A stretch of 64,000 nt of DNA from positions 28,835,118 through 28,899,117 of the forward strand of contig NC_090280.1 in the NCBI RefSeq assembly GCF_037392515.1. Direction: 5' to 3'. Position numbers and translations under genes: made by a program. The notes beneath the pieces were generated by a model, which ran no database searches, was not told where the DNA came from, and saw only the letters and a program-made list of their open reading frames with translations. Source of the stretch: Haliotis asinina (Eukaryota > Mollusca > Gastropoda > Lepetellida > Haliotidae). This document shows positions 1-64,000 of this stretch, one piece after another; position 1 is the stretch's first letter; each line of letters starts with the position of its first letter.

Positions 1-129
1 TTTCATAGTTTTTTGTTGTTGTTTTCGCTGTTTCAGTGGTTAGGTAATATGTTTATGTCACCATTTCCACAAATGTTTGCTTTTCTGCATTGTTCTGCAC
101 AGAGGGAAAGCTTTCTTTGGTAGGTCTGA

Positions 130-288
130 AGTTTGGACCAGACAAGTCAGTGACTATCACCATGAGCATGAGCTGCTGGGATGTGATGACATAAGAAATC
201 AGTGAACCTGACAATCCGATCCAGTTAGTCACCTCTTACGACAAGCATGGGTTGCTGTAGAACAATTCTAACCTGGATCTTCAAGGGT
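130..288 (-). mobile_element. SINE-A copy, partial
   Basis: Carries the family core read in reverse: the GACCAGACAA block, the ATGAGCAT block and the CTCTTACGACAAGCATGGG block in the usual order. Strand is defined by the (ACTC)n tail of full copies. The 3' half is missing. Confidence 0.8.
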
Positions 289-533
289 TTGAGAAGAGGC
301 CAGTGGTGTGCTAGTTTAATAACACTGTAAGTTGATCAGATTCACTCGGTGCTGCAGACTGACTGTTCAAGTTCTTTGGGATTTTACAGGAGCTTCAAAT
401 AGTGGCATTTACTTTTAAACAACTGTCTTTTCGAACGAGTTACGATTTAACTTCCCATTATCATTATACACAGACAAAAGCAAACAGTACATTCAGCATT
501 AATATTCATCGATTGGTTTCATAATGACAAGGG

Positions 534-655
534 GAGGTGGGGTGGCCTAGTGGTTAAGGCATCTGCTTGCCACACTAAAGATACGGATTTGATCCTCAAC
601 ATTGGTACGGTGTATCAAACCCATTTCTGGTGTAAACAGCCATGCAAAACATTCC
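534..655 (+). mobile_element. SINE-B copy (tRNA-headed), partial
   Basis: The head reads GGGGTGGCCTAGTGGTTAAG, an A-box-like start of a tRNA-derived promoter. A decayed B box and the 'catttctggtgt' linker follow. The 3' tail is lost. Confidence 0.75.
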
Positions 656-967
656 TGAAAAAATGGCTGCCTTAGGTAATTTGTCTGTTAATAATATTTA
701 AAAATCAATGCATGTGTCATCATAATTGTCTTGAAATGCAAGACTGTATATACTTTAGGGGAGCCCTTTGCCTGTTGTTGCAAGCATCATTGAAAATTAT
801 ACATTGTATTTGTACTCAAGTCCAGCTGAACATGCTGATCTGGAGACAGAAATCAGGCATAATGTCAGATGGCTTTTGTCTGAATCCAGATGTGTTAAAA
901 TACAGATTTAGACAAACCCTACAATAAAATATACCACATGAGCACTTATGTAAGTGGTATGTTAGAG

Positions 968-1122
968 TCAATGAGTGAGCATGGTTTTACACTGTTTTTA
1001 GCAATATTCCAGAAATATCATGGCGGGGAAGAGCAGAAATGGGATATATCATACCCATGGTAGGAACTGAACTCGGGTCTTCAGCGTGTCAAGCAACTGC
1101 TTTAACCACTTGGCTACCCCAC
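968..1122 (-). mobile_element. SINE-B copy
   Basis: On the minus strand the GGGGTAGCC head and TTAAAGCA follow the usual order and end in the 'gcaatattccag' tail region. It directly abuts the target duplication of the next SINE-A. Confidence 0.85.
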
Positions 1123-1137
1123 CATCCTGGCATTTAA

Positions 1138-1410
1138 AAGTGAGTGAGTGAGTGAGTTTAGTTTTACGCCACACTCAGCAATATTCCAGTTATATGGCAG
1201 CAGTCTGTAAATAATCGAGCCTGGAACAGACAATCCAGTGATCAAAAGCATGAGCATTGATCTGCACAATTGGGAACCGATGACCTGTGTCAACCAAGAG
1301 AGCGAGTCTGACCAGCTAATCCTGTTAGTGGCCTCTTACGACAAGCAGAGTCACCATTTATGGCAAGCATGGGTTGCTGAAGGCCTATTCTACCCCAGAC
1401 CTTCATGGGT
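1138..1410 (-). mobile_element. SINE-A copy, full length, with target site duplication
   Basis: A nearly complete copy of about 273 bp. It is flanked by the 13 bp direct repeat TCCTGGCATTTAA at 1125-1137 and 1411-1423, so both ends of the family are visible here. Confidence 0.93.
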
Positions 1411-2629
1411 TCCTGGCATTTAAGAAAGTGAGAAATACAAAATAGGCAAACTTTATAGACAACACATTCTGTGAGTATGACATTTAGGTACAAATTCTTG
1501 TACAGATGTCAAGCATGAATCTGTGTGAAAACATCACACTTACAAAACAGAGACATTCTTATACATAAAATGTGTCAATACTAAACCACAGGAGACTGGA
1601 ATTTATTTCTATCATTGTGGAGTCCAAGTACTACTACTTATTCCAACCAGAAAGTGACCACATACATCTGATAAAAGGTAACCTCCCAGTATGGCCCGTC
1701 TCACTATGGCCCGCATGTTTTCACGTTTTTAACTGATTCTGCCCTGAGCTCCCACTATGGACCACCTCCTTATAAGGCTTCCCACTATGGACCTTGACTC
1801 CATTACAGCATAGTGAACTACTGAGAACAAACAGTTGTTCACTAGTTTAGTGGCCTGATGACTGTGCTGCTGACCTCTCATACGGCCTGACTGAACAACA
1901 TCATCTGTTCTATTTATTACACTACAGTTTTACAAGCATGGATAGTGTGAAAGTAGTTAATCTCCTCATTGCTTCTCCAGCTTAATTGGCTCTCCTTAAT
2001 TAGTTAGTGTCATGCATCCCAGATTGGGCCACCTCATTATACCAACTACTAGACTGGACCCTGTATTCAGTCAACCATAACAAGTGCCGGGTGGGGGGGG
2101 GGGGCTGGACTAATACTTTACAGAAACTAATACTTTAAATTTACGTTAAAATACAAGGAAAAGGACTTCATAAAATTCTTCATTTTGGTAATCTGGACTT
2201 GAAATACATTCCAGGTTTCCACGGGCTGTATTAAGCTAGAGGATGAACAAAGGGAGGTAACTCCTAGTTAATTAATTCATAACTTATAAGTTAAATCTTT
2301 CATTATTGATCCTCAAGACTGAATTTTATACTTAGTCAAAGAGGTATTATATTATGACACTTTCGTATTATTTTAGTCTCAGTAACATGCCTTGACTCAT
2401 TTAATTAAAAAAATATAATCAAACAAAATGATACATTCCATATTTACTTTGAACCATGTTGAACTTGCCAGATGAGCATGCTGCCTAATCACTGTGAAGG
2501 GATTGATCTTGTTTGGGAAATTAATCTTGTTTTTGAAAACAAATTTGCCCATTGTAGTCAACCCGGATAATGACAACATTTATAAAGTTTGTTATATGCT
2601 GGGCTGACAAAACCTCGAAACCACTAGGG

Positions 2630-2895
2630 AAATGCTGAAATGTATTCCTGGAAAACATTGGTAAAGCCATGATTTATTCCTGGACAATTCAGGAAACACA
2701 AAGGTTATTCCTGGACAATTTCTACTTGGGAAGACAAAGATTTATTTCTGGACAACTTTGGAAACACAAAGATATATTTCTTGACAGTTCCTTCTTGGGA
2801 ACACAAAGCTTTCTCCCTTTAAAATTTGGGGTAAGTGAAGACGTATTCCTGGAGAATCTGGTAAACATAATCTTTATTTATTCCTAGAAAATATT
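2630..2895. repeat. Degenerate minisatellite (TTATTCCTGGACAA motif)
   Basis: The phrases TATTCCTGGA and AAACACAAAG alternate at least six times with spacings of roughly 30-50 bp. The open frame across it is a by-product of the repeat and is not a gene. Confidence 0.65.
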
Positions 2896-2987
2896 AGAAA
2901 AGCCAAGATATCCAGGGAAAAAAAATTCCTGTCACATTCAGCACAACCATATAAATTCCAGTTAGAATTTATCTTTAGCAACCTAGG

Positions 2988-3145
2988 CAAGCTGTAAGAG
3001 ACAACTAATGGGATCAGGTGGTCCTGATCGCTGACTAGCTTAACACGTCATCACAACAGCATGTATCAATGCTCATGTTTGTTGACTGTCTAGTCCAGAC
3101 TCCATTATTTACAGACCACTGACAAATGGTTGGAATATGAGCAGG
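2988..3145 (+). mobile_element. SINE-A copy, decayed
   Basis: Retains the GGGATCAGGTGGTC block, the 'gactgtctagtccagactc' block and 'attatttacagaccact' in order. Both ends are eroded. Confidence 0.75.
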
Positions 3146-3767
3146 GAGTCAGTGTTCATGTAATGCTACAAAACTGCATTTTTCAAACAAAAAATAATAA
3201 AAACACATAAAGAACATTTTGCATGCTTGTTTTGGACGCATTGATTCTGATCTACTTTATTTTAAAAAGTACCATAAAACAGCAACATTTAGCCTTTGAA
3301 ATGATTCAGGATTGGAGTGAAAACTGCATCCACAAAAGATTTGGACTACATATTCATAATTTGATTTCTGCATGCACCCATAAAAAAACCCTACCACATA
3401 CCCTTGGAGTGAAACTAAACTCACTCACTCAACTTTTGTAGTTAAAGAGATGTCAAGCAGACGTCAAGTGAAGCAGATGCTTGTAGGTAATTTAGGTCAT
3501 TTGGCCTAAGAACAAAAAATGCTGTGACTGCGATTACCCGAACAACCCTTGAATGCGATTGATATACGATTGTTTTTTTCCCCACCACCAACGAACATCA
3601 GCATTCTGACAGAAAAATGAACATGATGGCTGGAAGCTTGATTGAATGATTTATCACTCAATGTCATCTAAACTGTTTAAAAGGGAGAGTGTGGATATAT
3701 AACAGTGTTAGTTACTGGGATACACACCTCTTCTACTATTACATACAATTTAACCAGGGACAGACTA

Positions 3768-3848
3768 TAGACAAGCTTGTCGTAAGAGGCGACTAGCGGA
3801 ATTGGGAAATCAGACTACATGACTTGGTAGACTGCATGTCAATGCACC
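3768..3848 (+). mobile_element. SINE-A fragment
   Basis: Only the middle block is left: GCTTGTCGTAAGAGGCGACT followed by a decayed GGGATCGGGTGGTC and 'acttggt'. Confidence 0.65.
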
Positions 3849-4807
3849 CTAGCTGCGCAGATAAATCCTAATCACAAGACCATCTGGTCCAGACTTGATT
3901 AGGCCATTACTTACTGACTGCAATGAGGAAGATGGAACACTGCTGAGTGCAACATAAACAATACAATTCAGCACATCTGGGGACCTGATAATCACCTGGA
4001 ACAATTCACTTTGTGATTGAACAACAAAGAACAAATCGCAGAATGAAGCATGGTTGGGGCTGTCACTCATCACTTCATACTTACAAGTGACACCATCAAA
4101 TTTGGACAGACCCTCTACGAAACAGCTCACTTTGAATGTAGAATGGGTGTTTAATTATAATAAACATACAATTCAGCGATGCAGCTTGTTTAACTCATGG
4201 TGACGTAAAGTCACAATATAACTGAATTTCTATAGATGGGTAATTTAACTAGAACAAGCTACCATACAGGTTGACTGTACCTATTCCACGTATGACAATA
4301 CACCTACGACCCAGCAATTCGCTCACCAATGGTTTCTTGAAGTCGTTTCGCTTCAGTGCTTTTCGACAACTTACAGTGAAAATACTATATCAGTTAGACA
4401 TGAGGGTTTATGTTGAGAATTATTTGTTAATACACACCGTGCATATCAAGTTGAAGTCGCTCTTCTGATTTGGTTTAAAGTGTTAAATAGCAAGTCTCGG
4501 CCTATCGCTTTGTTTTCACATTTCTTTACCGGAAGTCACCATTCTAAGGGGCATAACTCAACCCGGAAAACGATTTCTTGAAAGCATTTTATTACTCTTC
4601 GACAAACTTTGGTCTTCGAGTAAATTTCTTGAAAGCGATTTAAGAAGTCGGGCGATGATGAAAACACATACTTGCACATGAAGCAGTATGAATAATGAAT
4701 TCCGAATAAAGAATAAAAATAAGTTGTTATGAGTAAGGAAACGTGTCATACTATTCAAATGGTCCGAGGTTGCGATTTTCGTGGCTGGTTTGATGAAAGA
4801 TGTATGT

Positions 4808-6820
4808 TTAAAGGGGCACTGATGCGGAGCGAATAATGCTTCACGCCAACGGTCTAATTACGAAAGCAGACCGCAAATTGGTCAGCGCCCACTCCTTCGA
4901 CCGTGACGGACAAAGGAACTGGGCTCCTGTCCATATTAGCAGAATTTCTTCACCTAAACAGTCAGGAGGCCGGAGGCCCATCACATGCCAATTGTTTAAA
5001 ATATCCATGATATTCCTTGTCTGATCGTAACCATATATCCCAGCAGTGTAGTTCTTTTCGGATGCTTGGATGGTATACTTACTGATCCAATTTGATCCTA
5101 TTTCTGTGTTTTTAACCTCGATATTTAATCATGTTATGTGAAAATATGATGTCTACAGGCACATAGCAGCCATTTGTTTCAGTACGGAAGATTGCAAAGC
5201 TTTATGTTTAGGTAGTTTTGAGTGTTGGTTGAGCTGTGATAGCAAATAGCATACGTAAATTTTGGTAGCTGTGGTAGCTACAATGGTTTATTATTTATGA
5301 TAATAAAACACACAGTTGATTTATTTGAATTCGTAAACAAAAAAACGATGACTTTGCCTTTGGTAGAGAAATCTGAAAATTGTCTTACGTTAAAAAAACC
5401 CCTTCATTTCACCTATTTACCCAAGTACACAGCAAATGCCTGTGTGCATTCCTGATGTAACGAAATTCCGTTGGTATCCTCAAAACAGTTTCGGCCCATA
5501 AATGTTTTCAGGCTGCATGCGACACAGAGATTACATCTTCCTTGCTGTAACTCGCGTTTGATGGTGTAAACCTACACGTGTTGTTTGTCATCATTCTCTT
5601 GATGGTCAATTCATGAATTTATAACAGGTATAATTAGTAGCAACACCACTTCAGTTACTCAACAAAGGTTCCCATTTGGCATTTCTCCTGTCTGGAGTAA
5701 ATACTCAACATTATAAATTAAGGTCTGTGATGGCAAATGTATTGTATGTTATGTAATATGTGCAAGTAAGTGATGCAAGAGGGTTTATCAGCTGAGTTAC
5801 AAAAACAAACATCGATCAAAGGATTAACCGATAACACACTGATTGATTAATTTCTTTTATCTTCTAGCGGATTTGTCAAAAGGCAGTGTGTGTGTAGATG
5901 ACTACACCCTGTCGTAAAGTGTGAGTGCAAAAACAACATCCTCCCTTCAAAGAATTAACCACCCTTGCGTTGATTGATTGATTGCTCAATATTGGTTAAC
6001 TAAATTACTTAGAATAGTGGACATCATACAGTTAGTTGCCAGGTGTGCTATCTTGGGAGACCAATGAGAGGTTTATCTAGTTTTCACCAACGAAAGACGT
6101 GAAACGATGTGTTACTTTTTCGCAAATGAGACAGTTGTATGACACGCGACACAGAGCAGGATTATTTACCAGCTGCAGATGAATGGAATACGATTTCTTT
6201 TACGTGGATATTGATGGATACATTCCTGAACAAGGTAGTAGCCTGGCATTGTCGCTATCAAATTAGTCTGTTTTACATTCATTATTTGTATTTTGTTTTA
6301 ATTTATTTGTTGTAGTATTCAGCAGAATCTGTATGACAGAAAACACACACTAGATCTCGTATGTGTGTGAAATAGAATCCACATTGGCAATCTATACAAT
6401 GTATAAATGTTATGTTAGAAATTTACTATGAGTATAAGCAAATCGTATGTTCTTTCATTAATTTTCAGAATTATACAAATATGACAATAAACTAATTAGG
6501 GTTATGGCACAAAATATAGAGACGTACATTGGCTTCGTTATTTTTCCGTCCTAATAGTTTTTTACCATCTCTATCACTGGCAGATGATTAACCTTCAAAG
6601 TGTTTCATTTGTTTTCCTAATACATTTGTAATGAAGTACAAATGACTTCACCTCAGTTATCTGTCTATAATTAAACTATCAATTGCGCTTACGGACTGCG
6701 CAGCAGAGGTCACTAACCAGTCACGAATTCTGGGATATCATCCGGGTACTCACGGGAGAAAAACAATAACAAAAGTTTACACCAGTCCACGGAAATTGCT
6801 CCGCATCAGTGCCCCTTTAA
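4808..6820. mobile_element. Non-autonomous DNA transposon with TTAA target duplication
   Basis: Perfect 24 bp inverted repeats lie at 4807-4830 and 6798-6821, with AAAGGGGCACTGATGCGGAG at the left and its complement at the right. Each end contains TTAA at the junction, so the element reads TTAA-AGGGGCACTG...CAGTGCCCCT-TTAA. TTAA targets are known for piggyBac- and Kolobok-type elements. The 2.0 kb interior has no frame above about 60 codons and no transposase, so it depends on a partner in trans. Which superfamily supplies the transposase is inference only. Confidence 0.85.
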
Positions 6821-7111
6821 AAACGTGTAAAGGACCACTCGAAGCATGTATTTATGAACATGTTCCTTAAAGTGGATGGTTTCTCTCTGATAAAACTTTA
6901 TTTAACCACATACACGTTAGAAAAGACCTTGCTTTCCCTGTCCTACAAGTGACATTAGAAGCAGACGAAATAAGTACGGATTGCAAATTGTTATTTTCAA
7001 CAATGAATCATTTTTGTTTGCATTATTCCTTAATTGATTACTGAAATCCACATATGGGTTGTCACACATAACCGTTCGCATCAGGACTGATCAGGTTTCA
7101 TTCCTGTTTTA

Positions 7112-7320
7112 GGGGGACCCTTGAAGATCCGGGCTATAATTGTTCTGTAGCAGCCCACAGAGGTGACAAAGCGTTTGGGGGTGATCAAGCCTATTTGCTT
7201 GCCACGTCGTCATATTGCAGTTGCGTAGAACGATGCTCATACTGTTGACCATTGGATTATCTAGTCCAGACTCAGATTATGTTCAGAGGCTGGAATACTA
7301 TTGAGTGCGATGCTAACAAC
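7112..7320 (+). mobile_element. SINE-A copy, internally divergent
   Basis: Starts at GGACCCTTGAAGATCCGGG, the family's 5' end, and passes 'cgatgctcatactgttgacc' to 'cagaggctggaatact'. The middle is rearranged around a GCTTGCCACGTCG stretch. Confidence 0.75.
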
Positions 7321-7467
7321 AACCAACCAACCGTTTTTGTGGGATGACACCAAGTGCTGCACATGGAAGATTTGGTCCACTTAGTGCTTTCCTTTCGCAT
7401 GGACTTGTCATATGAAAACTTATACCAACGTCACAAAACGATTTCATTCACTTCTTTGTTTGGTGAA

Positions 7468-7692
7468 AAAGGCTATAAAAGGCGACTATGCTTGTCTTAA
7501 GAGGCGACTAAAGGGATCGGGTGGTCAGACTCGCTGACTTGGTTGGCACACGTCATCGGTTCCCAATAGCGCAAGTCGATGTTCATGCTGTTGATCACTG
7601 GATTGTCTGGTCCAGATTCTACTATTTACAGACGGCCGCCATATAACTGGAATATTGGCGAGTGCTACGTAAAACTCAAGTCACCCACTCTT
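7468..7692 (+). mobile_element. SINE-A copy, 5' truncated
   Basis: Continuous match from AAAAGGCGACTATGCTTGTC to the tail 'gctacgtaaaactcaagtc'. It lacks only the first 45 bp or so. Confidence 0.88.
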
Positions 7693-8471
7693 TGTTTCAT
7701 ACTTAACGGTGTCAGTTGGAGTACGACCACACTAAAAGGGAATGAAAATTCCAAGATGAAGTCGTTCACGTAAGCACAGGACCATTTAGCGTCGCCGACT
7801 CAACGGGATGGGTTTCACACCAACATACAGGGGGTCCCTTTGACAGCAAAGTGAGCGAGTTAATTCCAGAATTGAATCCTAAGATCATACAAAGGCAAAT
7901 GCATTTCAAAATACATTAGTTTATTGCAGACAAAAAAACAAAACAACAACAACAAAAACCCCAAACAAACAAAAAACAAACAAAACAAAACAGAAATCAT
8001 GAGACATGCTGTACTGCTCTTTGAGAAAAAAAATACCTTTCAGTTTGTGAGCAGCAGGTCTAGTGTGTTAGTAAATGTACATAAGATGTTTCCTTAGATC
8101 GAATACTAGTGTCAAAGTGCCAGTATCATATATTCGCATGTATCATAGTCAGTCTGATTAGTTATGGTATGTATATCTGCAGCAATATCGCTGATCTGAT
8201 TGACATAAACCATGAAGGCCTCCGTTCTTAATTGTCACTGATATAATTTAAACCTTAAATTCTCACATTTGATCTGATTTTGATTGATTGATCATTGTTG
8301 TCAAAACATAAAAACCAAAACTACCCAAACCATCCCGCAGTGCACACCTCCCAACAGTTCTGGCAAGTCCCAAAATTCGGAATTCATACAAATTTAATTA
8401 TGCAACCCTAACGCCCACTTCAGCTTGCCCTATCTGTCCAAGCCCCTCGTCCTTCGATCAAACACTGGGAT

Positions 8472-8640
8472 AGTGGGATAGTCTATCTACCGGTTGAAGT
8501 GCAGGCTCGTCACGCCAAAGACCCGGATTCGATTACCCACATGGGCACTGCATGTGAAGCCCATATCTGGTGTCCTTCGCCGTGATAATGTTGGAACATT
8601 GCTAAAAGCAGTGTAAACACCAACCCCACTCACTCGAGCA
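8472..8640 (+). mobile_element. SINE-B copy
   Basis: The head is decayed. AGACCCGGATTCGATTACCC carries the B box, then comes 'cccatatctggtgtccttcg', and the copy ends 'gctaaaagcagtgtaaacac' with an ACTC tail. Confidence 0.85.
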
Positions 8641-8747
8641 AACACCAAACGGTATGGAGGGCCCATGTGCGAATACTCATGCTGATTATGTACTCATTAA
8701 GCGCACATAAAATCTTGAAATCATCATGCACATGACTCAGCCGAGGA

Positions 8748-8942
8748 AGGCGTGAGTGAGTTGTGTTTTACACTCCGTTTCAGCAATATCCCTTCCCACA
8801 CACTGCCCACACGTGGAGAATCGAACCCATGCCGGTAGTATAGTGTTTTTAAGCGTGCTCTCATCACCCGCGCTCGATTCCACAATGTGTGTCCCCCGCC
8901 TTTCGGGAATACTGCTAAAAGTTGGATAAAACTTGGTTCACA
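8748..8942. mobile_element. Two facing SINE-B fragments
   Basis: 8748-8840 reads as minus-strand SINE-B (GTGAGTGAG start, 'gagaatcgaacccatgccgg'). 8868-8942 reads as plus-strand SINE-B ('cccgcgctcgattccacaat' to 'gctaaaagttgg'). They are tail to tail. Confidence 0.7.
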
Positions 8943-9534
8943 CACGCGCTTTACATATTCACAATTAATGGCTTATTCCTCTATATGCATGTAGTTCATT
9001 ATGATTTTGGAGGTCATTCGTAACTTGGACATAACTCACATCACCGAGCACTGGTCTGTCATTACAGAGGCTACCCAACGTGAATTGTGATGAAGGCATA
9101 TGCGTCGATATCTATGTAATAACGGCAGTTCAAAATTGCAGAAAAGGTTTATTATACCAAGACAAATAATATGGATGTCAGTCAACATAAACACAATAAT
9201 GCTAGAGTGAGTGAGTTAGATCTCTCGGCAATATGTACTCGGCATTTGTATATAATGAATGTACGGAAACAAATATACAAGTACATAGCTTGTATGCAAG
9301 GTCCTTATGTGAACTTGTAAACTACAGGGCAAAAGAAACTTATAAATTTTAAATTAACATTTTCGTAATTACAGACACTGTCAGAAAGTGAAATATTTTC
9401 AGAAACAATCGCCAAAACGCATTCTGTGTTCAAGTAGCAGGGTAAAAAGCCCGTGATTAAGTGAATTCCGTGTTGGCATGAAACGAACAGGACGTACAGG
9501 ATCCAGTGTTTAGTTTCGTTGACACAGTTGACAC

Positions 9535-9655
9535 ATGTCACCGTATACCATCTGCGTAGATCGATATTGATTATTGGATTTTCTGGTACAGACTTGATAA
9601 TTTACAGACCGCCACCATCTAGGTGAATGCGGCGTTAGATAACAATCAGTTAGTC
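9535..9655 (+). mobile_element. SINE-A 3' fragment
   Basis: Retains 'gcgtagatcgatattgatta', 'ggattttctggtacagactt' and 'atttacagaccgccaccat' in family order. Confidence 0.75.
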
Positions 9656-9889
9656 AATTAATGTACTTGTTTCCAGTTACGTTATTCAAAATCAGACCTC
9701 ACATGACGACTATGATGTATTAAGCGAAATCACACTGGCGGTGTTTTAAAGTTGCGTAAAACTTCACTCTTTCACTCCCTCACTCACTAACTCACACCTC
9801 ACTCGCCTTTGGTACTAAGACACATGTGGTAATCACTGACAGTAACGTAAAGCGGCAAGCTATTTATAACATGCCAAACATGCTGTTTA

Positions 9890-10500
9890 TAACAGACCAA
9901 AACGGACTCCCCTCTGACAAAGCCCTTACATCAAACAAAACGAACGCCCTTCTGACAAAGCAGTCACATCAAACAGGGCTGTTTATATCGTCAAGTTAAT
10001 AAAAACAACAACAACAACAACAAAAAAACCCCAAAACAGTCTCCCTGTCGATGTTTTGTCCCGAAACAAAACCGACGTCTTTCTGAAAATGTCCTCGAAC
10101 GAGAACGGACGTCCTTCTGACAATATGTTCACATGAAACAAAATGAAACTTCTTGTTTGTTAATGTCACCACATAAAACAAACTGATGTCCCCCTGCCAA
10201 TGTAATCTCCCTAAACAAAACAGACGTCTTTTTGATAATGGTGCCCTCACATCAAACGAAACGATCATTTTTCTGAGAATATCCTCACACCAAACGGCAT
10301 GGAGCGTCCTTTGTTTTAATGTCATCACATGAAGGAAACACTCGCAATGTACTCTCTTCCAACGTCTCTCCGACATAGTCCTCAGACAAAAGAGAACGAA
10401 CGTCTTTCTGACAATGTCGTATCAAAGAAAGGAAGCACCTTTCTGGCAATGTCTTCGCACGAAACACAACGTGTTAGTTTCAGACATTAAGCCTCACTGG
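9890..10500. repeat. Degenerate 36-38 bp minisatellite
   Basis: The phrase GACGTCTTTCTGACAATGTC, with variants, recurs more than ten times, often about 36-38 bp apart and joined by 'cacatcaaacaaaac'. The minus-strand frames across it are repeat by-products. Confidence 0.75.
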
Positions 10501-11775
10501 AGCCCGTTCCATCCATAAGATACTCGCCCATTCGTCTCTCTGGGGACCAAATATAGAAAATCAATAATGTTATGATAAAAATATGTGTATGTTTTGAAAA
10601 ACACAAGTTACATTATTTAAAATCAAACGTTGCATCATCTCAATTCAAATAACCCATGCAATATAATTGCCCCTACCCAGTCCACACCTTCCACTCGTAT
10701 CTATTTCCCCACCCCCTCGTCAGGTTTACTCCACCTTGAATTGCCCACGTGTTACTGTGTCCACCATCAGAGACCATACATGGTCTCTGCCACCATCTTA
10801 TATACCCCCGTGTCATATCGTTCCCCACGTTGTAAAACCCATCCAGTTTTAGAGGTTACCATGTTAAATAAACCTTCGCGATGCATTGTTCCTGTTGTAA
10901 AATCAGACGAGTGGTAGGCTTCCCAAGTCGATATTGTTGCGAGCGGGTGACCATCGTTTATCGAGCTAAGGGAGATAACTGACTATAAAAGCGGAAGCTG
11001 GATTCCTACAGCAAGCTAAATTCCTTGACTCGGGAATGCCACCCCACGAGTCATCACCCTCACCTTGGCGTTTCTTTTTATGTGCTGCCCTCTTCTCCAC
11101 TGACTCTAGCCCTGAAATATGTGACAGCATGTAAGGACAGTCTTCTTTTTCTGAAAATCTCAGAAATACAAACTAAATGTGTTTACTTGTTCACATGCGA
11201 AGTGTCAATAAACTGTTTTAACCATATATATACGTCATTCTGATGGGCACTGCGCACACAGCAAATCTCCACCTATACCGTATTCGTTATACCAGCGTGG
11301 ATCAGGCGATCCAGTGACTGACTGACATCAAGTGCACCGATATCAGCAACTGAAAGCAATGATGTTGTGCATACCCGAAAACAGCCATGAGATTCACGCT
11401 TTTATTATTCACGCAAGGCTCTAACAGCAAAACTGACAAATGTCAGCCCAAATAATCGAAACAAACAACCAGAGCATATGCTCGTAGCCACTAGTTAAGA
11501 TGTCCGGGTTGGGATGTTGGGTTTGACGTCGTGTATCACGGAACACGGTCGGGTACTGAAACTCACGCTGAAGGATAAGTAGGCAGCCTTTGTATCCTGA
11601 TAGAGTTGTTATTCACGATGTTGCCTGATGGCATTAACCGTGTTACGTTTTTTTCCAGTACGTGCCATGTATTACGTACGGTGCTAATTATCTGCACACG
11701 GCGTGTCCTCAGTTCCTCGTGTGAGAGTATTCCCTGCACATGCCATATTTTATGTTACCTGTGTTACTCTTTCCA

Positions 11776-11884
11776 GGGCCCACTTGCACAAAGCGATCTT
11801 AGCACTACAATCATTGTAACTCCCATTCTCCAGTATAGGCGAAAGATAGTTGTAGCGCTAAGATCGCTTTGTGCAAGTGGGCCC
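11776..11884. mobile_element. Hairpin MITE, 109 bp
   Basis: The two arms are near-perfect inverted copies: GGGCCCACTTGCACAAAGCG at the left and its complement at the right end, continuing through 'atcttagc.ctacaa'. The loop is about 30 bp. It has no coding capacity and no clear longer target duplication. It sits immediately left of the 81 bp tandem array. Confidence 0.88.
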
Positions 11885-12312
11885 AGGTGTGGCATACCCC
11901 CGTGTAACCAGCGTTACAGTGTTCCCTGTGCATGGCATGTTCTGTGTTACCAGTGATACGCTTTCCACATGTAGCATCCCCTGTGTTATCAGTGTTACAA
12001 TGTTCCATACTCGTGGCATGCTCTGTGTTACCAGTGATGCGCTTTCCACATGTAGCATCCCCTATGTTATCAGTGTTACAATGTTCCATCCTCGTGGCAT
12101 GCTCTGTGTTACCAGTGATACGCTTTCCACATGTAGCAGCCCCTATGTTATCAGTGTTACAATGTTCCATACTCGTGACATGTCCTACGTTACCAGTGTT
12201 ACAATGTTCCCTGCATGTGGCATGTTCTATGTTACCAGTGAACAATGTTCCCTACATGATGTGACATATCCTGAGTTACCAGTGATACAATGTTCCCTGC
12301 AATGTCTATGTT
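11885..12312. repeat. 81 bp tandem repeat open in several frames
   Basis: GCTTTCCACATGTAGCA recurs at 11960, 12041 and 12122, an exact 81 bp period. Each unit has two related halves containing TGTTACCAGTG. Because 81 is a multiple of three, long frames open on both strands, which explains the overlapping 110-147 codon frames without any gene. The array decays rightwards to about 12,310. Confidence 0.88.
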
Positions 12313-12504
12313 AGTGTTAGCGGTGTTCCACTTTTTCTCTTTGACGTGTTCTTTGTTCCCATTGGAACATTGTACGGCGTATGTGACCTTAGTCGATGTG
12401 TATAACGGCCCCCATACGTCTTCTGTCCCATTTCTTTAGTTAACACTGACAGAGTGTTCCCAACATGTTGTAATATGTAGGGTCAGTTCTTACCATCCTC
12501 GTGC

Positions 12505-12677
12505 GATGGGGTAGCCTAGTGGTTAAAGCGTTCGCTCGTCAAGCTGAAGACCCGGATTCGGTTCCCCACGTGGACACAATGTGTGAAGCCGATTTTCTGG
12601 TGTCCCCCGCCGAGAATTTGCTGGAATATTGCTAAAAGCGGCGTAAAACTAAAACTCACTCACTCACTCACTCACTC
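12505..12677 (+). mobile_element. SINE-B copy, near full length
   Basis: The best-preserved SINE-B here: GATGGGGTAGCCTAGTGG head (A box), CCGGATTCGGTTCCCC (B box), 'tctggtgtcccccgccg', then 'gctaaaagcggcgtaaaact' and an ACTC tail of about six units. Confidence 0.93.
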
Positions 12678-13084
12678 TTACCATCCTCATCTTGGTCAGC
12701 GATTCCCTCGCGTCTTAGACCTTCTTCGTCACTCCCTGACCTCTCCAATACGGATTCTGTCCCTGAAATATATTTAATTGTGTTGAGCCAGTCATTTCTC
12801 TTCGCTCGTTTTCGGAAAAATCATGAACATTTTAAACACATCGTACTTTTATTTATTTTAACTGAAATTAATTTTGTCGTGAATACATTATTACATATAT
12901 CAGCATATGTGCATTTATGCCGGGAAACCTGTAATACTGTTCAGACCTACCACCGAAAACCAGCAGATAACTTTATGTAATCACACAATTTGTACACAAA
13001 AGACTACTAATAAATTAGAACTGTTACGACTGAACTCGTCACATTTCAGATATACCCAAACACTCTAAGTCACTGGACAGGTTG

Positions 13085-13177
13085 GTTTGCTGTTTAACGC
13101 TGCGCTCAGCACTATTCCAACTACGTGGTGTTTGTGTGTGAATAATCGAGTCTGGGCCAGACAATCCAGTCAACTGC
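13085..13177 (-). mobile_element. SINE-A 3' fragment
   Basis: Reads 'gctgcgctcagcactattcc' through 'gaataatcgagtctgggcca' to 'gacaatccagt', the reverse of the family's 3' half. Confidence 0.8.
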
Positions 13178-13251
13178 ATGATGTAAATCCCAACAAACGA
13201 AGTGCGCATGCAATCAGTATCCCTTGAGGATATGGCTGGTTTTATTGACTA

Positions 13252-13345
13252 CAGTGGGTAGCTCAGTGGTTAAAGTGCTTGTCACATCGAAGTCCGGGTT
13301 TGATTCCCTGCATGGATACAATGAGGGAAGCCTATTTCTTGATAT
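13252..13345 (+). mobile_element. SINE-B head fragment
   Basis: Reads GTGGGTAGCTCAGTGGTTAA then 'ccgggtttgattccctgcat', tRNA-like A and B boxes. The tail is lost. Confidence 0.75.
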
Positions 13346-13635
13346 TGCTCTCTCACTAAAATCACTTCGATGTACACATTCCGAGATTTATGTCTTGTCG
13401 TAATCTACGTGGCTGTCTAAAGAGGATTTAATACTTATGGATTTATATGTGTGTATTCTGTAAGCCCTCATACTAACACGTGCGTTTCTGACGTCACATT
13501 CTTCAGTCACGGAACTTACCTATCTTGTCACGTTTTGGCGAGATTACGTCCCTTATTGTCTTGTAGATGTTTAGGTTTCCAACTGCAAACACACAATACA
13601 ATGTGAACATAACATGGATGTCGAAATATGATGTA

Positions 13636-13663
13636 TAAATACAAGACAAGACAAGACAAAGAA
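13636..13663. repeat. Short (CAAGA)n microsatellite
   Basis: About five tandem AAGAC units. Confidence 0.8.
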
Positions 13664-13714
13664 TGATATGTGCATATATTTTACCTGTGTTGGTTGGATG
13701 TTTGGGTGGTTGGT

Positions 13715-13941
13715 TGGCTTGTTGCCGCCAGTGATATTCCAGCTATATGGCGGCGGTCTGTACATAACTGATTCAGGGCCAACAGCTGTGATACAACAGC
13801 ATAAGCATCGATTTACGTAACTGGGATACAATGACATGTGCCAACCAAGTCAGCGGGCCTGACCACCAGATTCAGTTAGTCGCCTTTTACGGCAAGCATG
13901 GGTTGCTGAAGATCAATTCTAACCCGGATCTTCACGGATCC
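13715..13941 (-). mobile_element. SINE-A copy
   Basis: Runs from 'gccagtgatattccagctat' to 'aacccggatcttcacgg'. This subtype ends in the 'gatcaattctaacccggatc' variant of the 5' end, unlike copies with the longer 'aggcctattctaccccgg' 5' end. Confidence 0.9.
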
Positions 13942-14112
13942 ACACTCAAAGTAAGTCCACGAGTACGTTGTATGAAATGTGTCTTAACATTAATGTGCAT
14001 CAAACTTTACCCATGATGATTTTTGCCAAAAATATAGTTATTCTTACAAAAGTATATATTTAACAGACAATGCAGCGAAAAATATAGTTTTCCTGAAAAA
14101 TATATTTAACAG

Positions 14113-14382
14113 TGTGAGTGAGTGAGTTTAGTTTTACGATGCACTCAGCAATATTCCAGCTATTTGGCGGCGGTCTGTAAATAATCGAGTCTGGACCAGA
14201 CAATCCAGTGTACAACAACATGAGCATCGATCTGCGCAATTGGGAATCGATGACATGTGTCAACCAAGTCAGCGAGCCTGACCACCCGATCCCTTTAGTC
14301 GCCTCTTACTACGAGCATGGTCGCCTTTTATGGCACGCATAGGTTGCTGAAGGCCTATTCTACCCCGGAACCTTCATTGGTC
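14113..14382 (-). mobile_element. SINE-A copy, full length, with target site duplication
   Basis: A complete copy flanked by a 13 bp direct repeat ATATATTTAACAG at 14100-14112 and 14383-14395. It lies just downstream of the last recognised exon of the Ig receptor. Confidence 0.94.
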
Positions 14383-14427
14383 ATATATTTAACAGGATGT
14401 ATTTCAGTTGCATTCCTTGGGAGAAAG

Positions 14428-17400
14428 CTATGACAAGGAAGGAAGACAGGCGCCCAGTTTAGAAGACTGGCTCCAACTATAGCTGGCAGGAAGGCAGCTA
14501 CCTTCCAGATGGCCTGGTTTGGGTCTTCCTCTCCTACACAAGATGGTTACCATGGCGACACACCCAAGACCGACGATCGCGACGACAACTCCCGAAACAA
14601 CAGGCACCACTGATGGGGGTCCACGTGACGCATCGGTCTTGCCTGCAAATAATGATTATATACTAGTTTCAAAACAAACAAACATTCGTGAGTGAGTGAG
14701 TTGAGCTTTATGTCGCCTTTATCATCATTGCAGCAATATGACGGCGGGGGACCCCAGATATTGGCTTCACACGATGAACTCAACAGTTCATTTGACAATT
14801 ACACCGGACATATTCACAACGGGAACTCTACGGTAACTCTATGTTGGGTTAGGAGTGAGGGGTTGGGTGTGCGTGTGTGTGGGGTGGGGGGTGGGGGTGG
14901 GGATATTTTATCTAAATTCAACTAAGCACATTGCGTGAACACACAGCTGATCAAACAACATTCACTCGAATAGCGTTTACTATGTTTAAGATAACATCAG
15001 TGAGTCCGTTTTGTTTTACTCAGTTAAGTTTGCAGCTAATGGCGGAGGGGAGCATCACACACGTCCACGTGGGGAATCGAACATAGGACGTCGCAGCGAC
15101 GAGCGAACGCTTTACTACTTGACTACCCCCCTGACGGACAGGAAATGCACATACTGTCACCTCACGTAGAATTGCATTGCTTTTCAAACCACTGACATAT
15201 GATGTCGATATATATGTCATTATAATTATAACTGACGAAAAGATTATTTACATTATTAACTGGATATTAGCACACAGTGTCTGCACATGAGCAAATGCAG
15301 TGATAAACGGTGTAAAGATATCTCACCTCCTTTCACAATATGTAGAGTTACCTCGCTTGAACCTTCTTCGTTTTGAAGGCGAAGGATGTATGTGCCAAAA
15401 TCATCCCTCCTTTCAAGTATTGTATCCAGAGTAATTTGGTATAAAATTGTATCGAAGGTGTTGTTGTTGTTGATGATGGTGATGTTGACGTTGCAGGTGT
15501 TGTTCTTCCTTCTACAGTCAACGCTGAGTGCTTTGTAGGAAAGCACGGAGAACGTCACTGTGATAGCTTTGCCAACTTCAGAATATACGTCATCAGGGGC
15601 GGTAACTACTTTCGGTAAACCTAGAAATAGGATGTAGCTATGATCAAGTGACAAGAGAATGTGAAAGAGCGAGTGAGATTTGTTTTACGCCGCATTCAGC
15701 AATATATTCCGGCTATATGGCGAGGTCTGTAGATAATCGGATCTGGTCCAGACAATCCAGGGATCAAAACCATGAACATCGATCCACGCATCTGGGGTAT
15801 AATGACATGTGTCAACCAAGTTAGGGAGACTGACCACCCGATCCCGTTAGTCGCCTGTTACGACAAGCATGGCGTACTGAAGACCAAATCTAACCCGGAA
15901 CATCACGGGTATATGAAAGAGAGACAGAGAGATGACGAAAGATACAGTCAGTCTGACAGTGAGTGGTGGGTGGTGAGTGAGTGAGTGAGTGAGTGAGTAA
16001 ATGAGCTGCGTTTCACGTCGCCTCGAGAAGTATTCCGGCAATATCGCGTGGGGTGGAGGTGGGGTGGGGAGGGGGGCACCCAGACTAAGATTGGAGGGTG
16101 TGGAGAGTAGAAGACATTAACGTGAAGGGCGAAGAGAAGACTACATGTGTTTGAATGTGGAGTGCTGGCAGTACTTACTCTCAACTACGACTGTGACACA
16201 TGTCTCCCTGTTGGAGTTAGGCAAGGCGTTGTGCGCTCTGCAGCAATATCGACCATGATGTTGTGCCTCCACGCTCGGAACGTTGTACGAGCTCTTGTAG
16301 TTGTGCACATTGAAGTCAGCGTTAGCAATATAGGCAGGTTCAAATGTTGATTTCTTAAGCATCGTCCTTGAGCGGCTATCCCCTTCCCTACTGAAGTACC
16401 ACGTGATGGTTGGTTCAGGTCGACCAATCACAATACACATCAGATCGAGGGTTTGGTTCGCCTTGATGACCATTCTGTCAGTCTCACGCTCATTGGCTGT
16501 TAATCTTCTTATGTTTGGTATGACTGGAGAACAACGTTCGAAGTTTATTCACAACATGTTGTATGTAATTGTGTGGTCAAACACTTCTTACACTTGAAAC
16601 ACATGCAATGTTAACTGGACTTACTCTGACTACTCGCGTTTCACATTGCATAATAGTTGTACCTACGTTTGACATTACTGAGTGGGTGAACTCGTTTTGG
16701 TTATTATAAACTATATGTACTCATTGTGGTTATAACCGCGAGTGAGTACAGACATTATGCCACATTCAGCAACATTCCAGCAATACAACGACAAGGGATG
16801 TGGACGTGGACCAGAAGTGTGGACAATCGAACCCGAGTATTCAGCAAATCCGTGTTGGTAAGTAAAGCTGAGGTGTATTAATTATTTCGGAATACGTGTA
16901 TTCGTGTTGACAATTAAGGTCGGTGGGGTTGACCAGTGGTTACAGGGTTCGCTCGATGCATTTACGTTGAGATGACAAAATCTCAAATTAATATTCGAGG
17001 GGTTGAGGGATTGTATTTTCTTTCTTTATAAAACGTATTGAATGCAAAGTATGCTGGTTTGTTAATTAATTCCAGTAGAGAACTTCTGTGTAATGAACGT
17101 TTGTGTACATTTCAACTACAGAGATAATCGCAGAACTTCATATGTTCCTATTATCAAATATACCGGTTGTGAGAGAAGAAAACACTATGGCAGTACGTAT
17201 CCTTTGAAAAGCGTATTGCACTAAAACCGGTATACCCGGTAATAGCGTGGTGTCCTAGTACCGACCTTGATTGTTATAGAAAGTGTGGACCTTTGTTACG
17301 GAGTCGTGGATGTTGCTGGCGTTGCAGGTGAAACTGTCTCCGACCACCGTAAGACGGCTATCCACCACGTGTGTGATGTGGTCCACGTCACTTGTCGATT

Positions 17401-20400
17401 TCAGCGTCCTGTTATTTTTGGTGAAGGTGAGAGTACACTTGGGGCGGCAGTCAGCTGAACACGTCAGAGTGACATGCTTCATATCATCCTCCGATACAGT
17501 CGACTGAAACTTCATCGGGCCATCTGAAATATCGCGGGAACATTGATAAAATGACGTGCAAATATGTATACTCTTATGAATGTGACCTCAAAATTACAAA
17601 CATTACATCAAATGCTAGCAAACTTTACATCAAATGCTGCTCAACCGAAGCGAGTCTGCTTAGTGCAAGATGAAAATATTTAACAAATTCACCCTTTAAG
17701 TAATATGTGAAATTGTGTTTAGTTTTGTTTGTTGTATAACACCGCCGCCAGACGTATTCCAGCCTTAAATCTGCGACGGTGTCCGTACATCATACTAAAT
17801 GACCTTTATGCGAGGTATCAACACCGCATTCAGTGCTTTATCGTGTGTTCCAAATGGTGAAACACTGCTAAAACTCGCAAAAAACCCCAAAAAAACAAAA
17901 ACAAAAAAACCAAAAAAACTGTTGTACTCTGGTGTACTGCATATTGCACATATAAGGCACGGACGTCTATCATGACCTTTTTTGTTTGTTTATTATTGGG
18001 TTGTTTAATTGTTTAACGTTTCAATCAGCAATTTTCCAGCGATATGGCGGCGATCTGTAAATGATCGAGTCCGGACCAGACAATCCAGTGATCAGCATTT
18101 CATGACAATCGATCTAGGCAAATGGAATATGATAACATGTGTCAACCTAGACACCGAGTCTGACCATCCGATCCCATTGGTCGCCTCTTATGACAAGCAT
18201 GGGTTACTGAAGATTAATTCTCACCCGGATCTACACGAGCCTAGTGCTTGGAGTAAAGTAAGTAGCAATGGTTTGAGCCATACACTTTAGATTGAAACTG
18301 CTTCTGAAAGTATTTCAGTTGCGAAAAGTGTTCGAGTTGAATCGTTGTATGTTGGATAAAATGGGAGAAGACTACAAAGAAAGGGGCACAGGTCTTAGAA
18401 ATCCTTCTTGAACTTCAAGATGCTCAAAATAGTGATGAAGTTTGGATTCGAACGTACAATCAAGCTGTCTTGGTCCGGCAAGGGGGCATAACCCTAAATA
18501 ACTCATACCACAAGTCAAACGAGGAATGGAATGACTACACTTACATTCAATAAATATCGGTGAAACTCGACTCTCTCCGGTCCAGAAACCTTCCTCCTCC
18601 ATAACACTGCACCGGAACACCCTCCCATCGTACATCATGCTGAGGTTGGTAATTGTCAGGTTCGGTCCGGTCAACTTGATCCCTTGATCCGGATTGACAG
18701 GCAGTCCGTCTTTTACCCAGGAGTACGTCATTTGAAGTCCATGATTGACGGGGAGTGATCGAGACATTGTTACACAGGTGAGGGTATACTCTGTGTACAA
18801 AATAGGGGCAGGTGGTGTGGTTATGTATGGTCTCGTTGGCTGTTCTGAAAGACATATAATAGTTAAGGGAACATTACCGATTGTAAACCCTTCAGCAATG
18901 CATGAATTGGAACCTAGGTATACGTTTCCACTACTGGCGTCATAGCAGTGAAGGTTCACCGGAAGTGACGACATATAACTGAATGCTAGTTTTTGTGTTC
19001 CGAGACCCAATGGTCGAAGACGATTATTTCCGATACGTAACCAGACCATTGGTTCCTAGAGACTGAAAATGTGTTACCATACGACCATCAAATATTCTCA
19101 TGTCACTTCCATAATACACTCACAGGAAAAAAACGCAAGTTTCTATAAACTGAAATCTAACAACAGTAAGCGTTCATGTTCTTGTCTTCTTGACCTTCAC
19201 ATAATGTTCCCATTTGATTTTCGCATTGTCTTCTTATTTGACTTCACATATATCTTCCTATCTGACCTTCAAAATATGGGGCCATGAGACTTGTATACAT
19301 TCCCATGTGGCAAACAAAACTGCACTTACCGTGCAAAAGATAACATGTATTATTTACAACCAGTCAGAAATTAAATAACGACATTTCTAAAAACCCAGAG
19401 GTGACAGGACAGAGCACAGCATGCGATTATATACATGTATGTGTATGTCTTAAAAAAAGTAGGGGAACTGTACTTTCAATGTACGATTGTCGAAATCGGG
19501 AGATATATGGGATTGAATCGGTGTTGATACAATAATAATGGATGTTTTGAGACGGCATCACCACATGGATTTCATTCAAAGCAAAGCTGTTCGTTCAGTT
19601 GTCCCCCTTGTTAAGTGACGAGTATGACATGAAAATTTCCTGTATATAATTTTCAATCAGTAGTGTGTGATTTGACCCTGAAAACCGTAACCATTCACAG
19701 GTGTAAGAAAATTATCGGGAAAAATGGTCTACAGTGATTTATCGACCTGCCTGAAATACATCAAGATTCATAGTGACACACCCATGCACGTGTAGGAGGC
19801 GCCCACGTTGTGCACGTTCTTCCCATGCATTGTGTTTGCGTGTGATGATAGCATGAAATGATGCTGCATACACAAGGTAAATATCGTTCTAACGTTCCTC
19901 AATGGGTTTTCTTTCTAGTAGACTTCTTTGGCAAATGTGAACATAAATGGATGATGAATTTTCAATGATCTTGGGGAGAATTTTCAATGATCTTGGACTG
20001 GGTTTCATCTGGAAATCCCCAAATTGTGGTAGTATAATTTGACTTAAAACTGTTATCAAACATAAATTGAAAGATATTTATTGGCAAACATGGATGTCAA
20101 CAATTGAAACCTCTCCGAAAACAACCACTAATAGCTTTTCAAAAATCCATCTCTCAATTTGGAACCATACCTAAATGTTCAGCATTACATTAACTTGTTA
20201 AAATTTCGAATTTCCAGTCATTTCCTTCCGGTCGAGACAGGTAGGTGGCGAGGAATCCCACTACATGATAGAAAGTGTACTTTGTGTAACTTTGCTTGTC
20301 CTAAGTGCTGTTGAAAGATTGAACCGTCAAGCTCCCTGACACGTGTCATCGTTTCCCAGTTTCTTAAATCAATGTTCATGCTGTTGATCACTAGACTGTC

Positions 20401-23400
20401 TGGTCCAGACTAGATATTTATAGCCAGAAGCCATATAGCTGTAGTACTGCAGAGCAAATCAGCTACAAAAACCAACCAATTTTGCCAAATGTCTGCGTAA
20501 TCAAACAACCCAGTGTCTTCTCGGTTTCGGTCCTGTGTCGAAAGTCAAGTGGCCTACAATCGAACAATAGTGTTATAATGACCGTAAACGGAGCGAGATA
20601 CACATCTGCCTGTTTCACTTCAGTTCCTGAAACTAATCAGTTGACATACATGTATTCCTGCCTTTACATCTCAAAGGTCGATGTCTAAATACATATGTCA
20701 TTGTAACTAGGGGGTGGGTAGTCCAGTAGTTTAAAGTGCTTGCTCGTCTTGAAAGTCCTGACTCGATTCCTCGTGGATACAGTGTTTGGAAGCGTTGCGG
20801 CAATTAGCCCCTTTTCACACTACTACGTTTATTAATTCAGGGCCTAGATTTTCGAAGCTCTCTTTAGGTAATACAGTCATAAGTTAATGTATGGCACTTA
20901 CGACTATCTTAACGCTTACGACTATCTTAACAGCTTCGTAAATTTAGGCCCAAGATCGATTACGTATTGACGGAGTCATGAATTCATTAAATCAAATTAC
21001 GGTCATAACAAATAAGCTTGTAACGAACTGACAAACATTTATCTTTTGTCACACTTTGTGTTATAGTCAAATCCGAAATTGCCTGACTGACTGACTGACT
21101 GACTGAGAAAGGGAGTGAAGTTTGACGTCGCTTTTAGCAATGCGCCAGGATATCACAAAAATAAAACTAAAACTCACTGACAATATAGCTGAAATTATTT
21201 TGACTGTGTCGTTATATACATTCGCCAGGGTTGTCAAAAGCTTTAATAAATTACAAAAAAAACCTGTTTAACTGACAGTAAAACCCCAAACGTGTGTGAT
21301 AACGCCCCGTTCAATTGAATGATCCTAGGTGAGTGAATGCTTTAACCCTTTACGAAGTCACGCAGATCTTACAACTTCACCCTCGTCACGATATGGCAGA
21401 AACATTGCCGATGTGACGTTAAATAGTAAATCACTCACTACTACTTCACCATTTGGTGAAACTGACAAGAATATGCCTTGAAATTCCAAACCCGACTTGT
21501 CAAAGGGGTGTAACTCTGCTTGGACGGCGCTGCTGTACTAAATTTGAACTCGGAACTTTACCTTGTACAATCAGCATGGCAGTTTCTGGATCATCTCTTT
21601 CGTAACACATCTGGTAGATTCCTGCGTCAGCCTTGCTGATGTTAGACAGCTTGTAGGACGACAGACTTTCCCCATCTCCATTATAGGTCAGCCTTCCCGT
21701 GTACTCTTCTGACACAGAGAAAGTAGACTGTCTTGGACAGAACGAAAGCCTCTGACATCTGGGACTCCAACACGCGCTGGCATTTTCAAAGGCGAGTCCA
21801 TTGTCATCCAAAGGGAGATGGCATAATTCTACCGGACTGTTACATCTTAGGAAATGTTGAAATGGAAGAATGATGTCACGACCTTCTTTTCCTTGGAACG
21901 TACGTGGTTGCGACCCATCTGCAAATGCAGTAAATGTTGTCAATGAAACCGTCACATAAAGCTTTGTAGATTAAAGTGAAATGCCATTTGTCATATGATT
22001 GATGTTATGAACACACAAGGCTCTTTCGACGGTGGTAAGAGGTAAGATTTTATATTTGGATTTAAGCGTTCTCAGTTGAGGTTTATATTTTGTTTTGGAC
22101 TGAGTACCACTTGGGATTCGAATCAAAGCTCTTATGAGAATGTTTACAACACGTTCCAGTAGACAATGGTCTAAAAGGCATTGTATGATAACCTTCGATC
22201 TTGTGAGTGTTTCCTCTATTCACTTGTGATAAGGGGTACACAAACTAATGTGAGATAACCAACCACCTGTCCTACTTCCGTGTTTGACGAGTGGGTTAGA
22301 TTGCTGACACTGTGTGCTGGTGACTAGGCACACTCTGAGACGATGGATCCTAATTTTAGGCCGGATAGTGATTGATCAACATCATGGACATCGGTCTAAT
22401 CAACTGATTTACGATCAAATGTGTCAACCAAGTCAGCGAATTCTGACCACCCAGTCCTGTTAGGAAATTCCCCTGAACATCAATCCCCAAAGTAACACTT
22501 TACATGATGGATAAATCGACCCCGTGATACCGGGCACCAGGATCTGCAAATATACAAATGAGGTCACCTGGAAAGAGTGTGTGAATATGGTTTTACGTCG
22601 CTTTTAGCAATATTCCAGCAATCTGGGACACCAGAAATGGGTTTACCACATATGGAAAGAACTCTTGATGATGCATATAAGTTCCCTAATCTATTGCATT
22701 CCATCTTAACATTCTGTGCACCAGCTGCTTCAGGACACTGCCCGCCGAATGCCCGGGGGCGATTCCCAACATAGATAAAATGTGTGAAGCACATTTCTGG
22801 TGTCCCCCGAAGCGATATTTCTGGAATATTGCTAAAAGTGGCGTCAAACCAAACTTGTTCGCTCACACAGAACATTGAACACAGACAGATATTTTATTCA
22901 GTATAAAGTCGAAAGGCCCATAATACAAAAAAAGTAGATTCGTTGAAATAAGCGCACATAAAATTGATAGGATTTACGTTTTCTGGGTTGCAGCTCTACT
23001 TTCATGTACATGTTTCAGAAATTTACAGACATTTATGATAATAATTTCCTCTTTAGTGTGAAGTATGTGTATTAAATTTTGTTTGCTGTCGTTGCCATAC
23101 AAAAATGGAGTGATAAACCTATTTCTAGCATCATTATATAATTTATAATCCAGCAGGACCTGTGTTTCGTCTTCGATACATTTCAATCTTCCTGCTTTAC
23201 AGTACAAACAAACTATGTCAGCAACTGGAATGTAATATATATCTTCCTACCTCTATACCTAACCCAAAATTACTGTACCTAAACTTTGGTAGAAAAGATT
23301 TTAGATAGGGAGAGATTGATAATGATAGGTAGCTATCTGCATGCAGTAATGATTAAAAGTGTTTGTAGGCAAAGGAACCAGTTTTCATAGTGCCTTAAAT

Positions 23401-25037
23401 ACCCGAAACCCAATTTCGAAACAATTCCGAAACACAATAGTCTTTGTTTTTTCCAAATTAATCTTCATACCAGTATGCCCGCAGAATAACTCAAGTGCAT
23501 CCAGCCTCACAGTATAATGCAAAGGGCGGTTCACGTAGTGATGTGTTCATCTGTGTTAAATGCTGCCTTTTGATGAAACTATGTACGGATTTAACCTCGA
23601 TTGTTTTAAGCATATCATATGATACCAGAATGCAACGAACCAAAAGGGTTAGGGAGCCAGACTTATAATGGTATGTTGGTAAGTGGAGACTAGGTAAGCA
23701 ATTTCAAAAAAGCTGTTTAAAAATATGCATCAACCGGGTGCTTTTTGCTCTGTAAACATTTGTGTTGAGCATATTGTGAATCTGCGAATCTGGAGTCTGG
23801 TGTACTGCATATTGCACATGTAAGGCACGGACGTCTATCTTGATCTGGTTTGTTTATTGTTTGTTTGTTTACTTGTTTAACATCGCACTCAGCAATGTTA
23901 TTGTTTTTGTCACGATAGGGCTAAAATATTGTGATCCTTTACTTGAATTATTAGCGCCTATCAATGTACATGTAAACTCGGATTCACGGGAAATGTTTTA
24001 GCATTAATGAAAACGATTATGATCAGAAGTCAGTTTTAGCGTATTGCCAAATGAAATGAAAGAAACGACTGGTTTCATAATGGAAAATATTTTCATTTCG
24101 TTTTACCATCACGAGGAAGTGACTTGCTGTCACAAAGTGCAGTCATAATTCATTAGCACATTAACAGAAATGAATCATTCAGTGATACATAAAACGCTCT
24201 TTTGTAGTAATTGATATGAATCATATTCCATTTATTAATAATGTTATTGTGGTCACGTCACACAAGGATTCACGGATATCTTTTTCTCCGTTTACAGCCT
24301 ACTGCGACATGCCTCAGAAATTGCTGCTGATTGTGGCGTGAAACTCACCCTTGAGTGTTTTAGCTTTACTCACAGAACTGGAAATTATACTACTCTCTGT
24401 TGTGAAAACGCAACTAAGAAATGCATCCGACCTGTGATTCTGGACCCGTATGTATCGAAGCAAACTTCACACTTTATCTTTATATTATAACTTCATCGTT
24501 TTATCCGAATTAGCGAAACCAGATTTTGTTTCTAAATTTTAAAATTTCATCCTGAATATTTGTAAAAATCAAATATTTATGACAATGTATTTTTAAACAC
24601 GTTTTAATTATTGATTGCATGCATTTCCTCAGACAAGTAAGGGTTGTTTTTTGGTCAAAAAAATTTAGTGAGTGAGTGAGTGAGTGAGTTTAGTTTTACG
24701 TCGCACTTAGCAATATTCCAGCTATATGGCGACGGTCTGTAAATAATCGAGTCTGGACCAGACACTCCAGTGATCAACAACATGAGCATCGATCTGCGCA
24801 ATGGGGAACCGATGACATGTGTCAACCAAGTCAGCGAGGCTGACCACCCGATCCCGTTAGTCGCATCTTACGACAAGCATAGTCACCTTTTATGGCTAAC
24901 ATGGGTTGCTGAAGGCCTATTCTACCCCGGGACCTTCACGGGTCATAAAAATTCAGATACATGTACTTGACTGTTCACTCACCTGCATCTTTGTAAATCT
25001 CTGCAGCAAGTAGAATAATGGTGATGAGACGGAACAT
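14428..25037 (-). CDS. Immunoglobulin-superfamily transmembrane receptor, five Ig-like domains
   Basis: Seven exons read 5'->3' on the minus strand: 25037-24983, 21918-21562, 18844-18545, 17523-17266, 16523-16179, 15620-15327 and 14642-14428, joined by AG/GT sites in one frame (about 607 codons). Exon 1 is a signal peptide (MFRLITIILLAAEI). Exons 2-6 each encode one Ig-like domain: exon 2 has DAGIYQMC; exon 3 has TYSWVKDG and DGRVFRC; exon 4 has VTLTCSADC and SFTCNAS; exon 5 has LDLMC, TITWYF and HHGRYCC; exon 6 keeps DFGTY but lacks the usual cysteine pair. Exon 7 has a 23-residue membrane helix (VVSGVVVAIVGLGCVAMVTI) then CRRGR. The exon 7 end is uncertain: a GT at 14501 could splice to an unseen tail exon, otherwise a TAG ends it at 14428. 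Every internal junction is phase 1, typical of shuffled Ig exons. The likely role is cell-surface recognition or adhesion; the ligand is unknown. Exon 4's donor (GTCGGT) is weak. Confidence 0.85.
14688..14782 (-). mobile_element. SINE-B 3' fragment in an intron
   Basis: Reads 'gtgagtgagttgagctttat', then 'gcagcaatatgacggcgggg' and 'attggcttcacacgatg', reverse SINE-B. It lies between receptor exons 6 and 7. Confidence 0.75.
14995..15133 (-). mobile_element. SINE-B copy in an intron
   Basis: Minus strand shows GGTAGTCAAGTAGTAAAGCG and a B-box-like 'cctatgttcgattccccacg'. It is more diverged at the tail. Confidence 0.8.
15668..15910 (-). mobile_element. SINE-A copy in an intron
   Basis: Complete apart from small changes. 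An 8 bp TGAAAGAG occurs on both sides (about 15661 and 15915), a probable target duplication. It lies between Ig exons 5 and 6. Confidence 0.88.
16738..16860 (-). mobile_element. SINE-B copy, diverged
   Basis: Retains 'gccacattcagcaacattcc' and 'ggacaatcgaacccgagtat' in reverse SINE-B order. The head is missing. Confidence 0.65.
18008..18237 (-). mobile_element. SINE-A copy in an intron
   Basis: Matches from 'caatcagcaattttccagcg' to 'attctcacccggatctacac', with 'ctcttatgacaagcatgggt' in the middle. It belongs to the short 5' subtype. Confidence 0.88.
19443..19925 (+). mobile_element. MITE copy 1 (TIR starting with a TACTCTT-like end)
   Basis: About 480 bp closely similar to the interrupted copy at 27928-28732, including GGGGAACTGTACTTTCAATG at the left, 'aatggtctacagtgatttat' in the middle and 'caatgggttttctttct' near the right. 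The right terminal repeat is lost. It has no coding capacity and carries the empty site for the SINE found in copy 2. Confidence 0.85.
20338..20462 (+). mobile_element. SINE-A 3' fragment
   Basis: Reads 'cacgtgtcatcgtttcccag', 'gttgatcactagactgtctg' and 'agccatatagctgtag', ending in a decayed tail. Confidence 0.78.
20708..20800 (+). mobile_element. SINE-B head fragment
   Basis: GGGGTGGGTAGTCCAGTAGT and 'tgactcgattcctcgtggat' give the head with decayed A and B boxes. Confidence 0.75.
20838..20955. mobile_element. Hairpin MITE relic (GGGCCTA ends)
   Basis: The left arm starts GGGCCTAGATTTTCGAAGCT and the right arm ends AGCTTCGTAAATTTAGGCCC, imperfect inverted copies. The interior has a repeated CTTACGACTATCTTAAC. 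It resembles the 11776-11884 hairpin in architecture only. Confidence 0.75.
21083..21107. repeat. Short (GACT)n microsatellite
   Basis: Five to six tandem GACT units next to a reversed SINE-B tail fragment at 21100-21155. Confidence 0.8.
22360..22470 (-). mobile_element. SINE-A fragment
   Basis: Retains 'gtgattgatcaacatcatgg', 'aaatgtgtcaaccaagtcag' and 'ctgaccacccagtcctgtta'. Confidence 0.75.
22573..22868. mobile_element. SINE-B inverted pair
   Basis: 22573-22655 is a reversed tail ('ttttacgtcgcttttagcaa'). 22715-22868 is a plus-strand copy with 'gggggcgattcccaacatag', 'tttctggtgtcccccgaagc' and 'gctaaaagtggcgtcaaacc'. Together they could fold back. Confidence 0.8.
22974..23510 (-). pseudogene. 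LINE reverse transcriptase relic (C-terminal part)
   Basis: The minus strand at about 23485-23400 reads LDALELFCGHTGMKINLEKT, the 'G.K.N..KTK..VF' signature near the end of a LINE reverse transcriptase domain. After a gap with lost frame, 23240-22976 reads IVCLYCKAGRLKCIEDE then LLDYKLYNDARNRFITPFLY, the cysteine-containing tail that often follows the RT in mollusc LINEs. Finger and palm regions, endonuclease and ORF1 are absent. It is a dead 5'-truncated insertion inside the first intron of the Ig receptor. A clade assignment is not possible. Confidence 0.75.
24666..24946 (-). mobile_element. SINE-A copy, full length
   Basis: Near-consensus copy in the first intron of the Ig receptor, 20-odd bases from exon 1. 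The A-rich flanks AAAAATT on both sides suggest a short target duplication. Confidence 0.93.
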
Positions 25038-26267
25038 GTCGCTGCTGAGAAGGAGTAACTTGTGAGCTGTGTGAGGCAGGGTGATGTTTCACGTCCGTGT
25101 CTGTCTGTGTAGAGTGTGCGAATACACAGTTATACTTCCCGGTTGTAAGGATTTCCTGAGTCCTTCTCTCTATGACCCGTGAGCGAACCGTACACTCATA
25201 ATACGCACGTGGAGAATCGAATTGAGTCTTCGGCATGACGAGCGGATATTCGATGAATCAAACTGTATCCCTTCATGAATTAAATTCTTTGTATGGACAC
25301 TAACATCGAATATTTACGCAAGAACTTAAGTGACGTTTTTACTTGGAACTTGATTGCTGTTCATCTGCTAGTCTGAGACACCGTAACTTCCCTGTTTGCC
25401 AAGCTATTATCTTATAAGCAACTGTGCTCACAACGTGATGTTTTTTACTATGTAGAAAATACCATTTAAATGTTGCAATTTCAACAATTACATGGCAGAT
25501 TTGTTGTTTTAATTTCTCGGTATTAAACATAAAGTATCATAAATAAATATTCTTATTCATTACTGTTCGTCAAGCATAGAGGTTAAATGGAGCCCTACGA
25601 AGAACCACCAGTTTCTCAATATCGCTTGAGCCAGGTTTATGTTCGATACTTATTCTACAAGACCCAAGATTATTGTTAAACGGCATAAAACCCAATTCAC
25701 TCGCTCACAGACGTATTTGTTTTTATACTTATCGCGATGAAAATGTGTTATCAGTCATCTGACAGTCAGCAAAGTTTAAACCCCAGGCTGTGTTCTCTTA
25801 GAGAACATGGCGCATTATTGTCACGTTTTCAGATAGTGTCTTAATGTGAGAAACTGTTCTATTTCTGAAAGCAACCAACCACCAATTCATTTCAGGATAA
25901 GTAGAACTAGAAGGTGTTGACACATCATTTTTATGTACCATTTGGATTCTAGTTTATTAACACAGAGGTTCATCGGCTGAGTTACTTAGCTGTGACCCAG
26001 AGATAAAACAAATATAAAACAACAGTTTTCAGTATTTCTTCCTTGTGGTTATGCAAGATATCCCGGTAATATTAAACACGTACACAAGTTTAATTGTGTT
26101 GAGAACATGACATTATTTATTTATCTGTTGTGAAACAGCATTGCATCCTTGTTAATCGCGTTGTAGTTGCGAATACTGAGTCATCACAGACGCGACATAA
26201 CACGAGACCTGCCTCCCATCGTACAGATTTATACATTCTTATGTATAATAATAAATCCTACGGATAC

Positions 26268-26386
26268 AGTGAGTGAGGGCAGTTTTACGCGGCACACGGT
26301 AATATTCCACCTATATGATGGCAGTCAATAAATAATCGAGTCCGGACCATACAATCGAATGATCAACAGCACGAGCATCGATCATA

Positions 26387-26392
<6 letters not shown>
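26268..26392 (-). mobile_element. SINE-A 3' half, ended by a microsatellite
   Basis: Reads 'agtgagggcagttttacgcg' to 'cagcacgagcatcgatca', then changes directly into (TG)n. Confidence 0.82.

Positions 26393-26483
<91 letters not shown>
26393..26483. repeat. (TG)n microsatellite, about 45 units
   Basis: An almost perfect run of TG dinucleotides about 90 bp long, directly adjoining the SINE-A fragment. Confidence 0.98.
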
Positions 26484-26484
<1 letters not shown>

Positions 26485-26552
26485 ATATTACACTGTAATT
26501 CAGTGCACGGAAATGCTGGAAACTAGAGTTATTACTAAATCAAAGAATTGCG

Positions 26553-26650
26553 TATAACGATGCTCATAATGTTGATCACTGGATTATCTTGCCCAGACTC
26601 AATTAGTTACAGACCGTCGTCATACAACTGGATTACTGCGTAGCGCAGCG
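26553..26650 (+). mobile_element. SINE-A 3' fragment
   Basis: Reads 'cgatgctcataatgttgatc' and 'actggattatcttgcccaga' and ends in a decayed tail 'gcgtagcgcagcgttaaaca'. Confidence 0.78.
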
Positions 26651-27927
26651 TTAAACAATAAGGAAACAAAAACAAAATCGAGCATTATGATTAGAGCAGA
26701 GACAGACGGGCAGACAGACAGATTTATTTCTGAAATTCTGGGCCCATAATACAAAAATGCAGGCTCATCAGGTTGTACGCGATTAAGTATTAGTACTGTA
26801 AATACAATGAATCAAGATAGTAATATCAGATTTGCGTCTTATTTGATCTATATGACGGAGGAGATATCCAAGACAAATTTTTGTTGTTGCAAGAAATTAG
26901 AAATCAAGTTGCGGTTAACAAGTGTACATGAAGGAAGGCATTCTTTTCTACTGGTAAACACATATAAGATGATCCACGACCTGACAAATGACCCCAATTT
27001 GCATACTTGGGAACGCCCCACAGAACGATCCACTTGAAACAAGAGGGAGACAGGTTGTCTGATAAATATCGAGAAGTTCATTTTCTTCGTGCGTTTCACG
27101 CATATATTGTTATAGCACACTCGATTTGGGAACAGGTACAATCCCAACGAATTGAATCAACACAATATACTGAGCAAATATGTTTAGGACCACCGGTCCA
27201 TTTCACGAAGCAAATGACATTTTCCTGGGTTTTTTTTAAACAAAATTGTTGAATATCTAAAATGCTTGTCAATGCCCCAGTCATCTATTTGTCTTCCTCT
27301 TAACTAAAGGTTAGCGTGGAATATCAGTATCTTATGCCTGAAACTGCAGTCTTATCATTCGAAGGAATATGCGGTGTTGTTTTAATGGGTAAAGTTGACT
27401 TTTCGTCCGCTAAATATTAAATAGATAATAACTACATATAGTTAACTGTGTTTCATTTAACTTTTTAATATGTTAAAAGTTATCTGTTACTGAATGGCGG
27501 TGGCTAAATCAGAGTAGCAAGGGGGAAATATTTTTATCCCATAATTTTGTTCCTATTTCTCTGTACGGGCTGATTTTCGTCCATAATTCCGCTGGTGTTA
27601 CACAGTAGCGAGACAGGTGTTAATCAGTACCGGTGTTGATTTCATGTCACGGTTAGCATGTATTGCACGTGCATAATCGTCAAGCTACCTGTAGCAGCCA
27701 AGTGTACTCGCCCAATTCCTTGTACCGCCTCTCCTGTCACAAATGCGTTTAGTGCGCAGGATCACCTAATATGTGTCTAGCAGTAACATCTTCACATCTC
27801 TCATATATTACCGTATTAATACACAACTGCAGGTACAATGGTAACATCATATTGTAATGCTTAAATATTAGTACTGTGAATATAGTGAATAAAACATTCT
27901 GCATTATTAGATTTGCGTCTTTCTTTC

Positions 27928-28732
27928 TATACTCTTCAAAGTTGTACGGGAACTGTACTTTCAATGTACGATTGTCGAAAATGGGAGATATATGGGATTG
28001 AATCAATGTTGATACAATAATAATGGATATTTTGAGAATGCATCACCACATGGATTTCTTTCAAAGCCAAGCCGTTCGTTCAGTTATCCCCCTTGTTAGG
28101 TGACTGGAGTATGGACCCGTGAAGGTCCCGGGGTAGAATAGGCCTTCAGCAACCCATGCTTGCCATAAAAGGTGACTATGCTTGTCGTAAGAGGCGACTA
28201 ACGGGATCGGGTGGTCAGCCTCGCCGACTTGGTTGACACATGTCATCGGTTCCCCATTGCGCAGATCGATGCTCATGTTGTTGGTCACTGGATTGTCTGG
28301 TCCACACTCGATTATTTACAGACCGCCGCCATATAGCTGGAATATTGCTGAGTGCGGCGTAAAACTAAACTCACTCACTCACTCACTGGAGTATGACATG
28401 AATATTTCAGGTTTACAATTCAGTTCAGTCAGTAGTGTGTGAACTGACCCTGAAAACCCCGACCATGCGCAGATGCAAGAAAATTATCGGAAAAAATGGT
28501 CTACAGTGATTTATCGACCTGCCTGAAATACGTCAAGATTCATAATGACACCCCATGCACGTGTAGGAGGCTCCCACGTTGTGCACGTTCTACCCATGCA
28601 TTGTGTTTGCGTGTGGTGATAACGTGAAATGATGCTGCACACACCTGATGAATGTCATTGTAACTTTCCTCAATGGGTTTTCTTTCTACCAGACTTCAAA
28701 GTTCAGGTTCCCCGATTTTTTTAAAGAGTATA
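27928..28732 (+). mobile_element. MITE copy 2, interrupted by a SINE
   Basis: The ends are inverted repeats: TATACTCTTCAAAG at the left and, read in reverse, TATACTCTTTAAA at the right, continuing through GGGAAC and ACTTT. The body matches copy 1 (19443-19925) except for the 28114-28384 SINE. TA at the outer edge would fit a Tc1/mariner-type partner, but that is inference. Confidence 0.85.
28114..28384 (+). mobile_element. SINE-A copy, full length, dated by an empty site
   Basis: A complete 271 bp copy from the ACCCGTGAAGGTCCCGG end to the ACTC tail. It is flanked by ACTGGAGTATG at 28103-28113 and 28385-28395. MITE copy 1 near 19,615-19,625 has a single uninterrupted version of this site, so the insertion and its ends are proven internally. 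Confidence 0.96.
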
Positions 28733-28954
28733 TAACACTATGTTCCGATTTGTTACTCAGTATAAATACCGGAAGATTCACAAACAGGTTACAGTGTATG
28801 AAGCCCAAGTAAAATCTTCCTCTGCCTCACTTGGAACAGTGTACAAGATCAAACATATTTATCCAAACCTAATACGTATGATTCCACATAAAACATCAAA
28901 TATACCACTACTTAAAATAACGTCGCTCGAGAGACATTTATCTCCCCTGACTTG

Positions 28955-29062
28955 GTGTTGTCCAGTGGTTAAAGCGTTCCCTGGTCACCCCAAAGACCTG
29001 GGTTCGATTCCTCACCACGGTATGAAGTATGAAAGCCACTTTTTAGGACCCGATGCTGTGGT
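28955..29062 (+). mobile_element. SINE-B head copy
   Basis: Has 'gtccagtggttaaagcgttc' and 'cctgggttcgattcctcacc'. It faces the reversed copy that follows. Confidence 0.82.
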
Positions 29063-29074
29063 AGGTGTGGAGAG

Positions 29075-29218
29075 AGTGAGTGAGTATGGTTTTACGCCGC
29101 TTTTAGCAATATTCCAGCAATATCACAGCGTGGGACACCGGAAAGGGGATACACTTTGTAGCCATGAAGGGAATCGAACCCGGGTCTCCGGCATGAGGAC
29201 CGGACCACTGGGCTACCT
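29075..29218 (-). mobile_element. SINE-B copy
   Basis: Reads 'gtatggttttacgccgcttt' to 'gggaatcgaacccgggtctc', with the head complement 'gccactgggctacctta'-like at the right. Confidence 0.88.
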
Positions 29219-29631
29219 TAGAGCTCACTCACTGAATGATTCATTTGGCTTTGACATGATCATGCTCTTGGTTCCTTATTCTCGGGAATCACATTATGAA
29301 TTATGTACTAAGGGAAAACAATGAGGGATCATATGAAAGCACATATGAAATGTTCCCTTATTATTTTCCAGTGTTTTGTCACACGCTATACGATACAAAG
29401 TTTGTGAAGAAACCACGAAAAAGACAAAGGAATTCTTGTCGTTTCATGTGATCCCTCATTTTTTCCCCACAGTATATATTACATGTGTTGGTAGTGTCCC
29501 TAAATACGCCAGTTAACTTTTGCATCATGCTGAAGACAAATTGTAATCTGTGTCTATGTTCGCAGTTTTCGCAGATTATTACACGTTCCCAGTAACGAAC
29601 ACATCCTAGTACTGAAGGTGAGTTGTTGACC

Positions 29632-29716
29632 ATCTGGAACTCGAACCCACACCCACAGAATCAGGCACCTAATCGCCAGCAAAGTCAGCGATCTAACCCA
29701 CTCAGCCACCGCGGCT
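29632..29716 (-). mobile_element. tRNA-derived SINE head (Leu/Ser-like)
   Basis: On the minus strand CCGCGGTGGCTGAGTGGGTT gives an A box and GTGGGTTCGAGTTCCAG a B box, with a long variable region between. It differs from SINE-B. No intact acceptor stem was found, so it is more likely a SINE head or tRNA pseudogene than a working tRNA. Confidence 0.6.
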
Positions 29717-29997
29717 TCCACACAGGGACGCTTGCTAGTTTGTTATGACTTTGTGTGTATAAACATATCAGCAAGCCTACCTGAGATACGTTTACTCCGT
29801 ATATATGCACAGTAAACATAACACAGAATGTAGATATACACGGTTGACTATCTGAGGAGTATAGTAGATTGGAAATACAGATATTTCTGTATCATACACA
29901 ATATATACCAAACACGAAATTCACATGTCTGCACCCTCAGTGATTTAGGAATTAGAAACGCAACCGCGTGGGGTCCTGCGACCAGACCGACCAACAT

Positions 29998-30152
29998 GAG
30001 TGAGTGAGTGAGTTTGGTTTTGGCGATATTCCAGCAATATCACGGCGGCGGACACCAGTAATGGGCTTCACACAATGTATCCAGATGGGGAATAGCACCC
30101 CGGTCTTCGGCGTGACGAGCAAACGCTTGAATCACTGGGTTACCCCAGTGAT
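29998..30152 (-). mobile_element. SINE-B copy
   Basis: Reads 'agtttggttttggcgatatt' through 'ggacaccagtaatgggcttc' to 'gcaaacgcttgaatcactgg'. B box complement is decayed. Confidence 0.85.
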
Positions 30153-30640
30153 TCCCACGAACATGGAATGAACGTGCAAAACGAATTGTTGGGCAATGAA
30201 TACGAAAGGTTTTCATTTGTATGTCGTCACAATTGTGAAGTAAGAGAAAAGTCAAACGTGTCACTACTGACTCACACCACTAACGCCGTCAGAAAAAGAT
30301 TCGACCTCAGCCAGGCTTTGGTGGGAACGTAATACCGTGAAACGTCCGTCCAGACACCACGTTCACAGATGAAATTGACGATCAACGTCAGGAACAGCAA
30401 TAGAACCTCCGACAGCCATCACAAGCGACGACCGAAGGAAAAGGTTTCATGAACGTTTCCTGGCAAGTCGTCTTCTGATTGGTTACATGGTTACATTTCT
30501 GGATACATGGGAACCATACAAGTAACTGACAACAGTCACCTTGACACCTTGAAGGTTTCATGTGTACCTCAATGATCCTCGTTCAGTGACAAAGACTTAC
30601 CAGCTTTGAACAGTAGAATACTATACATTCATGATTTACA

Positions 30641-30797
30641 AGGCGGCGAGGTAGCCGAATGGTTAAAGCGTTTGCTCATCACGGAGCAGACCCGGGTTCG
30701 ATTATCCACTAGTGTACAATGTGTGATGCCTCCCCTTACTGTTCTTACCGTGATGCTGAATGTTGCTGAAAGCAGCGTAAAGTCAAAGTAGCTCACT
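30641..30797 (+). mobile_element. SINE-B copy
   Basis: GGCGGCGAGGTAGCCGAATG head, 'acccgggttcgattatccac' B box and 'gctgaaagcagcgtaaagtc' tail are all present. Confidence 0.88.
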
Positions 30798-31579
30798 CAA
30801 ACGTTATTTATATATAACATAAGGCATAAATCTGAAAAACACTTTCGCATTTATGTAATTAATGGCAGTATGTTCATGACGGGGCACTTAATCATACCCA
30901 CTCATGCTCAGTAACTGTGGCGGACAATTTGTTATACTGACGTTACGTCCGTGTGATTTAACGTCACCATGTCTAAACGATGAGATTAATTACGTGTTTG
31001 ACATAGTATCCAATAAATGGAGAATGGAATTCATTTTGTTCACCGTCAGGAACTTACGTTGTGAATCCAGGCATTAAGTTGGATCGGGGACGATTGATTT
31101 TCTGTCGGTGGCCTCGTGTCGAGGTCGGGGATGCACTGACGTCTACCGTTACTCACACCGTGGGTTTGTCTGCGTTTGACATCACCTTTAGCTTAAATGA
31201 CACAGAAACGGGTTCATGCGCCTTGCTCTTTCGGTATGATTGTGATACTGACCAAGGATTGTGATACTGACCATGTGCATTGTAGCTGCTGCAAAGTTTC
31301 GCATGAGTGAATGAGTAAGTGAGTGTGGGCGCGTGAGTGAGTGAGTGTGTTTGTTTATGGTTGAGTGTGTTATTCAGTTAGTGAGTGGGTGGGAGGGTTC
31401 ACGCGTGAGTTTCTGGGCGAACGAGTGAGTATGTGAGTGAGGAAGGGAGGGAGAGAGGAACTTGATGGGATGTTTTGGGATGAGTGTTTGTATATGATTA
31501 ATTCATGCGGATTGATGATGAATTGAGTGAGTGAGTAAGTGAAGTTCCATATGGTCTTGGACAAAACATATTGCAGGGC

Positions 31580-31760
31580 AGACATTGACTGACACTAATG
31601 CCTTGTCAGATACAGCCTCCATGCAGGATCTTTCCAGACGCCATTGGATCTGATCTTCCAGGCCAAACTCCGTCGCTGTGATGATGACGTCATTGCCATG
31701 ATCACATTTTAGCATTAGCTGACCAGCATTTCTCTTGTTTGGTGAACGGCTCCTCATATT
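31580..31760 (-). CDS. Possible exon of a SUEL-type (galactose/rhamnose-binding) lectin domain
   Basis: After a good acceptor (GATTTCAG at about 31761-31768) the minus strand reads QLMLKCDHGNDVIITATEFG and, further on, ALVSVNVCPAICFV. SUEL/Gal_lectin domains have L.C..G..I.I..A.(Y/F)G near the start and a V...C....C.V near the middle, so the spacing of these two parts fits. The usual cysteine just after YGR and the FGDPC end are not seen, no clear donor was found, and no other exon was found nearby. This may be a lone, decayed or divergent exon. The match is by eye only. Confidence 0.35.
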
Positions 31761-32338
31761 CTGAAATCAGTACAGACTGATCTAACGCACGCTCTTGACT
31801 TATCAGGAAGCAATACCCTAGAAGTTAATTGCAACTTACCATCTGTCACAAGGAACCGCATTCCAAGGACACTGCTTACTAGGAACTGTTGCTCTTGGAT
31901 TAAAGTTAGGAGGAACCATTGTTGTGAGGAATTCATTACCCTGAAACATTGTCCAAGATTGTTATTTATCATCAACTATTGTTTTAGAAAGGTTCTTGGA
32001 ATTATTGTCCAAGGACGTCAGTCGTCAGGTCCCATTGCTCTAGGACATCAAACTGCCAAGACTCATTGCCCACAGATTTGAGAGACTGGGACCGCTACTA
32101 CACGACAAACATTGTCGAGGACATTTGATACCAGGAACTGAGCAAGAATTTATTACACGTTAGAACTAATTGGCATGTAGTGCATATCTGGTTACGTTCT
32201 TTCAATGACGTTAGTCAAAAAGAACCTTTCCTCTATGCTGTTCGTTAAAGGAACTATTCCCATTGCATGCTATTTTCCTGAAGTGTTAACATTAATATTC
32301 CGCAATGAGGTTAGTTACCAGGAACCTTTTCCTAGGAG

Positions 32339-32610
32339 TGAGTGAGTGAGTGAGTTTAGTTTTACGTCGCACTTAGCAATATTCCAGCTATATGGCGACG
32401 GTCTGTAAATAATCGAGTCTGGACCAGACAATCCAGTGATCAACAACATGAGCATCGATCTGCGCAATTGGGAACCGATGACATGTGTCAACCAAGTCAG
32501 CTAGTCTGACCACCCGATCCCGTTAGTCGCCTCTTACGACAAGCACAGTCACCTTTTACGGCAAGCATGGGTTGTTGAAGGCCTATTCTACCCCGGGACC
32601 TTCACGGGTC
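32339..32610 (-). mobile_element. SINE-A copy, full length, with 14 bp target duplication
   Basis: A 272 bp near-consensus copy. CCTTTTCCTAGGAG occurs at 32325-32338 and 32611-32624, a perfect 14 bp direct repeat, which makes this a good type copy for the family. Confidence 0.97.
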
Positions 32611-32621
32611 CCTTTTCCTAG

Positions 32622-32787
32622 GAGAGAGCGAGTGAGTGAGTATGGTTTTACGCCGTTTTAGCAACATTCCAGCAATATCCTGGTGGGCTTCACACATTGA
32701 ACCCATCTGGGGAAACGAATATTGGTAACCGGGTCTTCGGAGTGACCACTGAACACTTTAATCTCTAGGCTACCCCTCCACCCCCTA
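32622..32787 (-). mobile_element. SINE-B copy
   Basis: Starts in the target duplication of the preceding SINE-A. It reads 'gtatggttttacgccgtttt' through 'gtgggcttcacacattgaac' to 'taggctacccctccacc', the head complement. Confidence 0.88.
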
Positions 32788-34559
32788 TTTTCCTTGATCA
32801 CTAGTAATCTTTTCTTTTTGGATGTTAGTTACCAGAAGCAGTTACCCATTGAGTATATTTACTTTGAACGTTTGTTTTTCGAAGTAACCATGGCCGTTAG
32901 TTACCTGTATCATTCTCCTGAGAAATATTTCGTTGGACGTTAGATACAAAAGGTAATTCCCCTTGAGCGTTAGTCATCAGTGACTATTACTTTTGGACAT
33001 GTTACCAGGGGCCATTCTCATTGGACACTGGTAACCAGGGGCCGTTAACCTGTGACGTTAGTTACCATCCCTTTGGACGTTTGTTATCAGGGCATTGTGT
33101 TTTGGAATTTGTTATCAGTGGACATTATATTTGGGTGTTAGTTACCAAGGGCCATTATATTTGGGTGTTAGTTACCAAGGGCCATTATATTTTGGCGTTA
33201 GTTACCAGGGGCCATTATATTTTGGTGTTAGTTACCGGGACCATACCTCATGGCCATTTCCCTTGGATATAGTTACCGAGTGTCATTACCACTGGGCGTT
33301 TGCTGGGTGAGGCCACTGGACGTTAAGTGACCAGAAACCACTAGCCCGGGCAGTTAGTTGTATCTGGTTCATACCAGAATAGAAGTACTTTACACTGTGT
33401 CTGACGTCAATACTCTCAGTAAAGCGGATACTTTCAATGCAACATGCTCACCACAAAGCTAATTCATCCCAGTGTCCATATCAATGTGGCATCAGTCAAC
33501 CCACGGCGAGGATAAACACTTGCAAACTCAAGCCGGGCTTCAGGTAAAATTAAGAATTAAAGCCTATTTTCAACTCGAGAGCACATATGGAATGCCGGCG
33601 GTTGAAGCCAGTCGCTTAACGAGGGACTTCGATGTAGTTGCAGGGACACGAGGGTTTCAATGACCTTCACCACACATACAGGCTACGTTATAATGAACGT
33701 GTAACATTGGACTCAGGACAAGCTATCAATATAACGAGTGTTTCGCTCTTGCTTGTAATCTCTAAACAACATTGATCTTCTCTTTTATCTGGTGATATTT
33801 AACGACCCCCTTGAGCAACCTATGCTTCTTCGGAAGAGGAGTCTGCTGTGGTAATCCGGTTTGCTGACTTTGTTGGTGCATGTGTGGGATATGATGGTCA
33901 TGGTGTTTGCCATTGAACAACTACCGTGGCGTAAGGAATTGCCATTAAATCAAACTCACAGATTCATACACGGCTGTTGCAGGTCAGAAGTTGTCAATGA
34001 CGGTCACTAAACTGAAGTAGAAAAGAAATGATTTACATGTTTATTATCAAAGCAGACAAGTTAAATATTTTGAAAAACGCTTTACTGTGACATTCATGAA
34101 AATGTGACCACACAGTCTAATGATTCGCTGATGAATCATATGCATATTTAGGACAAGCTGGATTCGAACACGCAGTCATGTGTTTCTGGCTCACAGGGCT
34201 TCGCTCTTGACCGTGAATTATGGCGCCTGAGACGACTGGGCGCCATTCATCAGTACATGATAGTAGAGGGAGAAAACTGTGTCTCAGTATTGTGTGTTTG
34301 TGTTTATGCTTCAAGGTGTTGTGTTATTCATTTAAATATACAAGGCACAAGCAGTATCTGTCGCAAAGATTTGCGCTTGAGTTGTAGGCAGTCCGTGGTT
34401 TACATGAATGTGTAACACGATTAATGTCATTCGACATTAGGTTTTCTGACAAATATGATGAAACCTTCAAGCTTCAGGGGATAAGGATCGAGGATATGGA
34501 TCGGGATCTTGGATTCAAACCCGGAGGCAACAAGTAACAATTCTGGACAATTCTGACAG

Positions 34560-34780
34560 TTATACACCCATGAAGATCTAGGCAAGAATTGGTCTTCAGG
34601 ACTCTTGTCGCAGGAGGCGACTATTGGTATTCGGGTGGTCAGGCCCTCTGACTTCGTTGACACTTGTTATCGTGAAGATCGATGCTCATGATGTTCATCA
34701 CTTGATTGTTTGGTCCAGACTCTATTATTTGCAGACCGCTGTCACATACTTGAATCTTGCTGACTGTGGAGTTAATCAAC
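34560..34780 (+). mobile_element. SINE-A copy, short 5' subtype
   Basis: Reads 'ccatgaagatctaggcaaga', 'tcgggtggtcaggccctctg' and 'tgtttggtccagactctatt'. The tail is decayed. Confidence 0.85.
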
Positions 34781-35494
34781 AAACCAAAGCAACAGTTATG
34801 TCGACAGATCAGAGACCATATATTTACAATAATTTGATAAAACAATCGCAGGACATTCGACAAATATCTCGAGGGTGTATAGTTGTGAGGAAAATAGGCG
34901 TGTGTGAATCTGTGTGTTTGATTTAATGGTTATTCCCTATGCGGCGGGAGTTATTCATGACACCGTTCAATGGAAAACATCATGCACTCATCAGCTTTCA
35001 GTAGCGACAGAAGAAACCGCATTACAAGATAGACAAGATGGACCATCTCCGGAAACCATTCCAGTAATTGCATCACAAACGAGTAATTGGATAATTGTGT
35101 TAGGTCCTCCCAGGGGAGGGATGTGATTATACGCTGCAGACCAGTTGCGGTTATCACAATGTTTTGTGCCATCTCCCAGGCCGGCTCCACAGACTTTGGG
35201 CGACTTTCATCGCCGCGCCGGAAGTTTGGGGGAAATCAATGTTAACGAAGCGTTCAATTGAAGATTCCTGTCTGCGTTGAAGAAAACATCGTTTGTGACA
35301 CATGGTTTTCCCATCCCACCTTGTGTCCCCTCACCACCGATCCTTCCCTGCATTAGGTAGCTTGTACCTAAAAGATGATGGTGTAGGGATGAGGTTGGGG
35401 TGGGGCTGGGCGGAGAGGAGGGATGAATGAGTATGAGAGAAAGAACATATGTGAATCAGCTAGCGAGCGTGTACGTGCGTGTGCATCATAAACA

Positions 35495-35500
35495 GTGACT

Positions 35501-35539
<39 letters not shown>

Positions 35540-35540
35540 T
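35495..35540. repeat. (CAT)n microsatellite
   Basis: About fourteen tandem CAT units. Confidence 0.95.
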
Positions 35541-36127
35541 GTTGAGGCAGATGTACGAAAATTTACCTTCGTATAGTGGTAAATCGACTGGCTCTAAATT
35601 TCCTAACAATTGTTATGTTTCTGACGGTAAAATTGTGGTTTATAACTCTTTCGTATACATAAACAACCGACTACATCTGGCCTCTTTGCCAAGAAGTACA
35701 CCTGAAAGATAGTGCATCGGATACGTGAAACATAGAATTTAACCAAAATATCTTGTGTCACAATGATATCAATTTTCTAAAATCCACAAACTTTGATTTG
35801 ACTTTGGAAGACATGTTGATAATGACACAAGTGTATGTTTTTAATTTCCTCGTGACGGATCAGTTATTCATATTGCGAAGCAAATACCCAATGCCCAGCT
35901 GTGAAGACCAAAATCGACTCCAAGGTTTTGATCAAACCCACCGAAGATACACTTAAATGCTATATTTGATACTGCTGAAATCACTGTGATGCGACTGACA
36001 GTCGAAACCCTGCTTTGCAAGCGCAGCTCACATGCCCTGCACGCCCTACCCGTGTCCTTGCGTGTGCGCTGGCCACACTACCCGTCTTGTTCAGGAACAA
36101 TGAAAAAATCTCATGCTACACAGCCAT

Positions 36128-36205
36128 TCCTCGTAGCCCAGTAGGTAAAGCCACCAAGGTAATACGCGAAGGGTTGCAGGTTCGAAAACAGGCATCGGCA
36201 CTATA
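36128..36205 (+). mobile_element. Possible tRNA-derived SINE head
   Basis: TCGTAGCCCAGTAGGTAAAG resembles an A box and GGGTTGCAGGTTCGAAAAC a B box. It belongs to neither SINE-A nor SINE-B. Only one copy is in the window. Confidence 0.45.
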
Positions 36206-37564
36206 AAGTGGATGTTTCCAATTCCTCATCCATTAAGCAATATCATTCAAAGCTATTCATACAAAGCAGGGATGAGTAATATCTAACTTCAAAAACAAGT
36301 AACGTAATTCAAAGTGAAGGACTATTCTCAGGGCTGTGTGCAGGTCTGTTGGAAATCCCATGGATTGTGTGTTAAGTGCCGGCGAAACTGCCTGTAGAGT
36401 ATTTTAGTCGGTAAACGAAGAACCTGGCGAGATAACTTGACGTCAGTGGAAGTTTATAAATTTAGAGACAGATCAGTTTACCAAAATGATTGGTAATTAC
36501 CTGGAATCAACAGGAAGTTACCCACACACGTAAGTGTCTTATGTCTAATACAGGTGAAAGGACAGTAAAAGACACACCTGATCAACTCTTTACAAGTCTT
36601 TACCCAGGATCAAATGTATTTGTTTGGATAGGTTTAACATTACCACCATGAACATATGTTTCTATACTTCATTACACGTGTTTCACACAATGCGTCACCC
36701 GTGATGAAGTGGAGAAAATTTCGTTTTATACAATATGGCATTGCATCAAATATTTAGATAAATCAGATAAGGACAGACTTTATGGATGAACTTCTATATT
36801 TGGGTAATGGGACGTTCCGATACAAATTCTTGTATCGTGTCAAGCTGGTATGACGATACAAGAATCTCTATAGAAACAATCACCCGAATAAAGAAGTTGT
36901 CCATCCATAATGGGTGTCCTTTTCTGATTCACCAAGTTTTAAATATGCTGCTTAAAGAACATGTATTATGACAACATTCTCGTTTAATTTCACAAACCAG
37001 CGTTATGATATTTTAATCAAAACCCTTGACTTCAATAAACCCATAGGTTTACCACCGACAGACTAGTTTCCTGTCAATGACTCAAGTATCCCAAAATTGG
37101 TGAAATATACTGGTTGTGTCTGACACTGTCGTCTTGAGATGCACATCTTCGATGTTTACAGTTTCGGTCGAGTGGGTTTAGGATTAGGAGGGTATTAGGA
37201 TAGGATATTTATATAGCGCACATATCCACGCAAGTAGCACGTGCTAAAGACGTGGTAGTTTTACCAAGGGTTTTGATTTACAACATTACAACATGGGACA
37301 CTAGAAATGTGCTTCACACATTGTACTCAAGTTGAGAATCGATCTTCAGCTTGACGGCACAAACTAGTTTAAAATCTACAGCCACGTTTCCACGAAGCCT
37401 CCATGGAGTCCAGGTGTGGGTGTGATCGACTCTTTTACCCACTGTCACCGGGTACTCACACTTGGGCTTCAACAAACGCCTCTTGGAGTTCGCGTAGTGT
37501 GTATTGTAACCATCATCCAACCTGACCAAGATATAGTCATTGGTACTGTATTAAGTTAACGGGG

Positions 37565-37762
37565 GTGAAGGGGTAGCCTAGTGGTTAAAGCGAGACTTGG
37601 GTTCGATTCCATCCCTGGCTACTGAGTGAGTGAATGAGTTTAGTTTTACGCCGCATTCAGTTCCCTCATGGCTACTATGTGTGACGTCCATTTTTGGCAC
37701 CCCCCGCCGTGATACCACTAGAATGTTGCTGAAAGTGGCGTAAACCCATATTCACTCATTCA
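37565..37762 (+). mobile_element. SINE-B copy with an inserted SINE tail
   Basis: The GGGGTAGCCTAGTGGTTAAA head is followed by a shortened B box. A 40 bp piece 'gagtttagttttacgccgca' in the opposite sense is embedded at about 37,625-37,665 before the SINE-B body resumes with 'gtgacgtccatttttggcac'. Confidence 0.85.
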
Positions 37763-37844
37763 AAGTTGGCGGTTTCAAATTCAATGAGCTATTGCACAGC
37801 ATTAAACCAAATGCAAGATGTTTTGTTTTCAAGCCTTGGTGATT

Positions 37845-37990
37845 GAGGAACATAGTGGTTAAAGTGTTCTCTCGACACGCCGAAGAAACATGTTCGATTC
37901 TTCACATGGGAACAGTGCGTGAAACCCATTACTGATGTCCGTCGTGATATTACTGGGATATTGCTAAGAGCAGAGTAACACCAAACTCTC
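37845..37990 (+). mobile_element. SINE-B copy
   Basis: Has 'catagtggttaaagtgttct', 'acatgttcgattcttcacat' and 'gctaagagcagagtaacacc'. Confidence 0.85.
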
Positions 37991-38281
37991 TTGCTCAGTA
38001 TACTAACTCTGACCTGTGAAGGCTTGCCAAGAACTAGTGATCGGTTTGACGTTCATGTAAATAGTAAGTACAGGTTTTGTTGGAAGATGTCATGTGCGCA
38101 TGAAATTATTCTTTTATAACGCCTTTGCTCATCCAAACAATTAGCCATTTCTGATATACAAACTGACGTACATACAAACGTACACACCCTGTGCTTTGGT
38201 AATAATTTTTACAAAATTTGGGCAGGTGTTGCCAATGCCCCACAGATATTTACAATGTTGTTTTCAGAGTTTAATCATTTT

Positions 38282-38488
38282 GCGGTCTGTAAATAATTGA
38301 GTTTGGATCGGACAATCCAGCGCTCATCAGCATGAGCTTCGATCAGCGCAACCGATGACATGTGTCAACTAAGTCAGCGAACCTGACAATCTGATCCTGT
38401 TAGTCGCCTCTTATGACAAGCGTTGTCGCCTTTTGTGGCAAGCATATTTTGCTGAAGGCCTATTCTATCCCGGGACCTTCACGGGTCG
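38282..38488 (-). mobile_element. SINE-A copy, tail truncated
   Basis: Runs from 'gcggtctgtaaataattgag' to 'cgggaccttcacgggtc'. A TTAGGG-like run follows it directly. Confidence 0.9.
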
Positions 38489-39017
38489 TTAGGGTTAGGG
38501 GTAGCAGTAGGGTGGGGAGCAGTCATAAAGGGAAGATACCTTTCTTATGAACGTCAGTTTAGTTGAACATACACTTTGATAATGCACAGATAATGTAGAC
38601 GTGAAGCATATAGGTGCCACCTTGCTTCTACAGTTATGGAAGATTTAAAGGTCAACCTTTCGATTAGAGAGGACAATAATTGCTCTCTGTTCAAGATAAA
38701 GCCTATCTTACCAGGAAGGATCTACCAATTACTAGGGCGATGAAAGCTATTTCGTGTTCGTTTGTGTGAAGTGACAGTAACGGTGTCAGTAATTTCTGCC
38801 TTGGACCTCCTCCTGCCGCTGTGAAGTACATCCATAATGGTCATTCAGGTCTTGGCCAACCCTTTGTCCAGAGTAGGACAGTATCTGGGCTCATTCCTCC
38901 TGACCACTGATCTGGTGATCAAGTCTGGGAGCTGTCCAAGTGAAGGGCGTGCTCGATGTAGACGGCGACAGGTATTTGGAGACTAGTTGCGTGGATGCCT
39001 GTGTGCAAATATTCTAA

Positions 39018-39247
39018 AACTTGAAGATCCAAGTCAGAATTGATCTTCAACAACTCGCATGCCGGTGACATATAAGAGGCGACAAACGGTATCGGGTGGT
39101 CAGGCTCACTCACTTGGTTGACACTTGTCATCGTATCCCAATTGCGTAGAATGATGCTCATGATGTTGATCACTGGATTGTCCGGTCCAGACTCGATTAT
39201 TTACAGACCGTATAGCTGGAATATTGCTGAGTGCGGCGTTAACCAAC
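39018..39247 (+). mobile_element. SINE-A copy, short 5' subtype
   Basis: Reads 'tgaagatccaagtcagaatt', 'atcgggtggtcaggctcact' and 'ctggaatattgctgagtgcg'. Confidence 0.9.
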
Positions 39248-39424
39248 GCAAACCAAAATCAGATATTCTAGGGCCGACATAGTGACCTATTCCATATGTT
39301 TATCATTCGGCAGATATCCTAGAGTTGACGCAGTGACTCAAGTATTTCATATTTGTCACCTGTAACTATTCGCTGTCCAACCGTCTACTGTTTTTCAACC
39401 AGTAGCTATTCCTAGTCCACGGTC

Positions 39425-39650
39425 GCCTTTGTTGTAGTGGTTAGAGCGTTCACCCTAAGAGCGGAAGATCGCGGGTTCGATTCCCGGTCGCGTCATACCA
39501 AAAGGCGTTAAAATGTAGTACTTGTTGATCACAGCCTGGCGCTCAGCATTAATCGGCACAGCAAAGACTGGTCGGCTCGGAGTCAGTATACTGTGTCTGA
39601 GTGGGGTATTTATGCTTAACTGCGACATGGGCTTGCACTATTCGTCGTCC
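39425..39650 (+). mobile_element. tRNA-headed SINE of a third family, with conserved core
   Basis: The head GTAGTGGTTAGAGCGTTCAC and GCGGGTTCGATTCCCGGTCG gives clear A and B boxes. GCCTGGCGCTCAGCATTAAT, GACTGGTCGGCTCGGAGTCA and 'ctgtgtctgagtggggtat' follow. I recognise this body as a SINE type widely spread in bivalves and other molluscs, though I cannot check the family name here. Confidence 0.8.
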
Positions 39651-40419
39651 CCAATTAGCTGTTAGACAGTTGAGGACAACATACCTGTGTTTGCTTCGAA
39701 GGTTGTACTCATTATTAGTGCATTGGCTTCTCATTGCAGAAGTTTTTCCTTAACGGTTTTCCATGGTTGAATTCGTATCTACTACCGATATGCCTCTCTG
39801 TTTTCTGGAGTGTGTGGGAGTCGATATAATTCGGAAACTGCAAACATGTACAATAGACTTACAACGTTCACTTTCAAAATCTCTTTAGACGGTTTATCTT
39901 GATGTATCGTCGAAATCCAGTTTAACACTTCCACCATCATTACTCTTTCAATTCTTATTTAAAGTCATGCCGAAATTATGGCATGCTTAGCACTATCACG
40001 CAACCCAGTCTCTGATGTTGTAAGCTGGTGCCATGCAGTGCGGTATCTCACGAGAGTGCATGAGATCTCGCCAGACAGGAGCGTGACAGTTCTCCCAACA
40101 GCTTTCGATTTGTGGGGCAGAAACCATCGGAGAAAGCTTTCATCGGATTCTATTGGTATTAGTGTCGGAGAATCCTGACTATCAAGAATACACAGCTAAA
40201 TGTGTTCCCGTGCTGACGATGTTGTTGCATCTTATGATTAGCAGGCTAAATACTAACAAAAGACATTATCCCTTCGTTAACATAAATCGTAGACTGTCGT
40301 GGTAGGGAGACATACGTGTAATGGACGCGCCTCTCTTCACTGATTGCCGGAGAGGTGTGACAAGGGATGTGAGTGGATGAGTGAGCGGGCTGACGAGTGT
40401 GTGAGTGAGTGAATGACTG

Positions 40420-40472
40420 TGCATTTGTGTGCGTGTGTTGTGTGGTAGTGTACACATACGTGTGAGTATGAA

Positions 40473-40508
<36 letters not shown>

Positions 40509-40602
40509 GGGGGGAGAGAACCGTAGATTTGTCTTTGTGCTTTGTGGCGGTAGTATGTGTTTGTGGCGTATTGATCAGTGTGTGAGTGTGAGTGTGAGTG
40601 TG

Positions 40603-40635
<33 letters not shown>

Positions 40636-40665
40636 CTGTGTGTCTGTGTGTGTGTCTGTGTGTTC
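40420..40665. repeat. (GT)n / (GAGTGT)n microsatellite cluster
   Basis: Two GT runs (about 40470-40492 and 40612-40660) flank a GAGA run, a G run and a GTGAGT hexamer array. The histidine/threonine-rich minus frame and the CVSVSVSV plus frame are by-products. Confidence 0.95.
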
Positions 40666-41774
40666 ACTCATGTGTCGCTTCCACAATTTCATCTTATACT
40701 TATTACAGACAACGACAAATTAATTATCCATAATATACTGTCCTCCATGTACGTTCGCGACCATGTTATGTGCGTGAGTGTATATATATGAACTTCAAGT
40801 AGTAATAATTAAATTTTCATTGTGTTCATAAAAATTCTGGCAATCTGATTGGTTAACTGGGAACATTTCTTTTGAGTTCATTTCCCAATGAATCTGAAAA
40901 AAAATAAGCCACTCCCACCGAACCGGACTACTTTCGGACCTGAGGAATGTCGGGGAATACCTTTACACAGCGAGAATTCCCTTGCACTCGGGTACCTTAA
41001 TGAACTTATGGTAAACATTGAAGTGATACATTGTGATTAACATAAACAAACAACTAAAAATTATCCGTGAACGTTAATAACGTTGCTATGCCTCGACAAG
41101 AGCATGCGCACGTTGGAACATCAGTTCATGGCATCGCAATCCCAGTCACATCACACCCTCTTTCTACTTGCGCAAATACTACAATCTCAGTTCCACTAAC
41201 TTCTTATCATCGGGCTTTATTTCCAATTCTCACTTTTCAAACTGTCTCTTTCAGTTCGCAGGTAGTAATTCAAACGTTTGAAACTTTGCCGATACCGGGA
41301 CGCGTCACGTTGAGTTGTTCCACTCTGATTCGCCGACCGATGTTAGCTTGGTTGATTGACAGCTGTTTGGGGGTGCTGTATGCTGATTGGCTAATGGTTG
41401 GTAGGCGTGTCATTTTATGTAAATGAGTCACCTGAGTCATGTCACGCCATTACCGAATTCTTACACCGAAAATGTTAATCGGTGGTAACAAAGATATCTG
41501 TTTCGATGAATTTGATTATGTTTAAAGAAAATATTGTTGAAAGGGTATAGTATTTGTTGCTGAATTTAATTATAAGGATTGACAGTGTATTTCTTTCGTT
41601 GTTACACGGATTCATACAGTTTGCACATTGGTTTTTAGTTTCATACTTCAATGCAACGAAAGAAATACATATTCATATATTGATATGCGAACGTGTCTTA
41701 CTCCACCAGTGGCAGGTGTACGTACATGAATACTTGTTTACGTAAAATTGCTTTATTGCAGGGATGTTGCTATT

Positions 41775-42012
41775 TTGAGTGAGTGAGTGACTGGGTTTTA
41801 CGCCGCTTTTCTCAATATTCCAGCAATATCACGACGGGGGACACCAGAAATGAGCTTCAAACATAGTATCCATGTGTGAACTGACACCTGACTATTTGGG
41901 TTTTATGCCACTTTGAGGAATGTTCTAGCAACATCCCACCGGAGGACGAAAGAAATGTGAGGAATCGAACGAGCGAACGAGTAAACCACCAGGCTACCCC
42001 ACCGCCCCGACG
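41775..42012 (-). mobile_element. Two SINE-B copies in tandem, same strand
   Basis: 41775-41880 runs 'gggttttacgccgcttttct' to 'acatagtatccatgtg'. 41885-42012 runs 'gggttttatgccactttgag' to 'accaggctaccccaccgccc', the head complement. Confidence 0.85.
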
Positions 42013-42299
42013 GGCAACAGATGTGGGCGTCGTCCCCCGAGATAGGCCATGACAACAAGTACGTGACGAGCATATTTAGTTTCTGAAACAGTGCCGTGGG
42101 TGAGTGTCCCATGCGTCACGCCATCAATCACAGTACCTACTGTTAACGCTCCTGTCGACTGGGACATGAATATTCATTGATCTTCACAGGGTGTTCATGT
42201 TTTCTGTTCTGACTGTACCGGATTGATTGTTTCTGTGCTAATGTGGCAACGCCGAGACAGGCGCCTTGACACCCCATACGTGCAATCACACAGGCATGA

Positions 42300-44070
42300 T
42301 GACAATTGTACTGAGTGAGAACTGTATTGAGTGAGAACTCTACTGATTTACTAGTGTGTTCAAAGAGAACTGTACTGATTTACTAGTATGCTGAAAGAGA
42401 ACTGCACTGATTTACAAGTGTGTTGAAATAGAACTGTACTGTACTGATTTACTAGTGTATCGAAAGAGAACTGTACTGATTTTGCTTGTGTGTCAAAAGA
42501 GAACTGTACTGATTTACAAGTGTATTGAAAGAGAACTGTCCTGTACTGATTTACTAGTGTATTGAAAGAGAACTGTACTGTACTGATTTACTAGTGTATT
42601 GAAAGAGAACTGTACTGATTTACTAGTGTACTGAAAGAGAACTGTACTGTACTGATTTACTAGTGTATTGAAAGAGAACTGTACTGTACTGATTTACTAG
42701 TGTATTGAAAGAGAACTGTCCTGATTTACAAGTGTACTGAAAGAGAACTGTACTGTACTGATTTACTAGTGTACTGAAAGAGAACTGTACTGTACTGATT
42801 TACTAGTGTATTGAAAGAGAACTGTACTGATTTACAAGTGTACTGAAAGAGAACTGTACTGTACTGATTTACTAGTGTATTGAAAGAGAACTGTCCTGTA
42901 CTGATTTACTAGTGTATTGAAAAAGAACTGTCCTGATTTACAAGTGTACTGAAAGAGAACTGTCCTGTACTGATTTACTAGTGTATTGAAAGAGAACTGT
43001 ACTGTACTGATTTACTAGTGTATTGAAAGAGAACTGTACTGATTTACTAGTGTACTGAAAGAGAACTGTACTGTACTGATTTACTAGTGTATTGAAAGAG
43101 AACTGTACTGTACTGATTTACTAGTGTATTGAAAGAGAACTGTCCTGATTTACAAGTGTACTGAAAGAGAACTGTACTGTACTGATTCACTAGTGTACTG
43201 AAAGAGAACTGTACTGTACTGATTTACTAGTGTATTGACAGAGAACTGTACTGATTTACAAGTGTACTGAAAGAGAACTGTACTGTACTGATTTACTAGT
43301 GTATTGAAAGAGAACTGTCCTGTACTGATTTACTAGTGTATTGAAAGAGAACTGTCCTGATTTACAAGTGTACTGAAAGAGAACTGTACTGTACTGATTT
43401 ACTAGTGTATTGAAAGAGAACTGTACTGTACTGATTTACTAGTGTATTGAAAGAGAACTGTACTGATTTACTAGTGTACTGAAAGAGAACTGTACTGTAC
43501 TGATTTACTAGTGTATTGAAAGAGAACTGTACTGTACTGATTTACTAGTGTATTGAAAGAGAACTGTCCTGATTTACAAGTGTACTGAAAGAGAACTGTA
43601 CTGTACTGATTTACTAGTGTACTGAAAGAGAACTGTACTGTACTGATTTACTAGTGTATTGAAAGAGAACTGTACTGATTTACAAGTGTACTGAAAGAGA
43701 ACTGTACTGTACTGATTTACTAGTGTATTGAAAGAGAACTGTCCTGTACTGATTTACTAGTGTATTGAAAGAGAACTGTACTGATTTACTAGTGTGTTGA
43801 AAGAGAACTGTACTGATTTACAAGTGTACTGAAAGAGAACTGTACTGATTTACAAGTGTATTGAAAGAGAACTGTACTGATTTACAAGTGTGTTGAAGGA
43901 GAACTGTACTGATTTACTAGTGTGTTGAAAGAGAATTTACTGATTTACCAGTGTGTCGAAAGAGAATTGTACTGATTTACTAGTGTATTGAAAGAGAACT
44001 GTATTGATTTACTAGTGTGTTGAAAGAGAACTGTACCGATTTACTAGTGTGTTGGAAGAGAATTGTACTG
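42300..44070. repeat. Minisatellite with 32/37 bp units and a 424 bp higher-order unit
   Basis: The basic unit is GAACTGTACTGATTTACTAG then 'tgtattgaaaga' (32 bp), or 37 bp when CTGTA is doubled. Variants TGTCCTG and TTTACAAG mark units. TGTCCTGATTTACAAG recurs at 42717, 43141 and 43565 and, in a second register, at 42929 and 43353, each exactly 424 bp apart. The centre therefore evolved by copying blocks of about twelve units. Confidence 0.97.
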
Positions 44071-44171
44071 AATGAGAAGTGTATTGAATCAGAACTGGAC
44101 CTACCTTTCGAATACAGAACCGCACACTCTAAAGCACTTTCTAATACTCCTTTGCGTAATTGTAGACGATT

Positions 44172-44262
44172 GGGGCTAGGGTGAGGGTCCGGGTTAGGGT
44201 CTGGGTTAGGGTTTGCGTTGGTTAGGTTAGGTTAGGTTCGGTAAGGTAAGGTTTACCTAACC
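44172..44262. repeat. Short degenerate telomere-like stretch
   Basis: Contains GGGTTAGGGT twice and then GGTTAGGTTAGGTTAGG. TTAGGG is the known molluscan telomere unit. The tract is about 90 bp, mixed and internal. Confidence 0.6.
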
Positions 44263-44299
44263 CCAACGTCCTCACGAGGGGTTGTGGTGCTGTATTCTA

Positions 44300-44720
44300 A
44301 AGGTGCTCTGAGAACTGGATTGATGAGAACTGTTTTGACTGAGAACTGTACTGATGCGAAATGTACTGAATGAACTGTACAGAATGACAACTGTATTGAA
44401 TAAGAATTGTACTGAGTGACAACTGTATTGAATGACAACTGTGCTGATTGACAGTTGTATTAAATGAAAACTGTACTGATGAGAAATGTACTGAATGTGC
44501 AGAATGACAACTTCATTGACTAAGAACTGTATTAAATGAGAAATGTACTGAGTGACAACTGTATTGAATGGCAGCTGTACTGAATGACAGCGTATATATT
44601 GAATGAAAATGTGTACTGAATGGCCAGGGCACTGACTGACAACTTCTGTATTGAATAAGAAATACGCTGTCACAGCTATATTGAATAAACAAGGAACTGA
44701 AGAGCACTGTACTGGAACTT
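44300..44720. repeat. Degenerate flank of the 42-44 kb minisatellite
   Basis: Phrases such as GACAACTGTATTGAATGA and GAGAAATGTACTGA repeat with spacing of about 20-25 bp and share the GAACTGTACTGA core of the array to the left. The 133-codon minus frame is a by-product. Confidence 0.75.
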
Positions 44721-44929
44721 GTTAGAGGATGTTGTCTCGTGGTAATACCTGAAGGGCGCAAAGCATATAACCATTTGTGCAATTTGATAGAAAGGCAAAT
44801 GGACCTTCAATTCATGAAGGTCCATGCAAAACATGCGTTAAAAATAGAACGTTCTGTTGTCTCACGGCTGTGTGGACAGATTAACAGTTTAACATTATGT
44901 TACTCCATGATTGTGCTGACAACTTAACA

Positions 44930-45440
44930 TTATGGTGCTCGGCGTTTGTGCTAGTAGTTTCATGACTTCTGTCTCGTGATTGTGTTACTGTCCAAAATCT
45001 CATTGCTCCAAAATGTGTTACCGTAGAATATCCTGTTGCCTTATTATTGTGTTAGCGACTATGGTAACTTGCCCTAAGACTGTGTTAACAGGATAACACC
45101 AAGTTGTCCATCGATTGTGTTTGCAGTTCAACATCCTCTTGCTTTACGATTCTGTTTACAGCACAACATCACGTTGGCCTGTGACTGAGTCCGTGTATAA
45201 CATCATGTCGCCCGATGAATGTGTTTAAAGTATAACAACGGTTGCACTAAAATTGTGTTTACAGTATTGCACCGCGTTGCTCCACCATTGTGTTACCGTG
45301 TAACTTTATGTTACCCAGCAGTTGTGTTAACACCATAACGTCCAGTTGCCTTACGATTGAGGTGACATTATAACATCTCGCTGCTCCAAGACTGCACTCC
45401 ATCTTGTGTCACTTCGATTGTACAAACAACATCGTAATGC
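44930..45440. repeat. Degenerate minisatellite (TGTGTTAACAGTATAACATC motif)
   Basis: Variants of 'gattgtgtt.aca.tataacatc..gttgc' recur about a dozen times at roughly 35-45 bp spacing, with heavy divergence. Confidence 0.7.
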
Positions 45441-47879
45441 ACCGGAATGGGTTAACATTTAGAAAAAGCAAAGCTTGCAGAGGTATCATCTTGCCAATAT
45501 TATTCATACCTTGTTATGTGATCGCATTATAACAAATGCCATGCCAATGAAAAAAACATTCTTTAACAAACATGATCAATACATCTACTTGATATCTCTT
45601 CTTCTGTTTCCAGTCAAATTCATTGACTGTAATAAACAGAGTTCAGCCCCAGTAAGGCCATCAACTGTTTTAAATGGACGAGATTGAGTTAAAAGGTCGA
45701 GTTTGACGAAAAAAGCCAATTTCGTTCCCTGATGATAAAATATCAACTAATAGATGCTATCTTTACCATTGTCTCCGAGGCATCTTATGAAAGCAGATTT
45801 TAAGTAGTAGAAACATCAAAATGAACTGACGTGACACATATTCTGTGTTTACGCCGATTTTTGTATTCGAGCAATATTACCAAAAACACCCAAAACACCA
45901 AAAACACCCAAAACCGGCCTTCACACACATTATAAGTTGTTCACTGATCACGAAGGAAACATGGGTTGATGAACCCTCAATATTTTGTTTACCAGTGAAC
46001 AACGTATTTATCTAACCGAGTTCCTTTTGGTTACTTTAGATTTCTTAGAAGCACGTTTACAAAACACTTTAACCACCGGGTTACCCCATTATCCAATAGG
46101 CCATAAGGAAGGGATGATTCACAGCGATATTGTCGTGTTCTCGCTATGTCGCCTACACTGTGTTGTTTTAAAGCAAAACAAAGACTAACGATATACTCAC
46201 TACAAGGGTTAATGTACATTTTCCTATACCCACACTTACAGTCGGGCTGTATGAGATGTTTTGTTCAGATTCACCAAATCAATAATCGAAAATTGTTTTT
46301 AATCCTGTGGGAATGCAGGTTTTTTGTTGTTACATCTTCTATCATCTAAAGTCAGTGAACTACCACCGACTCCATTTATCTGTCTATGAAAACAAAGCAG
46401 AAACTCGTACCGAGTTGACAGCTAACAGGCTGATGAAGAGTCTGAGAGCATGACGTCACATGAATCTGTTCCGCGGTACGATGCCATTAGTAAACCAACA
46501 AATGATTTATTGATGACGTATTGATAGCCAAAATGTTTTACAGTGATCACTTGGGATTATAGATCTCATTATGATTACGCATTTAGTATCCATTATCTTA
46601 CCGTCACATCCATCAGTTGGTCCCGAGGTTTTTGCGCTGTTGAAGGTTCACTGGACTAAGCGAGATTAGGAAAGGGGTGAATTTAAAATGGTTTTATAAC
46701 TTGAAGGAGTTAACACACCCAGAACACACACACATAAGTGAGTGAATGAACCGCATTCATAATGGACGCTGCACAGAAGTCAATGTTGAAGTGATAACCA
46801 CCCTTGTTGGCCTGATTCAGATGCTATTGTTGACATGATCATTTATGACGAGATATAGACCCCATTGCTGACGTGATATTGTTGACAAAGTATGCGCATA
46901 CATTAGTAATAGTTCACCTTTAAATAAGAACGTTCCTTGTGAAGAATGGACAGTAAAAGTGATGACGCTGCGATAGCGAAGCTACTTAAAGGTTTCAGAT
47001 GGCAAAATAGAACCCATTACGTTTTTGTTCCATAATGCTACAAAATTAACTTTATTAACATCAACGGAACAGGCAAAACAGCCGTGATATATGGATTTCT
47101 CACATGATTCAATCATTCATTATTTACCCCTGGCTATTCTTTGCTTTGTTTCACCTACCAGAAACATTAGTGAATTTTGAAACTACATCGGGGGTAAATC
47201 TGCCCGTGAGAGGTAGTTTTCAGATAAATAGAAAAATAAAGAGACGAAAAAAAATAAGCAATTCATTGTGCTTGATCTTATTTCTTATGAACCACGTTCT
47301 CCAAACTCTTCGTGTTGACATAACTGCCATGGGTTTGTTATATCAATCACTAGGAACCAGAGACACCTGTCGGTGGTGTGGTGTAAGTCGAGATGTTCTA
47401 TTGTCCTGGGTGTGTGGAAGATGTGTGTTGAACTCCTTCTGATCACATCCATCGCAGTACCCGTGCTCAATTTGACTACTAATTGTCACCAGCTAGGCCG
47501 CCATACAAATTCAAGCCGTAGTTTCACCTTACCTTGTTAATAATACAGATTGATAGTTGCCTCGGAGGCACGGGGTTCGTGATGCATTGATTCTGGTTTC
47601 TAATAACCAGCATAAAAACCTGGGGCTGGCTGCTAAGTACACAACTGAAAATCAGATCTCGAACTTGGATTTCGTTTCCGTTTTGATTCAGCTCTTTGTG
47701 GCGGGGAATAAATTGTTTTTGTTGGTGCCAGGTTGAAAATACTTTCTGATAGTGATGTCATACACGTTAATGATTGGTTTCGCTATGGTGTGCACAACAC
47801 ACCCTGATACGGATGACATAATGCTCATTGGTATGTCTGAAACCACTCACAATTACATCTTACAATGTATCCTAACTGT

Positions 47880-49245
47880 ATGGCTGAGTTGGTGAGTGCG
47901 AGAATGGGTGAGTTGGTGAGTGCGAGAGTCGATGGGTATGAGAGTGGGAGAGTTGGTTGGTGGGTGTGTTAGTGTGTAGGTGATGGATGTGTGGGTGAGT
48001 GGGTGAGTGAGTGAGTAGGGTGATGGATGAGGTAATGGGTGTGTGGATGTGTGGGGGTGTGGGGGTGTGGGTGAGTAGGGTGAAGGGTGTGTTAGTGTGT
48101 GGGTGAGTGGGGTAATGGGTGTGTGGGTGAGGGGGTGGGAGGGTAAGTGGGGTGATGGATGTGTGGGTGTGTAAGTGAGGTGATGGGTGTGTTAGTGTGT
48201 GGATGAGTGGGGCGATGGGTGTGTGGGTGAGGGGTGGGAGGGTGAGTAGGGTGATGGATGTGTGGGTGAGTGAGTGAGGTGATGGGTGTGTTAGTGTGTG
48301 GGTCAGTGGGGTGATAGGTGTGTGATGGTGAAGGGGTGGGAGGATGAGTGGGGTGATGGATGTGTGGGTGAGGGGTGGGAGGGTGAGTAGGGTGATGGAT
48401 GTGTGGGTTAGGGGGTTAGAGGGTGAGTGGGGTGATGGATGTGTGGGTGAGTGAGTGAGGTGATGGGTGTGTTAGTGTGTGGGTCAGTGGGGTGATAGGT
48501 GTGTGGGTGAAGGGGTGGGAGGATGAGTGGGGTGATGGGTGTGTGGGTGAGGGGTGGGAGGGTGAGTAGGGTGATGGATGTGTGGGTTAGGGGGTTAGAG
48601 GGTGAGTGGGGTGATGGATGTGTGGGTGAGTGAGTGAGGTGATGGGTGTGTTAGTGTGTGGGTCAGTGGGGTGACAGGTGTGTGGGTGAAGGGGTGGGAG
48701 GATGAGTGGGGTGATGGATGTGTGGGTGAGGGGTTGGGAGGGTGAGTGGGGTGATGGATGTGTGGGTGAGTGGGTGAGTGGGTGAGTGAGTGGGGTGATG
48801 GGTGTGTTAGTGTGTGGGTCAGTGGGGTGACAGGTGTGTGGGTGAGGGGGTTAGAGGGTGAGTGGTGCGATGGATATGAGGGTGAGTGAGTGTGTGGGTG
48901 AGTGGGGTAATGGATGTGTGAGTGAGTGGGTGAGTGAGTGGGGTGATGGGTGTGTTAGTGTGTGGGTGAGTGGGGTAGTGGGTGTGTGGGTGAGGGAGTG
49001 GTAGGATGAGTGGGGTGATGGATGTGTTAGTGTGTGGGTGAGTAGGGTGATGGATGTGTGAGTGAGTGGGTGAGTGAGTGGGGTGATGGGTGTGTTAGTG
49101 TGTGGGTGAGTGGGGTAATGGGTGTGTGGGTGAGGGAGTGATAGGGTGAGTGGGGTGATGGATGTGTTAGTGTGTGGGTGAGTGAGTGGGGTGATGAATG
49201 TGTGGGTGTGTGGGTGGGTGAGTAGGGTGATGTATGTGTGAGTTA
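47880..49245. repeat. G/T-rich minisatellite with about 180 bp higher-order unit
   Basis: Built from GTGAGTGGGGTGATGGATGT and GTGTGTTAGTGTGTGGGTCA modules. The 'gatgggtgtgttagtgtgtg' module recurs at 48281, 48462 and 48641, giving a block period of about 180 bp. The plus strand almost lacks C, and the many runs of three or more G could form G-quadruplexes on that strand. Confidence 0.95.
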
Positions 49246-49825
49246 ACGAAGGAGCGATCTGGAGGAGGGAAGGAGAGAAATGGAGCTGAAGTCGATTAGA
49301 ACAGTATGACAGTTATACCATTGTTTGTCAGCTAACTATTCCAGGAAATACCCAAGTAATGCTTGTGTTGGAACCCGTGGTCAGAGGAATAGCTAAACAT
49401 TGTAGTTTCAATTCACATACTACTCCATGTTGTCAACGTACGTAAAACTGATCCGTATTGTCTATGTGCAGTTGATACCTGTTGCGTTGGCAAAGAACAA
49501 CCGATGCCTGCTGTCCACGTAGAACTGATATCTGTTGATCATCTCCACGAATTACCGAGACAAGAAGCAGTGTCAGTATTCAAATAACTCGAACTGTAAA
49601 TAACACGACGTGTGTATGCGTGCTCCTTCATCGGAAACATTGTACTATTCACAATATTCATCCCTCATCTCCACGGAACAGCATTCCGTTGAATCCATGC
49701 ACAAAACCTAGCATTATGATTATTATTAATGGAAAATTACACAGCAGAGCTTCCATATGCAAAAGATAAAAAGTCACCGCAGATCAATACCATGTTCTGC
49801 CAGTTTCTTATCATTATACAGTAAC

Positions 49826-49975
49826 CTAATGGTGGCGTAAAACCATACTCACTCACTCACTCAATGAAGTAAACTGCTTTACATTCAGCACCCTGCTCAC
49901 TATATCAACCGCTGGTTTTTCCGGTCCAGATCTATAAACAGCTACCACGGAGCTGGAAGGTTTTGGCCTTATAAA
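49826..49975 (+). mobile_element. SINE tail fragments
   Basis: 49826-49862 is a SINE-B tail (GGTGGCGTAAAACC plus ACTC units). 49896-49975 is a SINE-A 3' fragment ('ccgctggtttttccggtcca'). Confidence 0.7.
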
Positions 49976-50624
49976 GAACGTACTGCAAGAGCTGATAACA
50001 CGCCAAAGACAGGGGAGACAACTGCACGATTGGAGTGTGTAAGCCTGTCTGTGCTGTCACAACTAAATAAAGCGACTAGCAATGGCTGTTGTACTCAGTC
50101 CTGATACAGCACATATCGAATATACATACACGCACGTTGAGACTTGGTCTATCCTTTAAATGGAAGGAACATGCACGCCCAATCCTCCTCTACAGATCAA
50201 GATGTCTGCAGTCCTGGCTGGATGAAGTCGCTGCTGGAATGGCCTTCCGTGACAAGAGACACTTTTAACACTCGTAGACTGCTTGTCTAAACCCTGACGA
50301 CAGCTGAGACGTGGACCTTCGTGCTTTATCACATGGACATCTTTTCCACCAAGGGTCCCAGTTTGTGTATGATAATTAGTTTTCAGGGAAGCAATTAGAG
50401 TGATGCATGGTTAAAAGTCGGACAAGTAAAGTGGAAAGAATTAACCGGGAAGAGTACCAACGCAGCTTCTATCGGTTGAATAAATGTGCTACAAAATATT
50501 TCATGCATTCAGAAATCGGTAAATATTTCATTTTGAAAGTTGAAATACTACAAAATGCTGACTCTACGTATCAATAAGGACTTAAGTGACGAAAGCTTAT
50601 AAGAGACATTCTTCAGAGTGAGTC

Positions 50625-50766
50625 AACAAGCGAGTTTAGTTTAATGTTTTTGCAGGAAGGGGCACATCAGAAATGGTCTTTACACATTGCACCCATGTGG
50701 GGAATGAAAGCCTGGTCTTCCGAGTGACAAGCGAACGCTTTAACCACTAAGCTACCCCACCGACCC
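50625..50766 (-). mobile_element. SINE-B copy, diverged tail
   Basis: Reads 'gcacatcagaaatggtcttt', 'cacccatgtggggaatgaaa' and 'ttaaccactaagctacccca', the head complement. Confidence 0.85.
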
Positions 50767-50894
50767 ACATCTGTCTGACAAGTCTGAAATAACGTATAAT
50801 GATTAAACCTTGACGTTAGTCAGCAGTGTTTTCTGGAAATTCTTTTCACTGTTGAACTTTTTTGATATCGTTAATATCGCACTACATTAAGGCG

Positions 50895-50945
50895 ATCGTC
50901 ATCATCATCATCATCATCGTCGTCGTCGTCGTCGTCGTCATCAAC
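50895..50945. repeat. (CAT)n(CGT)n microsatellite
   Basis: Six CAT units followed by about seven CGT units and a decayed continuation. Confidence 0.93.
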
Positions 50946-51044
50946 ATCGTCTTCGTCATCGTCAATATAATCAACATTATCAGCACCAACATCATAGTGA
51001 ACATCTACACAGTTATTTCATCATTACTAGTTCCATCCTTCAAG

Positions 51045-51170
51045 GGGCGGTGGGGAGCCATAAAGCGTTCGCTCGTGACACCGAAGACCCGTGTTCGATT
51101 CCCGACATGGGTACAGTCTGTGAAGCCACTAGGTGGAATCTCCCGGAAAAAGACGGTGTAAACCCAACTG
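51045..51170 (+). mobile_element. SINE-B copy
   Basis: GGGGCGGTGGGGAGCCATAA head, 'acccgtgttcgattcccgac' B box and 'gtctgtgaagccactaggtg'. The tail is decayed. Confidence 0.85.
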
Positions 51171-51961
51171 GTGATAACACCGCTATTATGTGGCTGCATA
51201 TTTATTTCTCCAACGCAGTACTGGACATAAATGTTTATTTGACCCCCAAACACTCTAAATCCAGGCACAGTGAAAGCGTTCATTAAGAGGACGTAATGAC
51301 TCAGCCCGTCATGGCTTCTGTTGGAGATGATAAGAGCTTTCTGTCCCATGAGAGACACTTCCCTTCTGACACAACAGATGCTTCTAGTGTCGTTACAGAC
51401 CACGTTCCCAGTTTACTATCAGCCATCACCATGCACTCTCCTGCTTAGGAGGCTCCAAACATGGCTAATGATCAACTCAGAGACACGCTGGCGATAAAGC
51501 ACTCTCGACTTGCCTGGAAGTCTTTGCTGCTGAGCGACAAATAGAGTTTTATTGATTGCTAAATCACTGCATTTATCAAGATAATGGTGACATTTATTTT
51601 TTTAAAGATTTGAAATCTGATTTCTGTCTCGAAAAAATGTCAATACGATTCAATACACGTCACACATTTTGTTGCTGTTTATAAGAACATTTTTGTGTCG
51701 AAAATTGAATGGACTTAAAATCGCTGAAAAACACTTCCGTATATACAGTGTATATACTCCATCACACTATTGATTCAGCCAGAGAAGCCTAACATCGATT
51801 TCTGAAATGTACCCATATGAGTGTGTCATGAATATGACGTCATTGACTTCAACTGGCGAATCAGAATAGAGAATTGCTGAAATCACCAAATCACAAATAT
51901 CAGACGTTATAACACTCTAGTTATATGTGAAAAATACTATGATACAATGTGCACAAGTGTT

Positions 51962-53483
51962 TTAATATCTTCCTAATATTTTAGTTCCTATAATTTGAAA
52001 CTGTCTGTGTTCCACGTTAGATCCGACAGACATCTGTTGATTGGGCTGCTGACCTCCAACATAGACGTCCATCATACCTGAAAAGGGGAGACAATAAACA
52101 TGTACTAGGTCAAGGTCAAGGTCAAGGTCACAATCAAATATAGTCATCTGTAAGAAGACTTTAATGGTATGTAAAGGTGTGTTAGCTTTTACGCCGCGTT
52201 TTAGCAAAATGCATGTATATATCAAGGCCTGGGACACTCGAACTGGGATTTACAATTTGACTCCAGGAGGAAATTGAAAAAGATCAACGCTACCCTACGG
52301 TCCTTGGAATACATGGTTAGCTGTGGTATGTAATTCCAAGTGTTGAACATAAACACCAAAATAACCAAGTGACAAAACCAATATTTGCACCTGGTGGAAG
52401 TATTTGAAGTGCGTGCGAATCTACATAAAAGGACAGAAGGAGATATCGCTTTTGTATTTTGCTATAATGAAAGGGATTGTTCGAGCATGGGGTAACACCG
52501 CTTCACCATTGTTCCAGCAATTTCACGGCTGGGGACAGTAATGTGCTTCACACAGTGTAGCCATGTGGGGAATCGAAACCGTATCTTCGGCGTGACGGCC
52601 GAATGCTTAAACCTTTTGCTTTAAACCAAATGGAGAATGACTACCCACTGTATTCCATGTTTTGTCCGCCATATAGATGGAAAATTGCTGAACAAACCAA
52701 ATCATGTTAAAAACCGTGGCATATCACTTGCCTAGACAAAACCTGATAGTACAGTATATATTCTTTTATTTAGACCTGTGACAGTGTCACCAGCAGGTTA
52801 CATAGGCAGACAGTTAATGTGGACGATAGACAACATATGGAAGGACTCTCGTCATACACCATGACACTTTGACATCCGTGGCTCATATTGTGTAAGTAGC
52901 ATTTCTTTAACTCTTGGAGAAATATTGTGTGAAAAACATATGAGACTTTTGCAAACTTTAGATTGCTAAATACGATGCTGATTTATTTACTGAATATTTA
53001 CTTTTTGTGTATTTGACTACGACTACGACTACGACTACTCCTGCTGCTGCTGCTGCTGCTGCTACTGTTACTACTACTGCTGCTGCTGCTGCTACTACTG
53101 CTACTACTACTACTGCTGCTACTACTACTACTGCTGCTACTACTACTACTGCTGCTACTACTGCTACTACTGCTGCTGCTGCTACTACTACTACTACTGC
53201 TACTGCTGCTGCTACTACTACTACTAGCACTAATACTATAACTACTAATAACACTAACGCTCCCACTGCTACCATTACAACAACCACCACCCCCACTACG
53301 TACTACTACTACTGCTACTACTACTACTGTTACTGCTGCTGCTACTACTACTACTGCTGCTACTACTACTACTAGCACTAATACTATAACTACTAATAAC
53401 ACTAACGCTCCCACTGCTACCATTACAACAACCACCACCCCCACTACGTACTACAAGTACTACTACTACTGTTACTGCTGCTG

Positions 53484-53515
<32 letters not shown>

Positions 53516-55233
53516 GCTGCTACACTACTACTAGCACTAATACTATAACTACTAATATCACTAACGCTACCACATTAGAACAACCACCACCACTACGTAC
53601 TGCAAGTACTACTACTGCTGATCCACAGAGCAAAACACGATGACATACCTGGGAGAACCACCCATTCATCGTTATCGGTCCACACGGCCATGCTGCGGGG
53701 ATCCACTGTAAATTCATTGACTACCGACCCGTTTGAAATAATGAATCTCCTGGTAAAACCAACCAACTGAATCCTGGGAACCGGAAGTGAAGAATTTTGC
53801 CATGACATATACACCTGAGACACCTGGAAGGGAAAAGGAATACCACGCACTTGATTTTTAGATATTCTTAACTTTTAAACATAGATTATTCACTATAGCT
53901 ATCTCAAATGCGAAGATCGTAAATACGATATCACTTGTATCACGGTTCATTGGTTACCCTTTGCGACATTTCGGGTGATTCCGTCAGTGGGTCACGGAAA
54001 GGGCCGAGCAACTATGCGGTGAAGAACATTTGCAAATATATCATTTGGGTTTGACCCCACGTTGTTTCTTTTGCATAAGCTGGCACCGCATTGTACCTGC
54101 AAAAGCATCAGGTTTTTACGGTCAGTGTGGAAGATATCTGACCAGATAATTACGTTTGCACCACCAAATCGTGTGACCTTCCGTTCATTGCGACACGGTT
54201 ATTCTGTAGCTCTGAGCTCCCCTATTTAGAATATATTCAGCCAGAAAGATTATTTTAGGACAGAACCTGGTCTGTGTATAGTGTATACCCACTAACCTCA
54301 TCAGCGTCATACGACCCCGTGTTGTAGACGGTGACACTACACCACAGCCCCTCCCCAGCCATGACGGTGATGTCGCAGGTAAAGTCATCATATCTGAACG
54401 TGGTGTACGACAAGCCGTAGCCGTAGGGAAAGGCAGGCTCTCCATCGAAGAACCAGTATGTCCGACCAGCCATGGAATAGTTCACCATCGGAGGAATCTG
54501 CAAGATAACATTCGTTTGCTAAATAACAACATGGCCAAGCGTTGACTGATACCAATTAAACATATTCATCTGGGAATCATTGTTTGGATTTGAAATATCA
54601 AATGTAACATCTACAGTCCGAAACGACAGACCGCCGCCATACAGCTAGAATGTTGTTGAGTGCGGCGGAAAACTGAAGTCGCTCACTCATTCACTCACTC
54701 ACCTCACCTCACCTCACCTCAACTCAACTCACTCACTAACTCACTCACTCACTCACTCACTCACTCACTCACTCACTCGTGAAGGTACGGGGTACACTAG
54801 CCCCAAGCAACTCATGCTTGCCGTAAAAGGCGTGTATGTTTGTCGTAAGTGGAGACTAACGGGATCTGGGTACCCGGCAGGATTAGAAGATCATACCGTG
54901 TACCCAGTCATTGCAGTAGCATGACGATGTTTGTTCTACAACAGCAGTATGCAGCTGCGTGTCCCTTCTAGTATCTATCTGGTAGACCAGTGAAGATCCG
55001 AGTTAGAATTGGTCTTCGCAGATCGATGAGCATGCTGTTGGTCACTGGATTGTCTGGTCCAGACTCGATTATTTACAGACAGCCGCCAAATGACTGGAAT
55101 ATTGCTGAGTGCAGCGTAAAACTAATCTCACTCACTCACTACTACTGCTACTACTTTATCTTGCTGTTGCCGCTACTGCTATCACCACTGCTGCTACTAC
55201 TGCTACTACTGGTACTACTACTACTACTACTGG

Positions 55234-55270
<37 letters not shown>

Positions 55271-58200
55271 GCTACTGCTGCTGCTGCTGCTGCTGCTACC
55301 ATCACTACTATTTCTACTACCAGTCGCATCATTTATGATCCAAAACTCATCAAGGGCTCTACGGTGGCGGTTCTATACGAAAATCAAATTTCAATTTGTA
55401 ATTAATATCTTAAAGTTATTAATGAATTCGTCTAAGTGACTAAAACGATGCTGTATTCTCCATGCACTTTACCTGTGTGTCACTGCTTGGCCACGTGTAG
55501 GGCAGTCTGGCTGCAGGGACTGAGCCAACCCCCGTGTTTGTCAGAGAGGCAAAGATAGCGTCGCCCGCAGCCTGAGCCGGATAAAAACATTCTATTATGG
55601 CAACAACACGTGGGTTCGCCACCGCCCATCCAATCTCAACAGGTCCGCCATTAAAGAGGAGAAGGACGACCGGCTTATCGGCTGTAACATGATAACGAGT
55701 TATGATTAACGAGTTATATGAGACTGATGCCCAGTACACTTGTTCCTGCATAAATCAGTTACAGTTATTATTATAAATGTGTTTTTGCAGAATCCTGTAA
55801 GTGAAATCCTTGAAGACGAATACATTTATTTCGCGAGATTCGGTATTTTCATTATTTTGATACATATTTACACAGTTTATTACCTACGATGATCGTGGTT
55901 CTGAATACAATGTAAAGATGCATTGTAGTTAGTGCAAGCCAGACCATATCCTGACCGACGTTCACGAATCGGGATCGATGCTGTTGAAGATGACGGTTCA
56001 GGTCAAGACCAGTGAGAGGTACACTTTGATACGGAGGATAGTAGACGAACATGTGAATGAGTCACTTTAGTTTTACGCCACACGCAGCAATATTCCAGCC
56101 ATGTGGCGGAGATCTGTAAACAATGCGGATTCCATACAAGACAACCCAGAGATCAACAGCATCGATCTTCGCAACTGAAGAACGCTGACGTGTGTCAACC
56201 AACTGATGCGACCATGACCCCCCGATACCGTTAGTCGCCTCTTACGACAAGCGTGGGTGACAGAAGATCTGTTCTAATCCAGATCTTCTCTGTTCTAATC
56301 CAGATCTTCTCAGGTAAGATGACCATGTAAATGTAGCTGAAGACTATGAACAGATATGTACATGGTGGTCATGGTGTCGATGTTGACTTAGATGAAAAGG
56401 TAAATGTCACTGTGAGACAAGTTGGTGCAGAGGTTAATGCTGATATCGATGTTTTCGTCACTGGAAATGGACGTGAAGAACGTATGACCAGTCCACTAGC
56501 AACAGTATTTGCTGTTCTAGGTGTTGTATGTGATGTTGATGCGTAGATGGCGCAGGTGCTGTAGGTAATGTAGATGATATCTCACTGTTGTTGACGACGT
56601 CCTGTAAAAGCTGCAGTTGCTGTCCCGGCAGAGAAATGTTGTGTCGGTCATGCCCTTCAGACTCTATAGCTGGACCTGTAGGATATACCCTATTGTCACT
56701 TTAGATCACTGACACAGTTGTTCTGAAGTCGCACTCATTAATATGACAGTTTCGTCACGGTGTCGTGAAAGTATTTTAGTCTGGAGCAGACAATCCAGTG
56801 ACTGATAGCGACGTCGTTACAGGATCACATATCTGACCTCCCGATCCTCGCATGTTACGACAACCATTCGTTAACCGTTGAGAACAAACACAAGTTGTAA
56901 CTGGTCCAACTCGAAAGAACAAAGGAGGAAACTGGAGAGTTGTGCCCTTTACACATGACATAAGTTGCTGCGAATTTCACACCTGTTCCTAGGCACACGA
57001 ACACCACGTCAGCTCCTTGCAGCGCCTTTACCACGTCCCCCTTCCTGTAGTCCGTGCAGAAGGTGCTGGAACAGCCTGCAGCGTGGGTGGCCATGGTGCC
57101 CAGTCTGACCAGTCCGGACAGAGGGGAGCTGATGTAACGGGGGTCAGGACTCGGGGCGTAGTCACCAAACACCTGCTGGCTGTCATTTGCCATAGGGCCT
57201 ACTACCTGGAAAAGAATCCTGAGACTTTGTATTGAACACTAAAGTCATTCTCCATTATACTGCTGAGCAATAAGCAGATTCTCACACCTCTTCATTCAAA
57301 GCGTTGAATTGATGATTCTGAATTATATATTTTGAAACTCTTAAAACTTCATATTAGAATGCTCTTGAAAACTTTGATGCGTATCTGTCCGACACTTTAA
57401 TCATAAACTAGTTCCTGTAGGATGATCACAAACTCGTTTCTGTAGAATAATAGTCATAGCGTTTTCCTGTAACATAGTTGTGATCTCCTTCCTGTAGTAT
57501 GACCATAATCTTGATCAGTCTTGCAAAATCTTTCCTTCACCACGATAATAAACTCGTTCCTGTGGCATATCATAAACCCGTTTTTTGTAGATAATCCCGT
57601 CGTTTTAGTATAGTCCTAAACCTGGTCTTCAACAAAACCCTAAACTGGTTCCTGCAGCAATACCCTAAACTCTTTCGAGTAGTCAGTATGCAACTCACTG
57701 CGACGTGGGTGTAAAGTGTCTTGATAGGTAGAAAAGTATTGGTATTTTTCAGAAGAACAAATGTCTTGGCCGCTGCCTCTACAGCCAACTGTCGGTGTGT
57801 GGAGCTCAACACGACGTCATCAGTGTCAAGGTAGTTGTAAGGGTTCATTTCCGGTGGGTCGAACTCTCCAAGTCTAAGTCTGGTGTAGAGCAGACGTTTC
57901 ATGTTTTCCCTGACCAACGTCTCGCTGACCTTGTTCTGGTGTATAGCATCAACTGTGAGTAATTACAAAGGTACTCCAATATTTTGTTTATTTCCACATT
58001 CAACAATATTTCAGCATTTCGACGTCGGTCCGAAGATCCAGTGATTGACATCATGAGCAGCTATAGTATATGGTGACATACATCCCGTCAGTGTGCTTGA
58101 ACAACGTTCTTGTTATCATGTTCACCAGACAAAATATGTTCGGGATATTGACATTTTTAGGATTGATATTTGTCTGTCAATGAATAAATAAATCATTATT

Positions 58201-60201
58201 TATACTTTGAAAATTTACATATATTCCTAACTATTTTTGTCCAGTATATCAACATGCCGTGTTTCGATAATGACTATTACCTTTACCGACTGTAATCATG
58301 TTTTCATTGTTTTTCAGCTGGGGCGGTGGGGTAGCCTGGTGGTTAAAGCGTTCGCTCTTCACACTGAAGACCCGGGTCCGATTCTCCATAAAATGTGAGA
58401 ATGTGTGGGCAAAATGTGTGAAATACATTTCTGGTGTGCCCCGCCGTGATCTTGCCAGAATATTACCAAATGAGGCGTAAAACCAAATTCTCTAACGCAG
58501 TCACTCCTTTTGATCTCGTCTTCAGTGTATCAATTGATGACTTGCTTTGAAGATACTCATCATATTGACCACTGGTTTTCCGGTCCAGATTCGACTTTTT
58601 ACTGACCGCTGCTATATAGCTGGAATACTGCGTCGTCATACTTAACTCACTCACTCACTTTGTTTGATATCACAATACCACATATCATAGTTGAGTGAGG
58701 TGGATTTCCCGCCGATTTGAAAGGTATTTTATTCATATCATGCCATGTCTGCTGAATGTTGGAAAGACTGAGTTTACGTTACCGAAATTCGAACCCAAGG
58801 TACCAACAACGCTGCAGTATATTCTCTTCAAAGAGAAATAATAGCGGTATTTACCATCCCATGCTGCTACTTACTGATGGAGTTATAGACCCTTGTGTCA
58901 CCGCCCTGCACCTCCAGGCCACATCCGGCGTTCAGACAGCCTGCAGCTGCGTCGACGGTGTTGTTGAAGTAGTGCTGAACGTTGATACTGGTGAGAAGAG
59001 CCCCAGCATCTGAAGCTACGTAGCCGGTGAAGTTCCACTCCCCTCTCAGTATGTCAGTCAGCAGCTTCTTGTTGGCGCAGGCGGGGATACCGTTGATGCT
59101 GTGAGAAGAGAAAATGTCTAGATATTCTGTAAATTGCTGGGAGTATGGCCATTTCCTGCTACACGGATGAATGTGCTTTGAGAGAATTGTTAACTGTCTA
59201 AACATATATGACATAGAATTAGCAGTCAGATTCAATAAGGTTTTGCTCTTACAGGTTATATGCGCAGTGGAGGCCGAATGATCCAGCTTCTGCGCATTTC
59301 CGGAAGGGAGGTAGGAAGTAACTTCTCCAATCCCGTTCTGAAACCTAGATGGAACTCCTAAGTAACCATCTCATCAGTCACTTGTGGCTCATGCAGAAAC
59401 GTTGTCAACCTTGGTCATCAAGCTGTTGGAAGGGTTTTCGCCCAAAAAATGTTACAACATGGAACTTTTTGTCACGTGGCCTTGAACTTGGCATTAAGGA
59501 ACTAAAGCAAGAACTGGTCAGTTCTCTGTCGGTATAATTTATCCAACAGTGGTATCTTTGTTACATTGTGTGGAAGGATATTTCAGAGGACTTACACTAG
59601 AATTCTGTCACAGATCCAGTCTTGCACAAACAGGCACACTCACGCACACTTGCATGCATGTTATCCTACCTCATTTCAATTTCAGACGTGAAGTGCATTT
59701 ATTAGAGACCATTCCTAATTTATGAATAGGAGAGGGGAGTAATGTGGAATGTGACTGTACAAAATCCGCCCCCTCATCTCATTTCATGTACAAAATAGAT
59801 GACATCCGATTCAGTGAATGTCTATCTAAAAAGCATCATTATGAAAATCAAAATAGGTAAAACTGAACCTGCTTTAGACTGCAAGTGCTGGGATGATGCA
59901 GCATATGATATACACAAGTACAAAGAAAGATTAATGTCGTTGCGTACAAGACGACGACTGTTTTTCCATCAGAGGCGTCTACAACATATACATTTCTGGA
60001 ATGGAATGAGATTAAGTAAACCGACCACACCTTTGCATCAAAGTCGTGTCTACTGACGGGCCAGTCTTCTGGGCCTGCGGACACGTCGAAGTGTTTACAG
60101 GCGGAAGCAGTTCTCACATAGCGTGGGTGGCTACCATGGAGACCCTTCACGTGGTGGTATCCCATCTCCCCAGCATGGTAGGGGTCTTCACTTAGCGTCT
60201 C
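51962..60201 (-). CDS. GH3 beta-xylosidase-like glycoside hydrolase, 5' exons missing
   Basis: Ten exons on the minus strand, all in one frame: 60201-60029, 59337-59253, 59098-58875, 57952-57699, 57205-56983, 56675-56586, 55681-55473, 54497-54297, 53823-53649 and 52077-51962 (stop), 582 codons plus stop. The first visible exon has ETLSEDPYHAGEMG and ACKHFDVSAGPE, the GH3 (alpha/beta)8-barrel substrate loop. Exon 3 has YVASDAGALL, where the Asp is the expected catalytic nucleophile. Exons 4-8 form the second GH3 domain (VVGPMANDS, LLLFNGGPVEIGW, ECFYPAQAAGDAIF, RLPYTWP, FPYGYGLSYT). Exons 8-10 end in a fibronectin-III-like domain. The plant-type beta-D-xylosidase subfamily fits best and would release xylose from xylan ends, sensible in an algal grazer. 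Relatives are roughly 740-770 residues, so about 160 N-terminal residues including any signal peptide are absent. No stop or frameshift was found in the exons. AATAAA lies 365 bp downstream (51593-51598). Confidence 0.93.
52107..52130 (+). promoter_or_regulatory. Four tandem AGGTCA half-sites
   Basis: Four exact AGGTCA hexamers in a row, each overlapping as TCAAGGTCA, within the last intron of the GH3 gene. AGGTCA is the known nuclear-receptor half-site and TCAAGGTCA the extended monomer site of the ERR/NR5A group. It may equally be a chance microsatellite. Confidence 0.35.
52188..52300 (-). mobile_element. SINE-B fragment in a GH3 intron
   Basis: Reads 'ttttacgccgcgttttagca' then 'ggcctgggacactcgaactg' with a decayed head. 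Confidence 0.7.
52485..52615 (-). mobile_element. SINE-B copy in a GH3 intron
   Basis: Reads 'gttccagcaatttcacggct', 'gtgcttcacacagtgtagcc' and 'ggggaatcgaaaccgtatct'. Confidence 0.85.
53018..53625. repeat. (CTA/CTG)n array with an embedded 85 bp minisatellite
   Basis: A long mixed CTA and CTG triplet tract between the last two GH3 exons. A non-triplet module starting CTAGCACTAATACTATAACT and running to CCACTACGTACT occurs at about 53224, 53373 and 53530; the first two are near-identical and the third is shortened. Poly-Ser, poly-Thr and poly-Val frames across it are by-products. Confidence 0.95.
54625..54870 (+). mobile_element. Two SINE-A pieces joined by a long ACTC tail
   Basis: 54625-54680 is a 3' end ('cagaccgccgccatacagct'). 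54680-54778 is an unusually long tail of CTCA and CCTCA units. At 54779 a second copy starts at its 5' end (GTGAAGGTACGGGGTACACT) and stops near 54870. Confidence 0.88.
54985..55140 (+). mobile_element. SINE-A copy with internal deletion
   Basis: Starts 'tgaagatccgagttagaatt', skips the central block, resumes at 'gcagatcgatgagcatgctg' and ends with an ACTC tail that grades into the next triplet array. Confidence 0.88.
55140..55322. repeat. (CTA/CTG)n triplet array
   Basis: Mixed CTA and CTG triplets of about 180 bp at the 3' end of a SINE-A tail in a GH3 intron. Confidence 0.95.
56057..56285 (-). mobile_element. SINE-A copy in a GH3 intron
   Basis: Runs from 'agttttacgccacacgcagc' to 'gttctaatccagatcttctc'. 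The final 22 bp or so are duplicated. Confidence 0.88.
56772..56878 (-). mobile_element. SINE-A fragment in a GH3 intron
   Basis: Contains 'agtctggagcagacaatcca' and 'gacctcccgatcctcgcatg', with a central deletion. Confidence 0.75.
57983..58078 (-). mobile_element. SINE-A 3' fragment
   Basis: Retains 'cacattcaacaatatttcag' and 'gatccagtgattgacatcat'. It sits just upstream of GH3 exon 4. Confidence 0.65.
58318..58498 (+). mobile_element. SINE-B copy
   Basis: GGGGCGGTGGGGTAGCCTGG head, 'gacccgggtccgattctcca' B box, a small duplication of the 'aaaatgtgtg' region, then 'ctggtgtgccccgccgtgat'. Confidence 0.9.
58556..58660 (+). mobile_element. SINE-A 3' half
   Basis: Reads 'ttgaccactggttttccggt', 'gctatatagctggaatactg' and an ACTC tail. 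Confidence 0.85.
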
Positions 60202-60310
60202 CTTAAATTCACGTTCGTTTGTAAAGACACAATGCTTGCTCATCTCTAGAATGCAGATTGGGTGAACGTAGCTATACTCTTGGTATTTGTTTGTTTTATT
60301 TGTTTTGTTT

Positions 60311-60498
60311 GTGAATGAGTGAGTTTAGTTTTACGCCACACCCTGCAATATCCCAGCTATATGACGGTCTTGGTAACTTCGAGTCAGGAGCAGACAATCC
60401 AGTGATCACCAGCTTGAGCATCAATCTACGCAACCGGGATTTGATGACATGTGTCAGAGACCCTGATCACACTATCATCTTTTACGACAAGCATGGGT
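60311..60498 (-). mobile_element. SINE-A copy cut abruptly at its inner block
   Basis: Matches the family from 'gagtttagttttacgccaca' to TTTTACGACAAGCATGGGT. The family normally continues 'tgctgaagatcaattc', but here the sequence switches to AGTAGTATAGGGAATGGGGG. This is the inferred left junction of the virus-like element. Confidence 0.88.
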
Positions 60499-60775
60499 AG
60501 TAGTATAGGGAATGGGGGTTCTGGACCACTTTCAAGAAATGTCTCTACAACACCTTATTTACTAAATAAGACGTTGGTGGGCCCCTTAGCTCTTGCTACT
60601 ATTACCCCTACTACAAAAAAGTTGGCGGTAATTACTGTGCCTTGGTAGGAGGTAACACTGTGACGTACGGTACGATCAATACACGTTTATATCAATGAAG
60701 CAGTTTAACGTGAACCGCCTACGATCTCTTTGGTGTTCATAATAAAGGCTTGTTGGGCTTTTTGTATCCCCTGTG

Positions 60776-61321
60776 CTATGTACTTTTTTTCTCGTCCTCG
60801 CTGATAGCAGACTTACGAGACTTGGATCGAATATCTTGTTTCATTCCGTTATATTTTTTGAGTTCAGAGAGGATTGAACGAAACTCCTCTTCTGAGATCT
60901 TACTATCAGAGAGTGCCGTGGAAATACGCTCACTAACTGTGTTCAGTTTTGCTTCGGCCAGAACCCTGATCTCGTCGTGTTTCAATGCCTTACGATGCAG
61001 TCTGCGTGATACCAACTTAAGCGCCAACCCTAACACCCCCGCTATCCCAGCTGTTATTTCAAAACCTAGCACTATAGGTGCAGCCACGATGGTGGTTAAC
61101 AACCCAACACCTGCAGCCCCTAGTCCCGTGCTGGTTGCCATAAGGGCAGTGTCAGCCCCGTCCACGATATTGAAAGCTCTATTGTACTTCTTACATAGTG
61201 CTTTCCGCGTGTCACGGTCTTGTTCTAGTTGACGTTTCACATCACATAACTGCCTCAAGCGGAACCCATCTACAGTTTCCAACGTCTTCGCTACTTCCTC
61301 TACGACTGGGTACAGACCCAT
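60776..61321 (-). CDS. Virus-like cluster protein with glycine-rich membrane segment, 181 residues
   Basis: Starts MGLYPVVEEVAKTLETVDGF. Residues about 45-65 read KYNRAFNIVDGADTALMAT, followed by a hydrophobic glycine-rich stretch (about 64-101, with GLGAAGVGLLTTIVAAPIVL) long enough for one or two membrane helices. A basic segment RRLHRKALKHDEIRVLAEAK, a helix-prone SEEEFRSIL region and a charged lysine-rich C-terminus follow. I remember this layout as a recurrent uncharacterised family in cnidarian and mollusc genomes, often close to other virus-like genes; that is memory and not a search result. A minor virion or membrane-acting protein is a guess. It is the last gene before the element's left margin, with a 13 bp gap to the next ORF. 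Confidence 0.85.
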   Translation of the reverse strand: MGLYPVVEEVAKTLETVDGFRLRQLCDVKRQLEQDRDTRKALCKKYNRAFNIVDGADTALMATSTGLGAAGVGLLTTIVAAPIVLGFEITAGIAGVLGLALKLVSRRLHRKALKHDEIRVLAEAKLNTVSERISTALSDSKISEEEFRSILSELKKYNGMKQDIRSKSRKSAISEDEKKST

Positions 61322-61345
61322 CCTATAATATATATTATGAAAGAT
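61322..61345 (-). promoter_or_regulatory. TATA-like promoter candidate for the 181-residue gene
   Basis: The 13 bp gap and the end of the upstream ORF read, on the minus strand, CATAATATATATTATAGG directly before the ATG. No other space for a promoter exists. Confidence 0.5.
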
Positions 61346-62018
61346 ATTTTAATTGGGTTTCAGTTAATACTCTTCCAATGTATTTAAAGTCTACAAGTTC
61401 TATACGAGTAGTCAGGGTAATAGGTGAGAGGCTAATATACTTTCCTGTTGTAATAAAAACCCCACTGAGATTTATTAAGCGGTTTATAGGACCCCCGTGG
61501 GTATCCCGTTGTATAACAATACGACAATATTTGTTTGTGTGTTCGTCAAACCAGTGTATTGACACCCCGGGTAAAATTTGGTGTACTCTTGAGGTGTTTT
61601 CATTACCTAAAAATACAAAGAAGACTTCTATGATGAGTGTGAAAGGGGAGAATGTATCAAGACTTATGTTAGGAGTATAATTGATAAATGCTAATTTATT
61701 GTCTTCTCCAGGCCTTAAACTACTTTTTTCGGTCTCAGTAGTTGCTATGAATATCCTCTCCGGAATGAAATCCCCGGTCCAGATACCGTTGTTCCTAATC
61801 TTAGTGACAAATTTTGTATCTGTATCTATTGTGATATAAGGTGAGGCGAGTGTTAAGTTGATCAGCCATTTAGGCTCTTTTAAATCTGATAACGGCACCA
61901 GTCTGTACACGTTGTCTTTGAAGTGTAGGACGTATAATTCATCTTCCTCACCAGGCTGATCGAATCCCTCTGTATCTCCTAGGTCGTTAAGCGTGGTGTT
62001 GGGTCGATGACTGGTCAT
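61335..62018 (-). CDS. Fibre-like virion surface protein candidate, 227 residues
   Basis: Starts MTSHRPNTTLNDLGDTEGFD. The N-terminal segment LGDT.GFD.PG......Y.L.FKDNVYRLV is shared with the 304-residue neighbour. Downstream, NLTLASPYITIDTD, KIRNNGIW, LPGVSIHW and the C-terminal LTETQLKYLS align with NIRLVSPYVFTDNK, KVVNNGTI, VKGIKLGW and LSKNQLEIIS of that neighbour, so the two are tandem paralogues. The body looks all-beta and lacks a signal peptide or membrane helix. A 'DL.D.....G..Y.L' N-terminal repeat is typical of phage and virus appendage proteins, so a receptor-binding or spike role is plausible but inferred. It is shorter because one copy of the N-terminal repeat is missing. Confidence 0.82.
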   Translation of the reverse strand: MTSHRPNTTLNDLGDTEGFDQPGEEDELYVLHFKDNVYRLVPLSDLKEPKWLINLTLASPYITIDTDTKFVTKIRNNGIWTGDFIPERIFIATTETEKSSLRPGEDNKLAFINYTPNISLDTFSPFTLIIEVFFVFLGNENTSRVHQILPGVSIHWFDEHTNKYCRIVIQRDTHGGPINRLINLSGVFITTGKYISLSPITLTTRIELVDFKYIGRVLTETQLKYLS

Positions 62019-62045
62019 TATTATATTATTACGATATAATTTCCA
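62019..62045 (-). promoter_or_regulatory. AT-rich promoter candidate for the 227-residue gene
   Basis: On the minus strand the 10 bp gap plus the end of the upstream ORF reads ATCGTAATAATATAATA directly before ATG, similar in composition to the other gaps of the cluster. Confidence 0.45.
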
Positions 62046-62943
62046 ACTGGTTTTTTGATAATAATTCAGGGGTGAACTTCATACCCATGAAGTGTATGTT
62101 GGCAGGCAGGAAGATATTGGTTAGTGATATCTTGTTTTCCACGATCACGTTGACCCCCTGCAGACTGGTGTTGGAGTCGGTACCCACCCGCACGTAAACA
62201 TTGCAAACTTGATACTGGTGTCGTTTCACCCACCCGAGTTTGATCCCCTTCACGATCTCGATATTATTCCCCGATGGTTCCCCTAGGTAGACTTTGATGA
62301 TCAGTGTTGAGTTTGCCGGTAGACTCTCTAGTATACTGACCACGCCTTCGAATTCAGACACCAACTGCAATTTCACGTTTTGTATGGTCGGTTTACTCGA
62401 TAGCATATGAGCTGCCATAGTGTCGAGTGGGCTGATGACTATGCTACGTCTCTGAGTTGGGACGTAAGCCACGAGTATGGTTCCATTGTTCACGACTTTG
62501 TTTAGGTGGTTGTCTTTGTTATCCGTGAACACGTAGGGAGAGACGAGTCTAATATTGAGAAACCAGTCGTCGTTATCGGGTAACAACACCCACTTGTCAT
62601 CTTCGGTGAAGACGAGCATATATGGCTTGTTTCGGGCGACGGTAGTGCTCTCAACATCGTCTAAGTCGAACAGTTTACCCCCGAACGATGGGTATATTAT
62701 CCAGTTATTATCACCGGTGTTGACAAGGGAGTACTTAGTGTTTACTGTTGCTCTTGTGGTATCTATCATATCACTTAGGGCTCCACTGGAGGGGATTTCA
62801 ACGCGTTTGTAAATGTTGTTTTTCAGTTGCAAGGCGTACGATGTACCATCTACTCCGGGAGCGTCGAAACCGCGCGTGTCTCCGAGGTCGGAGATCCCGA
62901 TATTGACGCATTTTTTAACTCCGGGTCCTTGTGCGCTGGTCAT
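62029..62943 (-). CDS. Fibre-like virion surface protein candidate, 304 residues
   Basis: Starts MTSAQGPGVKKCVNIGISDL. Residues about 18-52 (ISDLGDTRGFDAPG to NNIYKRVEIP) and about 93-126 (KLFDLDDVESTTVA to DDKWVLLPD) look like two copies of one roughly 34-residue module with the pattern 'DL.D......Y.L.....D.W/Y...P'. A beta-rich body (about 130-304) follows, with NIRLVSPYVF, VVNNGTILVAY, VKGIKLGWVKR and the end FTPELLSKNQLEIIS. It is the longer paralogue of the adjacent 227-residue protein. No catalytic motif, signal peptide or membrane helix is seen. The likely job is a virion surface or attachment protein; exposure and host range are inference. The second module is absent from the shorter paralogue. 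Confidence 0.82.
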   Translation of the reverse strand: MTSAQGPGVKKCVNIGISDLGDTRGFDAPGVDGTSYALQLKNNIYKRVEIPSSGALSDMIDTTRATVNTKYSLVNTGDNNWIIYPSFGGKLFDLDDVESTTVARNKPYMLVFTEDDKWVLLPDNDDWFLNIRLVSPYVFTDNKDNHLNKVVNNGTILVAYVPTQRRSIVISPLDTMAAHMLSSKPTIQNVKLQLVSEFEGVVSILESLPANSTLIIKVYLGEPSGNNIEIVKGIKLGWVKRHQYQVCNVYVRVGTDSNTSLQGVNVIVENKISLTNIFLPANIHFMGMKFTPELLSKNQLEIIS

Positions 62944-63018
62944 TTTACATGAAGCGTTAAGCTGAGGTATCCTATATTTACAGGATTATGATTTATATCT
63001 AACACCGATATTGTCAGC

Positions 63019-63594
63019 TCAGGTATGTTGCCCTGGGTTAATTTTTTTATACTGCCGTGGTGAAAACGACTCGGTTCTACCGTCGTTGTATTTCTCAGTT
63101 TTCACCGGCACTGCTCTCAGTATAGTGGAAGGGTGACCTCCTTGAATGTTGTCCGTTGTGCTCACCTGACTGAGATGAATGTACAGCTCTCGGTACGGTA
63201 CTAGGTCGGGTAACTTCGTGCCTGTGACGGTTGTTGTTGGTTTTATCTCATCAGGAGACATACCGAGTATCCTCGCTAATGGTCGGCCTAGCCTCAAGGG
63301 GTTTCTTCCGTTGTTGATTAACACCACTGTGCCGTTTGAGTCGTTCATCTTGAGTTCGGCTCCAAGGGGTTTGAAGACCTCGTCGTTTAGAGAGCACACG
63401 CTGTAGTAGCCGTCAGTTATCTGGCTGCGAGTTCCACTGACGAACAGCTTATTGTTGCTGATATTGATGTTAGTCCATTGCGGTAGGTAGGTGATATCGC
63501 AGAGTGCGACTTCGAGTTGACCTGACGTGTTATCGATCGCGTGCGTCAGCTGAACAGCCTCACCGCTCGTTATTCCTGGAAGTGTTATGTACAT
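63019..63594 (-). CDS. Conserved virus-like cluster protein, 191 residues
   Basis: Starts MYITLPGITSGEAVQLTHAI, then GQLEVALCDITYLPQWTNIN. I recall an uncharacterised family in cnidarian and mollusc virus-like loci with an N-terminal 'WEVAL.EI.YP..W.N' pattern, and the 'LEVALCDITYLPQWTNI' here fits it, as does the predicted beta-rich first half. A segment RNPLRLGRPLARILGMSPDE lies mid-protein, and the C-terminal 50 residues are basic and low in structure. No signal peptide or membrane helix. A virion structural or accessory role is inferred from neighbourhood only. Its start codon is only 37 bp from that of the divergent gene, so the two probably share a control region. Confidence 0.8.
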   Translation of the reverse strand: MYITLPGITSGEAVQLTHAIDNTSGQLEVALCDITYLPQWTNINISNNKLFVSGTRSQITDGYYSVCSLNDEVFKPLGAELKMNDSNGTVVLINNGRNPLRLGRPLARILGMSPDEIKPTTTVTGTKLPDLVPYRELYIHLSQVSTTDNIQGGHPSTILRAVPVKTEKYNDGRTESFSPRQYKKINPGQHT

Positions 63595-63631
63595 GTTAGA
63601 GTATATACACTCATTATATAAGAGTTTTAAA
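63595..63631. promoter_or_regulatory. Bidirectional promoter candidate
   Basis: A 37 bp gap between two divergent start codons. It contains GTATATAC and ATTATATAAG, TATA-like boxes about 10 bp apart, one suited to each direction. Confidence 0.6.
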
Positions 63632-64000
63632 ATGTTGTTTTACCCTAAACTGGACGTAGATTTCTCCCCGATGAAGATCGTGGTTGCTCCTGAGTTGTAT
63701 TTCAATGCCCAGCTTTTAGATGTGTTCGATAAGTATAAGCTTTCGGTGACTAACATCAAGGCAGTCCACGCTTGGTTCAACAACCCTATGCAGTTCTGGC
63801 AGAATCAATTAAACTTTGCTGTGTGGTGCGCTACAACAGGGTGTGGTGTGACATTGACCGACACTCGACGTGGACCGCTGAGTCAGTCTGTGTTCAAGTT
63901 CCACGTGTACTACCAGGTCAGACGTATCCTTAAAGAGATCAGCGCCCCCCTCCCACAGGACAAAGCGTGGGACGCAACAAACAACCCGTATGATAGACGG
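63632..64000 (+). CDS. Conserved virus-like cluster protein, N-terminal 123 residues (runs off the window)
   Basis: The ATG at 63632 opens a frame without stop to the last base. Visible landmarks are KIVVAPELYFNAQLLDVFD, AWFNNPMQFWQNQLNFAVW, CATTGCGV and VYYQVRRILKEISAPLPQD. I remember proteins with the FWQNQLNFAVWCATTGCGV block as a repeated uncharacterised family in cnidarian and mollusc genomes, often together with relatives of the 191-residue protein; this is recollection, not a search. It has no signal peptide and no recognisable enzyme motif in this part. It is the only plus-strand gene of the cluster, and the rest of the element presumably continues in this direction. Confidence 0.82.
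   Translation, partial: MLFYPKLDVDFSPMKIVVAPELYFNAQLLDVFDKYKLSVTNIKAVHAWFNNPMQFWQNQLNFAVWCATTGCGVTLTDTRRGPLSQSVFKFHVYYQVRRILKEISAPLPQDKAWDATNNPYDRR

Follow-up and report, generated by a model that had tools for sequence, protein, structure and literature searches.

Probable left end of an integrated Polinton/Maverick element, with a predicted penton gene, in a chromosome of the mollusc Haliotis asinina

The closest described systems are the Polintons/Mavericks (PMC8097293, PMC4028283), which have intron-less genes, a gene for the penton (a minor capsid protein with a single jelly roll), and a 5'-AGTAGT terminus. According to an excerpt of PMC8097293, 5'-(AGT)2 is the commonest end-motif of vertebrate Mavericks, their terminal inverted repeats (TIRs) span 46–1447 bp, and most carry two modules that both face inward, exceptions and flanking accessory regions also being described. 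Maverick target duplications are described, again in excerpt, as 6 bp long, and the major capsid gene of Polintons is expected adjacent to the penton gene or one gene away from it. The adintoviruses also have a penton and are defined, in the excerpted text of PMC11071296, by PolB (with an OTU-like domain), a chromodomain integrase, and hexon. Mavirus, a virophage, integrates in a protist flagellate (excerpt of PMC8547959). Among molluscs, Haliotis discus hannai has Maverick elements at frequencies similar to those of the limpet Lottia gigantea (excerpt of PMC5439488), and Mavericks were found in every genome analysed in PMC10294476, as its excerpt states; no title among the matches listed from the open-licence literature was devoted to mollusc Polintons.

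We analysed a stretch of 64,000 nucleotides of a Haliotis asinina chromosome (the window), in which positions 60499–64000 very probably represent one end, the left, of a Polinton/Maverick (adintovirus-like) element that has inserted into a host repeat, beside exons of a glycosyl hydrolase family 3 (GH3) gene. This reading is based on how the host repeat breaks off, on the (AGT)2 that follows, on genes that are compact and lack introns, and on a penton recognised by its fold. The initial annotation had proposed an integrated, virus-like element adjoining mollusc host DNA, and this is supported by the abrupt junction, the compact genes, the penton fold, and a relative of ORF3 in Haliotis rubra. 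It had also left the type of element open and perhaps new; the penton and the terminal AGTAGT both indicate Polintons/Mavericks and argue against a new type, and the element seems to be a novel member of an established kind. The features are as follows.

60315–60498, plus strand: SINE-like interspersed repeat of the host, broken by the element; start approximate, from repeat matches in the window
60499–60504, plus strand: left terminus AGTAGT, from the sequence and the Maverick end-motif
60499–60775: presumed TIR and non-coding end, 277 bp, with no cluster ORF inside
60776–61321, minus strand: ORF1, 181 aa, ATG start
61335–62018, minus strand: ORF2, 227 aa, ATG start
62029–62943, minus strand: ORF3, 304 aa, ATG start
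62940–63035, minus strand: tail of the predicted penton gene in another frame, from comparison with the relative P0003 by eye
63019–63594, minus strand: ORF4, in-frame part of the predicted penton gene, 191 aa, ATG start, broken near the 3' end
63632–64000, plus strand: ORF5, from an in-frame ATG (used instead of the mechanical ORF start at 63587), open at the window end

The start at 60499, as originally placed, coincides with the end of host-repeat similarity. The final 17 bases before it have 14 matches in the window with at most three mismatches, including their own site, where 0.19 would be expected. Flanks were compared at 10 of these 14 matches, those at 3769, 24868, 28174, and 56855 being excluded because their last bases differ, and the copy at 1374, picked after the flanks had been viewed, served as the reference for the next 12 bases. 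Between 7 and 12 of these bases agree at the nine other copies and only 3 at 60499, where the element starts with AGTAGTATAGGG. The terminal motif characteristic of Polintons/Mavericks is thus present at the left end where the host repeat breaks off; with only 12 plus-strand occurrences of AGTAGT in the window, its chance occurrence at the exact break is unlikely. The 277-bp end fits the range of vertebrate Maverick TIRs. A right end (ACTACT, 6 bases, and the repeat continuation) was sought in the window and not found, as expected if it lies outside. Misassembly of free viral or environmental DNA onto host DNA would fit a right end outside the window and the presence of short environmental contigs among the relatives, but it is very improbable, given that the join falls exactly at the terminal motif of integrating elements and that the Haliotis rubra relative of ORF3 lies on a contig of 1,021,237 bases.

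To the right of this boundary, the genes are compactly arranged. The ORF coordinates give spacings of 13, 10, 75, and 37 bp between ORF1/2, 2/3, 3/4, and 4/5, in agreement with the 10–75 bp noted initially, and the 75-bp gap is occupied by the out-of-frame penton tail. The real stretch contains four ATG ORFs of 181–304 aa, whereas ATG ORFs of at least 150 aa arose in only 11 of 500 dinucleotide shuffles of 60499–64000, the longest being 171 aa. Intron-less ORFs, a Polinton/Maverick trait, are present, one of the four frames being broken. The claim of five intact ORFs was not confirmed: the four minus-strand ORFs begin with ATG, but ORF4 stops early and ORF5 runs off the end of the window. The TATA-like gaps were confirmed for four of the five ORF starts, ORF2 being the exception, with TATAWA no more than 60 bp upstream (54 bp for ORF3) against a background of 6.9% of positions, although these counts are not independent because ORF4 and ORF5 share one gap. 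The rest of the 64 kb contains only two further ATG ORFs of at least 150 aa (18372–19049 and 28740–29324); the former runs for 225 codons on the minus strand and weakly resembles an immunoglobulin domain, below the cut-off (E 0.003).

Although no capsid gene had been noticed in the visible part, ORF4 is a penton (capsid vertex) gene according to the predicted fold of its family. This family has no Pfam domain, and we found 28 members, some of them on short environmental contigs. The fold was modelled from the relative P0003, not from the broken copy in the window. The model matched pentons or other proteins of mavirus, Sputnik, PBCV-1, adenovirus, and adomavirus, as well as adintovirus proteins. 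The mavirus penton was the best solved fold match across the whole model, at an identity of about 7–11%; the rmsd of the best fold match was high (7.4 over 214 residues), and a sequence search of solved structures with the penton profile gave no match up to E 1. ORF4 comprises 191 aa, compared with 217, 221, and 219 aa in P0003, P0004, and P0005. Its absent tail, which forms the last two strands of the P0003 model (188–198 and 207–216), is encoded directly downstream in a different frame, and the stop of the tail overlaps the ORF3 start. This break may represent a mutation, an assembly error, or recoding, which the excerpt of PMC11071296 describes as possible towards the 3' end of the penton ORF in some adintoviruses. 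Because the penton frame is broken, the present copy is probably impaired, unless the assembly is wrong at the break or recoding compensates for it, and the earlier point that the frames are intact, taken to indicate recent integration or an active element, is not supported. For both ORF3 and ORF4, the closest relative (P0001 and P0003, respectively) comes from a single contig of 2338 bp, and given the identical lengths the two are probably on one contig. One penton relative, P0019, is filed under a Candidatus Thiodiazotropha metagenome-assembled genome from a Lucinoma clam and is probably host DNA within a symbiont bin; among genome contigs, one weak match to P0019 falls in a cytochrome oxidase region and was rejected as chance.

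A penton does not by itself single out Mavericks, since pentons also occur in other viruses, and only the left end of the element is in view. An integrated virus of another kind that also bears a penton (one resembling virophages or adomaviruses, or a chimeric, midsize DNA virus whose replication genes are different) would be consistent with the fold common to proteins of mavirus, Sputnik, PBCV-1, adenovirus, and adomavirus. It would also suit the lack of a replication gene in view and a gene orientation unlike that of most vertebrate Mavericks: ORF1–ORF4 face outward to the terminus. We nevertheless consider such a virus distinctly unlikely, because the Maverick-type AGTAGT terminus stands at the exact junction. 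As regards mavirus in particular, its penton is the best whole-model match, but the identity is low, adenovirus and giant-virus pentons match too, and no other virophage gene was seen in the element. Compared with Polintons/Mavericks, the element differs in its outward-facing genes and in ORF1–ORF3 and ORF5, which have no recognised counterpart. In the five visible ORFs, Pfam recognised no polymerase (PolB), rve integrase, packaging ATPase, or protease, genes that would be situated past the window end, and no major capsid gene was recognised in view beside the penton (the ORF3 fold prediction, with a pLDDT of 31, was unusable, and ORF5 is cut). Confidence in the Maverick reading is tempered by the outward-facing genes, the lack of a recognised major capsid gene, and eight IMG/VR scans, none of which found a relative.

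The remaining ORFs are less readily assigned. No curated cut-off was reached by the five visible ORFs in Pfam or by the ORFs in NCBIfam, where ORF4 was represented by P0003, and ORF3 and ORF5 had no match by sequence among solved structures up to E 1. ORF1 starts with Met-Gly and has a single long hydrophobic stretch (19-residue windows above 1.6 begin at residues 65–87); this small hydrophobic protein would suit the membrane-active capsid-core class called Macc in the excerpt of PMC11071296, a likeness to adintoviruses, and is a candidate member by analogy. Its assignment to DUF4781 was rejected (E 0.0025; 17.2 bits against a cut-off of 27.9). Judged from its sequence, ORF2 is a paralogue of ORF3, the two aligning at 27% across 210 columns with an E of 3e-14 in a single comparison. 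ORF3 shares 90% with P0001 and 58% with P0002 over the first 109 residues of the latter, its only named relative, a Haliotis rubra gene model in which ankyrin repeats follow the shared segment. This joining may be real or a gene-model artefact. It would be in keeping with ordinary or domesticated host genes that are intron-less by chance, an explanation rendered extremely improbable by the abrupt junction within a repeat, the terminal motif, the predicted viral capsid fold, the operon-like compact layout, and the broken capsid-gene frame. A phage origin was also rejected: ORF3, the only ORF searched against the phage collection, had no match there, and the best PHROG match (ORF5 to a tail assembly chaperone, E 0.043, with ORF4 represented by P0003–P0005) was taken as chance.

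If the element behaves as its known class does, a retrovirus-like integrase would have inserted the linear element into host DNA, duplicating 6 bp of the target, and a protein-primed DNA polymerase would copy the element. The penton would form the five-fold vertices, and the facets would consist of a double-jelly-roll capsid protein whose gene would lie beyond 64,000. More tentatively, ORF1 might act as a membrane-active capsid-core protein, and ORF2 and ORF3 as surface or vertex-associated proteins. A further proposal, which we regard as unlikely, is a lineage of Polinton-like viruses in marine invertebrates, with particles that bear two diverged copies of an undescribed surface protein (ORF2/ORF3). 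A common N-terminal segment would dock on the penton or shell and the rest would vary freely, as hinted by the Haliotis rubra protein in which ankyrin repeats follow that segment; the lineage may also differ in its replication genes. The otherwise unknown gene cluster was resolved by modelling the fold of a single conserved gene family. This family, now tied to viral pentons, provides an anchor for finding Polintons in molluscs and other invertebrates, and a way to ask if such viruses circulate as particles.

Just left of the element, minus-strand exons of the GH3 gene extend over 57570–60243. The segment 58867–59235 corresponds to GH3 profile positions 214–280 (E 1.9e-10), and 59848–60243 corresponds weakly to positions 136–170 (E 0.019, below the cut-off). 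As exons for earlier GH3 positions should lie rightward, the element may be located within an intron of this gene. Farther left, the window contains a tandem array with a 106-bp period at 42337–44097 (about 17 copies, 92% matches), a GT-rich tandem array at 47881–49240, where the GC skew is very strong (0.66 across 48001–50000), and an ACT-type trinucleotide array at 53016–53554.
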